Source: Nitrospira sp.
Lineage (GTDB): Bacteria; Nitrospirota; Nitrospiria; Nitrospirales; Nitrospiraceae
Reading direction: 5' to 3'
Assembly: GCA_005116895.1 (NCBI GenBank)
Contig: SWDO01000017.1
Coordinates: 45,605-109,604, forward strand
Length of the DNA stretch: 64,000 bases
The position numbers and the translations under genes are program-made. Shown here in pieces: positions 1 to 64,000 of the stretch (positions are counted from its first letter, which is position 1; each line of letters begins with the position of its first letter). The notes below the pieces were generated by a model that was given only the letters and a program-made list of their open reading frames with translations, did not search any database and was not told the DNA's origin.

Positions 1-133
1 TGGCATTTAACCATCGCACCGGGCCCACTCAGATTTTCCCCGATACAATCACTGAAGAGACGGATCGTACGCTTGGCCGTAGGATGAACCTCTGCCTACG
101 AGACATGACCGGGACATTGTGTCGTCGAACTGG

Positions 134-655
134 TCAGGCCGCCAATGAATTGGTTTCAGCAGCCTGGCCTCCCACCAGGTTCAGTCCATCGAGACACTGG
201 ATCTTCGGCTGATAGGCACTCACCTTGCGCATGATCATCGCTCTCAAGTCTTCATCGATATGAGAGAGCGCTTCTCGCACCCCAACAATATCGCCATCCT
301 CCGCTAGATGAGCGGCAATGCCAATGAGCGGCAAGACTCCAGCATCGCCCATGGCCTTAGCAATCTCGATGGCTCCTGACCGATCTCCAGCCTTGACGAA
401 GACCTGAGGGAGCTCAAGGTAGAAGTGACTGGCCAAGAGCGACGGATCAGGGCACGAAACAATGGTGTCTTTCACGGCCTGGACATTGCCCCGCTCCGAT
501 TCGATGAATAGCATCATTTGCCAGGCCTCTCGCAAGTACCGCTTATCAACGATCTCATGTGCAGTTTGCCGTGCCTGGGTGATATCGCCCGCGAGCGCTT
601 GTCTGATCGCCTGGTCCTTCAACTGTGCATCCGTCATTGTTTGGGTTGTCATCAT
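134..655 (-). CDS. hypothetical alpha-helical (TPR/solenoid-like) protein
   Basis: 173 aa ORF rich in short helical A/L/E repeats; no specific family recognised. Confidence 0.6.
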   Translation of the reverse strand: MMTTQTMTDAQLKDQAIRQALAGDITQARQTAHEIVDKRYLREAWQMMLFIESERGNVQAVKDTIVSCPDPSLLASHFYLELPQVFVKAGDRSGAIEIAKAMGDAGVLPLIGIAAHLAEDGDIVGVREALSHIDEDLRAMIMRKVSAYQPKIQCLDGLNLVGGQAAETNSLAA

Positions 656-1046
656 GTCTTGGCTCCTCCCTGCACTTGGTCGGACGACGAAATTGGAAAT
701 TCAAAACGCCTATTTCGAAATCTAGCGGTGAACGCCGTTCTTGTCGATCTTTTCCCGCCAAATTGACAGACCCATTCTCCGCCAATCGGCATGACAGCTC
801 TTGTGACAGCTCTGACGATCGACCGTTGCTTCTATTCGCGAAGTATTTGCGTGAGGATGATGCGGAATTGGATTGTATCTGCGAGCCTGACTCACGGCGA
901 TTCGAGAATCATTTCCTATTACGCGCAGAGGCCCAACAGACTTTCCACTGAAGGAATATAGAGGCTTAAGCCATTGGCTTTCTTGCTACTTTTTCAGATT
1001 TGAATCCTAAAGAAGTTCTTTCCCCCGCTTCGCTTGCGCATCTGAA

Positions 1047-1382
1047 ATGTCCAGCTATACTTTCCCAATGCGCTCAACAAAATACATCATCGTGCAAGAC
1101 GGAGACGGGTGGCGCGGCTACCTTGAAGGCTACCAAGAACAAGAGGCCTATGGGGAATCGTTCGAAGAGCTGCAGATCAAGCTGTGGCAACAACACCAAG
1201 AGCTCATCGCCCAAGAATCAGAACAGGCCCAATGCGGGAACAGAGAACAAGACCGGCAACATGGTCATACATCTACGCTCCCCCGTCACACCCCCACCAC
1301 ATCCCGCCCCATGTCGCGCACCCAGATTAAGCGAAAGGCGCGGGTGGAACAGCTCGTGTTTGCAATGATCAGCAATCGCTAA
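1047..1382 (+). CDS. small hypothetical protein with weak HicB-like N-terminus (MRSTKYIIVQDGDGWRGYLEGY)
   Basis: ORF; N-terminal beta-strand pattern resembles HicB-type domains. Confidence 0.4.
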   Translation: MSSYTFPMRSTKYIIVQDGDGWRGYLEGYQEQEAYGESFEELQIKLWQQHQELIAQESEQAQCGNREQDRQHGHTSTLPRHTPTTSRPMSRTQIKRKARVEQLVFAMISNR

Positions 1383-1795
1383 GCACCACCAACGTTCGAC
1401 TATTCTCCTGTCACCAACCCCATGACCGCTGAACACAGAATACTGCAAGAAGCTTCTGAACTCAGCCTCCCATAAACTATTCAGCTCACCCAGCAGCACG
1501 AGATCAACGGCTGCTCCGGAATCAACGCCTCTTCACACGTCATGCCTCGATCTTTCCCACATGTTCCTCCGCCTGCGCCAAGCCATAGGCAACCTGCCAA
1601 CGTTGCCATCTCCCAATCGATTGCTCGGAAATACCTGTAAGATTTGTATCCAGAAACCGACTCTTAAGGAGAAAGTAACTGGATATTTCCATTTATCACC
1701 TTCTCTACGTACCTGGGGAAGCTCCGATTGACCCGATAGGTGAAGTGTTGATACACATATTTCGCAGGTATTCTGATCAACTCTGCGAGGCCGCT

Positions 1796-2983
1796 ATGCC
1801 GATTGATGACATCACACAAAAGGTCAGCGAGCGCTATGCTAAAGCCGCCAGCACCGGTGAGCAGATGTGTTGCCCCACCAGCTACGACATGGGGCACCTC
1901 AAGACCTTCATCCCCGAAGCAGTGCTCACAATCTCCTATGGCTGCGGCACACCGGCAGGTCTCAAGACGGTGCAGGTCGGTGAGACGGTCTTGGACATTG
2001 GGTCGGGCGGCGGAATCGATTGTTTCGAAGCCTCCCGCTTGGTGGGTTCCACTGGACACGTGATCGGGATCGACATGACCGATACGATGCTGGAGATCGC
2101 CCGCAAGAATGCGGCGGTTGTGGCCACAAACCTCGGTTATTCCGCATCGAACGTAGAATTCCGGAAAGGCTTGGCCGATGCGATGCCGGTGCAAGACGGG
2201 ACGATCGATCTGATCATCTCGAATTGCGTCATCAACCTGGCGCCGGACAAGCGGAAGGTCTTTCAGGAAATGTATCGGGTCGCCAAGCCCGGTGGACGGT
2301 TCACCATCTCCGACATTGTCTCGGACCAAACCGTGCCGCAGTACCTCGTCCACGACGCCCAGAAATGGGGCGATTGTTTATCCGGTGCCTTGACACTCAC
2401 TGACTATATGAGAGGCATGACGGCAGCCGGCTTCCTTGGTATTCATCTGGTGAAGTCTTCCCCCTGGCGCGTCATCGATGGCATCCATTTCTTTTCCGTC
2501 ACGTTAACCGGGTACAAGCTACCTCCGGCACCAACAACTTCCTCAGTCCAGTATGCGACCCTTCGTGGCCCCTTCAGCCGAGTCGTGGATGAACGAGGCA
2601 CAACCTACCAACGCGGCATTCCGCAGCCGATCAACCCTGACGATGAACTATTGTTGAGCGCTCCTCCGTTCGCCGAGCACTTTCTCTTGGCTGCGGAGCC
2701 TGTGACGTTCGACAGCCATGATCCGCGTTGGACCGCGGTCTTCCCAGCCGATGCGCCATGCACCTGGCAAGGCCAGTATGCATTGCTGGCCGGTCCCTTC
2801 GTTGAAGCAGCCGATGACGATCACCATGTCTATCGCCGCGGCGAGCCGCTAGAAATCTGCTCCAAAACAGTTGCCGTTCTGGAGAGCGGGCGATATCAGC
2901 CCCATTTCGTCATTCTGAATCGGGCCGGTGATCGTGTGAGCGGTGAAGCCGTGACCTGTGCTCCTAACGGAGGCTGCTGCTAG
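1796..2983 (+). CDS. arsM: arsenite S-adenosylmethyltransferase (ArsM-like) with a duplicated C-terminal domain
   Basis: SAM motif VLDIGSGGGIDC, CCPTSYD and NCVINLAPDK motifs typical of ArsM; adjacent to arsS; start set at MPIDDITQKV. Confidence 0.85.
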   Translation: MPIDDITQKVSERYAKAASTGEQMCCPTSYDMGHLKTFIPEAVLTISYGCGTPAGLKTVQVGETVLDIGSGGGIDCFEASRLVGSTGHVIGIDMTDTMLEIARKNAAVVATNLGYSASNVEFRKGLADAMPVQDGTIDLIISNCVINLAPDKRKVFQEMYRVAKPGGRFTISDIVSDQTVPQYLVHDAQKWGDCLSGALTLTDYMRGMTAAGFLGIHLVKSSPWRVIDGIHFFSVTLTGYKLPPAPTTSSVQYATLRGPFSRVVDERGTTYQRGIPQPINPDDELLLSAPPFAEHFLLAAEPVTFDSHDPRWTAVFPADAPCTWQGQYALLAGPFVEAADDDHHVYRRGEPLEICSKTVAVLESGRYQPHFVILNRAGDRVSGEAVTCAPNGGCC

Positions 2984-4021
2984 ATGCCACTCACGTTGCT
3001 TGGCCGAAGCAACCCCCTCGCCTCAGCGGCTGAACAACTCCGTATCCTTGATCAACCGAGCGGTTCTCCACCGTTCGACCTGCGACTCACCCAAGCTGGA
3101 ATGTTCCCTCTGCGCGCGAGCGGCATCACGGTCTTCCAAATCAACGTCGGTAAGCTCTGTAATCAGACCTGCCGCCATTGTCACGTAGATGCCGGACCGG
3201 ATCGCCCTGAAAGGATGTCCTTAGAAACGGTAGAGCACTGTATGCAGGCGCTGGCCAAGACGGACATTCCCACAGTGGATATCACAGGCGGCGCGCCGGA
3301 GCTGAATCCCCATTTTCGCTGGCTCGTCGAACAGTCCCGCAGGCTTGGCCGGCATGTGATGGATCGCTGCAATCTGTCCGTGTTGCTGCTACCTTCCCAG
3401 GCGGATCTCGTAGAATTCCTGGCTCACCACCATGTGGAAATCATCGCCTCGCTTCCATCGTACCGTGCCAGCCAGACGGATGCGCAACGAGGCGACGGCA
3501 TTTTTGAGAAATCGATGGAGGCACTTCGCCTGCTGAACCGGTTCGGCTATGGCCGTTCGGATAGCGGGCTCGCCCTGAACTTGGTCTACAATCCCGTCGG
3601 CGCGTTCCTGCCTCCAAAGCAGGAATCGATCGAAGCACAGTTTAAGAAAGAATTGCGGACCAAGCATGGGGTTGAGTTCAACCGGCTTTACACGATCACC
3701 AACATGCCGATCAGCCGCTTCCTGGAGTTCCTCATCGAAAGCGGCAACTATGATCAGTACATGATGCGCCTGGCCAATGCGTTCAATCCCACCACCGCAG
3801 CCGGCGTCATGTGCCGATACACGCTGTCCGTCGGATGGGACGGCAGGCTCTATGACTGTGATTTCAACCAGATGCTCGAACTCCCGGTCGACCATGGAGC
3901 ACCGTCGCATATCCGCGACTTTGATCCTGATCAACTCCACCATCGACAGATCGTGACGCGCAACCATTGCTTCGGTTGCACGGCTGGCTCCGGTTCGACT
4001 TGTGGTGGATCGATCACGTAA
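2984..4021 (+). CDS. arsS: arsenosugar biosynthesis radical SAM protein ArsS
   Basis: CNQTCRHCHVDAGPDR radical SAM motif, DITGGAPELNPHFRWLV and C-terminal CFGCTAGSGSTCGGSI, characteristic of ArsS/DUF3641. Confidence 0.88.
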   Translation: MPLTLLGRSNPLASAAEQLRILDQPSGSPPFDLRLTQAGMFPLRASGITVFQINVGKLCNQTCRHCHVDAGPDRPERMSLETVEHCMQALAKTDIPTVDITGGAPELNPHFRWLVEQSRRLGRHVMDRCNLSVLLLPSQADLVEFLAHHHVEIIASLPSYRASQTDAQRGDGIFEKSMEALRLLNRFGYGRSDSGLALNLVYNPVGAFLPPKQESIEAQFKKELRTKHGVEFNRLYTITNMPISRFLEFLIESGNYDQYMMRLANAFNPTTAAGVMCRYTLSVGWDGRLYDCDFNQMLELPVDHGAPSHIRDFDPDQLHHRQIVTRNHCFGCTAGSGSTCGGSIT

Positions 4022-4032
4022 GGCGACTTACC

Positions 4033-5166
4033 ATGGAACTCTCCGTCCTCACCTTTTCCCTGGTCCTTGTCCTCGCCTTTGCGAACGGCACGAATGACGT
4101 GTCGAAGGCCATTGCCACATTGGTCGGCAGCGGCGTCACCAATTATCGAACAGCCATTGCCTGGGGGACATGTTGGACGATGATCGGAGCGGCCGCTGCG
4201 GCGTTTGTGGCCAGCGCGATGGTCAAGACGTTCAGCAGCGGGCTCATCGAACCAGGCCTCGCCATCCCCTCTTCCCTAGCTCCGGCAATCCTGAGCGGTA
4301 CTGTGCTCTGGGTACTCTTTGCCTCAAAAACCGGACTTCCGGTCTCTACCACACATGCCTTGACCGGCTCGCTCGTAGGGGCCGGCCTCATGGCGTTTGG
4401 AACCGAGGGCTTGATCTGGGACACGGTTTCAAAAAAGATCGCGCTTCCGTTATTGCTGAGCCCCTTCCTTTCGTTTGCCGTCTCGTGCCTGATGCACCCT
4501 CTTCTGCGCCTGGTTGCGAACCGATGGGAAGGACTCTGTGTCTGTGTCCTGCAAAGCCATCGCGCTCTCGTCACGATCGACGCACAGGGGTGCACCCGGA
4601 CCTTGTTTCAGGCCGGAGGTCTCGGCATACCGATCGCGTCGGTGCCCTCGCAATGCGACCGCGCAGGTCTGTCCGGCCCAACACTTGGCCTCGACTCCAT
4701 CCACTGGCTCTCAAGTGGATTGACGTCCCTAGCCCGAGGTATCAACGATGCACCGAAGATCGCCGCGATGCTGTTACTGGGAAGTCTCCAGGCTGCATGG
4801 CCCAGTGCGGCCCTGCAACTGCTCGTGTTTGCCGGCGTAGCGATCGCCATGGGAATCGGCAGCTATTGGGGTGGGCGCCGCGTCACGGAAGTGCTTGCGG
4901 AAGATGTGACGACGATGAATCATGTGGAAGGATTGTCCGCCAATCTCACAACCTCTTCTCTCGTGCTTCTCTCCGGATCGCTGGGCCTGCCGGTCTCAAC
5001 CACCCACCTCAGCAGCTCCGCGATCATCGGTATTGGTCTGTTGAAAGGATCGTCCGGCGTCCGCTGGACTACTGTGCGGGAAATGATCCTCGCATGGATC
5101 GTGACGCTCCCTGCCGCTGCGCTCCTAGCTTGTCTGGCCTATCTTGTCCTGACTAGGGTTATCTAG
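4033..5166 (+). CDS. inorganic phosphate transporter, PiT family
   Basis: ANGTNDVSKAIATLVGSG and GLPVSTTHALTGSLVGAG repeats typical of PiT; start at MELSVLTF. Confidence 0.9.
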   Translation: MELSVLTFSLVLVLAFANGTNDVSKAIATLVGSGVTNYRTAIAWGTCWTMIGAAAAAFVASAMVKTFSSGLIEPGLAIPSSLAPAILSGTVLWVLFASKTGLPVSTTHALTGSLVGAGLMAFGTEGLIWDTVSKKIALPLLLSPFLSFAVSCLMHPLLRLVANRWEGLCVCVLQSHRALVTIDAQGCTRTLFQAGGLGIPIASVPSQCDRAGLSGPTLGLDSIHWLSSGLTSLARGINDAPKIAAMLLLGSLQAAWPSAALQLLVFAGVAIAMGIGSYWGGRRVTEVLAEDVTTMNHVEGLSANLTTSSLVLLSGSLGLPVSTTHLSSSAIIGIGLLKGSSGVRWTTVREMILAWIVTLPAAALLACLAYLVLTRVI

Positions 5167-5242
5167 ACCTTGTCTATTGTGACGACAGTCTGCTATGGTG
5201 CAGATCTGTCGTTCATTGTCACTGGATTTCCTACATTACTGA

Positions 5243-6370
5243 ATGGTCTGGGACCCAAAAGATCCTTGGGGCAAAAAGCCTGACCCGCTTGAGGAAGTTC
5301 TCAAGCAGGCTCAGTCGCAATTCAAGGACATACTTCCTCCTGGTGGCCTGAAGAGTCTCATCCCCTCTGGAGGAGCCTGGAATATCATCATCGCAGCTCT
5401 GGTGATCTTTCTCGTTTGGCAGAGTGTGTTTATCGTCGCCCCGGATGAAGAAGGTGTCGTGAAAAGATTCGGCGTTCCGGTTCGGGCCGTAGAGCCAGGC
5501 CCGCACTTCAAGATTCCGCTGATTGAATCCGTCCTCCAGCCGAAAGTCGCCAAACTCTTTCGCGTAGAGGTCGGGTTCCGCACCAATCAACAAGGCCGCC
5601 AGCAGATGGTGCCTCAGGAAGCCTTGATGCTGACCGGCGATATGAACATCCTCGCCATCGAATTCATCGTTCAGTACAAGATTAAAGAGGCCCGCAACTT
5701 CTTATTCAACGTCGCGGATATCCATGAAACCATCGGGAAAGCTGCCGAAGCCTCCATGCGTGAAGTCGTCGGGAAGAGTAAGATCGATGAAGCCCTGACC
5801 ACCGGGAAAGCCGTGATTCAGCAGGACACCTTGACGTTGTTGCAGACGATTCTTGATCAATACCAATCCGGTGTGCAGATCGCCGCCGTGCAACTCCAGG
5901 ACGTCGATCCTCCGGAAGCGGTCGCCGCCGCGTTCAAAGACGTCACGAATGCCAAGGAAGACCGGGAAAAGCTCATCAACCAAGCCCAGGGTTACCGGAA
6001 CGACATCATTCCGAGAGCCAAGGGTGAAGCGGCTGAGCTGGTTAACCGCGCAAAGGGATTTGCTCAGGCGCGACTCAATCGTGCCCAGGGCGAGACCAAT
6101 CGGTTCCTCGCCACCTTGAAGGAGTATAACCAAGCGAAGGACGTCATCACCAAGCGGATATATATTGAAACCATGGAAGAAATCCTGCCGCATACGGAGA
6201 AGATCATCATCGACGGAAAAGGCGGAGAGCGCCTCTTGCCGTATCTTCCGCTTGACCGTCTCTCCAGATCAGGGCCCTCAACCCTTGCCAAACCAGGCTC
6301 GCATGTTGAGGTTGAGGAACCCAGGCCAGATCTATCGCCAACCCTCAAGTCAAGGAACGCCAGGCCATGA
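5243..6370 (+). CDS. hflK: FtsH protease modulator HflK
   Basis: SPFH protein, WDPKDPWGKKPD N-terminus, followed by hflC. Confidence 0.92.
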   Translation: MVWDPKDPWGKKPDPLEEVLKQAQSQFKDILPPGGLKSLIPSGGAWNIIIAALVIFLVWQSVFIVAPDEEGVVKRFGVPVRAVEPGPHFKIPLIESVLQPKVAKLFRVEVGFRTNQQGRQQMVPQEALMLTGDMNILAIEFIVQYKIKEARNFLFNVADIHETIGKAAEASMREVVGKSKIDEALTTGKAVIQQDTLTLLQTILDQYQSGVQIAAVQLQDVDPPEAVAAAFKDVTNAKEDREKLINQAQGYRNDIIPRAKGEAAELVNRAKGFAQARLNRAQGETNRFLATLKEYNQAKDVITKRIYIETMEEILPHTEKIIIDGKGGERLLPYLPLDRLSRSGPSTLAKPGSHVEVEEPRPDLSPTLKSRNARP

Positions 6371-7227
6371 CCAAGCAAGGACTGGTGATTGCACTCCTCG
6401 CTGTGGTGGTTGCGTTGTTCGTGCTCGGGGCATCTCCTCTCTTCGTCGTAGACGTGATCCAGACGGCCATTGTCGTGCAACTTGGGAAACCCGTTCGCAA
6501 CATCACTGAGCCAGGACTGTACGTCAAAGTGCCGTTCGTCCAGGAGGTGACGTACTTCGAGAAGCGGTTACTGGATTACGATTCGAACGCGCAGGATGTC
6601 ATTACCTCGGACAAGAAGACCCTGCTGCTCGACAACTTTGCGAAATGGCGCATTGTGGATCCGCTAAAAGTTTACCAGAACTTCCAGAGCCAACGCGGCG
6701 CACTCCAACGGTTGCATGATATCATCTACTCCGAGCTTCGCGTGGAGTTAGGCCGGCATGAGCTACTCGAAATCGTGTCCAGCACGAGGGCCGACATCAT
6801 GAAAGTGGTGACCGAACGGGCAAACGAGAAGGCCACGGTGTATGGCATCGAGATCCAGGACGTCCGAATCAAGCGCGCCGATTTGCCTGAACAAAATGAG
6901 AAGGCGGTCTTTGCACGGATGCAGGCGGAACGGGAACGACAGGCTAAGCAATATCGCGCGGAGGGGGCGGAGGAAGCGCAAAAAATCAGATCGGAAGCTG
7001 AAAAAGACCGGGAAATTATCCTGGCCCAGGCCTATAAAGAGTCTGAGGAACTTCGAGGCGGCGGCGATGCCAAGGCATTTCGGATCTATGCTGACGCCTA
7101 CCGACAGGACCTGAAGTTTTTTGAATTCACCCGCTCTATGGAGGCCTATAAGAGCGCCTTCAAAGACGGCACGACCCTGGTGATGAGCCCAGATTCTGAA
7201 TTCTTTCGATACTTGAAGCAGCGCTGA
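6367..7227 (+). CDS. hflC: protease modulator HflC
   Basis: SPFH domain, overlaps hflK by 4 bp. Confidence 0.92.
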   Translation: MTKQGLVIALLAVVVALFVLGASPLFVVDVIQTAIVVQLGKPVRNITEPGLYVKVPFVQEVTYFEKRLLDYDSNAQDVITSDKKTLLLDNFAKWRIVDPLKVYQNFQSQRGALQRLHDIIYSELRVELGRHELLEIVSSTRADIMKVVTERANEKATVYGIEIQDVRIKRADLPEQNEKAVFARMQAERERQAKQYRAEGAEEAQKIRSEAEKDREIILAQAYKESEELRGGGDAKAFRIYADAYRQDLKFFEFTRSMEAYKSAFKDGTTLVMSPDSEFFRYLKQR

Positions 7228-7231
7228 GTTT

Positions 7232-8914
7232 CTACGACAGCCCCACTATCTTCCCGCTGGTCGGATCAAGCGTAATCCGCTCACCGATCGGCCTCTTGGG
7301 CAACCCCGGCATCAACTGAATCCCTGAACAGACCGCCGTCACAAACCCCGCACCAGCTAGAATTCGCAATTCTTTGATCGGAACTGTAAATCCAGTCGGC
7401 CTCCCCTTCACCGTGGGATCATGTGAAAGTGACAGCGGCGTTTTCGCCATGCAAACAGGTAGGTCCCCATACCCCAACGCTTCGGCCATATCGATTTGAC
7501 GTTCCACCTCCGGCTCGAACGAGACCCCAGCAGCTCCATACATATACGTGGCAATAGTTTCTATCTTTTTTCTGATCGGCCATGACACATCATAAAGATG
7601 CCTGAATTGGGCAGGTCTTTCGGATGCCTTGAGGACTGCAGCCGCGAGCTGTTCGGCCCCCTTTCCACCGTCGGACCAGTGCGTAGACACCGCCGCATCG
7701 ACTGCGCCCATCCTCAGTGACCGTTCTCGCACCCAGTCCAACTCATCCTGAGGATCATCCTTGAAGGCATTGACGGCGACCACGACCGGGACTCCGTGCG
7801 CCAGAACATTGGCGACATGCTGTTCCAGATTAGCGATCCCCTTCGATAAGGCCTGCTGGTTCGGTCCCGTGAGACTCGAAGGTAGCGCAACACCAGCCTT
7901 GACGACGCCGCCCCCTCCATGGAGTTTCAGCGCCCGTAAGGTCGCCACCACAACCGCCACAGCCGGAGTGAACCCCGACGCTCGGCACTTAATGTTGAAA
8001 AACTTTTCCGCTCCCAGATCGCTACCAAAACCTGCCTCAGTCACGACGAAGTCAGCGCATCGAAGTGCAATGGCATCGGAAATGACCGAGCAGTTCCCAT
8101 GGGCGATGTTGCCGAACGGCCCCGTGTGTACGAATGCGGGGGTCCCTTCTAGCGTTTGAACCAGATTCGGCTTGAGGGCGTCCTTCAGGAGCACCGCCAT
8201 CGACCCTACGCATCCAAGCGCCTCAGCCCTGATCGGTGTTCCTGACGTTGTGAACCCGACCACTATTCGCCCAAGCCGCTCATGGAGATCTTTGTAATCC
8301 TTCGCAAGTGCCAACACCGCCATAACCTCTGAAGCCTCGGTGATGACGAATTGGCCCCGACGTCTGCCGGTTTCTTCCCCCAATAATACGTCTCGGAGAG
8401 CACGATCATTGACGCTCAGCGTCCGAGGCCATGGAGTTCTGGTCGGATCGATCGAGAGAGGGTTTCCATGAAACAGATGATTGTCGAGGAATGCTGAAAG
8501 CAGATTGTGGCTAGCGGCCACCGCATGGGCATCTCCCGTCAGGTGAAGGTTGATATCCTCCATGGGCACAACCTGGGCATGCCCCCCACCCGTACCCCCG
8601 CCCTTCACTCCAAACACAGGACCGAGCGAGGGTTGCCTGAGAGTAAGCGCGGTCCGACGCCCAAGCCGAGTGAGCGCCATGGCAAGACCGATTGATGTTG
8701 TCGTCTTTCCCTCTCCCAAGGGGGTTGGGTTTATCGCTGTGACAAGTACATACCGTCCGCGCGGTACAATATCCAGGCGATCCAATATTTGAGGCGATAT
8801 TTTGGCCTTATCCTGTCCATAGAGGGTCAGCTCTTCGGCACGGACCCCAAGCTGGGAAGCAATTTCTAGGATAGGGCGAAGGGTAACGGATTGAGCAATG
8901 TCGAGATCGGTCAA
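7232..8914 (-). CDS. fhs: formate--tetrahydrofolate ligase
   Basis: TPLGEGKTTTSIGLAMAL and KGGGTGGGHAQVVPMEDINLHLTGD motifs. Confidence 0.96.
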   Translation of the reverse strand: MTDLDIAQSVTLRPILEIASQLGVRAEELTLYGQDKAKISPQILDRLDIVPRGRYVLVTAINPTPLGEGKTTTSIGLAMALTRLGRRTALTLRQPSLGPVFGVKGGGTGGGHAQVVPMEDINLHLTGDAHAVAASHNLLSAFLDNHLFHGNPLSIDPTRTPWPRTLSVNDRALRDVLLGEETGRRRGQFVITEASEVMAVLALAKDYKDLHERLGRIVVGFTTSGTPIRAEALGCVGSMAVLLKDALKPNLVQTLEGTPAFVHTGPFGNIAHGNCSVISDAIALRCADFVVTEAGFGSDLGAEKFFNIKCRASGFTPAVAVVVATLRALKLHGGGGVVKAGVALPSSLTGPNQQALSKGIANLEQHVANVLAHGVPVVVAVNAFKDDPQDELDWVRERSLRMGAVDAAVSTHWSDGGKGAEQLAAAVLKASERPAQFRHLYDVSWPIRKKIETIATYMYGAAGVSFEPEVERQIDMAEALGYGDLPVCMAKTPLSLSHDPTVKGRPTGFTVPIKELRILAGAGFVTAVCSGIQLMPGLPKRPIGERITLDPTSGKIVGLS

Positions 8915-9085
8915 GAGGCTCTCGTCTCGTTATCTAGATTATACGGGACCGCAGTATAACATAGGTTCTAATCAAGGGGCGGGGCGGATCTGGCAGAAAC
9001 CAATGGGAAGAGGCGGCTGACTGCTGAACTTTTAAGAAGCAGCGGAAACAGGTTGGACTGACTTCGATTATATCGAAACGGTCTA

Positions 9086-10105
9086 CTATTCCAGAATGTA
9101 CTTGGTTGGGTCAAGCGCTTGGCCGTTCAATTTCACCATGTAATGCAGGTGAGGACCGGTGGAAAGGCCCGAGCTCCCGACGAGCGCAATGACATCGCCA
9201 CGCTCAACCCTTTGGCCTTCCTTCACCAAGGCCTTCGCCAGATGTCCGTAGAGGGTTTCAACTCCGAATCCATGATCGACGCGGACCATGTTCCCGAGCT
9301 TAGGATCGTATCCTACGGATGTAATCCGACCTTGGGCCGGAGCACGGACCGGGGTGTTTGGTGCAGCACCGATATCCAACCCATCATGCCAGGCGGGCTT
9401 CTCCGTGAAAGGAGAAATTCTCGGGCCAAACCCAGACGTGACCCACCCCTTGACTGGCCAAATCGAAGGCGTCGAGGCCCAGCGAGACGAGCGCTGCTCA
9501 GCTGCTTGTGATAACTCGTCAAGAATACGTTCCTGCATCGTGGCTTGCTTTGAAAGCCATTCCAACCCCTCTTTCACTGATGTAATTGCCAGGAGGGCAT
9601 CTCGAGAAGGCTCTAGACCAACAGCAGATGAGTGTTCTTGATTACCCTCAGATGTTTGCTTAGAGATACCTGGGGAGACATTCAGTTCGGTTCTACCGGG
9701 TATCGAGCCTCCTTCTTCAGAAATCGGCACCTCTTCTCCACCCCTACCGTTTGCCATATCTCCCGTCTTGGGTACTTCTATGCCGAGCATGACTCGAAGC
9801 CTTTGATTCACCTCATTCATTGCCCCAAGGCGCTTCTTCAAGTCATCAATAGCCGTGGAGAAGGCTGCGGTCTGCTCTCGTGCGCTCATGGCTTCCGCGC
9901 GAAAAGCTGCTAACTCCCATACCTCTCCCGTTCTGATGGCATAGTGAGAAACCACGAGAAGATCGGCAAGAACGACCAACCCCGCACAGATCAACAATCG
10001 GCGGAGTAGTTTCTTCGAAAAGCTGAAGCGGATAGGCTTTGCCGTGGACCCTCTGAAAACCACAACGGTATAGGCATCACCGTCTTGAATGTTTGTCTGG
10101 CTCAT
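9086..10105 (-). CDS. M23 family metallopeptidase
   Basis: HDGLDIGAAPNTPVRAPAQG...GHLAK...GSSGLSTGPHLHYMV; N-terminal TM and coiled coil. Confidence 0.9.
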   Translation of the reverse strand: MSQTNIQDGDAYTVVVFRGSTAKPIRFSFSKKLLRRLLICAGLVVLADLLVVSHYAIRTGEVWELAAFRAEAMSAREQTAAFSTAIDDLKKRLGAMNEVNQRLRVMLGIEVPKTGDMANGRGGEEVPISEEGGSIPGRTELNVSPGISKQTSEGNQEHSSAVGLEPSRDALLAITSVKEGLEWLSKQATMQERILDELSQAAEQRSSRWASTPSIWPVKGWVTSGFGPRISPFTEKPAWHDGLDIGAAPNTPVRAPAQGRITSVGYDPKLGNMVRVDHGFGVETLYGHLAKALVKEGQRVERGDVIALVGSSGLSTGPHLHYMVKLNGQALDPTKYILE

Positions 10106-10233
10106 AACCTTCGTCTCCCGTGCCTACTTGTATCTGGAAGGCATGTCAAAACTTACCCTGTAAACTACCGATCTAGCCCCCCATTGGTCAACCTCAAAAT
10201 AGTGCCTCGACGATCTGGTTTCAACCGCATTAT

Positions 10234-10563
10234 CTAGGAGGTTTCTCGGCGAACCCACTCTAGATATGGTGGAAACCCTTGGTAAACAGGAATCGCTATT
10301 ATTTCCGGTACCTTGTACGAATGGATCTTCCGTATTGTTTCTTCAAGAGAACTGAATTTATCAGAGGTTGTCTTGATCAGTAGCAGTGATTCTTGGTCGT
10401 TCATCAACTTTCCTTCCCACCAGTACGTTGAACGCACGGTGGGAATCGTAGAAGCGCAAGCAGCCAGGCGAGACTGTACCACCTGGTCGGCAATCTTCAT
10501 CGCTTCATCTTGGCTCGCCGTTGTGACCATGACAACCACTACCTGGATGGATTCAGTCCCCAT
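10234..10563 (-). CDS. cutA: divalent-cation tolerance protein CutA
   Basis: CutA-type 109 aa protein with STYWWEGK and YKVPEIIAIPV motifs. Confidence 0.92.
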   Translation of the reverse strand: MGTESIQVVVVMVTTASQDEAMKIADQVVQSRLAACASTIPTVRSTYWWEGKLMNDQESLLLIKTTSDKFSSLEETIRKIHSYKVPEIIAIPVYQGFPPYLEWVRRETS

Positions 10564-10857
10564 AGGAAAGCCAGGATACTCAAGCGCCTCTCGACAAGCA
10601 ACCTGGATCCTTTCAACGGCGCGTCCCGCTCCCCAGCTTCACATTGAGCAACATCTGTGCCTTTCCAGCAAAGATTCGCAATAGACATTACATTTATTTA
10701 CAATGACTTACGACTTCACCACGACTGCCGATATGGCTCTTGGATAAGGGACTGTGTGGCAAACGTGGTAGTCAGGCATTTTTTGGGACACCGACGTTCA
10801 AAAACAGACTTTCCCCGAGTTTCCCGCAGGCTGTACGAAGGTGATCAAAAACAGACC

Positions 10858-12225
10858 CTATGCCTTCCCTATCTTTGCTAACCCTGAGAAGTAATGAGCG
10901 AATGTCTTCATCCCCCCTGAAGCCTGACCCCAATCGTAATATTCGTTGGGAGCATGATATCCATGCTCAGGCAGGCTTAAGCCTATGAAGAGGATTGGTA
11001 CCTTCCAGGTTTTCTGCATGGTAACCACCGCACCGATTGATCCTCCTTCTCGCACAAATGCGGGATCTTTACCAAACCCTGCCTTTACAGCACGTTTCAC
11101 GCAATCCACATATGATCCTTCGAAACTGCCCTTGAATGGATGGAGCATGCCCTCCTTCTCCACCTTCACATCTGGATTCACCTTCGCCACATGCTTCTTC
11201 AACAGAGCAAACACTCTTTCCGGTACCTGATCTGGAACGAGCCGCATACTGACCTTGAGCTCGGCATGACCAGGCACAACGGTCTTCACCCCCTGTCCAT
11301 GGTATCCCCCACTAAGGCCATGGATTTCAAAGGTCGGAGATGCCCAAATCCGTCGCATGACATCGGCGGGATCCTGCACGCGAAGCGATCGAAATCCGTA
11401 GGCTTTCTTGAAACGTTCTACTTCAAAACCAGACTTCAGGAAATCCTTGATCTCAGTGGTCGTGGGCTTAACCACATCGTCATAGAAACCAGGAATTTTT
11501 ACCCTGCCGGTCCTCGCCTCAACACAGCTATTCGCCACCTCCATCAACTCAGCCAGCGGGTTACGAGCAGCTCCTCCAGTTACACCCGAATGTGCATCGT
11601 TCTCCCCTGTGCGCAAAATCAGCCGTGCGCCGAGCAGGCCGCGCAAGCCGTATGGCACCGCAGGCCGCCCCTTGGCAATCCAGATCGTATCCGACACTAC
11701 CACGGAATCCGGTCGTGGGATCGCACTGTGGTTTCTCAGCCCTGCGGCAAAGTGGGGACTTCCAATCTCTTCTTCGAGTTCCCACAAGAATCGGATGTTG
11801 ATAGGCCAACCTTGCTCGATCGCATATTGAGCGCCAAACATCGCCGTGAGAGCCGGGCCCTTGTCATCGGTGGCTCCTCGCCCCCGATACATCCCGTGTT
11901 CATTTGTAAAGGCAAACGGCGCCTGCCTCCATTCCGGCTCCTGCGCCGGCTGCACGTCCAGATGATTGTAGATTGTGACGGTCGGATACTCAGGCCCTGC
12001 CATCCACCCGCCGGAAACGATGGGATACCCACCGGTTTCAACCACGTGAACCTTGGCATTCATCCCGACCAAATACTGCTTCGCAAGGTCAGCCATACGT
12101 CGCATATCGCCTGCGCGGGATGAATCCATACTGATCGACGGCACCTCCACCATCTGCCCCAAGAGATCCTCAAACTTCGACCGTGATTCCTTGACAAAGA
12201 TCCTCAGTTGCCGCTCATTGACCAT
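10858..12225 (-). CDS. M20 family dipeptidase
   Basis: YNHLDVQPAQEPEW, RGATDDKGP, VREGGSIGAV motifs. Confidence 0.9.
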   Translation of the reverse strand: MVNERQLRIFVKESRSKFEDLLGQMVEVPSISMDSSRAGDMRRMADLAKQYLVGMNAKVHVVETGGYPIVSGGWMAGPEYPTVTIYNHLDVQPAQEPEWRQAPFAFTNEHGMYRGRGATDDKGPALTAMFGAQYAIEQGWPINIRFLWELEEEIGSPHFAAGLRNHSAIPRPDSVVVSDTIWIAKGRPAVPYGLRGLLGARLILRTGENDAHSGVTGGAARNPLAELMEVANSCVEARTGRVKIPGFYDDVVKPTTTEIKDFLKSGFEVERFKKAYGFRSLRVQDPADVMRRIWASPTFEIHGLSGGYHGQGVKTVVPGHAELKVSMRLVPDQVPERVFALLKKHVAKVNPDVKVEKEGMLHPFKGSFEGSYVDCVKRAVKAGFGKDPAFVREGGSIGAVVTMQKTWKVPILFIGLSLPEHGYHAPNEYYDWGQASGGMKTFAHYFSGLAKIGKA

Positions 12226-12310
12226 ACGAGTGATCCTCCTTGATGAAAAGACGGGGAATTATAGCGATCATGTCTCGCAAGAGAAAGCAGCCTCGGGTTC
12301 TAAGCTCAGA

Positions 12311-12805
12311 ATGATGATAAAATGCCTTTCACCCAGCATGACCACTTCGGCACGAATCATCGCTTCTCTCGTCATTGCGCTGCTCACACTTCTCGGAGCA
12401 GACACACCGATACCGGTATGGGCAGAGGAACCGACCAGCATCCAAGCCATACTCGAAGAACCGCGAGACTATCACCTTCGGCATGTCACCTTGCGAGGCA
12501 TTGCGCGGGATGTGCACCCCCTGGAGCCCTACCCGATTGCCAATGGAGATAATTGTTATGGGGCGTACTTGTTCCGTCTTGAGGACGATGAGGCGACGAT
12601 TCCAGTGGCCGTGTTAGGCATTTGTGGTAGACCAGTTGTCCGCGATCCGGACGTCGAAGATGGAGATCGAGTCGAAGTCAGCGCCACGATTCAGGCACCG
12701 AGTCATGGAGGACACTATCTCAGTTTCAAAGGATTGAAAGCGGTGACCGAACAAGAGCGTGTGGTACAGGCAGTCGCCGATCGCATTCTTCCAATCGTTG
12801 AGTAA
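12311..12805 (+). CDS. exported hypothetical protein, possible OB-like fold
   Basis: signal peptide (IIASLVIALLTLLGADTPIPVWA); upstream ORF extension overlaps the dipeptidase and is rejected. Confidence 0.6.
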   Translation: MMIKCLSPSMTTSARIIASLVIALLTLLGADTPIPVWAEEPTSIQAILEEPRDYHLRHVTLRGIARDVHPLEPYPIANGDNCYGAYLFRLEDDEATIPVAVLGICGRPVVRDPDVEDGDRVEVSATIQAPSHGGHYLSFKGLKAVTEQERVVQAVADRILPIVE

Positions 12806-12885
12806 CCACCTCAGCAGCCGACCATGGTACCAATACACGTCAACTCCACCATTTCAATGAACCGACCGAAGGAGTAGTAAACGAA

Positions 12886-13620
12886 GTGATGGTTCAACTA
12901 CTTACAATTGTGGCATCGTTCATAGTGGCGCTGTCGGCCGGCTGTGCGAGCAGCCAAGGGTTCGATCGAACGGCGATGAACGAAGCCCTGCATGTCGAGC
13001 CTACCCCAATCCCTGAGAGTCAGTCCCTCGCGAGCCAGAACGTTCACCTTCCCACACCCGTTCGGCTCGGTATCTTTTTCGTAAGTCACGATTTTCCACA
13101 CAGGCAGTCCATCCGAAAGGTGGAGTGGCTGGCCAGGGATAGAGAGCAACTACTCCGCGAGCTATCTCCACTCCAAGATACGCATGTCCTCCAGGATGCA
13201 TTTGTGCTGATGGATGCCACTCTGCGAGGTGAAGATATTCGCGGGATCCGTCAGGCTGGTGCTCGATATGGAGCCGATGTGGTCTTGATCGTCGACGGAG
13301 TTGCGGCCGTTGATCGATACAACAACCGCTTTGCCTGGTTGTATCCGACCTTACTCGGTGCCTATCTCGCCCCCGGCACTGAAAGCGACGCACTCGTCAT
13401 GGTCACCGGAGGCTTGTGGGCTGTACGCTCCGAATGGCACGCACCGATGCAGACAGTTGAAGGAACATCGACCCTGGTCGGATCGGCGGTCTTAGTCGAA
13501 GATATCGCTGCGCTGCAAGAGGCGAAGAAACACGTCATCCGAGCACTCGGCCAACGCATCGTCGATCGGTTCCCATACTGGATACAGGAGCTCCCCCCTC
13601 CTGCCCCCCACTCACGGTGA
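12886..13620 (+). CDS. putative lipoprotein
   Basis: lipobox LSAGC; hypothetical family. Confidence 0.7.
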   Translation: MMVQLLTIVASFIVALSAGCASSQGFDRTAMNEALHVEPTPIPESQSLASQNVHLPTPVRLGIFFVSHDFPHRQSIRKVEWLARDREQLLRELSPLQDTHVLQDAFVLMDATLRGEDIRGIRQAGARYGADVVLIVDGVAAVDRYNNRFAWLYPTLLGAYLAPGTESDALVMVTGGLWAVRSEWHAPMQTVEGTSTLVGSAVLVEDIAALQEAKKHVIRALGQRIVDRFPYWIQELPPPAPHSR

Positions 13621-14907
13621 GTCGAAGCTCACGAGCACTCCCAACAAGAGCAGATGCTGCCCCGGCGTAAGGCCTGCGACACCTGGGCGGAGATCACCAT
13701 TCTTGAAAAACCCACCTTCCACCCCAGTTGAGTCATCATAACGATATTCTGCTCGCACTACCATGTTGGTCCATTTATATGGAACCGTGTACTCGACAGT
13801 AGAAGTGATCGCCTTCACAAACTGCTCCGCACCGGTCCACCGACCGTTCCGATCCCAGTAGAACTCGGGCCGTAACGCCACAGCCCACGGGCCAGTGATA
13901 TGCCATCTCACGACCATATTGCCACCCATGACAAAGGTGCGTGGACTGCCAGGCTGGCCGGCAATGCTCTCGGTTCCGATATCGAAGGACGCTGCGATCA
14001 GCACCTCATCTCCTTTCCATTCCAATATATGATTTCCATACAGACGCCAGAACTCCAAGGAGGTCTGTGTCTGGTCTGGTCCTCCGTAGAAGGTTTGAGT
14101 GAGGGTGAGCCGTGGCGTGGCCTTCCAGATCCATCTTCCCCCATAGCTGGGGAGATCGTTCGGGTGCGCCAGATGATAGTAACTATTCACCACAAAGGCG
14201 GAGACGGTGAGATCCTCGCTCACGGGATACTGCGCATGCACCCCGAACATCATGTAGGGCGTATTGTCCGCAATCCATGATCGCGTATAGTTGACGTTGT
14301 CTTTGGCATAGAGCGATTCATACCCCATCAGGCTGTTGAACAAACCCGCAGTGATCGTCAGCCCGTTGCCGACTGGGGCTAGGTACGACATGTTTGCGCG
14401 ATGAATGTGTCGGAGCACATCTGAACCATCGACCCGCCTTTCCCCAACCAAGAATGCGAACTCTTCCGAATCCCGCCCGCCTTGGAAGCCAAGTTCCATA
14501 CCCCAGCGTGAAGATTCTTTGGCATCCTTGCGCACATAGGCCAGCCCCATGTTCGGAGAGAGATGATTGTGATGCGAAGCTGTGGCACGATTGCGCCAGA
14601 GTTGGTTATCGGGAAAGTTAAAATTACCGATATACCCAACATCCACGTAAGCCCCATAGTGCCAGTCGGTTGCGACAGAGCCACTCGGGCTGGCGGAATC
14701 GGGCATAGGTGGAGCTTTCTCCTCCAATCGCTGACCTAGACCTTGAGCGTTGCATACAGAGACTGTCGCGACTAGCCCCCATGAGATCAATGTCCAACCA
14801 ACACCATTGCGCCAACTGCGCCCATGATTCCTGGTCATCATATTGATCGTTGACGGATGCGCAATGCCCGCTCGCATCAATGCAGTTTCCCCACTGCTGA
14901 GAGCCAA
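13612..14907 (-). CDS. outer-membrane beta-barrel protein (porin-2/OmpL-like)
   Basis: alternating aromatic strands, TLTQTFYGGPDQ, terminal barrel motifs; downstream of kdpE. Confidence 0.75.
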   Translation of the reverse strand: MALSSGETALMRAGIAHPSTINMMTRNHGRSWRNGVGWTLISWGLVATVSVCNAQGLGQRLEEKAPPMPDSASPSGSVATDWHYGAYVDVGYIGNFNFPDNQLWRNRATASHHNHLSPNMGLAYVRKDAKESSRWGMELGFQGGRDSEEFAFLVGERRVDGSDVLRHIHRANMSYLAPVGNGLTITAGLFNSLMGYESLYAKDNVNYTRSWIADNTPYMMFGVHAQYPVSEDLTVSAFVVNSYYHLAHPNDLPSYGGRWIWKATPRLTLTQTFYGGPDQTQTSLEFWRLYGNHILEWKGDEVLIAASFDIGTESIAGQPGSPRTFVMGGNMVVRWHITGPWAVALRPEFYWDRNGRWTGAEQFVKAITSTVEYTVPYKWTNMVVRAEYRYDDSTGVEGGFFKNGDLRPGVAGLTPGQHLLLLGVLVSFDSP

Positions 14908-14997
14908 CTCACACTGACAAACTATACTTCGTCAGATATCAAAACGGGATAAAAACCAATGCCATGACAGTGAGTGCGACATAAAGACAGGAGTAGA

Positions 14998-15699
14998 TTA
15001 TTCTGTCCGAAGTCGATAGCCAACTCCCAGTTCTGTCACAAGATAGCGGGGATGAGCGGGGTTTTTCTCCAGTTTGTTCCGCAACTGTCGCATGTAGACT
15101 CGTAGATAATGTCCTTCGTCTACATGAAGCGGCCCCCAGACCTCTTTTAGCAGCTGACGGTGAGTCAGCACTTTGCCGGCATACCGGATCAACGTTGTGA
15201 GGAGTTTATACTCGATCGGTGTAAGATGAATTTCCTTCCCTGAGACAAACACCTGCCGCCGTCCGAGATCCACCTTCAGATCGCCAAGATCACCCAGCGT
15301 AAACACCGAATCGCCGCCATCAGCAGGTCGGGACGTATGACGAAGCGCCGCTCGCATCCGTGCAAGGAGTTCGTTGACCCCGAACGGTTTTGTCACATAA
15401 TCGTCGGCACCGAGGTCGAGTGCCGCTACTTTGACCTGTTCCTGGTCTCGAGCCGACAGCACGATGATGGGGGTGGTGGTCCATTCCCGCACCTGCCGAA
15501 TGACCTCGCTCCCCTCTAGATCCGGCAAACCGAGATCCAGCAGAATAAGGTCAGGATTTCTTGCTTGAGCTTCGGCAAGGCCATCCCGCCCCGTCGTCGC
15601 CTCGTACAATCGAAAGCCATGGACAGGTAGTGTCGTCCGCAGGAAGCGGCGAATCTCCGGTTCATCTTCAATGAGGAGTATCGTGGCTTCCTGTGACAT
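14998..15699 (-). CDS. kdpE: response regulator KdpE (OmpR family)
   Basis: REC plus winged helix, downstream of kdpD. Confidence 0.9.
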   Translation of the reverse strand: MSQEATILLIEDEPEIRRFLRTTLPVHGFRLYEATTGRDGLAEAQARNPDLILLDLGLPDLEGSEVIRQVREWTTTPIIVLSARDQEQVKVAALDLGADDYVTKPFGVNELLARMRAALRHTSRPADGGDSVFTLGDLGDLKVDLGRRQVFVSGKEIHLTPIEYKLLTTLIRYAGKVLTHRQLLKEVWGPLHVDEGHYLRVYMRQLRNKLEKNPAHPRYLVTELGVGYRLRTE

Positions 15700-15717
15700 A
15701 TGGCAATACGGTCTTGA

Positions 15718-18435
15718 TCACTGCTCTTCGATGGAAAAGGATTGGCCGTGTTGAGTCTCCGCCTCCAGAGACGGCTGCTGATCCGGCAACGGAATCGAGA
15801 AGCGAAAGAGGGCGCCCCCACCGGAGCGATTCTCAGCCCAAATACGGCCGCCATGCGCTTCCACGATACCGCGACAAATCGTCAACCCGAGCCCAACCCC
15901 TCCCTCTCGCGCAAGACTACCGCGATAGAATTTATCAAAGATACGGGACTCATCCCCAACTGGAATACCCGGTCCTCTATCTGCGACCTCCACGATCACG
16001 TCGCGATCGCTCGCTGATGCGGACAGATCAATCGGGCCTCCCGAAGGCGCATACTTCACGGCATTCTCCACCAGGTTGATGACCACTTGTTCCAGCAGCA
16101 CTCCATCGACTAACACCAGCGGCAGATCGGCTGGAAACGCCGTGTTGACGGTATGCTCGCGCAACCGTCCCTCCAGTCTGGCCAAGGCTGCACCGACAAC
16201 CTCATCTAGAGAATGCCACTCTTTACTGAGCTGTATGGCTCCCGCTTCAAGACGCATCATATCGAGAAGGTTCTTCAGTAAACGATCAAGACGATCAGCC
16301 TCTCGATAAATGGACCGAGAGAGCTCGCGCCGAGCGGCGGGGTCGAGTACCCTCTGCTCTTCCGCCAAACTACTGGCAGCGCCGGTGATGGTAGCCAGCG
16401 GGGTCCTCAGGTCGTGAGACACCGAGCTGAGAATAGCATTCCGCATGCGCTCCGTTTCGGCGCGCACGTGGGCGTGCTGCGCCTCCTCCGACAGGCGCGT
16501 CCGCTCAATCGCCAGCGCCACCTGATTCACCAGAGATTCGAGCAAGTGCAGTTGCTCGGGGTCCAGCAAGAGTCCCGGGTCCTTCGGCCGGACTGCGACT
16601 ACCCCGATCGCGCCGGATGATCCGACCAAGGGCAAGTACAGAGCGCTGGCCCCCGGCAGCGTATCCGTCCCAAGTCCGGCTCGCTCACTGTGATCGAATG
16701 CCCATTGAGCCACACCCGCTTCCTTTGGGTCCAACTCAAAAAACAGGAGTTCCCCGCGTTGCAGTTGCACCCGCTTGTCCACATCCGCCAGGAAGATGGC
16801 AACTTGAGCATCAAACACCTCACGGAGATGCTTGGCCGCAAGTTGCGCCAGCAGGCCGGTTCCACGATGCATGGCGAGGTCGCGGCTCATGGCATAGAGC
16901 ACTCCCGTGCGTCTTTCTCGGTAACGGGCCAGCTCGGCTTGCTGGTGTAGACGCACGGCCAGATTGCCGATGACCAAGGCAACCACGAGCATGACGCCGA
17001 AGGTCAATAGGTATTGAATATCGGAGACGGCAAAGGAGAGGTAGGGCGGCACGAAGAAGAAATCGAAAGCCGCCACGCTCACAATCGAAGCCATCGCCGA
17101 CGGCCCACGCCCAAAACGAATCGCAATGACAATCACGGCAATGAGATACATCATGATCAAATTCGCCGCCGCGAAATAGGGGAACATCAGCCAAGCGACT
17201 GCCGTCGCTGTCAACACTCCTGCCAAGGCGTAGGCATATCCTGAGGCATCGTTGGTACTTCGGAGAGTGCGACGTATCAGCGGCTGCCCTTCGCCTGCCT
17301 CTCCCGTGATGACATAGATATCCATCTCTCCGCTTTGATGGACGAGGTCCGAGACAACCGACCCAAACACCCATTCCTTCCACCGAGACCTGACTGGTTT
17401 CCCGACAATAATTTTTGTGGCATTGCGGCTGCGTGCATAGCTCAAAATCTCTTGGGCGACGTTCTCGCCGGTGAGCGTGACGGTTTCGGCCCCTAACTGT
17501 TCTGCCAGTCTCAGTGTTTGTACCAGGCGATCTCGTTCGGTTTGCGGCAAGCCAAGATGCCGTGGAAGCTGCACATAGACCGCGATCCACTTGGCATGGA
17601 GATCCGCCGCCATCTGGCGGGCAGCCCTGATCAAGCGTGAGCCACGAGGTTTCATATTCACGCAGACCATGATAGTTTCCGCCGCCGGCCAGGTTCGGAC
17701 CACTGCGTGGTCGCGCCGGTAGACCTCCATCTGCTGATCGACCCGCTCGGCCGTGCGGCGCAACGCGAGTTCTCGAAGCGCGATGAGATTGCCTTTGGCA
17801 AAGAAATTTTGAATCGCATGTTGGATCTGTTCCGGGACATAGACCTTCCCGTCTTTGAGCCGCTGAAGAAGATCGTCAGGCGGGAGGTCGATAAGTTCGA
17901 CGTCATCTGCCCGTTCGAGCACGGAATCCGGGACGGTCTCACGCACCCGCACGCCGGTAATCTGCGTGACCACATCATTCAAACTTTCCAAGTGCTGCAC
18001 ATTCACGGTGGTATAGACCGTAATACCGGCCTTGAGTAATTCCTGAACATCCTGCCACCGCTTGGCATGACGCTGACCCGGGGCGTTGGTGTGTGCCAAT
18101 TCGTCGATGAGGATGATAGTGGGGTGTCGCGCGAGGGCCGCGTCGAGATCGAATTCTTGCAGCATTGCACCACGGTAGCCGACAACGCAGCGCGGGAGGA
18201 CCTCAAGTCCGTCCACCAACGCCTCGGTTTCAGCTCGGCCATGAGTCTCAACGACGCCGATAGCGACATCGACACCGTCACGCAGCTGCTCATGTGCCGC
18301 TTCGAGCATGGCGTACGTCTTCCCAACGCCGGGATTGGCGCCGAAGAAGATCTTGAGTTTGCCTTCGGCTTTGCGAGTTTCCTCCGCCTGCACACGTTTC
18401 AGCAGCGCATCCGGATCTGGTCGTGATTGGCTCAT
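15718..18435 (-). CDS. kdpD: osmosensitive K+ channel sensor histidine kinase KdpD
   Basis: KdpD N-terminal domain [23 protein letters not shown] domain, DUF4118, HisKA/HATPase. Confidence 0.96.
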
Positions 18436-18608
18436 GCAAGCAGTTTCCCGCGTTAGGTTGCGCGCAAAATTGAAGACAACTTCGTGAACGGCGCTTGAAT
18501 TCTAGGATAGGCCCGGAAGAGCGTCAACGGCACGATCGACCGTACAAGGGCTACGGGTGGTTTAGCGAATGCTTCCACTGATGACCACCCGACATAGAGG
18601 CTCTGAAA

Positions 18609-19181
18609 CTAATGCCTCTCGTCCAGAGCGAGATTCAGCAAAAGAACATTGACTCGTGGTTCTCCAAGAACACCGAGCTGGCGACCCTCTGTGTGTTGCA
18701 CCACGAGGTCTCGCACCACGGCTGCATCGAGCCCTCGAGCACGCGCTACTCTTCTGATTTGGTACTGAGCAGCCGCCGGGCTGATGTGAGGATCCAGCCC
18801 GCTGCCTGATGAAGTCACGAGGTCAATAGGGACAAGCGCATCGTTACCCGGATCAGCGGCCCGCAATGCGACCACTCTCGCTTTAACCCCATCGATCAAC
18901 ACCTGGTTGGTCGGTCCGAGGTTTGATCCCCCGGATGCAGCGGCGTTGTAGGGAAACGGCGCGGTCGCCGAGGGCCGACTCCAGAAATACTCCGGTTTGT
19001 CAAAATACTGTCCGATCAACGTGGACCCAACCACTTTGCCTTCGCGCACGATCAAGCTGCCGTTCGCCTGGTCTGGGAAAAGCACGCGGGCCAGCCCTGT
19101 GACCGCCAGCGGATAGACTAGGCCAGTCAAGACAGTCATAAGTAAGAGCATGGTCAGAGCAGGTCTTAGGTGGTCCTTCAT
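18609..19181 (-). CDS. kdpC: K+-transporting ATPase subunit KdpC
   Basis: [27 protein letters not shown] and [13 protein letters not shown] motifs. Confidence 0.95.
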
Positions 19182-19349
19182 GTCTCTCCTCGCGTCCTAA
19201 TCGTTATCTCAGTCAAACAAGATGCAAAGAGACGCCTTCCTCGCCCGCTATCATTACCACCGCCCACACTTGGGATTGTCACCGATGCGACCACCACTTC
19301 AGACACCCACGACACAGGAGGAAGGACTGTCGGATATTTACGGAGAATA

Positions 19350-19688
19350 ATGCGGGCAGTTGACATTTCATTGCCGGTAGCCGAAACAGTGATACTGACA
19401 GAAGACACGCTCACCGTAGAGCTGAGCGATGGGCGGAGCTTGTCCGTGCCACTTGCTTGGTTTCCCCGCCTGGTTCATGCCTCAACCGTAGAACGCAAAA
19501 ACTGGCGATTGATCGGCAGAGGGCACGGGATTCACTGGGACAAGCTCGACGAGGACATCAGTATCGAAGGCCTTCTTGCAGGCAGACCGTCCGGTGAAAG
19601 CCAAGCGTCGTTTAAGAAGTGGCTCTTAGCTCGCGGGTCCAGTAGGACACGAAGCTCTGTTCGACGTACGAGGAATCGTCGTCATTAG
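19350..19688 (+). CDS. DUF2442 domain-containing protein
   Basis: LTVELSDGRSLSVPLAWFPRL...W..IGRGHGIHWDKLDEDISIEGLL. Confidence 0.85.
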   Translation: MRAVDISLPVAETVILTEDTLTVELSDGRSLSVPLAWFPRLVHASTVERKNWRLIGRGHGIHWDKLDEDISIEGLLAGRPSGESQASFKKWLLARGSSRTRSSVRRTRNRRH

Positions 19689-19878
19689 CGATGCATCAAG
19701 CCTTCCCTTGCCAGCTGGATTCGTTCATCTTGCAGGCAACTGTACAGTTCTTTTGAACCGGTAGAACATCCTTGTATGGTCTTGCAAGCCAATACTCCTG
19801 TCGCCGCGACCGGCAACAGATTGCCGACAGCACGATTGAGATCACCATCTGGATCATCACAACTCTCTCGTCACCATT

Positions 19879-20103
19879 TCAAAGCCACATCCCGCTCGAA
19901 CTTCCGTTAGAAAACCAGCCTGTCCCTATTTTCCTCTCCTTGTAGTAGTGCATGACCATCGTTATTGCGGTCTTGTTTCCTGTCAGTTCGTCAACCGAGA
20001 GGCCAGCGAGTTCGTCGGTAGATAGACCCAGAATCTGGCGATCCCGTGCACTGCCCTGTTGCCGCGATTCCGGGTGTGGTGGCAGTGTGGGGTCTGTAGT
20101 CAT
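19879..20103 (-). CDS. hypothetical 74 aa protein, first ORF after the attC-like site
   Basis: ORF starting ~44 nt after the attC-like core site on the minus strand. Confidence 0.4.
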   Translation of the reverse strand: MTTDPTLPPHPESRQQGSARDRQILGLSTDELAGLSVDELTGNKTAITMVMHYYKERKIGTGWFSNGSSSGMWL

Positions 20104-20146
20104 GTTCTCCCTCGGGCTATGGCTGACGCAGCAGTGTATTCATGCC

Positions 20147-20244
20147 GCCTAACGTTCGCGGCTCACTTGCGGCGGCCGTAAGCGAGCGCGTCAAGTTGTC
20201 CGGATCCTACCGCGGCCGCCGTCAAGTGCAGCCGCTTGTTAGAC
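20147..20244 (-). repeat. attC-like integron recombination site (98 bp)
   Basis: Minus strand starts GTCTAAC (RYYYAAC) and ends GTTAGGC (GTTRRRY); arms AAGCGGCT-G-CACTTG-A-CGGCGGCCG / CGGCCGCCG-CAAGTG-AGCCGC pair with two extrahelical bases on one arm, as in attC. Confidence 0.75.
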
Positions 20245-20961
20245 CGCCGACGTCTCGCCACCAGACTGAATGCGGACGAAGTTTACAATGGCGTTGTCGA
20301 CGGCCTTTGGTGGCGTGACTTGATTCGCGCGCTGCTCCTGCTGAAAGAGCGCGGGGTCGATCCGGTCAGCAAGACCCTTCACTTGAAGACATATCGACTG
20401 AAACAAGTCGAACTGGGCGTCGAGGCCAGCAGGCAACATGATTGTCCGGTACTTGCCCTTGGCGTTGCGCCACTCCTTGAGAGACTGCGTAAAGAACCGG
20501 ACGGTGTACTGGCGATCAATAGGCGGAATCAGCTGCGGCAGCAAGTGGTACAGCGCCTTCGAGTTCACGACGATGGTCGCCTCCGACTTCGACAGGTGGA
20601 GCTTCCGATAGCAGGCCGACAGCGCCCGCACTGCATTTGAATATTCCTCCCCGCTGAGGCCGAGGATGGTGACGCCCTTGAGCGTCATCAAATCCGCCCT
20701 GCAGTCTCTGAGTGACTCGCGGAATACGTCCCAGTCCGTCAACTTCGTCTTGGTTGTTGTCGCGTCACCCATCCGGTGCATTCCCCACGCTGTGAGCGTT
20801 GCGTACAGCATTTCGAGATGGCGATCGGAAAGAAAGGCCTCTTCGCCGGCACGGATGCACTCCCTGTGGAAATACACACAGGGGCCACCGAACGCCCGGA
20901 ACTGCTCGTAGGCGTCGCGGAAGTAACGGTGCTGTTCGGAAAGAAAGGCAGCCGTGTTCAT
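20239..20961 (-). CDS. hypothetical protein carried on an integron-type gene cassette
   Basis: ORF from MNTAAFLSEQ; stop codon TAA lies inside the GTCTAAC of the attC-like site; a GTTAGAC core lies just upstream of the start. Confidence 0.7.
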   Translation of the reverse strand: MNTAAFLSEQHRYFRDAYEQFRAFGGPCVYFHRECIRAGEEAFLSDRHLEMLYATLTAWGMHRMGDATTTKTKLTDWDVFRESLRDCRADLMTLKGVTILGLSGEEYSNAVRALSACYRKLHLSKSEATIVVNSKALYHLLPQLIPPIDRQYTVRFFTQSLKEWRNAKGKYRTIMLPAGLDAQFDLFQSICLQVKGLADRIDPALFQQEQRANQVTPPKAVDNAIVNFVRIQSGGETSAV

Positions 20962-20998
20962 TTGTTGGCTCGGTGCGTCACTCGGCGGTCTAACATTG

Positions 20999-21017
20999 AT
21001 TATACAGTCTGTATAAT
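20999..21017. promoter_or_regulatory. perfect 9-bp dyad ATTATACAG-T-CTGTATAAT upstream of the cassette
   Basis: perfect inverted repeat containing a TATAAT on each strand; 4 nt from the GTCTAAC core site. Confidence 0.55.
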
Positions 21018-21306
21018 CCACCCGACACAGACAGCGTCTTTCCGTATAAGCGGTTTCCACTTTCCCCGGAACCTGAACGAATCGTACAAATCGTATAGTA
21101 GGCGTTGTGAGAGGGCACGAGCAAGGTTCCTCCTGAAGAAGAGATGATCAGAAAGTGACGGGAAGTCCGTCCGTGTAGGGTAAAGGAGAACTTCAGTTGA
21201 AGGATGTGGTCGTTGCTAAGGGGTCGCGTGGGAAGCTGAAGCAGCTTCTCTGTGCCATACACGAAACACGATCCGATCCCCAAGCGTGCTTCTTACGCCT
21301 GGAAAT

Positions 21307-21510
21307 TCACGACCCGGTTGTCTGGAACTCGACCTTATGTGCTTCAGTGACCCGTTTCGAGGCATCAAGAATTTCCAGCGACACTAGGTTGCCTGCGGCA
21401 TCATAGTCCAGAACAACCCCAGGTTTATCCTCGTCACTTTCGACGATTGGCGTGTTGTCTTTGAGAATCACGCTGAGCGTGTCCGTCGTTTCATCATATG
21501 ATACTTTCAT
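21307..21510 (-). CDS. DUF2283 domain-containing protein (antitoxin-like)
   Basis: MKVSYDETTDTLSVIL...PGVVLDYDAAGNLVSLEILDAS. Confidence 0.85.
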   Translation of the reverse strand: MKVSYDETTDTLSVILKDNTPIVESDEDKPGVVLDYDAAGNLVSLEILDASKRVTEAHKVEFQTTGS

Positions 21511-21791
21511 CTGTCGTCCCTCCAGTACTTCGCGATCTTGCTTGTCTGATAAGCCGTCACTACTTCTGCCGGCGTACGATCGACATCCACGAAGACCCGA
21601 ACGAGGACTGTCTTTCCAGGATGTGCGGAGACGACCTTTGATTGAAGCACAAACCTCCCCGGACGAACCTCAAATCGCTGTTCCGGTGCTGAAAGTATGG
21701 CATGGATGGTAGCCTCACTCAAGCTGCGCCTGGATAGTTCCCACTGGGCATGAGGCGTCAGGATATAGTCCGTGATGGGCGTAGGTTCCAT
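21507..21791 (-). CDS. DUF4258 domain-containing protein (toxin-like)
   Basis: LTPHAQWELSRRSLSEATIHAILSAPEQ; overlaps the DUF2283 gene by 4 bp. Confidence 0.8.
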   Translation of the reverse strand: MEPTPITDYILTPHAQWELSRRSLSEATIHAILSAPEQRFEVRPGRFVLQSKVVSAHPGKTVLVRVFVDVDRTPAEVVTAYQTSKIAKYWRDDR

Positions 21792-22108
21792 GAGCGTGCT
21801 TCAGGTTGCGGGAGCAGGATACACTGAGTTAGAGCAATTGGGAAGATTTGGAGGAGGGAGTCAGCGGGTGATGTTGGATCGTGAATGACGCATGGCCGGG
21901 AGAACCGGTTTGATCTGGTGAACAAATAGGAATGGGCTACTATTCACTTGCGTTCTTATCTGCCCGCCCCATACACACTGCCTCCTATGCCACGGATTCC
22001 ACGTAGGCACATCGGTCGTACGCAGTACTCTACTTTAGGATCAGGCACGAATTCGGACAAGGAAATCAGAAGAATAGTGCGAGTGTGAATGACAAGGCGC
22101 GGTGCCTG

Positions 22109-23089
22109 TTAGTGAAAGGAGAAAGGAACCGGCGCAAAGGTGACGACAAACACAACAAAGGCAATCCAGCCCACAATGGTCCGATTACGACCCAACGGAA
22201 CGTGAGGATCGATGACAGGGGGATGGCCGAGCCCCCAGAGCCCTGCCATGAACGCCCAGAGAAACCAGCCAGGCCAACCGATAAATCCCAACACCAATAA
22301 GATAGGGAGAAAGACCATCGCCATCGTCCGTTGCCTTCTTCCCCAGAGGGCATAAGCCACATGCCCGCCATCGAGCTGGCCGATCGGAAGGAGATTCAAC
22401 GACGTCACGAAGAGACCAAACCAGGCGGCGAAGCCGATGGGATGCAACACCACGTCTGCCTCCGGCGGGAGCGGCCCGATGATCACCCAGGCCATGAACT
22501 GTAGCAGCAACGGCTCGCCGAGTTGCAATCCAAACGTGCCGGTTCGATCCACGACTGTGGACAGATTCAGTCCCACGATCAATGCCACGACGGCAACCAC
22601 GAAGCCCGCCAAGGGACCGGCGACGCCGATGTCGAACAGTGCACGACGGCTCAGAATTGGACCGCGCATGCGGATGATGGCACCGAATGTCCCAATGAAA
22701 TGCGGCGGTCCAGGAATGAACAGCGGCAAGGAGGCGGGAACTCGGTGGATCTTGGATAACAGATAATGACCCAACTCGTGCGTGGTGAGAATAAACAGCA
22801 GTGCACCGGCAAAGGGGATTCCACGCCAGAGCGTCTCCGGAGAGCTCAAGAGAAAATTGAGAGGCCCGCGTACCGGGCCGTGGTAGGCTTGGTACGCTCC
22901 AGCCCACAACGTCGTAAAGACCGTCAGGAGAAAGAGAACGATCGGTAATGCCCACTTGGAAAAAAACGACGGCTCTCCCTCATCATCGGTCTCCGTCGCA
23001 TCAATGATTTCTGGAGCCGACTCTTCCCTGGCATCAAGAACAGGCGTGTTCTCAAGATCTCGATGTTCATGCCGTCCCGATCCATCCAT
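22109..23089 (-). CDS. site-2 protease family (M50) membrane metalloprotease
   Basis: TTHELGHYLLSK (HExxH), NLLPIGQLDGGHV. Confidence 0.9.
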   Translation of the reverse strand: MDGSGRHEHRDLENTPVLDAREESAPEIIDATETDDEGEPSFFSKWALPIVLFLLTVFTTLWAGAYQAYHGPVRGPLNFLLSSPETLWRGIPFAGALLFILTTHELGHYLLSKIHRVPASLPLFIPGPPHFIGTFGAIIRMRGPILSRRALFDIGVAGPLAGFVVAVVALIVGLNLSTVVDRTGTFGLQLGEPLLLQFMAWVIIGPLPPEADVVLHPIGFAAWFGLFVTSLNLLPIGQLDGGHVAYALWGRRQRTMAMVFLPILLVLGFIGWPGWFLWAFMAGLWGLGHPPVIDPHVPLGRNRTIVGWIAFVVFVVTFAPVPFSFH

Positions 23090-23101
23090 GTCATCCCTAC
23101 T

Positions 23102-23944
23102 CTACTGAATCGTCGTAAACGGATTATGATCGAGTTCTTCCTCAACGGTTGTGGCAGGTCCATGGCCTGGCAGGAGGCGATAGTCAGGAGAGAGCGTCAG
23201 CAGACGGTTGCGAACCGAATCGATATGAGCCGCATACAGCTCCTTGGGATTGGACCGACCGATCGATCCGGCAAAGAGGGTATCCCCGACGAAACAGACT
23301 GGAAGTTGTGCGTCATCCAGCCGATAACAGATGCCGCCAGGTGTATGGCCAGGTGTCGTCACACAATACACCGTGCGGCGTCCGACGTTGATCGACAATC
23401 CATCTGCCGGCACCACCAGAAGCTCCGTCCGTGGCCGCCAGCTCAACAGGCCCACATCCTCCGGCCCAAGATAGACCGGGACTTCATGACGGCTGAGAAT
23501 CTGCTCGATTCCATCCGCATGGTCTGCATGGCCATGCGTCAGACAAATACCCACCAGGCGCAAGCTGCGTCGTCGAAGCACATCAAGCATCGCATGGGCG
23601 TTATAGGCCGTATCCACCAACAACGCTTCACCTTCATCATGCACGATATACCCTTGCACGCCATACCCACTGATGGAGCCCTGCACCATCTCTACCCAGG
23701 GCGGTGTCCGTTGCGCCACCGGCTCCCACTTATCAATGGCAATTTGCTCCAGCGGCTCAGCCCGCAAGCCCAACGCCTTGGCCAGTGCGCGCACCTCCGC
23801 ATGGTCTCGCGGCTGATCGCCACGTTCCAGCGCCGTAATATCCCCGCCGGGCAGCCCCGTCATTCGGGCCACGTCGCCGACCGACAACCCTTGTCCGGTC
23901 CGCGCTTTCTTGAGGATGTCGCAAAAGTCGTCTTCAAGGGGCAT
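23102..23944 (-). CDS. HTH (XRE)-MBL-fold hydrolase fusion
   Basis: N-terminal HTH LSVGDVARMTGLPGGDITALERG; MBL motif THGHADHADG. Confidence 0.88.
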   Translation of the reverse strand: MPLEDDFCDILKKARTGQGLSVGDVARMTGLPGGDITALERGDQPRDHAEVRALAKALGLRAEPLEQIAIDKWEPVAQRTPPWVEMVQGSISGYGVQGYIVHDEGEALLVDTAYNAHAMLDVLRRRSLRLVGICLTHGHADHADGIEQILSRHEVPVYLGPEDVGLLSWRPRTELLVVPADGLSINVGRRTVYCVTTPGHTPGGICYRLDDAQLPVCFVGDTLFAGSIGRSNPKELYAAHIDSVRNRLLTLSPDYRLLPGHGPATTVEEELDHNPFTTIQ

Positions 23945-24204
23945 ACGCGAGCCTTATCCGATCAGCGGCCAAAATTAGGTTTGCCGAAACTACCAAACCC
24001 TTCATTCAGTAATTCCCCCTGTCGACAAATCCGATAAAGAGTACCATGACTCTATCACTTCAGTGAAACACCCACCGCCCCGGTGCTCATACGCTTCACA
24101 GTACCGCGCCATGAGGCTGACGATCAAGGTTATGAAAACGATATGATAGGGCTTTCTCACAACCTCGCATTGACACCCTACACTGTTATGGTATCTACTG
24201 CCAT

Positions 24205-24498
24205 ATGCCGAAGGCGAAGCTGGTCCTTCACACAAGATATGTGGACGAACAGGGAGGGCTGGTGGAAATGAAAGCCTATGACGTTCCGAGGAACCTGACA
24301 ACTCCTCACGGATTCAAATATTCCCTGGTTTACATACGCAACGGAGAGCGACTGGTCGGATATGACAATCACGAACACAAGGGTGATCATCGGCACTCTC
24401 GCGCCGCCACATCACCGTATACCTTCACGACTATCGGACGGTTAATTGAGGACTTTCGCCGGGATGTCGAAGCTATAAGAAAGGAGTTAGAACGATGA
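24205..24498 (+). CDS. TumE/DUF6516-like toxin family protein
   Basis: DFRRDVEAIRKEL tail and H-rich GYDNHEHKGDHRH core; paired with an HTH gene. Confidence 0.7.
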   Translation: MPKAKLVLHTRYVDEQGGLVEMKAYDVPRNLTTPHGFKYSLVYIRNGERLVGYDNHEHKGDHRHSRAATSPYTFTTIGRLIEDFRRDVEAIRKELER

Positions 24499-24869
24499 AA
24501 GTCAAACGTCTCAAAGTGGGTGTGCGCTCATTAGAGGAAGGCCTGCAAGAGTTCGGTGCCACGCTGAAGGCGGTCCAGTCCGGCAAGACCATTCCCAAAC
24601 GAACGGGGGTCTATTTCATCAGCGTAGAAGCGATGCGCCAAGTGTTGACGCCGTCGCGCTTGACCCTTTTACATTGCATCCGCACTCGTCGGCCTCGCTC
24701 TATTGCCGCGCTGGCCAAGCTGATCCGCAGGGATTTTAAGAACGTGCATGCCGATCTGAAACTCTTGGCCGACCTCGGCCTGGTGCAACTAGAACCGGGC
24801 GCGCATCTGAGGGACTCTGTCACCCCAACCGTTCCCTACGAACGAATTCAGTTCGAGATCGCGGTGTGA
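24495..24869 (+). CDS. HTH antitoxin-like regulator (TumA-like)
   Basis: winged-helix core SIAALAKLIRRDFKNVHADLKLLADLGLVQLE; 4-bp overlap with the toxin-like gene. Confidence 0.75.
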   Translation: MKVKRLKVGVRSLEEGLQEFGATLKAVQSGKTIPKRTGVYFISVEAMRQVLTPSRLTLLHCIRTRRPRSIAALAKLIRRDFKNVHADLKLLADLGLVQLEPGAHLRDSVTPTVPYERIQFEIAV

Positions 24870-24894
24870 AAGAGAAGAGAGTTCGTACATACAT

Positions 24895-25356
24895 TCATTT
24901 CCAAGAACCACCAGCTTCTTGAAGTAGCGACCAGAAAGCATCAGCATCGTAAAACGACTTATGGTGCCCCAGTGTGGATTTCTTGATCTTTAGATTTTCT
25001 CCCGTGGCATCAGAAGACCAGGAGGGCACGGAATTTCGCACATCTTCTGGTGTGTAGAAATATCCAGATTCATGATGATTATCCAGGAGAATCAGCACCC
25101 ACTTGTCTCCGTAAGTATGTTTCAACTTTTCAAAAATGGGCTTTCTTGCTCCCCACCACTCAACAGAACTTTCAGGAGCATATAGACCAAAGTCACCTTC
25201 GCCAATACCCAGTTTCCTGAGCAAGGGTGCCGACTCACGCTCAGTTGTTCGCCGATGCATATGAAGAACTTTGGTCGACCTATCACGATCAACATCGAAA
25301 CGCTTCTCGATCATTTCGACGAACCTGCCGAATACTGTTTCAGGGTCTATGGCCAT
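24895..25356 (-). CDS. hypothetical protein
   Basis: 153 aa ORF. Confidence 0.55.
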   Translation of the reverse strand: MAIDPETVFGRFVEMIEKRFDVDRDRSTKVLHMHRRTTERESAPLLRKLGIGEGDFGLYAPESSVEWWGARKPIFEKLKHTYGDKWVLILLDNHHESGYFYTPEDVRNSVPSWSSDATGENLKIKKSTLGHHKSFYDADAFWSLLQEAGGSWK

Positions 25357-25360
25357 ACCA

Positions 25361-26833
25361 TCACCCTTCAGGACTGAGCGCGATTTCTTTCACGTCTCCA
25401 AATGTCGAAAGGGCCTTCGGCAACGCCTCGCCTGATCCGACCGCCACGATCTTCAATCGATCCGGGCGCAAATGTTTCTTGGCCGCCGCTAAGACATCCG
25501 CTTTCGTCAGCTGCACGACCTTGCTGCGCAGTTGTTGCAGAAAATTCTTCGGCAATCCATCGTACTCTAACTCAACCAACCGGCTGACGATCGCCGACGG
25601 ACTGGAAAATGAAAACACGAACGAATTCACGTACGCTTCCTTCGCCTCCGCCAGCTCGGCATCGGTCACCGGCTCGGCGCGGATGCGTTCGATATTCGCC
25701 ACGAACCGCTCAATCACTTCCTGTGTGGAGGTCAACTTGGTTTCCGCCCGCATCAGCCAGACACCTTGGTCATGCATCCCCGTATTGAGACGGCTACCGA
25801 CGGAATAGGCCAACCCCCGTTTCGTTCGCACATCGTTGAAGAGGCGGCTACGAAACGAACTCCCGCCCAAAATATCGTTCGCGATGGCCAACGCCACGTA
25901 ATCAGGATCATTCTCCTTGATCGAAAGATGTCCCACCCGGAGATGGGTCTGCGAGGTCTCTTTCCCGACGAACCGGACAACCGGCCTGGACAGTTCCGCC
26001 TCCGAAACATCGACGATCCTCAACTCCGGCACCGTTCCCTGTTTCCAATTTCCGAATACTGTGCGGAGAGAGGCCACCATCTCATCTCTCTTAAAATCAC
26101 CGGTCACACCGAGGATCATCCCGTTCGGGTGAATTGTGTTGTGATGGAAGGTGACGAGATCGTCCCTCGTAATGCGTGTGATCGAATCCAGCGAGCTCTC
26201 TCGGGCACTCGGATGAGCAGCCCCATAGAGCATCTTGGCAAATTCACGGCCGACGATGGACCCGGGATTATCCTGACGGCGGCGGATCCCCTCGATCGCC
26301 TGCAGCTTGACTAATTCGACACGGGCGGGATCGAACGCCGGGGTCCGAATGAGCCCGGCGAAGATCTCCAACCCCCGATTCACATCTTTGCTCAGGACAT
26401 CGAGAGACGCCGACCCTGATTGCCGCCCGATCCCGATACTCACATCAGCCGCAAATTGCTCCAGTTCGGCATCAACCTGCTCAGCGGAAAGACCACCACC
26501 GCCACCGGTCCGCATCACCGCCCCGGTCATGCCAGCGAGCCCGATCTTATCGGTTGGATCAAGCCAACTCCCTGTTCGCATCGTCGCCGTGATCGACACC
26601 AATGGCAATTCATGGTCTTCCAGCAAATAGAGGACCATGCCGTTGTCCAGCACGACCCGTTCGGGTTCCGGTGGTGAAAATTCCACAGGCTTAAACACCA
26701 TGGTTCTTGGATCACCGAGTGAGAGTTCCCCCGCACACACCGTGGTGACTGACGCCAGCAGCATGGCTACGCCAACCAAGCCGGCGATTCCACCTCCCCT
26801 CACCCCTACTCCCTTATCCCTCATCGTCCTCAT
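25361..26833 (-). CDS. M16 family peptidase (non-catalytic-type partner)
   Basis: M16 fold; signal peptide; lacks HxxEH; paired with the upstream M16 gene. Confidence 0.88.
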   Translation of the reverse strand: MRTMRDKGVGVRGGGIAGLVGVAMLLASVTTVCAGELSLGDPRTMVFKPVEFSPPEPERVVLDNGMVLYLLEDHELPLVSITATMRTGSWLDPTDKIGLAGMTGAVMRTGGGGGLSAEQVDAELEQFAADVSIGIGRQSGSASLDVLSKDVNRGLEIFAGLIRTPAFDPARVELVKLQAIEGIRRRQDNPGSIVGREFAKMLYGAAHPSARESSLDSITRITRDDLVTFHHNTIHPNGMILGVTGDFKRDEMVASLRTVFGNWKQGTVPELRIVDVSEAELSRPVVRFVGKETSQTHLRVGHLSIKENDPDYVALAIANDILGGSSFRSRLFNDVRTKRGLAYSVGSRLNTGMHDQGVWLMRAETKLTSTQEVIERFVANIERIRAEPVTDAELAEAKEAYVNSFVFSFSSPSAIVSRLVELEYDGLPKNFLQQLRSKVVQLTKADVLAAAKKHLRPDRLKIVAVGSGEALPKALSTFGDVKEIALSPEG

Positions 26834-28449
26834 GGTCTCACCTCACCGGCTGGTACTCCAGCAACGGCCTTCTCAGTCAGTTTCTTCACTAAGACCGCCA
26901 CGGTACGGTTTGATTTTGTAAAGTACTGCGTCGCCACTCGCTGCACATCAGCCGCCGTGACCTTGGCAACCTTGTCACGTGATGTCACGATGTAGCGCCA
27001 ACCGCCTGCCACCGCCTGATATAAGGATAGTTGAGCAGCCAGACCACTATTCGATCGCAGGCCTCGGACAAGATCGGCATCCAGATTATTGAGCACCTTT
27101 TCCAATTCCTGAGGGGAAACCGGCTCTCGCTTCAGCCGTTCCAACTCCTCGTAGATCGCGGTTTCGACTTCCGCTGTCGTATGAGGGGCTAAGGGTGTCG
27201 CTGTGACGACGAAGAGATTCGGCGCCCGCACCCCCGGATGACTGGCATCCGAGCCGACTGAGACGGCCAGCCGCTTCTCCCGTACCAGCTTGTGATGCAA
27301 GCGAGACGTCAGTCCATCGCTCAGTACCGCGTCGATCACGTCAAACACATCGTCATCTGAATTCCCCAAGGTTGGCTTGTGGTACCCAATCACGATAGCC
27401 GGCTCGGCATCAAACTCCACGTCAACTCGCCGCTCGCCTCGCTGCTCCGGTTCGATCGTCACCAACGGCGGCGTCGGCGGTGCGGCAGGAATTTTCCCGA
27501 ACGTCTGCTCGATCAACGCGATGGTTTCTTGCGGATTGATATCACCGACCAACGCAATCGTGGCACGATTGGGACCATAGTGTGTCTTGAAGAAGGCTTC
27601 CGTAGCGGCGGGTGTCAACGACAGGATATCCGATCCCCATCCGATGGTGGGAACCCCATAGCCATGAGCGCGAAACGCGGCCGACGTGAAGGTCTCAAAC
27701 AACAGACCGTTCGGACTGTCTTCGTTCCGCAGACGCCGTTCTTCCATCACGACACCGCGTTCCTTATAGAACTCGCGCAACACAGGGTTGGCCATTCGGT
27801 CTGATTCAATCGCCGCCCATAAGGGCAACCGATTGGACGGCAGACTAATCATATACCGCGTCACATCCTTGCCCGTCGATGCATTCAGTCCGACACCGCC
27901 ATGCCGCTGATACAACAACGCCATTTCATTCCCGACCACGTAGCGCGAGGCCTGCGTCTGTAGCTCAACGAGGCGATTCTGGAGCGATGCAATCGCGGCA
28001 CGCTCTTCAGCCGTTGCACCACTCCCTTTAGTGGCCAGATCACGCTGACGTTGGTCGAGCTCGGTCCCGACGAGCGCGAGTTGGTTCAAAATCGGTTGTT
28101 CGTTCTCATAGCTTGTCGTGCCGACGACACGCGTGCCTTTAAAGGCCATATGCTCATAGAGATGCGCGAGTCCGGTTTGGCCGACCTGCTCATCGATCCC
28201 ACCCACTGCGAAGGTGATGTTGATGGAGACGACAGGCGTCTGATGTCGTTCGACCATGAGCACGGTCAGCCCATTTGCCAGCCGATGCTCGATCACCCGT
28301 TCGGCGAGACTCGGCATCGCTGCCGACAGCGCATTGACGTTGAAGACGAGACTGAGGGCCATGACAAGAGAACAGATCGTGAAGCGTGAAGCGTGAAGCT
28401 TCGTTCGTGGCTCACCCGCAAGTTTCAAGTTCCATGTTTCTCGTTTCAT
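26830..28449 (-). CDS. M16 family zinc peptidase
   Basis: HLYEHMAFKGT zinc motif; start placed at MKRETWNLKL or later because the longer ORF overlaps the HAD gene and repeat DNA. Confidence 0.85.
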   Translation of the reverse strand: MKRETWNLKLAGEPRTKLHASRFTICSLVMALSLVFNVNALSAAMPSLAERVIEHRLANGLTVLMVERHQTPVVSINITFAVGGIDEQVGQTGLAHLYEHMAFKGTRVVGTTSYENEQPILNQLALVGTELDQRQRDLATKGSGATAEERAAIASLQNRLVELQTQASRYVVGNEMALLYQRHGGVGLNASTGKDVTRYMISLPSNRLPLWAAIESDRMANPVLREFYKERGVVMEERRLRNEDSPNGLLFETFTSAAFRAHGYGVPTIGWGSDILSLTPAATEAFFKTHYGPNRATIALVGDINPQETIALIEQTFGKIPAAPPTPPLVTIEPEQRGERRVDVEFDAEPAIVIGYHKPTLGNSDDDVFDVIDAVLSDGLTSRLHHKLVREKRLAVSVGSDASHPGVRAPNLFVVTATPLAPHTTAEVETAIYEELERLKREPVSPQELEKVLNNLDADLVRGLRSNSGLAAQLSLYQAVAGGWRYIVTSRDKVAKVTAADVQRVATQYFTKSNRTVAVLVKKLTEKAVAGVPAGEVRP

Positions 28450-28515
28450 GTTTGAGGTTCCTCTAGTAACTTGAAACCTGAAACTTGCAACATGAAACTC
28501 TTGAGCGGGATACGC
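28377..28515. repeat. dispersed inverted-repeat element, copy A
   Basis: imperfect hairpin AAGTTTCAAGTT..GTTTCATGTTT / AACTTGAAACCTGAAACTTGCAACATGAAAC flanked by CGTGAAGCGTGAAGC and ACGCTTCACG. Confidence 0.7.
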
Positions 28516-28544
28516 TTCACGAGAGACGAACCACGGTTGAGTGG

Positions 28545-29192
28545 TCATATAAAAATCTCCATGAGTTGTTCTGGCTTTTCGATGAACCAATCGGGCTGAC
28601 ACGCTGCCATCTTCTCTCGATTCCCCATGCCATACCCAACGGCACACACACGAATACCGGCGTTATGTCCTCCGTTGATATCATTCGTGCTGTCCCCGAC
28701 AAGGATCGTCCGCTCTTTCGGCGCGCCTACTTTTTCCATGATGTGCAATAACATCCCTGGTTCCGGTTTGAGCCCAAACCCGTTGTCCCCACCGACCATG
28801 TACAGGAAATGCTGCGGACCCAACCCATTCAGAATCACACGGGTGTATTCGATCGACTTGTTGGTCGCAATCACTTTGTCTTTGTGGGAAAAATGTTGCA
28901 GCATCGGCTCAATACCTGAGTAGAAGCGTGTCCGGTCCAGACAATGTTCGAGATAATGGCCTCGAAAGACTTTGAGCGCTTCTTCGAATCTGGTCTGATT
29001 GCCCTCCCCGACTGCCAGACGCAGCAACCGTTTGACGCCATCGCCGACAAAACCGAAAATTTCCTCAATGGGGCGTTCGGGTAATCCCAGCTCAGCAAGG
29101 GTCAAGTTAACGGATTGCGCAATATCCCACTTCGACTCGATCAGTGTACCGTCCAAATCGAAAATCATCAAATCCACAGGGGTCTTAGCCAT
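28545..29192 (-). CDS. HAD family hydrolase, phosphoglycolate phosphatase-like
   Basis: DLDGTLIESKWD, VGDSTNDINGG. Confidence 0.88.
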   Translation of the reverse strand: MAKTPVDLMIFDLDGTLIESKWDIAQSVNLTLAELGLPERPIEEIFGFVGDGVKRLLRLAVGEGNQTRFEEALKVFRGHYLEHCLDRTRFYSGIEPMLQHFSHKDKVIATNKSIEYTRVILNGLGPQHFLYMVGGDNGFGLKPEPGMLLHIMEKVGAPKERTILVGDSTNDINGGHNAGIRVCAVGYGMGNREKMAACQPDWFIEKPEQLMEIFI

Positions 29193-29782
29193 TACTTCGC
29201 CTTTCGCAATGAGTCAATGAGGGCAGCGAGCACGATCCGCTGTGTTGTATCCTGTTCATGGGCCTCCGCCTCTCGCGCGAAATTCATCATCCGTTTTAGT
29301 CCGACGTGAGGAGGGATGACCGGCGCAATGATGCGCCAGTAATTCCCCACCACCTTCACGTGAAAACGAACCTCTTCCGTCGTGTCCTCAGGAACGAAGG
29401 TGGCGGTTTCTAGGTAGACCGCCCCGCGCACATGAAAGGTGACCGGAATGATCACTTCCAGATTGTTGAGAATCTCCCATTTTCGATAGTCCTCCGGGAC
29501 GATTGTGTCCTGGATGATGACGACACGGCCCCATGCCGGCTCTTCTTTCCAATCGATATAGGGGATCACGGTGTCGAAGGACGGCGCGTCTAAACGAGCC
29601 CCCTTCTGGTCCAAGAGCACATACCGCTTCACGACTTCCACCGGAGACCGCCGCATCGAACCGCTCGGGCTCAGTTGTGCGTTCGAAGGGACGGCCAGAG
29701 CGAGGATGGCCAGAGCAACCAGGGAGTGGATGAGGCGCTTGGGTAAAGAATACACGCGTCTAACCGGATGGATCTCACACAC
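29192..29782 (-). CDS. exported hypothetical protein
   Basis: signal peptide LVALAILALAVPSNA. Confidence 0.6.
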   Translation of the reverse strand: MCEIHPVRRVYSLPKRLIHSLVALAILALAVPSNAQLSPSGSMRRSPVEVVKRYVLLDQKGARLDAPSFDTVIPYIDWKEEPAWGRVVIIQDTIVPEDYRKWEILNNLEVIIPVTFHVRGAVYLETATFVPEDTTEEVRFHVKVVGNYWRIIAPVIPPHVGLKRMMNFAREAEAHEQDTTQRIVLAALIDSLRKAK

Positions 29783-29916
29783 AGCGGACAGGTTTCACAC
29801 GATGCCCCAAGAACATATATCACATCCCTCTTTCTTGAGAGGTTCACTTCCGCCGCCTCATTCTAGCAAACGGGACGAGAGACATCCAGGTAACGAGATG
29901 ATGGTGCCTGCCTTGT

Positions 29917-30417
29917 TTGACCTTCTTGAAAAGAGAATGCTACGGTCGAGCTTCCGTTCAACATCTTGCCAAGGAAGAAGCGCCTGTGTTCACCCCTCGA
30001 TGGAGACAAGTGCGGCTCATCGGTCTTCTTCTCAGCCTGCTGTGCACGATCAATCTGGTGTCCTCGGTCTCAATCGCCGCTGCCGACCTCAACGACGAAC
30101 TTCTGAATACGAATCCCATCCTCAGCGCGCCGAGTCACATCGAGCACCCGTCCTCGCTCACCCCACCGCCCCAGAAGGTCTATGACCTGCTCACACAGCT
30201 CAAGAAGCGAGACGGGATGCCGCTGCCAGGCTACGTCGGAGGGCGTGACTTCCAAAATCGAGAACGACGTCTTCCACGAGGCTCCTATCGGGAGTATGAT
30301 GTGAATCCCAAGAGACGAGGCCGCGGTCGCGATGCCGAACGCATCGTCATCGAACGGCGAACCGGGAAAGCCTATTACACCGGAGATCACTACCGAACCT
30401 TTGTTCCTCTGAACTGA
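29917..30417 (+). CDS. secreted ribonuclease N1/T1 (barnase-type) domain protein
   Basis: PLPGYVGGRDFQNRERRLP..YREYDVNP...RIVIERRTGKAYYTGDHYRTF matches the barnase/RNase N1 core. Confidence 0.85.
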   Translation: MTFLKRECYGRASVQHLAKEEAPVFTPRWRQVRLIGLLLSLLCTINLVSSVSIAAADLNDELLNTNPILSAPSHIEHPSSLTPPPQKVYDLLTQLKKRDGMPLPGYVGGRDFQNRERRLPRGSYREYDVNPKRRGRGRDAERIVIERRTGKAYYTGDHYRTFVPLN

Positions 30418-30444
30418 CGAACGTCCAAACCGACAGAGAGATCT

Positions 30445-30993
30445 ATGGCGGGAACCTCTACCTTACACACTCATCTTTGCAATGCCACACCTCCCTGGTC
30501 GGCGCTTCTCGTCGTCCCTCGAGGAACCTCAGCCTCGGCCCTGGTGAAAACACCGCCAGGCTTTGCCGTGCGTACCATCCAGGGAAAGAAATGCCGAACT
30601 CCATCGACTCTCTTCGGTGAGTTTGCACGAGCACTGGATTTCCCGGATTATTTCGGACACAACTGGGACGCATTGGAGGAGTGTCTGGCCGATTTCGACT
30701 GGCTTCCCGCTAAAGGGTACATCTTGCTCATTCACGATGCCGACGCTGTGCTTCCCGAGGATGAAGAAGAGTACGAAACGGTACTGGAAATCCTCAGCGA
30801 CGCTGGCGAAGCCTGGAGCAAGGGACAAACGGCTGAAGGTCGGCGCGCCCCATTCCATGTGTGTTTGGCGGTGACGGAACAGAACAAATCGAAACGGACA
30901 CACTGGCACTTGAAAGAGTTCTCCCCTACCGAGTCAACAACACCCAAGACGAAACCCAACCTCAAACGTGCGCCGAAGCGGTCTAAAAAGTAA
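30445..30993 (+). CDS. barstar family RNase inhibitor
   Basis: FGEFARALDFPDYFGHNWDALEECLADF barstar motif. Confidence 0.88.
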   Translation: MAGTSTLHTHLCNATPPWSALLVVPRGTSASALVKTPPGFAVRTIQGKKCRTPSTLFGEFARALDFPDYFGHNWDALEECLADFDWLPAKGYILLIHDADAVLPEDEEEYETVLEILSDAGEAWSKGQTAEGRRAPFHVCLAVTEQNKSKRTHWHLKEFSPTESTTPKTKPNLKRAPKRSKK

Positions 30994-31038
30994 CACGTTC
31001 GACGACGAGCTGGGGTAGACCACACCGGCGAGAAGAAA

Positions 31039-31314
31039 CTACCCGCGAGTCTTTTGAGCCAAGCCCCTTAACCCAACACATAACCGCACAACCGATCGCA
31101 CCGCCCGGCGAATATGGGAAGGATGCTCCTTCGGCATGTCGATGGATGCGCCAGGGAGACCTGTGCTCCGTTGACAAGCGGTCCATCGAGCTCGCACCAC
31201 CTGCAGATGCTCCAGGCAGATACTATGCGTCTCTCGACGGTCTCCAAGGGGAGCCTTTTCTCCGACGAATCCTGCCAGACCTTCCCTGCGGCACCATGAG
31301 CAGATGACTTGCAT
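31039..31314 (-). CDS. small conserved CxxC protein
   Basis: MQVICSWCRREGLAGFVGEKAPLGDRRETHSICLEH. Confidence 0.55.
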   Translation of the reverse strand: MQVICSWCRREGLAGFVGEKAPLGDRRETHSICLEHLQVVRARWTACQRSTGLPGASIDMPKEHPSHIRRAVRSVVRLCVGLRGLAQKTRG

Positions 31315-31568
31315 ATTCGTCTCGCTTTTCTGACTAACCAAATATTCCAGCAAGAATCGCGCCGTCACGCCAAAACAGAAACCAGGACGAAAACAAGCGA
31401 GAACCTGAACTTCCATTCAATTCTCAGAGTCTGTTGCTGTATCTGTATCGATAGATACAGTATCGCTTCCGACATTTTTTGACCGCGCACAGCGCTCCTC
31501 CGAACAGGTCGCACAATGATGGGTTTCTTGACCGGCTCTCACCCTGCATGATAGGGTGCGCCGCCATT

Positions 31569-32852
31569 ATGAAAACATCCCGCTCTACCAAGCTCTTTAC
31601 TGAAGCCCAGCAACTCATTCCCGGTGGCGTCAATAGCCCCGTTCGAGCCTTCCGCTCGGTCGGCGGGCAACCGCGCTTCATCGCACGCGCCAAGGGATCA
31701 CGGCTCTACGATGTAGACCACAACGCCTACATCGACTATGTGCTTTCGTGGGGACCGATGATTTTAGGGCATGCCCATTCATCGGTAATCACCGCGATCA
31801 AGAGCGCAGCCGGGCGAGGCACCAGCTACGGAGCCCCGACCGAGTCGGAAGTGTCGCTGGCCAGAGAAATCCGCAGCGCCTTCCCCTCCATGGAAAAGAT
31901 CCGGCTCGTCAGCTCAGGGACCGAAGCTGTCATGAGCGCGATCCGTGTCGCACGAGGATTCACCAAGCGGACCAAGGTCATGAAATTCGAGGGGTGCTAC
32001 CACGGTCACGGGGACTATCTGTTGGCCAAAGCTGGGTCAGGGCTGGCGACATTGGGGATTCCGGATTCACCTGGTGTGCCGGATGACTTTGCCAAACACA
32101 CGCTCACCGCTCCCTATAATGATATCCGTACCGTCCAGCAACTGATCACAGCCAACCGGGATCAGCTAGCCTGTATTATCGTCGAGCCGATTGCCGGAAA
32201 TATGGGAGTCGTTCCTCCTGCTCCGGACTTCCTCGCGGCGCTGCGGCAGCTGACCGCTGACCACAACATCTTGCTGATTTTTGACGAAGTCATCTCCGGA
32301 TTCCGAGTACGTTATGGAGGCGCGCAGGCCCTCTATGGCATCACGCCCGATCTGACGGTGCTGGGCAAGATTATCGGAGGAGGCTTGCCCGTCGGTGCCT
32401 ATGGCGGACGGAGAGAGATCATGGATCTCATTGCGCCCGTCGGGCCGGTCTATCAAGCCGGAACTCTCTCTGGGAATCCACTGGCAGTCTCCGCTGGACT
32501 GGCAACCCTCAAGCAGTTGCGAGTGAAGGGGGTTTACAAGAAACTAGAGGAGCGATCAGCAGCCCTCGCCAAAGGTATCGGCGAAGCGGCGAAAAAGGCC
32601 GGAATTCCCGTGACGCAAACCCGAATCGGGTCGATGTTGACGACCTTCTTTACCCCAGGTCCTGTGGTGGATTGGAATACGGCAAAACAGTCAGACACGA
32701 CGCGCTACGGCCAGTTTTTTCACCACATGCTGGAGCAGGGTGTCTATCTCGCGCCTTCTCAGTTCGAGGCTGCCTTTCTCTCCACCGCCCACAGCACACA
32801 GGACATCGAGAAGACCCTCCGCGCTGCACACAACGCCTTCAAGAAACTCTAA
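31569..32852 (+). CDS. hemL: glutamate-1-semialdehyde 2,1-aminomutase
   Basis: [31 protein letters not shown] lysine region [17 protein letters not shown]. Confidence 0.95.
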
Positions 32853-32890
32853 CTGAACGCCTGCCTAAGACGTCCGGTCAGATTGGTCAT

Positions 32891-32931
32891 CCGTATCTTC
32901 CAGGATACACTCGTTATCTATTTAGATACAG
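32891..32931. promoter_or_regulatory. degenerate copy of the 42-nt palindrome
   Basis: CCGTATCTTCCAGGATACACTCGTTATCTATTTAGATACAG; right half identical (ATTTAGATACAG) to copies 1 and 2. Confidence 0.4.
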
Positions 32932-32982
32932 AGCACTGACACCTGAGAGCTCTTTCCCTTTTGAGGCCTATCTGAGTCCCCT

Positions 32983-33249
32983 CTACTCATCATCATCCTC
33001 GTCTTCGGCCTCTAACGCCTCCTGCCGCTTCTGTTCCTCCATCGCGTTATGGAGCAGCATACGAATAAACATCGAATAGAGCGACCCTTTTTCCAATGTG
33101 CCGCCAGGCGGGATGGCAATTTTCCCTTCCTTAATCATGCGATCCATCCAAGCCTTTTGATCCGGGGCGATCAATATAGGAATTTCAACCAGCCCCACCC
33201 GTCCCATCATATCCATGACATTCAACCTCCGTGAATCGTGAAGCGTCAT
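32983..33249 (-). CDS. small hypothetical protein with acidic tail
   Basis: 88 aa ORF ending AEDEDDDE. Confidence 0.55.
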   Translation of the reverse strand: MTLHDSRRLNVMDMMGRVGLVEIPILIAPDQKAWMDRMIKEGKIAIPPGGTLEKGSLYSMFIRMLLHNAMEEQKRQEALEAEDEDDDE

Positions 33250-33346
33250 TCGTATCTTGTAAAAATGCGAACCTATTGCAGCATGCGGTTTTGAACATTG
33301 TCAATCGATCAGAGCCTGGCGCAACACCTGCATATGCACACATTCC

Positions 33347-33940
33347 ATGAAACTGCATGTGCCCATTGCGACTTGGTTGTTCATCGGCTGGTGGGTTCTC
33401 CTACCCTTCGAACCCAATGCCCATGCTGATCGGTTACCGAACTCCGATCTTGGTTCGACTCTACAACCGCAATGTGACCTCTGCTGGTATCCATCACCGA
33501 ATCAGGAACAAGACTCAGATCGCCTTCCCACCTACAAGCAGCGTCGGCCTCGGCGTCCACCGGACAGCAGACCACAGCGCTACCCCAAAGGGCGGTACAA
33601 ACTCGGCTCTACGCACAAGCAGTCTCAGCTTTCTACGCTTCGCGCTCGGTCGCAGCATGAGATGAAGGTGTTGAGCACCTTGCAAGTGCACGTAGTCGAC
33701 GGTGATACGATTCGAGTCGGAGGCGAGCGGATCAGACTTCGCGGCATCGACACGCCAGAAATGAGCGAGCTGCAAGGACCGGCAGCCAAGCAACGGTTGA
33801 CAGAGTTACTGCGCAGTGGCTCGATTCGCATCGAGCCACACGGCCGAGATGTCTACAATCGTCTTCTGGCCGACGTGTTCGTGAACGGGCAGAATGTGGC
33901 GGAGATTCTTCGGAATGAAGGCTTTTCAAAAGCAGGATAG
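33347..33940 (+). CDS. exported thermonuclease family (SNase-like) protein
   Basis: VVDGDTIRVGGERIRLRGIDTPE...RIEPHGRDVYNRLLADVFVNGQNVAEIL. Confidence 0.9.
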   Translation: MKLHVPIATWLFIGWWVLLPFEPNAHADRLPNSDLGSTLQPQCDLCWYPSPNQEQDSDRLPTYKQRRPRRPPDSRPQRYPKGRYKLGSTHKQSQLSTLRARSQHEMKVLSTLQVHVVDGDTIRVGGERIRLRGIDTPEMSELQGPAAKQRLTELLRSGSIRIEPHGRDVYNRLLADVFVNGQNVAEILRNEGFSKAG

Positions 33941-34011
33941 ACTGGAAGCAGCGTTGTTCATTGGCTGCTCACCCACGGTAAGTGGGGAACCTTTCATCTC
34001 AGAGCGTTTAG

Positions 34012-34374
34012 ATGAAATTCATCATGCGCGACAAGAATATTTCATGTGTTGAAGTGACCAATATCTCCAAGCATGGACTTTGGCTCTGTACCAGAGACAA
34101 CGAGCTCTTTATTTTATTCAAAGAGTTTCCTCAGTTTCTAGATGCCTCTGTATCAAAGATCCTGAACGTCGAACAACCGAACCCCAACTTCCTGCATTGG
34201 CCAGACCTCGACATTAATCTCGCTGTCGAATCCGTCAGATACTTTCCACTCTTGTCACAAATATCGCGCCCAACAACACGCTCTAGTCGACAAGCGAAGA
34301 CGGAGCCTATCACCCAACTGAAAAGCGATCTGCCTTCAGGTCCCCTCAGAACGTCACCAAAGAACAACGCATAA
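34012..34374 (+). CDS. DUF2442 domain-containing protein
   Basis: [45 protein letters not shown]. Confidence 0.85.
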
Positions 34375-34424
34375 GCTCTCCAAGGATTTCGCACTTTCCT
34401 AATGCCATCTCTCATACAAAACCA

Positions 34425-34664
34425 ATGAAGGAGGCACCGCTCAAAGTACGGATTAACAAACCGGTGTGCTACCGCACGTCCCATCATACATTTGCGACCC
34501 ATCTGTTGAAAAACGGCTACGATATCCGCACGGTTCAGGAACTGTTGGGTCACACCGACGTGAGGACGACCATTATGGATACACAGGTCCTGAATCGAAG
34601 CGGCAAAGGGGAACGGGGTCCCGCAGATGCGCTGGGATCAGAGTTGAGCCCTTCGCAGCAATAA
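34425..34664 (+). pseudogene. integron integrase (IntI-type tyrosine recombinase) C-terminal remnant
   Basis: [51 protein letters not shown] matches the IntI C-terminus; the tyrosine expected in the 'TTMIYTHVLNR' motif reads Asp (GAT) and the box II LRH Arg is lost. Confidence 0.85.
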
Positions 34665-34831
34665 CGGGACTATGCCGATCTGTATCTCACGCCGATCAGG
34701 CGCAGAGGGAATGTTGACAAGTGATTGAGCGTACGCAAGAATCACAATCCTGTGTGCAGACTGCAGGTGCGTACTGTGCCGGTCAGTATACTCAATAGGT
34801 AGGTCAGCAACAAACGGGGGGAGAGATTACA

Positions 34832-35050
34832 ATGAAGGCGGAATTCACGGCGATCATAGAAGCCGCACCCACTGGCGGCTTTTGGGCGATCTGTCCGGAG
34901 GTGCCTGGCGCCAACGGACAGGGCGAGACGATAGAGGAAACCAAAACCAGCCTGCGTGAGGCCATTGTGTTGATCCTGGATGATCGCAGGACTGATATTC
35001 TCCGAGGGCTACCCGATGACGCCATCCAAGACACGGTGTTGATCGGATGA
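34832..35050 (+). CDS. hicB: HicB family antitoxin
   Basis: FTAIIEAAPTGGFWAICPEVPGANGQGETIEETKTSLREAI. Confidence 0.88.
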   Translation: MKAEFTAIIEAAPTGGFWAICPEVPGANGQGETIEETKTSLREAIVLILDDRRTDILRGLPDDAIQDTVLIG

Positions 35051-35226
35051 AACGACGAGAATTGGAGCGACGGTTGAGAGTCGCAGGGTGCTATCTCAAA
35101 CGGGAGGGAGCATCCCATTCGCTTTGGATTAATCCGAAGAATGGAGCGCTGGAAGCCGTCCCCAGGCACACCGATGTCAAGGAACCATTGGCAAAGAAGA
35201 TTTTGAAGAATCTCAATGCAGAATGA
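35047..35226 (+). CDS. hicA: HicA family toxin (59 aa, not in the supplied ORF track)
   Basis: Manual translation MKRRELERRLRVAGCYLKREGASHSLWINPKNGALEAVPRHTDVKEPLAKKILKNLNAE*; ATGA overlap with hicB. Confidence 0.85.
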   Translation: MKRRELERRLRVAGCYLKREGASHSLWINPKNGALEAVPRHTDVKEPLAKKILKNLNAE

Positions 35227-35269
35227 AGCCCCGCGCCCTTACAGGTTTTCCTGAACATTCAAGTAGCAC

Positions 35270-35692
35270 TTGCCTCCTCTCATGCTCGCCCTGGCACCGG
35301 ACATAGTGTCTGATCTGAATTGTGAACTGGAGTCTGGTCTTGCAATCCAACACCTCGCGGCGCCGGTCATGAGTCGGTGGGAGGATCGGAGAGATCGTAC
35401 GAAGAAAGCACGCACGCGAGTCACACCAGGCAGTGGAAACGTGTTTCTTGATTTTGGATTTCCTCCACACGAGGCAACCGTCATGCTGCTGCGCTGCGAG
35501 CTTGCGGAGGCACTAAGCAAGTGGATGACCCGCGAAGGATTGCCCCAGGCACAGGCGGCCAAGCACCTTGGCGTGGTTCAGTCTCGCATCTCTGAGATCG
35601 CGTTCAACAAGCTGGACGAGCTGTCCCTCGACTACCTGGTAGGCCTCTCCGCCAAAGCCGGCTTGACCGTTGCAGTCAAGTTTGCTGCGTAG
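35270..35692 (+). CDS. XRE/HTH antitoxin-like protein
   Basis: LAEALSKWMTREGLPQAQAAKHLGVVQSRISEI HTH; start may lie further downstream. Confidence 0.7.
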   Translation: MPPLMLALAPDIVSDLNCELESGLAIQHLAAPVMSRWEDRRDRTKKARTRVTPGSGNVFLDFGFPPHEATVMLLRCELAEALSKWMTREGLPQAQAAKHLGVVQSRISEIAFNKLDELSLDYLVGLSAKAGLTVAVKFAA

Positions 35693-35941
35693 CTGAATAC
35701 TGCGCTTCAAATCCCGACGGCGCAGCAGCTTGATCCATATCGTGCCGCGAGACCGCAGTCATAGAGACTGAGGCTCTAGCAGCATTCATATTCTACTCAG
35801 GTGACAGCTGGCCTCTCATCCGAATCAGTTTCGTATTGGCAACGGGCCTCCGTCAACATGGTATTCACGCTCCTTCCCGCTTGTCGAGCTTGACCTACTC
35901 AATTGACCCAACCGATTCGGCAACTCTACCCAGCGCATCGA

Positions 35942-35983
35942 CTGCATCTAATCTGATCCACAGTGGAATCCATTTAGATACAG
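35942..35983. promoter_or_regulatory. 42-nt palindrome copy 1 (candidate enhancer-binding-protein UAS)
   Basis: CTGCATCTAATCTGATCCACAGTGGAATCCATTTAGATACAG. Confidence 0.7.
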
Positions 35984-36055
35984 GCAAAGGCTGTCTAACT
36001 TCGAAACACATCACCGCGAACATGGAAATACCAGACTTTTTACTTGAGATGCATG

Positions 36056-36071
36056 TGGCACCTCCCTTGCT
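36056..36071 (+). promoter_or_regulatory. sigma-54 (-24/-12) promoter P1
   Basis: TGGCAC-N5-TTGCT, GG-N10-GC spacing; 74 nt downstream of palindrome copy 1. Confidence 0.75.
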
Positions 36072-36165
36072 TTATCTGGAGACAAGCAAGTTGTGAACGA
36101 AGGCTGGGAATGTGCGAGGTGTCTGCATCGTGCAGGTTAACTTTACCAACCATAAGGAGGACGTG

Positions 36166-36402
36166 ATGGATGGACCAATTGTGAACCCAGATCTGCTTGT
36201 TCCGGAAGCCTTAAAGTGGCGGGTCCCTATCAACTGGGATCCGGTGCCATGGTGGTTTTTTGAACGAATGAAGCTACCTAATGAAGCTCTAACTCAACTT
36301 GCGTTGATTCAACTTGAGAATCAGCGAACGATCATGGAGCAAAACATGAAAGCGCTTGAGCAGTCAATGGAAATGGTCAAGAAGTTTGGCGGCAAGCAAT
36401 AG
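36166..36402 (+). CDS. small (78 aa) conserved-looking peptide, possible radical SAM substrate
   Basis: strong RBS AAGGAGG; MDGPIVNPDLLVPEALKWRVPINWDPVPWWFFERMKLPNEALTQLALIQLENQRTIMEQNMKALEQSMEMVKKFGGKQ. Confidence 0.65.
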   Translation: MDGPIVNPDLLVPEALKWRVPINWDPVPWWFFERMKLPNEALTQLALIQLENQRTIMEQNMKALEQSMEMVKKFGGKQ

Positions 36403-36535
36403 CGGAAGACTTCCCGACTGGAGGGAGTGGACGTTGCTCCTGGCCTTCAGCCACTCCCTGCCAGGGAACATGGGGAGACCTATGCCGCGGTCTAATCTCA
36501 AGGCGCTTCTGAAAAGGTGTTGTAGGAGGGGGATC

Positions 36536-38191
36536 ATGAAGGAACTCAACGTACTCAATGAAACCGTAGTTGCAACCGATCTGGAGCCCCTTGCGACGCA
36601 AGACATGAGCAAGCCGGTCGTGCTTATCGGTTTTCAACGTCAAGGCAACTTGGGGATCGGATATCTGGCTGCGACGCTGATACGACGGGGCCACTCGGTA
36701 AGAATTCTCGATTTCGAAGAGTCGCCAGAAACAATTTTGAAGGTCATTCAAGAGGATTCACCCATTATTGTTGGGTTCTCGCTGATTTTCCAATTCTACC
36801 TACCACGGTTTCGTGCTTTGATGCAGTATCTCCGCGATAATGGCATCTCCTCCCACTTTACAATCGGGGGGCACTTTCCAAGTTTAAGTCATGAGCGTAC
36901 GCTCGAGTTAATTCCTGAAGTAGACAGCGTTGTCAGATTCGAAGGTGAATTAACACTGCTGGAGCTGGTGGAAGCGCTGATTCATGAACGAGAGTGGCGC
37001 ACGATCCATGGCATCGCATATCGCCAGGGGAGGAGTGTCGTTGGGAATCCCCTCCGACGCCTCGTGGAAGATCTGGATACCCTGCCCTTTCCGCTCAGAC
37101 AATTCGAGCCCACCACGGTCATGGGACAACGCACAATGCCGATACTCGCTTCGCGCGGATGTTCTCGCACATGCTCTTTTTGCTCTATTCACATGTTTTA
37201 CCGTGCAGCCCCGGGGCGAGTAGTCCGCATTCGAAAGGTGACCGAGGTGGTGCGAGAAATGAAAGAGTTGCATGACGAATATGGCATCACAATCTTCCTA
37301 TTCCAGGACGATGACTTCCCACTGTATGGTCCGTCATGGCGCCGGTGGGCACTCAGTCTGGTCGAGGAGCTCCAGCGTCAGCAGCTTATTGGGAAGATCA
37401 TCTGGAAAATTAGCTGCCGTGCCGATGTGGTGGAGCCGGATTTATTCGCAACGCTCCGTGACGCCGGGCTGTATCTTGTGTATATGGGCCTCGAGTCTGG
37501 GACGGAAGACGGACTGGATGTCCTGAACAAGGAAATCACTGTGGAGCAAAATCTTCGGGCCATTGAGATACTGAAGACTCTGGGACTCATGTGGGAGTTC
37601 GGTTTCATGCTATTCGACCCATCTAGCACATTCGAATCTATCGCGGAGAATGTGCGCTTCTTACGGCAAATAGCGGAGGATGGGGATGTGGCCGCCGTCT
37701 TCTGCAAAATGCTGCCTTACGATGGCACACCCATTAAAGAGACGCTCATGGCGCAGGGGCGATTTAACGGGGATGTCTGTAACCCAGATTATGACTTCAT
37801 CGATCAACGCATTGCAGTTTGCTATGAGACCATTGGAAAAACCGTAGGTGAGTGGGTTCGAGGAGCCGATTGCATGGCCTCGCTAATTAATCACGCCTGG
37901 CACGAGGTGTTTGTAATGGAACGGCTATTTCAGTCACACGACGCCATCGACTCTTACAAAGCGTCTTTGACCACACTCACCAAATTCAGCAACAACATTC
38001 TATTTACCGCGGTGGAAGAAATCTGCACATCCATCCAGAGGAACGCAGGAACATATTCTGCGTATGAGGAGTTGGGGCCTATTCGCGAGCAGATAGTGTC
38101 AAACCTGATTCAACGACGCAATCAGTTTGTCGCCGACAACCAGTCCTGGCTGTTGAAAGGAGTGTCGAAGCATATCCTGGTTGGGGCATAG
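36536..38191 (+). CDS. B12-binding domain radical SAM protein
   Basis: N-terminal cobalamin-binding-like Rossmann domain, GCSRTCSFCS CxxxCxxC motif, GLESGTEDGLDVLNK; start at MKELNVLNET. Confidence 0.9.
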   Translation: MKELNVLNETVVATDLEPLATQDMSKPVVLIGFQRQGNLGIGYLAATLIRRGHSVRILDFEESPETILKVIQEDSPIIVGFSLIFQFYLPRFRALMQYLRDNGISSHFTIGGHFPSLSHERTLELIPEVDSVVRFEGELTLLELVEALIHEREWRTIHGIAYRQGRSVVGNPLRRLVEDLDTLPFPLRQFEPTTVMGQRTMPILASRGCSRTCSFCSIHMFYRAAPGRVVRIRKVTEVVREMKELHDEYGITIFLFQDDDFPLYGPSWRRWALSLVEELQRQQLIGKIIWKISCRADVVEPDLFATLRDAGLYLVYMGLESGTEDGLDVLNKEITVEQNLRAIEILKTLGLMWEFGFMLFDPSSTFESIAENVRFLRQIAEDGDVAAVFCKMLPYDGTPIKETLMAQGRFNGDVCNPDYDFIDQRIAVCYETIGKTVGEWVRGADCMASLINHAWHEVFVMERLFQSHDAIDSYKASLTTLTKFSNNILFTAVEEICTSIQRNAGTYSAYEELGPIREQIVSNLIQRRNQFVADNQSWLLKGVSKHILVGA

Positions 38192-38241
38192 TACCAGGTG
38201 TCATAGACGCTGCGTGTACCCGCGCCAACACATGAGTGCGC

Positions 38242-38285
38242 ATTCCGCTGAATCCGGCCGCCGATTCCGAGCGAATCCGGCCACC
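38242..38285. repeat. 22-bp tandem repeat at an IS21-type end
   Basis: ATTCCGCTGAATCCGGCCGCCG / ATTCCGAGCGAATCCGGCCACC next to the istB fragment. Confidence 0.5.
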
Positions 38286-38310
38286 CCTCGGAGCCTCGCG
38301 ACGCAGGGCC

Positions 38311-38685
38311 TCAGTTCTCTGTCTGAAGTGGCCGACTTCCGTCCGATTTGGCTAACCGTTTGCGCATCGATTCTCCTTTCAGCGTGATCTTATAGGCATT
38401 GTGTACGAGCCGGTCAAGAATGGCATCGGCGAGCGTTGGCTCCCCGATCGCCGCATGCCAGTGATCGATCGGGAGTTGACTGGCCACCAAGGTGGCCCGA
38501 CGCCCGTGGCGATCATCGAGGAGTTCCAAGAGATCGCGGCGGTGCTCGTCGGTCAAGGACGCGAGCCCCCAGTCATCTAGGACCACGAGGTCCGTCTTGG
38601 CGAGATTCCGGAGCAGACGCCCATAGCGGCCATCGCCTTTGGCGACCGCGAGCTCCCGGAAGAACCGCGGCAGTCGCAGATACAA
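38311..38685 (-). pseudogene. IS21 family helper ATPase IstB, N-terminally truncated
   Basis: LAKTDLVVLDDWGLASLTDEHRRDLLELLDDRHGRRATLVASQLPIDHWHAAIGEPTLADAILDRLVHNAYKITLKGESMRK; Walker A region and istA absent. Confidence 0.9.
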
Positions 38686-38796
38686 GGCGGAGAAGCCCAG
38701 CCGAGTTAGGATTTATTCTCGATCGAGGGCACAGAAAAGAATCGTCGTCATATCAGAATATGGTAAGACACCTGCACACCACCAAGGAGAGACGCT

Positions 38797-39231
38797 ATGA
38801 GTAAGGGGAAAGTTTACCAAGGCAGCTGTTTTTGCGGCGCGGTGCGATTCACGGTCAGCGGTGAGCCGGCCGCCATGGGCTATTGCCATTGCGAGTCCTG
38901 CCGAATCTGGTCGGCTGCGCCGGTCAACGCCTTCACGTTGTGGAAACCCAACGCGGTGCAGATCATACAGGGAGCCGAGAACATCCGCACATACAGCAAG
39001 ACGCCGCTGAGTTTTCGCAAATGGTGTAAGACCTGTGGAGGCCATGTCTTTACTGAGCATCCTACGTGGGGGGTCACCGACGTGTATGCGGCAGTCATTC
39101 CGGACTTCCCCTACCAGGCCGCCATCCATGTGAACTATGAGGAGACGAAGCTGCGCATACAGGACGGGCTGCCGAAAATGAGGGACCTGCCACAAGAAAT
39201 GGGAGGCTCAGGCGTCAGCGTCCCCGAATGA
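38797..39231 (+). CDS. GFA family protein (Mss4/CENP-V-like zinc fold)
   Basis: GSCFCGAVRFTVSGEPAAMGYCHCESCR...KWCKTCGGHVF. Confidence 0.92.
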   Translation: MSKGKVYQGSCFCGAVRFTVSGEPAAMGYCHCESCRIWSAAPVNAFTLWKPNAVQIIQGAENIRTYSKTPLSFRKWCKTCGGHVFTEHPTWGVTDVYAAVIPDFPYQAAIHVNYEETKLRIQDGLPKMRDLPQEMGGSGVSVPE

Positions 39232-39552
39232 AGCTGCCAGGATTTCAAACGATTGGAATCGAAAAAAGTCTGCGGATATAAAAATGTACTGGGAGCCTTC
39301 TTTGAAGTCTGGAGCACTTCCGTGAGCTAGGGCGCAAGAAACACGAGGACAATCTGATTCAAGCCAACCCCAGCTAAGGCTGACATTCCGAGAGGACACG
39401 ACTGCCGAAGTGATTCAGGAGGCTTTCCTCATAGGAAGCCGCTGGCTCCATCGTGGCTTCAAGAACTACCCTGTCTCTATAGAACCGAGCCGACCACTCC
39501 CGTCTGTTCAATCACTCACGCCATTCCTTCAGCTTGATCTTCGCAACTTCTA

Positions 39553-39594
39553 CTGTATCTAATCCGATCCACCGTGGAATCCATTTAGATACAG
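39553..39594. promoter_or_regulatory. 42-nt palindrome copy 2
   Basis: CTGTATCTAATCCGATCCACCGTGGAATCCATTTAGATACAG. Confidence 0.75.
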
Positions 39595-39666
39595 ACACAA
39601 GCCGTCTAATTTCGAAACACCTCGCCGAGGCCGTTGCAATACTAGGCTTTTTGCTTAAGCTGCACA

Positions 39667-39683
39667 TGGCGCAAGAAATGCTT
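39667..39683 (+). promoter_or_regulatory. sigma-54-type promoter P2
   Basis: TGGCGCAAGAAATGCTT, GG-N10-GC; 74 nt downstream of palindrome copy 2. Confidence 0.65.
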
Positions 39684-39866
39684 TAGCCATCCAATACAAA
39701 GTAGGTTCTCACGATGGCATCTGGCATGGATACCGACTTACGTGGCGGATATCCACCTGAACATTCTCAGAGGTTTCAGACTATACACGCTCATCTGTCC
39801 AGTATGGACAACGAAACGAGATCATTTCTACATCAACCCTGCCCGACACAACGACGGAGGTAACGG

Positions 39867-40889
39867 ATGCCATTAAAAAAGTACGGAGTACTCAAAGGCA
39901 AAGCCATTGGGGGCAAGCGAGAAACCGAGGCGAGTTCTCCCCATTTCCAGATTCATATGACAGCGGGTGACGTCCAGTACCGGATTGCGGTGAATGTGAA
40001 ATCCCAACTCAGCCCGTCAGAGCTGCTGTTTTTGGTCAACGACGATTTTCAGCACTCGATCACGGCCTCGCTGCCGGGGTTGCCTGTTGGATTCACACCG
40101 TTGCGGAGTCAGCCAGGAGGGCAGGCACTCGATTTTATTCGCGGCAATCTGTTCAATCGCCTCGACATGCGCCTCCTGCCTCCGAATCTACCTGGCCCCA
40201 ACAACGACTTGAGTGACCAGATTGAACACTATGTGGCTCGTGCGATTGCTGAACCGGATGCGTTGATCTATGCGTTTGGGGAGCGCTGGGGACCTGAGGA
40301 AGGTGTGCCCGACAAAATATTTGGCTTCACCCCAGGCAACGGTATTCACGACATTCACATGAATCAGGGGAATACTCCACGTTTTAAGAGTGACGACGGC
40401 GTTTGGCAGGATGGAGGCTTGCTGTTTGCCTTTCCAAGTTCCCGTCAATGGGTCGGGGTCTTCCTGGCGTTTCAATCCCAAGCCTGGCACACGGATGATC
40501 GCACCGGGCACGCCAGCCCCGATGTGCCGAACCCTGGCCCGGGACCGGAACCGAGTCCAACCGAGCCCGATCATCTCGTCCAGATCGTCGGCGCACTAGT
40601 GAATCCAATCGGTCCAGCGCCGGAACAGGAAACGGTCACGTTACTCAATGCGTCGCCGGAATCGATTGATCTGACGGGATGGAAGATTGCCGATCGGCTC
40701 AAGAAGACCCACACCCTTTCCGGTGTGATCAATGCTGGCGCCACGCTCGTAGTGATATTGCCCCAGGACGTTCAATTGGGAAACAAGGGTGGGATCATTA
40801 CCTTGCTGAACGATAAAGGTTTGAAGGTCGACGGCGTCTCGTATACCGCCCAGCAGGCGAAAAAGGAAGGATGGACGATTGTGTTCTAG
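39867..40889 (+). CDS. DUF2278 family protein with C-terminal lamin-tail domain
   Basis: YGVLKGKAIGGKRE..SPHFQIHM (DUF2278); NPIGPAPEQETVTLLNASPESIDLTGWKIAD (LTD). Confidence 0.82.
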   Translation: MPLKKYGVLKGKAIGGKRETEASSPHFQIHMTAGDVQYRIAVNVKSQLSPSELLFLVNDDFQHSITASLPGLPVGFTPLRSQPGGQALDFIRGNLFNRLDMRLLPPNLPGPNNDLSDQIEHYVARAIAEPDALIYAFGERWGPEEGVPDKIFGFTPGNGIHDIHMNQGNTPRFKSDDGVWQDGGLLFAFPSSRQWVGVFLAFQSQAWHTDDRTGHASPDVPNPGPGPEPSPTEPDHLVQIVGALVNPIGPAPEQETVTLLNASPESIDLTGWKIADRLKKTHTLSGVINAGATLVVILPQDVQLGNKGGIITLLNDKGLKVDGVSYTAQQAKKEGWTIVF

Positions 40890-41106
40890 TCGAGCATCAC
40901 GGAGAACTGCGTTCGTGGTGAGGCCGTCGAACCACGAACGCAACACCACACAACCTCGCACCCTTCAACAAGCAGCAAGCTCAGACAAGCGGATTAGCAT
41001 AGTGATTTCAGGGGCACAACATCCGCGATGTGTTGACAAGCTGCTAGCTGATCAGGCCTCGCCCCGTTGACCAGCATGAATCATCAACCATTTTCTCCAA
41101 CATCGG

Positions 41107-41148
41107 CTGTATCCAATCCGATCCACCACAGAATCTCTTTAGATACAA
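41107..41148. promoter_or_regulatory. 42-nt palindrome copy 3
   Basis: CTGTATCCAATCCGATCCACCACAGAATCTCTTTAGATACAA. Confidence 0.65.
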
Positions 41149-41221
41149 ACACAGACTATCCAACTCCGAAACACATCGCCGAGGTCGTCGAAATACCAGG
41201 CCTTCCCCCTTGAGCTGCATG

Positions 41222-41238
41222 TGGCGCAAGAAATGCTT
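41222..41238 (+). promoter_or_regulatory. sigma-54-type promoter P3
   Basis: TGGCGCAAGAAATGCTT, same 17-mer as P2; 75 nt downstream of palindrome copy 3. Confidence 0.65.
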
Positions 41239-41395
41239 AGTTCCAGAGAAAACAACGTACCGGATGTCTTTCTGGAAGCCACTGAACAAGGCGAATAGGT
41301 GAGTCGGGCGCCTAAACACTTTGCCCTGATGGATAAGTCCGCGAACAGGCGAAGATGGGCACCAGCCTCTCACCGTAACTTAACGGAGTAGGTCC

Positions 41396-42487
41396 ATGAA
41401 TATTTTGCACTATTTGAATGTCCTAATCGGCTTCTCACTGGTCATGCTGCTGTTGTCAGTGGTGACGAGTTTTGCTGCACAAACATGGTTGCTGTTATTG
41501 AAAACACAATCTCGGGCCGTCGGCAATGGGCTTGTGGGCATGCTGGAAGACATCGGCCTTGAGAAAGCATTGGCCACACAACAGGTGGATGCACTACTCA
41601 ATAAAGGCAGTTCAATCTTTGGAAGGAAACTGGGGGGAGTGCTGAATAAAGTGAGCGCCTTTCTGCTCGCAGGGGCCCCAAAACACATAGGTCGCGAAGA
41701 GTTCGTGCTGCTCCTCTTGCGCAAAGCCGTCTCTGATAACGAGCTGGCCACCAAGTTAGGCTTTGCCGATAAAACTGCAGCTAAGAGTAAATTGCAGGAA
41801 CTTGAAGAAGCGATTCTTGTGGAGGAAACCACGGACCCGACACTTCCAGCTCACCTGTGGCGCACGAAAGCCATGCAGGCAAAAGTGCCCGAGCTCGCGT
41901 CAAAGATATTCGCCCGGTTTGATGACGTATTGGATCGCGCGACTGAAGATGTCAGCGCATTCGGGAAATTTCTTGGGATCCTTCTCACCTTACCCCTGCT
42001 CTTGATCTATTGGCCGGTGGACTCAATCGATTTGTTTGATCGCTTAAACAAGGACCAAATCCTTAGCGCTAAACTAGCGACGGCAACCGAAGCCAATCTC
42101 CCATCGCTTCAACAGGCTTATGACGAGTTTCAAAAATGTCGAGATGGCAAGACTAGCCCGGATGTTAAGGACCCGTGCGAACAAAGTGGTCAAGCACTGA
42201 AAAAGGCTGCGAATGACATAATGCAGCTTGGTGAGGTAAAGGGGTTATTTGGCGAAAATACGCCAAAGGAATTGGACTGTAAAATTCTGATAGTCGACAG
42301 ACCCATCCCATTGTTCGAGCATTGCAAAAGAGCTGAATTGACCTCCGGAATCTTTGTCACATGGATCCTCGTGAGCTTAGGAAGCGCGTTTTGGCTTGGC
42401 TTGTTAAATAAAATGTTGGGGCTCCGCTCAGAATTGAGTAAAAAACTCGAAGCGCAGAGAGAGTTTCGAGCCACGAGCCAAGCGTAG
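41396..42487 (+). CDS. hypothetical membrane protein
   Basis: N-, mid- and C-terminal TM segments; RBS GGAG. Confidence 0.7.
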   Translation: MNILHYLNVLIGFSLVMLLLSVVTSFAAQTWLLLLKTQSRAVGNGLVGMLEDIGLEKALATQQVDALLNKGSSIFGRKLGGVLNKVSAFLLAGAPKHIGREEFVLLLLRKAVSDNELATKLGFADKTAAKSKLQELEEAILVEETTDPTLPAHLWRTKAMQAKVPELASKIFARFDDVLDRATEDVSAFGKFLGILLTLPLLLIYWPVDSIDLFDRLNKDQILSAKLATATEANLPSLQQAYDEFQKCRDGKTSPDVKDPCEQSGQALKKAANDIMQLGEVKGLFGENTPKELDCKILIVDRPIPLFEHCKRAELTSGIFVTWILVSLGSAFWLGLLNKMLGLRSELSKKLEAQREFRATSQA

Positions 42488-43002
42488 AACCTGGGTGAAT
42501 ACTGACCTCACGCGAGGACAACGAATGCCGACGTTATTCAGCGGACATTCCGCTCACTCGTGGTTTCAAGAACTACCTGAGCTCCATTGACTGATCGAGC
42601 CAACGAAGCCTACGTCCCGGTGGATGCATCGTGACCTTATCAGAGCCGAACTCAGAAGATACCAAGAAGGAGGAACATGTACCGGGAGTCCTTTCTGATC
42701 TCTGATCTCCCCTCGGGTCCTCGAAACACACTCCCACGCGTCAACGTACCGGCGCGGTGTTACTCCTTCCCCGCTATCGCTGTATCGATTTCGATTCGAT
42801 TCGTATCAGTTCTGATACATCGTATTTCACAAAACGCCAGCAGACCATGGAAAATCGAACTAAATCCGCTATACCGTGATGATTCCCGTAGTTCGCAAAT
42901 TGCCGGGCATCTCAACACGGACTCAACGTATCGACATAGCGGCAATGCTGCGGAGGCACCGCCCATCCGGCGGCTTCATTTATCCAGCAACGGAGGAACG
43001 TC

Positions 43003-44694
43003 ATGCGTAAAACAGCACCGGGGCTCGTTAGCATCAGGGCCATCAGCGGAACGCACGTCGTCTTTCTTGCGTTCGACATGAAAGCGTCGGACGCGAAGGA
43101 GCTCCTGGGATTTGCCATCCAGCGCACCGACCTCACCGAAGACGAAACAATATGGCTCAGGGGGAATAAGACTTTTCCCAGCATCCGCCCTGCTACCGGA
43201 TTTGAAGATGCCAGTAGTCACGAGCACCCCTTCCAAGCGTTCCAGTGGGCAGACTACACGGCCAAACCAGGATACAGATATCGCTACCGCGTCATCCCGA
43301 TGTACAACAAGCCGGGTACACTCGTGGGAAAAGCAGCGACTACCATCACCATCGGCGCGGAGCCATTGGCAGGCGCCAAGCACGAGGTGCATTTCAATCG
43401 AGGTGCCATTGCATCACAAGCCTTTGCCAAGCGCTTCCCAAACCAGACTCTCGATGATGCCGGCGAGCCCGCCTATACGTGGCTAGGACGCGACCTGGTT
43501 CCCGCACTGTTGGATTTCATTGCCAAGGCAAAGGACAACTCATATAGCTTGCGGGCCGCCATCTATGAGCTGCACTTGCCTGAACAACAGCTATGGCCGG
43601 ACGTGCTGGCGGCATTCAAAGTGGCTAAGCAGGCAGGCGCGGATGTCGCGATCATTTATCATGGATCGGATGACGATACCGGCAATGCCAACACACAAGC
43701 AATTGCTGATGCCCAGATCAAAAGCATTTGTTTCCCACGCGTCAATGCGAAATTAATGCATAACAAATTCATCGTACTCAGCAAGAACGGCAAACCCGTT
43801 TCTGTCTGGACCGGTTCGACCAATATCAGCCGCAATGCGCTGTATGGCCAACTCAATGTCGGACACGTTTTCCACGATGGCATCTTGGCCAAACGGTTTT
43901 TCGCCTATTGGAATCAACTCAAAGGTGACCCCGCTGCTGAAAGCATTAAGGGCTGGGCGGAAACCGACAATGCCTTGCCTCCAACCAATGAGTCCGACGC
44001 GCTGACACCGATCTTCTCCCCGCACCGAGGTCGCGGTGTATTTGACTGGTGGATCGAGTTGGCCAATAACCCCAAACCTTTATTCATGACCTTTCCGTTC
44101 GGAATCGTTAAAGACTTTCGCCCAGTGTTTGACAAAAACGATGGCGTGCTACGATTCGCCATGTTGGACAAATATGTCAACGGAGGCAATACGTCTTCAC
44201 GCGCCGCCGCCATCGCCGACATTGAACGTATTCGGCATTTCCCGAATATCGGCATGGCGTTGGGCAACAACATTTTCGTGGACTGGATCGATGGCTGGCA
44301 CCAAGAGAGGCGCGGTATCGGTGTCAATGTGAACTGGATACACACCAAGTTCATGCTCATAGACCCACTAGGCACGACACCTATCACCCTGACCGGCTCG
44401 GCCAATTTCAGCGAGGCTAGTGTGAATACCAACGACGAAAATATGGTGCTGATCCGTGGCGATAGGCGTGTGGCGGACATCTACTTTGGTGAATTCATGC
44501 GCGTGTTTGCACACCATCGGTTTCGCGAATCAATTAAGCGCCACATCGAGCAATTCGGTTCAGCGGCAATCAATACTTGGAAGCCCCAGGACCTACATGA
44601 GGACTGGAGCAAGTGGGTGCCGACCCATTTCAAGAAAGGATCAGAACAAGATATCAAACGGCGTTATTTCGTTGGGAGCAAGAACCCAAGCTAA
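43003..44694 (+). CDS. phospholipase D-like domain protein (two HxK motifs)
   Basis: MHNKFIVLSKNGKPVSVWTGSTNISRNALYGQ and IHTKFMLIDPLGTTPITLTGSANFSEASVNTNDENM. Confidence 0.88.
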   Translation: MRKTAPGLVSIRAISGTHVVFLAFDMKASDAKELLGFAIQRTDLTEDETIWLRGNKTFPSIRPATGFEDASSHEHPFQAFQWADYTAKPGYRYRYRVIPMYNKPGTLVGKAATTITIGAEPLAGAKHEVHFNRGAIASQAFAKRFPNQTLDDAGEPAYTWLGRDLVPALLDFIAKAKDNSYSLRAAIYELHLPEQQLWPDVLAAFKVAKQAGADVAIIYHGSDDDTGNANTQAIADAQIKSICFPRVNAKLMHNKFIVLSKNGKPVSVWTGSTNISRNALYGQLNVGHVFHDGILAKRFFAYWNQLKGDPAAESIKGWAETDNALPPTNESDALTPIFSPHRGRGVFDWWIELANNPKPLFMTFPFGIVKDFRPVFDKNDGVLRFAMLDKYVNGGNTSSRAAAIADIERIRHFPNIGMALGNNIFVDWIDGWHQERRGIGVNVNWIHTKFMLIDPLGTTPITLTGSANFSEASVNTNDENMVLIRGDRRVADIYFGEFMRVFAHHRFRESIKRHIEQFGSAAINTWKPQDLHEDWSKWVPTHFKKGSEQDIKRRYFVGSKNPS

Positions 44695-44754
44695 TTCGAG
44701 TGCGTCGCCTTCTCAGGTATTTGGCGAAGTGCGTAACAGTTCAGGAGGATCCTA

Positions 44755-45495
44755 ATGGCTATTCAATGGATTGGCAGTCCAAATAAAGACAAGGGGCGGG
44801 AGGGATTTAGGCCTGAGGTGATTGTGATCCACATTATGGAAGGCACGCTCAAGGGCACCGACGCTTGGTTCAAGAGCGAAGAATCAGGGGTCTCCGCCCA
44901 CTATGGAATCGGCAAACAGGGGGAAATTCATCAGTACGTGGGCGAAAGCGATACGGCTTGGCACGCAGGCCGCATCGTGGCCCCAACGTGGCGATTGTTG
45001 AAACCCGATATCAATCCGAACTGGTATACGATCGGTATCGAACATGAAGGACGAGAGGATACCCCTTGGTCAGATGCGCTATATGAAGCCAGCGCCCGGT
45101 TGATCGATGAGATTTGCCGACGATGGTCCATCCCTTGTGACCGTGATCACATCATCGGACATCGAGAGATCCGCTCCGATAAGACATGCCCAGGTTCTGA
45201 AGTAGACCTCGACAAGCTCATCGACATGGCCAATGGCATCCAAATCGATCCGGCCACATTCAATTTCGTTAAAAAACTAGGTAGCGTGAAGACTCGCGTC
45301 GACCTTAACATTCGAAAGCAAGCCCCCACCACTACAGCAGAGGTGGTGCGCACGGTCAAAAGCGGAAAGAGGCTGCAGTATCAAGGCTGGACGAGCAATG
45401 GCTTGACCGTCAACGGCAATGCCCACTGGTATAAAAGGTCCGATGGCAACTACTTCTGGGCCGGCGCGACGGAACGACCGATCCCCGGCCTCTGA
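44755..45495 (+). CDS. N-acetylmuramoyl-L-alanine amidase (Amidase_2) with SH3-like tail
   Basis: VIHIMEGTLKGTDAWFKSEESGVSAHYGIGKQGEIHQYV...HREIRSDKTCPGSEVDLD. Confidence 0.92.
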   Translation: MAIQWIGSPNKDKGREGFRPEVIVIHIMEGTLKGTDAWFKSEESGVSAHYGIGKQGEIHQYVGESDTAWHAGRIVAPTWRLLKPDINPNWYTIGIEHEGREDTPWSDALYEASARLIDEICRRWSIPCDRDHIIGHREIRSDKTCPGSEVDLDKLIDMANGIQIDPATFNFVKKLGSVKTRVDLNIRKQAPTTTAEVVRTVKSGKRLQYQGWTSNGLTVNGNAHWYKRSDGNYFWAGATERPIPGL

Positions 45496-46132
45496 GGTGG
45501 ATGGCCCCGTGGGTGTTTGTGGCCGTCGTGGTGGTTCCACGCTAGGAATTCTGTTCGTCGGCGCCTTCGTACTGGCCTGCGGTGCACAGACCCTATCGCC
45601 CTACCCGTCCGTGGACCTGGCTCCTGATCGTGAAGCCCTTCTCTTGACCTCAGCCGATCAGTCTTCACCCTCTCGATTTACCGTTCAGCACTTACCAATT
45701 GAGTCGACCATTGCCCCAGGTCTCTATTTCCACCCGCAACGATTCGATGTGGTTCGCGTGTCACCGAATAGGCAGTATGCGGCATTTTCTACTGCGGGAC
45801 ATCACACGCTGGTTGGCCTCCTGAATCTGACCACTGTGGTGGCGCAAGAGCTTGACGTTCTAACTGAAGGAGACGTACTGGCATTTCACTGGTCAGTCGA
45901 TAGTCGAATACTCGCGTATGACTACCTGCCTGCCAGCGGCTATCGAAGGGTCAAGGCCTACGATGTCCATTCTGGGCAACGCTTGGTCGTGCCCCAGATC
46001 GAAACACGTTCGACCGTCCATATCACGTTTGAAAAATGGGGATCACAACCGCACGAGGTCATCCTCAGCGTGACAGACACTCGCAGTAATACACACCAAA
46101 CAAAGACCATCGAGCTAATTCCATACAAATAG
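45419..46132 (+). CDS. putative lipoprotein; true start probably ~45.5 kb
   Basis: hydrophobic segment LGILFVGAFVLACGAQ; the listed start overlaps the amidase. Confidence 0.55.
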   Translation: MPTGIKGPMATTSGPARRNDRSPASEVDGPVGVCGRRGGSTLGILFVGAFVLACGAQTLSPYPSVDLAPDREALLLTSADQSSPSRFTVQHLPIESTIAPGLYFHPQRFDVVRVSPNRQYAAFSTAGHHTLVGLLNLTTVVAQELDVLTEGDVLAFHWSVDSRILAYDYLPASGYRRVKAYDVHSGQRLVVPQIETRSTVHITFEKWGSQPHEVILSVTDTRSNTHQTKTIELIPYK

Positions 46133-46355
46133 CTGCCAGACATCACGCGTTGTCACTATTAGGAATAGCGCAACGACAAACCGATGCGCGGCATACCGAT
46201 GCAAAAGCCATTGAATGACCAATGGGCAAGGGCTACAATTTGCCAACCCGTTCGTTCCATATCGTCAAGGGGCACGACCGTCGGTGTAACAGGCTGAGCA
46301 GCGGAGGCAGGTACTCTCTCCCTGTCGCAAGCGCTATTCTTAAAGGCCACACAGA

Positions 46356-46817
46356 GTGAAACTGAAATATCTCATTGCGATCGTTGGAGTACTTGTCTCG
46401 TCCCCCGTCCAGGCAGGGAGCCCTATGGCTGCTCAAGTCTGTAGCCTGCTGACATCTCCCTCGTTATCTGCCGTCCAATCCAGGATGGGAACGGGTGAGG
46501 GCTGCGCATGGCAATGGCCCAACGGTCAGGTGCTGTCGATGTACGTGCACATCGACCAACAAAGCGAAACCGTGATGGAGATCAAACAGATCATCGACAT
46601 GTCCTTGCAGAATCCGGCGTTCAAGAAAACGGCATTCCCGGTATGTACGGGAGGGGCTCTGGTCATCGGCGACTTTCGAAACAGCAAAGGCCCTGGCGGC
46701 ACCGGGTACACCCAATGTTCGGGTTTTGTGTTGACCTTCAGTTTTCAAGGCGCCGATGCCCAAAAACATTTACCTACTATCGCCAAGCAGCTCTCTGGCA
46801 CAACCTTGGCTCGCTAG
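46356..46817 (+). CDS. exported hypothetical protein
   Basis: signal peptide, GTG start. Confidence 0.6.
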   Translation: MKLKYLIAIVGVLVSSPVQAGSPMAAQVCSLLTSPSLSAVQSRMGTGEGCAWQWPNGQVLSMYVHIDQQSETVMEIKQIIDMSLQNPAFKKTAFPVCTGGALVIGDFRNSKGPGGTGYTQCSGFVLTFSFQGADAQKHLPTIAKQLSGTTLAR

Positions 46818-46984
46818 TTCCCTAATCCTGTGAGGAAGCGGTCCATTCTCAAATCGAGCCACATACAGAATCTGATCCTGGGCTCGGCCTTGGCACAGCC
46901 AGAGGTCAACCCCGTGAATGGGTCATGGGGGATCGTCGCTGAGAACCAACGAACCATCACTTGTGCAACTGAAAGGGTACGATC

Positions 46985-47161
46985 ATGAAAAACGTTGAGA
47001 TGAGTGTCGAAGGGTCTGTGTTGACGATCAGAGTGGACCTCTCAAAGGAGTTTGGTCCCTCTTCAACAGGCAAGACCATCATCATTGCTTCGACGGAAGG
47101 GAACGTGACCATTCCAGATCGACAAGAGAAGATCGGGCTCAATATGTATCGAAAAAAGTAG
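46985..47161 (+). CDS. 58 aa small protein (not in the supplied ORF track)
   Basis: Manual translation MKNVEMSVEGSVLTIRVDLSKEFGPSSTGKTIIIASTEGNVTIPDRQEKIGLNMYRKK*. Confidence 0.6.
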   Translation: MKNVEMSVEGSVLTIRVDLSKEFGPSSTGKTIIIASTEGNVTIPDRQEKIGLNMYRKK

Positions 47162-47783
47162 TGGGGCTTCCAGCCATTTGGCTCTACCTTCTTCCCCGAT
47201 GAGACGGCGTTCTGTTCAGACTGTCTCTTGACAGATCAGAAAGAGCACTCTAGACGCAGCAATTCATGTATGATCCACAGAAAATCTTCAGGGCTGTGGA
47301 TAACGACATCTCTGATGGTCTGGTCAATGCCTCCGGTAGAGGTTTGTTGTTGGATGCCGCGGACACAAGGCTAGGAATGCGTGTAAACATCGAGAAACAT
47401 GATTGGAGCCACTATTAGCAGTAGGTCTTCCGACACAGTCCAGACGCACAAAAAGTAGGCAGTTTGATAAATAGCCCCGTCATTTATGCATAGCCTGACC
47501 AAGAAACTGACTTACTCACACGTTTATCCACAGAAGGTGGGGACCAAAATGTGGGACATCGTTCCTACCTCTCACGGTCCGTGCGATGAAAGACGAATCT
47601 CCTTCAAATTCATACCTCTCTAGCCGTTTCTTGACACCCTTCTTATATTTCTCCGACAATCTGCCGAGTTCCCTAGTCTTCGAGCGCAAACTTTGGGAGC
47701 GGCGCAAGCAACCGGCGCCTCGTTCCTTGAGGTCCGTTGAATTCCCCAATCGAGTCGGTGTTTACATATTTCTTGAGGTGGCA

Positions 47784-48110
47784 ATGAAACGCTTTTGCAC
47801 AACGCTCACTGTCGTCGCTTCAATGTTTTTAGCGGGGTGCGCGTCCCATACCGATAAGTCGGCAGGAGGGTCGGATCGATCCACAAGGGTAACCGCGAGC
47901 GGGTACACCAAAGAAGGCTGTTTGCTCAATCTGAAGCTGACCGCGCGCGAGAGAAGCGCGCGATTGATACCCGACGACGTGCAAGTGGAAGCAAGCTGGC
48001 TCATGCTTATTTTCCCATTCTTGAATCAGGAAGCGTATTGGTGCTCGGGAAGTGTCATCGAACGAGTGAAACGGCCTACAAGCAAAGATCCGCTCTACCC
48101 AATCGAGTAA
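47784..48110 (+). CDS. putative lipoprotein
   Basis: MKRFCTTLTVVASMFLAGC lipobox. Confidence 0.7.
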   Translation: MKRFCTTLTVVASMFLAGCASHTDKSAGGSDRSTRVTASGYTKEGCLLNLKLTARERSARLIPDDVQVEASWLMLIFPFLNQEAYWCSGSVIERVKRPTSKDPLYPIE

Positions 48111-48441
48111 CGCCGGCAGCGACTCGTCTTACTCGGTTCGCCACGGTGTCTGATCTCGCCTGTCGATGTGGCAACAGCCAGCAGACGATGGACGAACTGG
48201 CACCACCCTCGTGAACGTCTTCACAGCCCCGTTGCAAAGTGAATCAGGAAGACGATAGGATTCTCTCTTTCTTTCTCCATTTACGGAGAGGGGAAGCGCC
48301 AACATCGATTGAGGGTTCAGCACAGTCGCTTCCACCTGTGCCTCATGAGCGGATTTCATAGACACCTGAGCGTGTTGAAATCCGTTGATGGAGCGAGACT
48401 TTATGTATGGTCACTGCACCTTTGCAGCTTGTGGGTGAGAC

Positions 48442-50169
48442 ATGATCATCAAAAATTTATCCGCCTTCACGCTTATACTCCTCACCATGTTATGCGGAGC
48501 TGTGCCGGTTTCTCTGGCCGCCAGAGATGCAGATGGCCAGTCGCCACACGACGAATTGAGCGTAACGAGAACCCATCTCCAGCAAGCCAAGCAAAAAATC
48601 GACGAGCTCGAGCGACAACTCGCTGCCGGCAATCTGGAGAATGCTAAACGGAGGATCGGTGAGTTGGTTATCCAACTCCATGCCAAAGATAGTGAGATCA
48701 CAGCCCTGCGATCCGACGCCTACGAGAATTCCAAGAAGTTTCGAGAGGATCTTGCGTCACAAACTGAAGATCTCAACCAAGCCAAACGTCGTGTCGCCGA
48801 AGTCGAACAACAGCTGACGACAGGGAAAGGGCAAGAATTGACGCAGGCCAAACGCCGCGCAGCCGAAGCTGAACAACAGACCGCAAAGAAAGAGCAGGAA
48901 CTGGCGCAGGCTAAACGTCGTGTCACCGAACTTGAGCAACAGACGGCGGGAAAAGAACAGGAACTGGCCCAGAGCAAACGCCGTGCAACCGACGCCGAAC
49001 AACAGATAGCAGGAAAAGAACAAGAACTGACACAGACTAAACGCCGAATTGCCGAAGTCGAACAACAGATGGCAGGGAAGGAGCAAGAACTGGCACAAGC
49101 GAAACGTCGCGTCACCGAAGCCGAACAGCAGACAGCGCGGAAAGAGCAGGACCTGGCACAGGCCAGACGCCGCCCAGCCGAAGCAGAACAACTGACGGCA
49201 TCGGGGAAAGAGCAGGATCTGGCGCAGGCCAAGCGTCGCCTCACTGAAGTCGAACTACAGATGGCGGGAAAAGAACAGGAACTGGCCCAGACCAAACGCC
49301 GTGCAACCGAAGTTGAACAGCAGACAGCGCGGAAAGAGCAAGAACTCGCACAGCTCAAGGACGACCTCAAACAGGTCACGCAAAAGCTGGCGGATCTCAA
49401 TCCTCAACTCATGGCAAGAGACACGGAACTCGCACGCACGAAACAATTGCTGGCGGACCTCGAACGCAATGTATCCAAGCCAGCCGAGCCAGCTCCTGCT
49501 CAAGAGGACGGCGGTGCCGACAAAAACACGATTCCGCTGCAATCCCTCGATCAGAACCTAGCCGTGACTAATCTGATATCGCCCACGCCGGCAATTGCCG
49601 ATGATGCAGACGCCTTATCCAGTAGCGACCTCGGGAAGATGAGCGAGAGTCTCGCGAGCCTCTTACAGCCCGAACTCAAGAAGGGCAGTGCGACGTTGCG
49701 GCAGCGAGGCAATAAATTGACCCTCGCGTTTGCAACCGCCGAATTGTTCCCCACCGGTGATGCCGCGGTGACCCTCGGAGGCACTTCGTTGCTTGAGCGG
49801 ATCGGAGCCGTCCTGCACGGATTCCGCTACCAGAACATCGAGGTTGCGGGCCATACGGACAACGCGCCGCTCCGGAGCGACCCTCGGAAGGGCTTTCGAG
49901 ATAATATCGAACTCTCCCGGACCAGGGCCGAACATGCCATTCAAATATTGATTAACGGAGGGCTTGAGGCCGACCGCGTCAAAGCCATGGGGTACGCCGA
50001 TAGCAAACCGATCGCGGCCAATGACACGGAAAAAGGCCGGAGTAAGAACCGACGAATAGAAATCGTGATTACGCAGTGGTCAGAATCAGGTGGCACTGTG
50101 GGTGACACGAAGGCGCAGGTCGGCAAGAAACTCCAGGGCTTCTCGACTCAAACCGTGACCCATCGCTGA
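48442..50169 (+). CDS. OmpA-family protein with long 20-aa-repeat coiled coil
   Basis: repeats (A/E)EQQxAGKEQELAQAKRRxT; C-terminal OmpA: EVAGHTDNAPLRSD...NIELSRTRAEHAIQIL..GYADSKPIA..GRSKNRRIEIVI. Confidence 0.88.
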   Translation: MIIKNLSAFTLILLTMLCGAVPVSLAARDADGQSPHDELSVTRTHLQQAKQKIDELERQLAAGNLENAKRRIGELVIQLHAKDSEITALRSDAYENSKKFREDLASQTEDLNQAKRRVAEVEQQLTTGKGQELTQAKRRAAEAEQQTAKKEQELAQAKRRVTELEQQTAGKEQELAQSKRRATDAEQQIAGKEQELTQTKRRIAEVEQQMAGKEQELAQAKRRVTEAEQQTARKEQDLAQARRRPAEAEQLTASGKEQDLAQAKRRLTEVELQMAGKEQELAQTKRRATEVEQQTARKEQELAQLKDDLKQVTQKLADLNPQLMARDTELARTKQLLADLERNVSKPAEPAPAQEDGGADKNTIPLQSLDQNLAVTNLISPTPAIADDADALSSSDLGKMSESLASLLQPELKKGSATLRQRGNKLTLAFATAELFPTGDAAVTLGGTSLLERIGAVLHGFRYQNIEVAGHTDNAPLRSDPRKGFRDNIELSRTRAEHAIQILINGGLEADRVKAMGYADSKPIAANDTEKGRSKNRRIEIVITQWSESGGTVGDTKAQVGKKLQGFSTQTVTHR

Positions 50170-50410
50170 TAAGGTGAATCTGCCCCTATCTCATCCTGTT
50201 CGATGACGGGAGGAATTCCTAAAGGCTCCTCCCCATGAAGATCCCCGAAGCAAGCTAGCCCGCATTATTCATGACTCTTCTGCTGCAATCGACAGCAGCG
50301 GAATATCGTGCTGCGCATGGCCATGGAAAAGAAAACGGGGACATCCCAGATCGCACCGAGCGCAGACTCGGTCTCGATGAGCATGTCCCCGAATTCGACT
50401 CAATGCCCGA

Positions 50411-51004
50411 TTAGAAATCGCCGGCTTTGACGTAGGGGTGGCTCCAGAGCGTGATCTGGAGCAGGCAGGACTTGACCCATGCCGCATACATCTTCTCAAC
50501 GTCCTCGGTCGAGTGGCCCTTCTTTGCAAGAAAGGGCTTCAATGTAATGGTCACTGGAAAAATGAGCGCGAAGAGATCGCGAAACGGCACGATCGCCGCT
50601 GACGCCGCCGCGCCGTCCGTCTGGTTCTTCTTCGTACGATGATGACGCAAGCCGATCTCATGTTGATAATCGAGCCACTTCTGATCGTATTCCGCACGGG
50701 CCGTGTCGAGAATCCACTGCCCGAACCGCTTGCGCACCCCACCCAAGTAGTCGCCGAGCGGCTTGCCGTCACTTTTACCGAGGAATGATTGGAGCAGATG
50801 CGGCTGGGATCCGACGAAGCCGTACCACACGTCCAAAATGGCTTCCACCTGGTCCTTCACCACATCGTGCGAAAGGCGTAAATACTTCACGTCCTCCTCG
50901 CCGAACAACGCGCTCTTCTGCATCAATCCGAAATCGGCAAGGCTCACCGGCGACTTCGCGACCGCCGAGGTGCCGTGGGTATATCCGGGAATCTGCTGGC
51001 TCAT
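50411..51004 (-). CDS. protoglobin domain-containing protein
   Basis: MSQQIPGYTHG..; VWYGFVGSQPHLLQSF...YQHEIGLRHHRTKKN typical of protoglobins. Confidence 0.85.
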   Translation of the reverse strand: MSQQIPGYTHGTSAVAKSPVSLADFGLMQKSALFGEEDVKYLRLSHDVVKDQVEAILDVWYGFVGSQPHLLQSFLGKSDGKPLGDYLGGVRKRFGQWILDTARAEYDQKWLDYQHEIGLRHHRTKKNQTDGAAASAAIVPFRDLFALIFPVTITLKPFLAKKGHSTEDVEKMYAAWVKSCLLQITLWSHPYVKAGDF

Positions 51005-51201
51005 AAGGAACACTCCTTTCATCTTGTTGCAATGGCTGCTCTCACACATCATGACATGGCGACAACGCGCCGGCTGAGAGCAGCCGCTAGATCCAGGCGC
51101 CGCGCTGATATTGGACGCTTGCCGGACTGGTCACAGTGTGTGAACCGTCGTTCGTCCCTCGCGGAAAACAACGAACGTCCGCCGGCTCCACGCACTGCAC
51201 A

Positions 51202-51615
51202 TTACGGCTCATGTCTTTCTGCAGAATGCGACTCCGACTGTATCGCAGCGACGGTTGCCTTGTCCAGGCGCTTCACCTTGCCATTGCCGTCCGTCGCCGC
51301 CAGTCTGGCCGACCCTTCAGCCACAACACGCCCACTGACTTTGTCCTTGACCACGTGGGCAAAAGTGATCGACGCAGCCGTCATCTCGGGAACGACCGTC
51401 TCGATCACCAACGTCTCGCCATAGCGGGCAGGCGACCGATAATGCACCTCCGCATGCACCACGACAAACACCGTTCCTTCGGCCATGAGTCCTGCCACCG
51501 ACAGCCCTCGATCTTCGAGGTAGTGGGTCCGCGCCCGCTCAAAATATTTGAGATGGTTGGCATAGTAGACGACCCCGCCGCAGTCGGTGTCTTCGTAGTA
51601 GACGCGAATGTCCAT
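51202..51615 (-). CDS. YbgC/4-hydroxybenzoyl-CoA thioesterase family acyl-CoA thioesterase
   Basis: MDIRVYYEDTDCGGVVYYANHLKYFERARTHYL. Confidence 0.93.
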   Translation of the reverse strand: MDIRVYYEDTDCGGVVYYANHLKYFERARTHYLEDRGLSVAGLMAEGTVFVVVHAEVHYRSPARYGETLVIETVVPEMTAASITFAHVVKDKVSGRVVAEGSARLAATDGNGKVKRLDKATVAAIQSESHSAERHEP

Positions 51616-51676
51616 GAGTGACCAGCTCTCAGCAGTCGGCCTCAGATCCAATATCTGACAACGCGCCACTGAAAGC

Positions 51677-52933
51677 TCATAGGTTCAAGACAGGAAACTT
51701 CGGAAGCGACGACTCCGCGACGCCGGTGAGTCGGACGACCACATCATACAGCTGCTGCACGCGCTCCGCTTTGATAGGCTCGAAGCCATGTCCAAGTACC
51801 GCATGGTTCGCGGCATCAAGTAGCGGCTTCATCTTCGGCCATTCCTTGAGAAAGGCTTGGCCCAGTTGATCGCCCAGTCCGGCCAATACACGAAACTGCG
51901 CTTGATGCGGCAACTTGTATTTGCCGTCAATGTCTTCGAGATAACAGGTTCGGCAGGTCTCTTGAAGCGCTTGCGGAAGCTGTCCCGGTGACACATCCCA
52001 ACTCTTGATCTTGTGCGCCTTATAGAGCCGGACTTGCGCGGACGCCTCCAGGGCACGAACAAGCGCTGTCATCGCTCCTTCGGGGTCATGCCCAACATGG
52101 AGATGCCTGCCCACATACGCCAACAGGTCCAGCGCGAGGTATTCTTTGACCTCCGCAGGGTCCAGCACCAGCTTCTCAAGGAAACTCGCGTTGGCCTTCA
52201 GATGAGGCAGGATCGCATTCAATCCAGCCGGTCCGCCCCACAGCGAAGCCATCTCCAGAGCTTTCGTCGCCGTCCTCAACTTGTCCCAGGCTTGCCGGTA
52301 CTGAAACCGTTCCCAGAACTCATAGCCCTCGGCCAAATCGGTGAAGGCACGATAGAGTGGCTTGTGCCCGCCACTCACTCGCAGTTCTACGCCATGGAAC
52401 AGTTTGGCGGCGGCGTGAAAGAGGCCCCGGTTAAACAACTCGCATCCTTCTCGGCGTGACACGGTCGCTTGCTCGTCCCAGGGATTACTTTGGGTCCAGA
52501 CGAGCGTCTTTGTGCCCAACTCGACACGATCACCCTCCTGACCGTCGCGCGCCCGAGCCAGCTCGACCACCCGAGAAGTCCATGGGAGCGCCACCAAGGT
52601 GAGCGCACCCGCCATCGCCGGGGTGGCTCCACTCAGATCCACGACCAACTCCCCCGGCTGTACTTCCCAGGTCCGCAAGAGATCCGGTAACGACCGTGCA
52701 ATTGTCTGATAGATAGATGGGAACTCCATCACGTCTGCCATCACGATCCAATCCCACCGCCTCGGCATCTGCTGGATCTTTGGCTGTATGTCCGATTCCA
52801 CCAACGCCTTACTTTCTTCAGGCAACACGAAACACAGGGCCTCCGGGTTGAGCCTGTTGATCGAATAGACCGCCGCTGCTGCATCATCGACCAATGCGAC
52901 CACGAGCGTCTTGATGGGTTGGTCTTGTGCCAT
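51677..52933 (-). CDS. CARF-domain CRISPR-associated protein (TIGR02710-like)
   Basis: GELVVDLSGATPAMAGALTLVAL (CARF motif); start at MAQDQPIKTLVVAL. Confidence 0.75.
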   Translation of the reverse strand: MAQDQPIKTLVVALVDDAAAAVYSINRLNPEALCFVLPEESKALVESDIQPKIQQMPRRWDWIVMADVMEFPSIYQTIARSLPDLLRTWEVQPGELVVDLSGATPAMAGALTLVALPWTSRVVELARARDGQEGDRVELGTKTLVWTQSNPWDEQATVSRREGCELFNRGLFHAAAKLFHGVELRVSGGHKPLYRAFTDLAEGYEFWERFQYRQAWDKLRTATKALEMASLWGGPAGLNAILPHLKANASFLEKLVLDPAEVKEYLALDLLAYVGRHLHVGHDPEGAMTALVRALEASAQVRLYKAHKIKSWDVSPGQLPQALQETCRTCYLEDIDGKYKLPHQAQFRVLAGLGDQLGQAFLKEWPKMKPLLDAANHAVLGHGFEPIKAERVQQLYDVVVRLTGVAESSLPKFPVLNL

Positions 52934-53025
52934 AGCCGGACGACTATACCATCGCAGTCGCGCACGTTCAATTTGATGCGGCAGAACATGGAAATGGTGC
53001 TGATCCTGTAGATAGCAAGTTAAGT

Positions 53026-53097
53026 TGTCCGGTTTTTGTAGCACATGATCTGTCCGGTATTTAAACCGGACACTTCTCGTGCTACAAAAACCGGACA
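53026..53097. mobile_element. 72-bp mini-element with perfect 19-bp terminal inverted repeats
   Basis: TGTCCGGTTTTTGTAGCAC ... GTGCTACAAAAACCGGACA; inner imperfect dyad GTCCGGTATTTAAACCGGAC. Confidence 0.65.
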
Positions 53098-53167
53098 GAT
53101 GATGTGCTAGCTACAGAAATGGTGCTGATCCTTGACAGCCTAGGCACCCTTCCCTAGAATCGCGAGC

Positions 53168-53746
53168 ATGCAAGCAATTGTTTTGACAGCTTTTGCGGAT
53201 AGTGCCAGAGTCAAACAGCAGTTTGCGGGCGAGCATGCCGATCGTATCGTGCAGGTCTCGATACTCATCGCGAACGCGTTCCAGAACGGGAACAAAGTCC
53301 TCCTGTTTGGTAACGGCGGGAGCTCGACCGATGCCGCACATATCGCAGCGGAGTTTGTCGGACGATACCAGCGCGACCGGGTGCCGTTGCCCGCAATTGC
53401 CTTGGCGACGGACATTGCCGCCATTACCTGCATCGCGAATGACTATGGGTACGAAGAACTCTTCGCCCGCCAGGTGCGCGCGCATGGCCGAAAAGGGGAC
53501 ATTGCAATTGGCATCAGTACCAGCGGGAATTCTCCAAACGTGCTGAAAGGTGTCGCGGCGGCCCGCGACGGTGGCTTAACTACGATTGGCTGGACGGGAG
53601 CTAACGGCGGAAAGCTGGCCGCGTTGGTCGAGTACCCTTTCATCGTCCCGTCTACGGTCACGTCTCGAATTCAGGAAAGTCACATCACGCTCGGCCACGT
53701 CTTGTGCGAATTGGTAGAGGATCATCTCCTTGGGAAAGCGTCCTGA
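53168..53746 (+). CDS. gmhA: D-sedoheptulose-7-phosphate isomerase (SIS)
   Basis: LLFGNGGSSTDAAHIAAEFVGRY, GISTSGNSPNVL. Confidence 0.9.
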   Translation: MQAIVLTAFADSARVKQQFAGEHADRIVQVSILIANAFQNGNKVLLFGNGGSSTDAAHIAAEFVGRYQRDRVPLPAIALATDIAAITCIANDYGYEELFARQVRAHGRKGDIAIGISTSGNSPNVLKGVAAARDGGLTTIGWTGANGGKLAALVEYPFIVPSTVTSRIQESHITLGHVLCELVEDHLLGKAS

Positions 53747-54719
53747 TCGGATATCCTCGACTCGGCCTCCCGCCTTGATCCCTCCGATCAATGCGTCCGA
53801 CCTCAAGACCTATCCGCTCAAAAAGCGACACAGCAAGGTTCGGCTTTCAGACTTGGCCGCGCCGTGGAAACGCGGGGGGACGTTCTCGACCTTCTCGTCC
53901 CGCCTCCCGAACATCCTCGCGGTCACAACATTGCGGGCCGTCACCCAGGCCATCGTGAAGGCGCATCGAAGGCGCCGCCCCGTCATCCTCGGGATCGGCG
54001 CCCATGTCATCAAGGTGGGGCTGTCCCCGATCATCACGGACTTGATGGAACGAGGCATCATCACGGCAGTAGCCATGAACGGGGCAGGAATTATTCACGA
54101 CTTCGAATTGGCCCTCATGGGCCATACCTCCGAAGAAGTCGATGCCGAGATCGACAATGGCCGCTTTGGCATGGCGGAAGAAACGGGCCGGATTCTGAAT
54201 GACGCCATCACGCGCGGCGCGAAGGACGGTCAAGGGCTGGGTGAAGCCATCGGACGCTACATGAACCACACAACCGATCAATTCCCGAATCGAGCCGTCA
54301 GTATTCTCGCCACAGGCGCGACACTCGGCATTCCGGTGACCGTGCATGTCGCGGTCGGAACCGACATTATCCACATGCACCCTTCGGCGGACGGCGCAGC
54401 CATCGGAGCCACGTCGCTCCTGGACTTCAGGCGTCTCACCGCTGTCGTCGCTGGGATGGAAGGGGGCGTCTACCTGAACGTCGGCTCGGCGGTGATTCTG
54501 CCAGAGGTCTTTCTAAAAACACTGTCATTAGGGAGAAATCTCGGCCATCCGATCGCCAATATTACGACCGTGAATATGGACTTTCTCTCCCATTACCGAC
54601 CACAGACCAACGTCGTGCGGCGCCCCACGCAAAAGGGCGGCCAGGGTTATTCCTTGACCGGTCACCACGAGATCATGCTGCCGTTGCTCGCGGCGGCCGT
54701 GCTGGAGGAATTAGGATGA
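53730..54719 (+). CDS. deoxyhypusine-synthase-like conserved protein
   Basis: GIGAHVIKVGLSPIITDLMERGIITAVAMNGAGIIHDFELALMG; fold assignment tentative. Confidence 0.65.
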   Translation: MGKRPDRISSTRPPALIPPINASDLKTYPLKKRHSKVRLSDLAAPWKRGGTFSTFSSRLPNILAVTTLRAVTQAIVKAHRRRRPVILGIGAHVIKVGLSPIITDLMERGIITAVAMNGAGIIHDFELALMGHTSEEVDAEIDNGRFGMAEETGRILNDAITRGAKDGQGLGEAIGRYMNHTTDQFPNRAVSILATGATLGIPVTVHVAVGTDIIHMHPSADGAAIGATSLLDFRRLTAVVAGMEGGVYLNVGSAVILPEVFLKTLSLGRNLGHPIANITTVNMDFLSHYRPQTNVVRRPTQKGGQGYSLTGHHEIMLPLLAAAVLEELG

Positions 54720-55411
54720 GCCCATCCTCGCCCGCCCCAAGCCTTTCGGTACTCCTTTCTTCAGAATGGCTACAGGCTCGTTGGCAGCACCTGAACACAC
54801 AGTACTTTGCCGGTTCACTCAGGCCAATCGAGATCGTCTGGAGTCAGCGCCTGACCTCCTCGGTTGGGATGTTTGCTTGTCGCGAAGGGCCAAGGTCCTT
54901 TTCCCCCCTCACCCTGACCCCCAGTCGTCGAGAAATTCGCCTGTCTCTCCCGCTCTTTGAACAGCTCATCGCACGGACACCCTACGCGGAGCAGGAGCTG
55001 CTCAACACCTTGGCTCATGAAATGATTCATCAATGGCAATTCGATGTATTGAAACGTCGGCCTGATCATGGCCTGGAGTTTTTGCGGAAGATGGCGGAGA
55101 TGAATCGAACAGGGACCGTCGCCGTGACGACGTACCACACACTGGAGAAGGAAGTCATTGCCTTAGCGAAATTCGCCTGGCGATGCCAAGACTGCGGGCG
55201 ACTGTATCAACGGCACCGAAGAACGATCCAGCCCAAGCGCCATCACTGTGGATCCTGTCACGGCGCCTTGCAGGAACTCGTCTCGCCGACTCAACTGATC
55301 GAGGATCGTCCCACCCCCTACCCGACTCATGCCTCGGACCCATCACCTCGGTCAGCCGGATCGACTACGCGTGCCGGAGCGCCGGAACAATTGACACTTG
55401 AGTTGATGTAA
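54716..55411 (+). CDS. SprT-like zinc metalloprotease domain protein
   Basis: TLAHEMIHQWQ HExxH and C-terminal zinc-ribbon CQDCGRLY..HHCGSC. Confidence 0.88.
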   Translation: MSPSSPAPSLSVLLSSEWLQARWQHLNTQYFAGSLRPIEIVWSQRLTSSVGMFACREGPRSFSPLTLTPSRREIRLSLPLFEQLIARTPYAEQELLNTLAHEMIHQWQFDVLKRRPDHGLEFLRKMAEMNRTGTVAVTTYHTLEKEVIALAKFAWRCQDCGRLYQRHRRTIQPKRHHCGSCHGALQELVSPTQLIEDRPTPYPTHASDPSPRSAGSTTRAGAPEQLTLELM

Positions 55412-55443
55412 TGGGAGAAAGGGCTCTGATGGGGAAATGCAGG

Positions 55444-58400
55444 CTACGCGGCTTCTTGACTTCTCTCTGGGCTAGACCGTCTCTGTTCCTGAGTCACTCG
55501 GCTCAGGACACCGGCCAGCGCGTCCACCGAAATAGGTTTTGACAGATAGTCATCCATCCCCGCAGCCAGACACCGTTCACGATCTCCCTGCATGGCGTTT
55601 GCCGTCATGGCAATAATCAGCACACGACAGGAAGTTTCAAGTTTCGGGTTTCGAGTTTCTGGTTGAAGGCCGGAAGGTTCAGGTCTTGGGTCTGAAACCT
55701 GAAACTTGCAACTTGAAACAGTTCCCCCCGCTTCTTGTTCGCGGATGAGCGTTGTCGCTTCGAAGCCATCCATGTCCGGCATCTGGCAATCCATGAACAC
55801 CACGTCATAGCGCATGCGCGATACCGCCTCGACGGCCTCACGCCCGTTGGCCACGACATCGATTCGATACCCCAACCGCTGGAAGAGGCGAACGGCTACT
55901 TTTTGATTAATGATGTTATCCTCGGCCAGGAGAATACGGAGATCCACCTTGGCCTTGGTTTCTGCAAGGGTGTGCCGAGTGATGAGTGGGGGCGCGTCGC
56001 TTGTGGCCGACAGACCTGAACTAAGGGGGCGCTGCGTGAGGAGGGCAACGAGACAATCATGCAACTGTCGCTCACGAATCGGCTTGGTCAGGTAGGCTGC
56101 TAACCCCGCCTCTTTGGCTGTCTTCGCATCTCCCCGCCGACCGAACGACGTGAGCAGGACAAGCTTGGTCTCGGCTCCTTCAGCTCGTGCCTGTATCGCA
56201 CGTGCCAATTCGATCCCATCCGTCGGACTCATATCCACGTCCAACAGCGCAAAATCGAACCGCGGTTGGCCGCGCCGACCGCTCAAGACGTCCAACGCCT
56301 CGGAGCCGCTCTGAACCAGTGTCGGTTGCATCCCCCATTTCTTTGTCATCTGCTCCAACATCCTTCGATTGATGGCCTTCTCATCCACGATTAAGATGCG
56401 AAGACTGGCTAACACGGCAGCAGAGAGGTGGGCCCTGCGGGAGCCATCAGCCTGTTTACGAAGATTCACCGTAAACCAGAAGCAGCTCCCCTCTCCAACC
56501 CGGCTCATCACCCCAATCGTTCCGCCCATCATCTCGACAAGACGTTTGCAAATCGCAAGCCCGAGTCCGGTCCCACCATATTTCCTCGTTGTGGCCCCAT
56601 CGGCTTGGGTAAACGACTGAAAGAGTCGCTCACACGCTTCCTCTGAGATCCCGATTCCCGTGTCCGTGACCGCAACGCGAATCATTGCGTCGCCCTTCGA
56701 CTGAGCCTCAACCATCACTTCCACCACCACATCCCCGCGTTCGGTAAACTTAATGGCATTCGCCATCAAATTCATCGCCACCTGCCGGAGGCGCCCTGGA
56801 TCACCAAGCAAATGGCGCGGCACATCGGCGTGGAAGAGACACGCCACATTCAGTCCTTTGGACGACGCACGTTCTGCGACGAGGTCCAACGACTCGTCGA
56901 GAGTGAGCCGAAGATCGAACTCAATCATCTCTAAATCCAATTTCCCTGCTTCAATCTTTGAAAAATCGAGAATATCGTTGATGATCGTGAGGAGATGGTC
57001 TCCACAACTGTGAACCGTCTCCGCATATTCACGCTGTTCCTCCGTCAATGTGGTCTCCAGCAAGAGACCGGTCATCCCGATTACACCATTCATCGGTGTC
57101 CGGATTTCGTGACTCATGGTCGCCAGGAACGACGACTTGGCCTCAGTGGCGGCTTTGGCCTCCCTCAAGGCGACATCCAGCTGCTGATTGATATGCTCCA
57201 ACTGTTGGGCATAGCCCTTCAGTGCTTGCTCGGCTTCTTTCCGACTCGTGATATCTCGGATAAATGCGCTGAAGATGACGGAGCCCTCGACGGCTAACGG
57301 TGTCATGGCGATTTCCACTGGAAATTCACAGCCGTCGCGCCGGAGACCGATCATTTCGACCAACCTGTTTGAGAGGAGCGAGTCCTGGGGTTCAAGAAGC
57401 CGCTGAACATCCGCGCGACAGATGAGGCATTGGGACGGTGGAAAGATCGTGTCGGCAACATTACGCCCGATCACCTCATGTGCAGACCAGCCAAATACCT
57501 GCTCAGCCTGGGCATTCCACTCGGTAATCCGGCCTGTCTGATCCATCGTCATCACAGCGTCGAGAGCCGTATCAATAATCAAGCTGGTACGGGCTTCGTT
57601 CTCATGCAGTGCCGCTTCCACTTCCGTTCGTTCGACGAACAGGCCGATCTGTCTTCCGACCGTGCCCAACGACCTCAGTAAATCCCAATCCTTGGCCTGA
57701 GGCTCGCTGCCGAAGAGCTCGATGACGCCGTAGACGTGAGCCCTCAGCCAGATAGGAAACGCACAGGCCGCGTGCAACATTCCCGTCGCTTCCACAGGCC
57801 CACGCGTAAATAGGGGGTCTCTTGCAACATCCTCCACCCACAGCGGCTCCCCACGGGCCCAACAGTGCCCCGGCAGATCAGCCCCGGCCGCGTAGACCTC
57901 CTGCCGCCTTCTTCTCATGAACTCCTGCACCATCGTGGTATCAACCGCCCAGTCCTGCGTGCAGACAATGGTTCGCCGGTCGTCTTGCACCAGCCAGAAC
58001 AGACCGACATGCCAATCGAGATTCACGACCAGGGCCTGGAGGAGGTCGGGGACCGCTTGCTCGACTGTCGAAGCACCTGCGAGCACTTTGGCCACAGCGT
58101 GCTGGAGAGCTTGCCGACGATCGGCGCTCCGTTGCGCTGTGACATCCCGGACGACACTGAGGACCGCATGCACCGTGCCGTCACTGGCTGGAAGTGGGAC
58201 AAACGTGACCTCGACCCACCGGACCTGCCCCGATAGTCCGATGAGCCTCCCTTTTCCACAAGTTTCCCGGCCTTCCTTCGCCGCCCTATGCATTTCTTCG
58301 ATCTGTAGACAATCGTTCGTCTGGATATACGTTCGAAGATCTGTCCCCACTATCTCTTCTGAAAATCCCGCATCGAAGAGGAGACAGCCCGCAGGATTGA

Positions 58401-58626
58401 GTTGAAGCACCCGGTAGTCGAGCCCGATGACCAATATCCCATGGGGTTCAGCTTCCAACATACTCCGGAGTCGCTGCTCATTTTCCTGGAATCGGATTCT
58501 TTCGGCCTCCGCGAGAACCCGACCGGTCCGCGCTCGCCAGGATGTCCGTATAAGAAAAAAGATCAAGGGTGCGACCAGCAGAACATTGGCCGCTGCCATG
58601 ATCCAGAACGTCCTGACCTCATCCAT
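55444..58626 (-). CDS. hybrid sensor histidine kinase (PAS-GAF-PAS-HisKA-HATPase-REC-REC)
   Basis: SHEIRTPMNGVIGM, GTGLGLAICKRLVEMMGG, two REC domains; start at MDEVRTFWIM. Confidence 0.92.
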   Translation of the reverse strand: MDEVRTFWIMAAANVLLVAPLIFFLIRTSWRARTGRVLAEAERIRFQENEQRLRSMLEAEPHGILVIGLDYRVLQLNPAGCLLFDAGFSEEIVGTDLRTYIQTNDCLQIEEMHRAAKEGRETCGKGRLIGLSGQVRWVEVTFVPLPASDGTVHAVLSVVRDVTAQRSADRRQALQHAVAKVLAGASTVEQAVPDLLQALVVNLDWHVGLFWLVQDDRRTIVCTQDWAVDTTMVQEFMRRRRQEVYAAGADLPGHCWARGEPLWVEDVARDPLFTRGPVEATGMLHAACAFPIWLRAHVYGVIELFGSEPQAKDWDLLRSLGTVGRQIGLFVERTEVEAALHENEARTSLIIDTALDAVMTMDQTGRITEWNAQAEQVFGWSAHEVIGRNVADTIFPPSQCLICRADVQRLLEPQDSLLSNRLVEMIGLRRDGCEFPVEIAMTPLAVEGSVIFSAFIRDITSRKEAEQALKGYAQQLEHINQQLDVALREAKAATEAKSSFLATMSHEIRTPMNGVIGMTGLLLETTLTEEQREYAETVHSCGDHLLTIINDILDFSKIEAGKLDLEMIEFDLRLTLDESLDLVAERASSKGLNVACLFHADVPRHLLGDPGRLRQVAMNLMANAIKFTERGDVVVEVMVEAQSKGDAMIRVAVTDTGIGISEEACERLFQSFTQADGATTRKYGGTGLGLAICKRLVEMMGGTIGVMSRVGEGSCFWFTVNLRKQADGSRRAHLSAAVLASLRILIVDEKAINRRMLEQMTKKWGMQPTLVQSGSEALDVLSGRRGQPRFDFALLDVDMSPTDGIELARAIQARAEGAETKLVLLTSFGRRGDAKTAKEAGLAAYLTKPIRERQLHDCLVALLTQRPLSSGLSATSDAPPLITRHTLAETKAKVDLRILLAEDNIINQKVAVRLFQRLGYRIDVVANGREAVEAVSRMRYDVVFMDCQMPDMDGFEATTLIREQEAGGTVSSCKFQVSDPRPEPSGLQPETRNPKLETSCRVLIIAMTANAMQGDRERCLAAGMDDYLSKPISVDALAGVLSRVTQEQRRSSPERSQEAA
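55629..55728. repeat. dispersed inverted-repeat element, copy B, inside the kinase CDS
   Basis: GGAAGTTTCAAGTTTCGGGTTTC...TCTGAAACCTGAAACTTGCAACTTGAAACAGTTCC; 26/27 nt match to copy A core. Confidence 0.75.
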
Positions 58627-58840
58627 AATCACGCGCTCCCGGCACACCCATAGCCCCAGGCCAGGCTCTTGCCAGGCTGTTGCATCCGTTATGTGCTGTA
58701 TCGGTCCGTTATGTGATGACTTGAGAACCTGCCGAAACACCCTGCGCGTCACGGAATAGTGCCAGGAACCAAGACGACAGACGTTGACTAGCCCTCTTTC
58801 CATGTAGCCGACAGCACGATCTGCACGGTATGATGGGGCC

Positions 58841-59323
58841 ATGATCGCAAAAGTGTTGCCACGCGACCAACTCTTTTCCGTGCTTTCCGGTGAACGGACA
58901 AAGGGGAGACGGATCGTGTTCACAAACGGCTGTTTCGACCTGATGCACATCGGACATACCCGGTATCTGCAGGCGGCCAAAGCACTGGGCGATGTCCTGG
59001 TCGTCGGGGTTAATAGTGATGTCTCAGTTCGTACGCTGGACAAGGCACCCGACCGACCGATCGTGCCGGAAGCACAACGGGCTGAGGTGCTGGCAGCCTT
59101 AGGCTGTGTGGATTTCGTGGTCATTTTTGACGAATCTGACCCTCGCCAGCTCATCGCGGCCGTCCAACCGGATGTCCTGGTCAAGGGAGGGGATTGGATG
59201 ATTGACCAGATCATCGGCCGCGAAATGGTTGAAGCTCGTGGAGGTGTGGTCAAGACGATCCCCCTGGTTCCTGGTCTCTCCACCACCGCTCTTCTTCAAC
59301 GCATCCGGTCAACCGCGACGTGA
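58841..59323 (+). CDS. rfaE2: D-glycero-beta-D-manno-heptose 1-phosphate adenylyltransferase (RfaE2-like)
   Basis: VFTNGCFDLMHIGHTRYLQAAKALGDVLVVGVNSD. Confidence 0.92.
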   Translation: MIAKVLPRDQLFSVLSGERTKGRRIVFTNGCFDLMHIGHTRYLQAAKALGDVLVVGVNSDVSVRTLDKAPDRPIVPEAQRAEVLAALGCVDFVVIFDESDPRQLIAAVQPDVLVKGGDWMIDQIIGREMVEARGGVVKTIPLVPGLSTTALLQRIRSTAT

Positions 59324-59326
59324 TAC

Positions 59327-62300
59327 GTGTCTGACGCCACCATCCAACCCACAGCCTGGCTCGCCCCGCTTCGTTCGGCACTCGACCACGAGAAAGCGCG
59401 TGTCTGCCTTCTCGGAGCGCACGGGCCGACATCGGCCTGCGCCCTGATGCTACTCCATCACGGCAGCCCATGGGTCGTGGTGACCGCAAGCGACGAGTCC
59501 GCCGAACGAATGTTCAATGACTTGTGCTTCTTCTATGGACTCATGGGTCGTCCGGTCGAGGACCTCGCCTGGTTCCCGGAATGGGAAACGCTTCCCTATG
59601 AAGCGACGGCGCCGCATGTCGGGTTGATTGCACACCGGATGACGACCCTTCATCGCCTGCTCATCAACCCGCCCACCATCCTCGTCACCTCCGTCGCCGC
59701 TGCCATGCATCGTGTGATTCCGCGCTCGACATTCGAGCAGGCGATCTTTCACTTCCAAACGGCGGCGGCCTTCGAACGGGAGTCGCTGGTCACCAACCTC
59801 CTTCGCCTGGGATACCGACGCGTGTCCGTCGTGGAAATTCCAGGGGAATTCAGCGTCCGTGGCGGCATCATTGATGTCTTCTCGACCGCGTACGCGAATC
59901 CAGTCCGTGTGGAGTTTCTCGGGGATCATGTCGAATCCATTCGCCTGTTCGATCCCTCAACCCAGACCTCCATCACAAAATTGAACGAGGGCTGGGTGTT
60001 GCCTGCGCGGGAGTTCGTTCGACCTCCACAGGCCCCGGAAGCAATCGTACCCATCGAAGCGGATGCTGAGTGGCGAAGTCCTGACTTGTACGATTCCATG
60101 GACACATTGTTCGACTATCTCACCACCGCTCCGTTCCTCGCGCTCGATCAACCAGAGGCACTGAAAAAAGCCTGCGAGACGGCCTGGGAGAAGATCGACG
60201 ACGGATATCTCCGTCATGTCGACCGGGATGCCACCCAGCCGTATCCCTCGCCCGAACGACTCTTTCTCACCTGGGAGGGCATCCAGCAGCGGATCGCGCC
60301 CTGGCCCATGTTGGCTCTTGAGCCGCTAGCGGCGCCGGACTCGACCTGGGATCAGACGTTTTCGTTTTCCTCCCAAGCGCCAGGCAGCATTGGACTCGGA
60401 ATTAGGGGCACCGCCTTCAGCCAGACTCTCAACCTGCTAGAAGGACTCAGGAGCGAACACCGGGTCGTCTTGGTCGCGCGAAGCCGCGGGCAGGTCGATC
60501 GCTTACTCGCCTTACTCCGAGAGCACGATTTACCTGCCGACCCATGGAACCCGACGGCCTGGTCGAGCCAGAGGACCGGAAAGCTCCCGTTTTATGTGCT
60601 GCACGGCGATCCGTCGGCGGGGTTTCTCTCCGGAGACCTTCGGCTCGCGCTCCTGACGGAAGAAGAGCTCTTTGCGAAGGGCGCCCGCCATAAACCACAG
60701 CCGAAAAGCAGAACCGCAACCTTCCTCTCTTCACTGGAGGATCTGAATGTGGGCGACTACGTCGTCCATGTTCAGCACGGCATCGCCAAATATCGAGGGC
60801 TCAAGCGCCTGTCGGTCCAGGACTTTGAGAGTGACTTCCTGATTCTCGAGTTCTCCGGTGGAGATACCCTCTATGTTCCGCTCGACCGATTGAATCAGGT
60901 GCAACGGTACGGCGGGGCTGAAGGGCATATCCCTCGACTGGATCGCCTGGGCGGTACCAGTTGGGCCAAGACCACGGCGCGCGTGAAGAAAAACATCGAG
61001 GAAATGGCCCAAGAATTGATCGATCTCTACGCAAGCCGCGAACTGGTGAAACGGAATGCCTATGGCACGACCACGACCCTGTACCACGAATTCGAAGCCG
61101 CCTTTGAGTACGAGGAAACAGCGGATCAGCTCAGGGCCATCGGGGACATCGGCCGCGACATGGAGTCGACCAAGCCCATGGATCGGTTGGTCTGCGGAGA
61201 CGTCGGATACGGAAAGACCGAAGTCGCCATGCGTGCGGCCTTCAAGGCTGTGGAGCATGACCGCCAAGTGGCAGTGTTGGTCCCGACGACGCTCCTGGCC
61301 CATCAACACTATGAGAACTTTTCTGAACGATTCGCGCCTTTTCCAATGCGCGTCGCGCTGCTCTCACGGTTTCAGTCGTCCAAGGAGACGAAGGCGATTC
61401 TGAAGGATGTCGGCGCGGGCATCGTCGATGTCGTGATCGGCACTCACCGTCTGCTGCAAAAAGACGTGGCTTTCCGGCAACTCGGCCTCGTGATCATCGA
61501 CGAAGAGCAATGGTTCGGCGTCAAACATAAGGAGCGGCTGAAGCAACTTCGCACCCAGATCGACGTGCTGACGCTCACCGCCACCCCCATTCCACGCACT
61601 CTCCAAATGGCGATGTCGAGCGTGCGAGATCTCTCGATCATCGATACCCCGCCGGCCGGACGATTGGCGATTAAGACGGAGGTGGTCCGGTTCAGCGACA
61701 AGGCCGTACGAGACGCGATCTTGCGGGAACTCGGGCGTGGAGGACAGATCTATTTTGTCCACAATCGGGTCGAAACCATGGAGCGAATCGGGGCATGGCT
61801 ACACCAATTGGTTCCCGAAGCCCGGATGGTTATGGCCCACGGCCAGATGGATGCGAGGCCGCTGGAAGCGGTGATGCTGAAATTCGTAAAGCACGAGGCG
61901 GATGTCCTGATCGCGTCGGCCATCATCCAGTCCGGACTCGATGTCCCCAACGCCAACACCATTATCGTCAATCGAGCTGATCTGTTCGGCCTCGCACAGT
62001 TGTACCAGTTACGCGGACGAGTCGGGCGGGGTGGAGAGCAAGCCTACGCCTACTTCCTCATTCCCGATGAAGGCACACTGACCGGCGATGCCCAGAAGCG
62101 ATTGATCGCGATTCAACAGTTCACGGAACTCGGATCCGGGTTCCGAATCGCTGCGGCGGACATGGAGATTCGAGGGGCCGGCAATCTTCTGGGCAAACAG
62201 CAGTCGGGGCATATCGCCGCGATCGGGTTGGATCTCTACATGCAAATGGTAGAGCAGGCTGTTCAGCGGTTGAAGGGGCATGTGATCGAGGAGGATCCTG

Positions 62301-63556
62301 ACCCGACGCTGCAGTTCCCGGTTTCAGCGTTTATTCCTGAGCACTATGTCACCGACCCGCACCACCGCCTGTCCCTCTATAAACGGCTGACAGCTTGTGG
62401 TCAAATCGGCGAGCTGGCCCTGCTGCATGGGGAAATTCAGGACCGTTACGGTCCCCCTCCGGAACCAGTCGAACGGCTGCTCGAAGTCATGCAACTCCGG
62501 ACCCACGCCAAACGCCTTCGCCTGGCCTCGATCGAGGTACACGACCAGACGACCAAAGTTGTGTTTCACCCGAAGGCCGTCATCCCTGAGAGCTCCGTCC
62601 ACCGCTTGATGGACCAGCTAAAGAAGCGGCTGAAGTTCCTGAGCCCCATCGCTTTTGAGATCCAGATGCGTCAGAGCGACATATTCAGCAGAACGTATTG
62701 TCTCTCTGGGCTGCTTGTCAGCCTCCTAGCCGGTTTGGGGCCGGTGATGTCGGGGTGTGCCGAGCGACAGGAAGAACCGGTCGTTGCTCTGGTAAATGGG
62801 CGAGCCATCACCCAAACCGAATTCGATCTACGCTGGGGCGAGCTCTCCAAGGCTACACGCTCCCGCTACGAGAAGGAGGGGGGTAAGCAACGGTTCCTGG
62901 ATGAACTGATCACCAGAGAGCTGTTGATGCAGGAAGCTCGCCGCCGGGGGCTTGATCAAGACGATACGATTCGAGACAAGACACAACGGTATAAAGAGCA
63001 GTTGATTCTCGACGAGCTATTGAAAGACAAGCTCCAATCGAAGGTCGAGCTCACCCAGGCCGAACTCGACGCCTATTATGAAAAGCACGCCAACCAGCTT
63101 TTGGATCCCTTGAAGGCCAATGTCTCGGTCATGCTCCTCCCCAATGTATATGCCGCCAAAGCCCTTGAAGCACAGGTGAATCGAGGCGGTAATTTTGCCA
63201 AGTTTGCGCAGCGCTACTCGCTCGACGAAAAGACGAAATCGAAGGGCGGCGAGCTCGGACCCTACCGGAAAGGTCTGGTCCTCCCCGAGGTCGATGCCGT
63301 CATTCACACCCTCAAACTTGGGATCGTCAGTGCGCCGATCAAGAGCGACCATGGCTATTACCTGGTCGTGCTGACCCCGCTTGACGAGGCCGTTATTCAA
63401 GCCGATTTAGCGAAGCAGGAACGGCTTCGGCAAGAATTACTGGCCGATAAGCGCCGCAAACAATTCGAAGAAGTCATCGCCGACATTCGGGCCAATGCCG
63501 CAGTTCGCTTCGCCGAAGCCTCCCGCTATATCACCGAGGACACTGGGAAACGCTAG
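59327..63556 (+). CDS. mfd: transcription-repair coupling factor Mfd in one ORF with a C-terminal PpiC-type peptidyl-prolyl isomerase lipoprotein
   Basis: CarD-like and helicase domains (VCGDVGYGKTEVAMRAAFKA, TATPIPRTLQMA); from ~62666 a signal peptide LLVSLLAGLGPVMSGC then a parvulin/SurA-like domain. Confidence 0.92.
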   Translation: MSDATIQPTAWLAPLRSALDHEKARVCLLGAHGPTSACALMLLHHGSPWVVVTASDESAERMFNDLCFFYGLMGRPVEDLAWFPEWETLPYEATAPHVGLIAHRMTTLHRLLINPPTILVTSVAAAMHRVIPRSTFEQAIFHFQTAAAFERESLVTNLLRLGYRRVSVVEIPGEFSVRGGIIDVFSTAYANPVRVEFLGDHVESIRLFDPSTQTSITKLNEGWVLPAREFVRPPQAPEAIVPIEADAEWRSPDLYDSMDTLFDYLTTAPFLALDQPEALKKACETAWEKIDDGYLRHVDRDATQPYPSPERLFLTWEGIQQRIAPWPMLALEPLAAPDSTWDQTFSFSSQAPGSIGLGIRGTAFSQTLNLLEGLRSEHRVVLVARSRGQVDRLLALLREHDLPADPWNPTAWSSQRTGKLPFYVLHGDPSAGFLSGDLRLALLTEEELFAKGARHKPQPKSRTATFLSSLEDLNVGDYVVHVQHGIAKYRGLKRLSVQDFESDFLILEFSGGDTLYVPLDRLNQVQRYGGAEGHIPRLDRLGGTSWAKTTARVKKNIEEMAQELIDLYASRELVKRNAYGTTTTLYHEFEAAFEYEETADQLRAIGDIGRDMESTKPMDRLVCGDVGYGKTEVAMRAAFKAVEHDRQVAVLVPTTLLAHQHYENFSERFAPFPMRVALLSRFQSSKETKAILKDVGAGIVDVVIGTHRLLQKDVAFRQLGLVIIDEEQWFGVKHKERLKQLRTQIDVLTLTATPIPRTLQMAMSSVRDLSIIDTPPAGRLAIKTEVVRFSDKAVRDAILRELGRGGQIYFVHNRVETMERIGAWLHQLVPEARMVMAHGQMDARPLEAVMLKFVKHEADVLIASAIIQSGLDVPNANTIIVNRADLFGLAQLYQLRGRVGRGGEQAYAYFLIPDEGTLTGDAQKRLIAIQQFTELGSGFRIAAADMEIRGAGNLLGKQQSGHIAAIGLDLYMQMVEQAVQRLKGHVIEEDPDPTLQFPVSAFIPEHYVTDPHHRLSLYKRLTACGQIGELALLHGEIQDRYGPPPEPVERLLEVMQLRTHAKRLRLASIEVHDQTTKVVFHPKAVIPESSVHRLMDQLKKRLKFLSPIAFEIQMRQSDIFSRTYCLSGLLVSLLAGLGPVMSGCAERQEEPVVALVNGRAITQTEFDLRWGELSKATRSRYEKEGGKQRFLDELITRELLMQEARRRGLDQDDTIRDKTQRYKEQLILDELLKDKLQSKVELTQAELDAYYEKHANQLLDPLKANVSVMLLPNVYAAKALEAQVNRGGNFAKFAQRYSLDEKTKSKGGELGPYRKGLVLPEVDAVIHTLKLGIVSAPIKSDHGYYLVVLTPLDEAVIQADLAKQERLRQELLADKRRKQFEEVIADIRANAAVRFAEASRYITEDTGKR

Positions 63557-63634
63557 CGTTCACTCGATTTCCACGAACCCATTGCTTGGTGTAGAATCAT
63601 GCATCAGAGCTCTCTACCCCGAGATGAACGCATC

Positions 63635-64000
63635 ATGAGACAGATACCGGTCGATTCAGATTGGTTGGCTTCACTTGTGTTCCCACTCGCCCTGATAATG
63701 ATCTCACTATGGCCTCCAGCCATCTCCGAGGCCCGGCTACAAGATCGCATCGTCGCCATCGTCAATTCTGAATTGATCATGTTGTCAGATATGACGCGTG
63801 AATTTGAAACGGAGCAAGAACGGCTTTCTCGCGAGCACCATGGAAGCGATCTGGCTCAGCGGTTGAAAACAGCGGAATACATGGCCTTGACGAAGCTCAT
63901 CGAGCGGCGCTTGCAACTGCAGGAAGCCAAGGCTCAAAAGATTCAAGTATCCGATCTGGAAGTAAAGCAAGCCCTTGAACAGATGAAGCGACAAGGCAGC
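63635..64000 (+). CDS. surA: SurA-like chaperone/PPIase, N-terminal part (runs off window)
   Basis: Manual translation MRQIPVDSDWLASLVFPLALIMISLWPPAISEARLQDRIVAIVNSELIMLSDMTREFETEQ...; open to window end. Confidence 0.75.
   Translation, partial: MRQIPVDSDWLASLVFPLALIMISLWPPAISEARLQDRIVAIVNSELIMLSDMTREFETEQERLSREHHGSDLAQRLKTAEYMALTKLIERRLQLQEAKAQKIQVSDLEVKQALEQMKRQGS

Follow-up and report, generated by a model that had tools for sequence, protein, structure and literature searches.

The window analysed here is a stretch of 64,000 nt from Nitrospira sp. Its plus strand carries a small ORF of 78 aa (36166-36402; ATG at 36166, stop at 36400-36402), which is followed by an intact gene for a cobalamin-binding (class B-type) radical SAM enzyme of 551 aa (36536-38191). 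A strong Shine-Dalgarno sequence, AAGGAGG, stands ahead of the small ORF on the same strand (36154-36160), as expected from the preliminary description of a 78-aa ORF with a good ribosome binding site; comparable sites precede the small gene in most relatives. The encoded protein is a candidate dedicated peptide substrate of the enzyme. It contains the motif W24-D25-P26-V27-P28-W29-W30 (36235-36255, plus strand), in which Asp25-Pro26 is invariant across 19 sequences and is the proposed site of modification.

A sigma-54-like -24/-12 site, TGGCACCTCCCTTGC, lies on the plus strand (36056-36070), with 95 nt between it and the start codon of the small ORF. It is an exact TGGCAC-N5-TTGC sequence and the sole zero-mismatch sigma-54 match in the 64 kb; no sigma-70-like site was found nearby on the plus strand. 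The two genes had been described as lying under a sigma-54 promoter. The exact site is indeed present in the window, but it is not conserved in relatives: the best sigma-54 match at two 75%-identical Nitrospira loci scores 8/10, compared with 10/10 in the window. Sigma-54 control was thus rejected as a conserved feature, and the promoter claim rests on one sequence because the site is absent before the homologous genes.

Remnants of mobile and addiction-type elements surround the two genes (34012-38685). These include a DUF2442 protein, a C-terminal fragment of a phage-type integrase upstream (34425-34664, plus strand; PF00589), a weak HicB-like match, an HTH_37 protein, and a fragment of IS21 IstB downstream (38311-38685, minus strand; PF01695, profile positions 125-234 of 238). 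Further downstream (38797-40889) are genes for a GFA-family protein and a protein with DUF2278 and lamin-tail domains; close homologs of both occur near the related gene pair of Nitrospira G031 (locus L038), on the opposite side of that pair. An ORF of 182 aa at 30445-30993 (YFGHNWDALEECLADFDWL) resembles barstar-type inhibitors by eye.

Pairing and distribution of the two genes

With the enzyme as sole query, GTDB genomes yielded 10 relatives (52-75% identity) from Nitrospira, Acidobacteriaceae, Hyphomicrobiales, Acetobacteraceae, Reyranella and Caulobacteraceae, and one further Nitrospira relative was found beyond these. All of these first 11 have a homologous ORF of 66-78 aa immediately 5' of the enzyme gene. 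A search of 349 Terriglobia genomes with an enzyme profile added seven new members, and the small ORF is present in 7/7 (E-values of 4e-11 to 6e-19 against the small-protein profile); these seven played no part in building the small-protein profile. With the window counted, a small gene of 64-78 aa lies directly upstream of the enzyme gene in 19 of the 19 close members, which were located by enzyme sequence alone and belong to the Nitrospirota, Acidobacteriota and Alphaproteobacteria.

The association also holds in reverse. When 309 Terriglobia genomes were searched with the small protein, it was present in seven, all of them enzyme-bearing. Among Nitrospira relatives and the order of Reyranella, the small gene was found only where the enzyme gene was known to adjoin it; a lone small-protein match in G033 lies inside a long unrelated ORF and was dismissed as chance. 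The pairing is one-to-one and obligate as far as seen. The preliminary idea of a linked pair would have failed if the peptide were not conserved beside homologous enzymes; co-occurrence is complete in the 19 loci and reciprocal in the Terriglobia. Since the small gene is always directly 5' of the enzyme gene, and reciprocally so, we read its product as a probable dedicated substrate.

Comparison of up to 10 kb, as far as the contigs reach, revealed no third gene common to the loci, and no protease, transporter/exporter or RRE gene is shared over that distance. The unit is therefore a two-gene cassette. The same facts (obligate one-to-one pairing with no third gene) would also suit a dedicated partner subunit or adaptor, for instance a docking protein or membrane anchor through which the enzyme would reach its substrate, be it a lipid, a protein or a small molecule. 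We consider this alternative less likely, on the evidence of the hairpins and distant relatives given below.

The system is rare and patchy: the close form was seen in 2 of the 79 genomes of Nitrospira and in 8 of the 349 of Terriglobia. In the enzyme tree, Nitrospira, acidobacterial and alphaproteobacterial members fall into one supported group (18 rows, 98/98). The acidobacterial L068 enzyme, the most divergent close enzyme, is outside this group, and it too is accompanied by the small gene. Patchiness together with the mobile remnants suggests that the cassette has spread horizontally. A viral origin was rejected, as no relative was found in viral contigs; so was a plasmid origin, the one plasmid match being 33% identical and lacking a related small gene.

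The small protein and the intergenic hairpins

The small gene is under purifying selection (dN/dS of 0.06-0.48 in five ortholog pairs, those for which the ratio was computable). This, with its conservation in three phyla, makes it more than a chance ORF. Its location directly 5' of the enzyme gene and the hairpins in the gap could be read as attenuation, which would make it a translated leader, a regulatory ORF or an unrelated gene standing before the enzyme gene by chance. Such a reading is hardly credible: besides the dN/dS values, the protein is conserved across three phyla with invariant residues, the protein is retained even as the hairpins change in sequence, and Rfam gave no match for a known RNA element.

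Strong hairpins of differing sequence occur between the two genes in most relatives. In the window, the gap spans 133 nt (36403-36535, plus strand) and contains the hairpin AGGGAGTGG...CCACTCCCT at 36422-36459. The summed folding z over 19 gaps is -6.9, compared with -1.7 for same-length stretches 5' of the small gene; the L018 enzyme start was misplaced in this calculation, and leaving L018 out gives about -6.6 by hand. At 1386-1430 of L065, a textbook rho-independent terminator with a T-tract (GCCGGTGCC...GGCACCGGCTTTTTTT) stands between the small gene and the enzyme gene. In bacteriocin and RiPP operons, leaky terminators or processing hairpins keep precursor message above enzyme message. 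The hairpins and terminator suggest unequal expression and therefore fit a substrate better than a subunit needed at 1:1.

Alignment of the 19 small proteins shows that Met1, Asp25 and Pro26 are the only invariant positions, followed in conservation by Leu16, [FWY]18, Leu37 and the leucines of a helix. Asp25-Pro26 is kept in this diverse set though identity to the window protein drops to 19%, and the sequence around it varies (WDPVPWW, WDPIGPPW, WDPIDMEI, PDPGPPW, GDPIAPW). Conservation of the whole WDPVPWWF region had been proposed as a check; within Nitrospira it holds, with FKWRVPINWDPVPWWFFER nearly identical in the window and L012 proteins, but across phyla Asp-Pro alone is fixed. A conserved Lx[FWY] segment lies N-terminal to the dipeptide and a C-terminal helix follows it. 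These three parts can be distinguished in the alignment and in the fused prediction described below, which narrows the search for a putative leader/core boundary, one that the earlier description could not define. The pattern differs from that of a classic conserved leader with a hypervariable core, in that conservation extends to the Asp-Pro block itself and the C-terminal helix appears to be structural.

AlphaFold predicts a helix at residues 39-75 of the window protein folded alone (pLDDT 81-88), and its N-terminal half is loose. In L015 the small gene and the enzyme gene share a reading frame by chance, and the two were predicted as one fused chain by reading through the stops. There, the pre-motif segment ALPEVLQFNP reaches a pLDDT of up to 76, the motif about 47 and the helix 50-67. 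This prediction hints that the Lx[FWY] segment may dock on the enzyme. The long conserved helix, with an aromatic-rich segment and an amphipathic character that would suit anchoring, also accords with a partner subunit, as does the lack of a classic hypervariable core.

The small protein has no match in Pfam, NCBIfam or PADLOC, which bears out the preliminary view that it lies outside recognised precursor families. Searches for relatives among solved structures found none, either by fold or by sequence; the sole sequence match is a helix peptide at chance level.

The radical SAM enzyme and its nearest known systems

The downstream gene had been taken for a cobalamin-binding radical SAM protein, and both diagnostic Pfam domains are present: B12-binding (PF02310, 67 bits) and Radical_SAM (PF04055, 70 bits). 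The CxxxCxxC motif occurs as CSRTCSFC at residues 209-216. The protein has no DxHxxG cobalamin motif and no RRE-like (PqqD) match in Pfam. Together with a fold match to OxsB and TsrM, the two domains and the cysteine motif place it among the cobalamin-dependent (class B-type) radical SAM enzymes.

Among the nearest folds OxsB ranks first, and TsrM, MgmA, TokK, AprD4 and CysS also belong to them. The substrate cannot be read from the fold alone, because these folds mix small-molecule and protein enzymes. The proximity of the small-molecule enzymes OxsB and AprD4, and a loose resemblance, at profile level, to HpnR, which is a lipid enzyme, are further points in favour of a partner subunit. Scores against NCBIfam families are well below the curated cut-offs: BchE, the top profile match, gives 126 bits (cut-off 481), ApyD 113 (750), HpnR 107 (650), PhpK 94 (600), MgmA (TIGR04014) 86 (360) and TIGR03975 59 (282). 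Assignment to a named small-molecule methyltransferase was therefore rejected, as every cut-off is missed widely. A firm place in a known clade of that kind would have counted against the preliminary interpretation; the enzyme falls below every curated B12-radical SAM family cut-off.

The closest described system is that of the aminopyruvatides, in which a precursor, ApyA, is served by the B12-radical SAM enzyme ApyD (NF050148), which C-methylates the unactivated C-beta of tyrosine (PMC10635010). It shares with the window locus a small precursor gene and a cobalamin-dependent radical SAM enzyme, and ApyD is one of the highest-scoring NCBIfam families for the window enzyme, though the score is far below its cut-off. 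Genes for the RRE, MNIO, P450 and methyltransferase of the aminopyruvatide system are all absent from the window locus, and the small protein there is unrelated in sequence. The peptide C-methyltransferases of TIGR03975 (rSAM_ocin_1) belong to the same superfamily, and a member lies directly beside a second-tier Nitrospira enzyme (see below), but the window enzyme itself is not a member by score. OxsB, BchE, HpnR, PhpK and AprD4 share the B12-binding and radical SAM architecture; the window enzyme is far under the cut-offs of the BchE, HpnR and PhpK families. We know of no small protein of this kind accompanying any of these five.

MgmA, which C-methylates a glutamine of methyl-coenzyme M reductase, shows that a B12-radical SAM enzyme of near fold can act on a protein side chain, though its substrate is different. 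It prompts the alternative that the target of the window enzyme is the helix or some other residue and that the small protein is a modified structural or carrier protein of the cell, matured as McrA is by glutamine methylation and not a RiPP. In its favour, MgmA ranks with the nearest folds (9ccb, TM 0.71 by target length), the motif is conserved along with the helix, and the locus has no protease or exporter. We nevertheless find this improbable: a dedicated protein of 64-78 aa, detected nowhere but with the enzyme, looks made to be modified, and nothing links it to a larger machine.

The papers found on B12-radical SAM enzymes and RiPPs concern other systems. Neither the putative precursor family nor its enzyme clade has a counterpart in the libraries searched; the combination of a small peptide with a B12-radical SAM enzyme is of a kind already known.

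Second-tier relatives and the proposed modification

More distant, second-tier enzymes show 41-44% identity and score about 430-470 bits, compared with about 950-990 for the close form (733 for L068). The proteins encoded ahead of them likewise combine an Asp-Pro motif with a helix; they have 74 aa (L069), about 104 aa (L036), 171-184 aa (L005) and 331 aa (seven Nitrospira). The L005 protein has five copies of DPxP, four as DPxP[WFY], a result matched by 0 of 20,000 shuffles. Single copies are weaker (p = 0.02 in L036 and 0.14 in the 331-aa protein), and the best profile E-value between first- and second-tier small proteins is 0.47, so that the likeness is at the level of the motif. The 331-aa protein has no match in Pfam or NCBIfam. 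At 3340-11542 of L048 (Nitrospira), genes for an entire type I secretion system (HlyB, HlyD, TolC-like) are divergent from the pair formed by the 331-aa protein and a second-tier enzyme. Because the second-tier upstream protein varies so drastically in size and sequence, and in one case repeats the Asp-Pro motif, a substrate fits better than a subunit.

In the L005 locus, from another Nitrospira, the second-tier enzyme is followed by two RiPP-maturation genes, one for a TIGR03975 C-methyltransferase (715 bits, cut-off 282) and one for a PatA/G maturation protease (724 bits, cut-off 421); a sigma-54 activator is encoded upstream. Region 6962-15600 of L047 (Nitrospira G012) encodes a sigma-54 activator, a DPxP[WFY]-repeat protein, a second-tier enzyme, a TIGR03975 C-methyltransferase and a PatA/G protease, and is probably a RiPP cluster. 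It is followed at 15651-17130 by three small ORFs with a common M[RK][LI]PxQ[SA]AG N-terminus (MRLPMQSAGINP, MKLPNQSAGANR, MRIPPQAAGVRR), which resemble a family of precursors belonging to the TIGR03975/PatA-G cluster. The neighbours of the L005 enzyme favour the RiPP reading; they are supportive but not decisive, because the neighbouring cluster seems to own candidate precursors and may be a pathway separate from that of the second-tier enzyme.

With moderate confidence, then, we take the small protein to be the dedicated peptide substrate of the enzyme in a stand-alone, horizontally spread, RiPP-like cassette. The preliminary description had suggested a RiPP-like system; that the peptide belongs with the enzyme is borne out by its constant and reciprocal pairing, but no RRE, protease or transporter gene is common to the loci, and the RiPP character is inferred. 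Judged by sequence, the consistent pairing of a putative encoded precursor with a modifying enzyme is what would be expected of a RiPP (19/19; reciprocal in 309 Terriglobia genomes). A dedicated protease, exporter or RRE gene nearby, which is usual and not obligatory, was found neither in the loci (up to 10 kb) nor, as RRE, in the Pfam search of the enzyme. Also counted against a substrate are the absence of a PqqD match in the enzyme and of a hypervariable core, the weak predicted dock (motif pLDDT about 47), and the presence of OxsB and AprD4 among the nearest folds.

If the small protein is the substrate, both genes would be co-transcribed, and the intergenic hairpin would keep the small-gene message in excess. 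The Lx[FWY] segment ahead of the motif may then dock on the enzyme, as one structure prediction hints, and the enzyme, by means of SAM, cobalamin and its 4Fe-4S cluster, would change a C-H bond in the Asp-Pro motif, the likeliest site of modification. To judge from the enzyme class, C-methylation would be the most likely chemistry. The C-terminal helix would serve as a follower or carrier, either trimmed by a general protease or retained in the modified small protein. A broader proposal, tentative and to which we give slightly less than even weight, is that the Asp-Pro ('DP') precursors, together with a B12-radical SAM clade of their own, make up a new RiPP class: a minimal two-gene cassette with no protease, exporter or RRE, modified on or beside Asp-Pro, with distant relatives acting on DPxP[WFY]-repeat and larger proteins.

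B12-radical SAM enzymes carry out difficult reactions at unactivated carbons, and known substrates cover only a minority of the superfamily. In this case the genome itself probably supplies the substrate: a protein of 64-78 aa with one invariant dipeptide, encoded beside the enzyme gene in bacteria of three phyla from soil and water, both culturable and unculturable. If confirmed, it would represent a new precursor family, one likely overlooked by current RiPP mining for want of an exporter, protease or RRE, and the modification at Asp-Pro might also be new.
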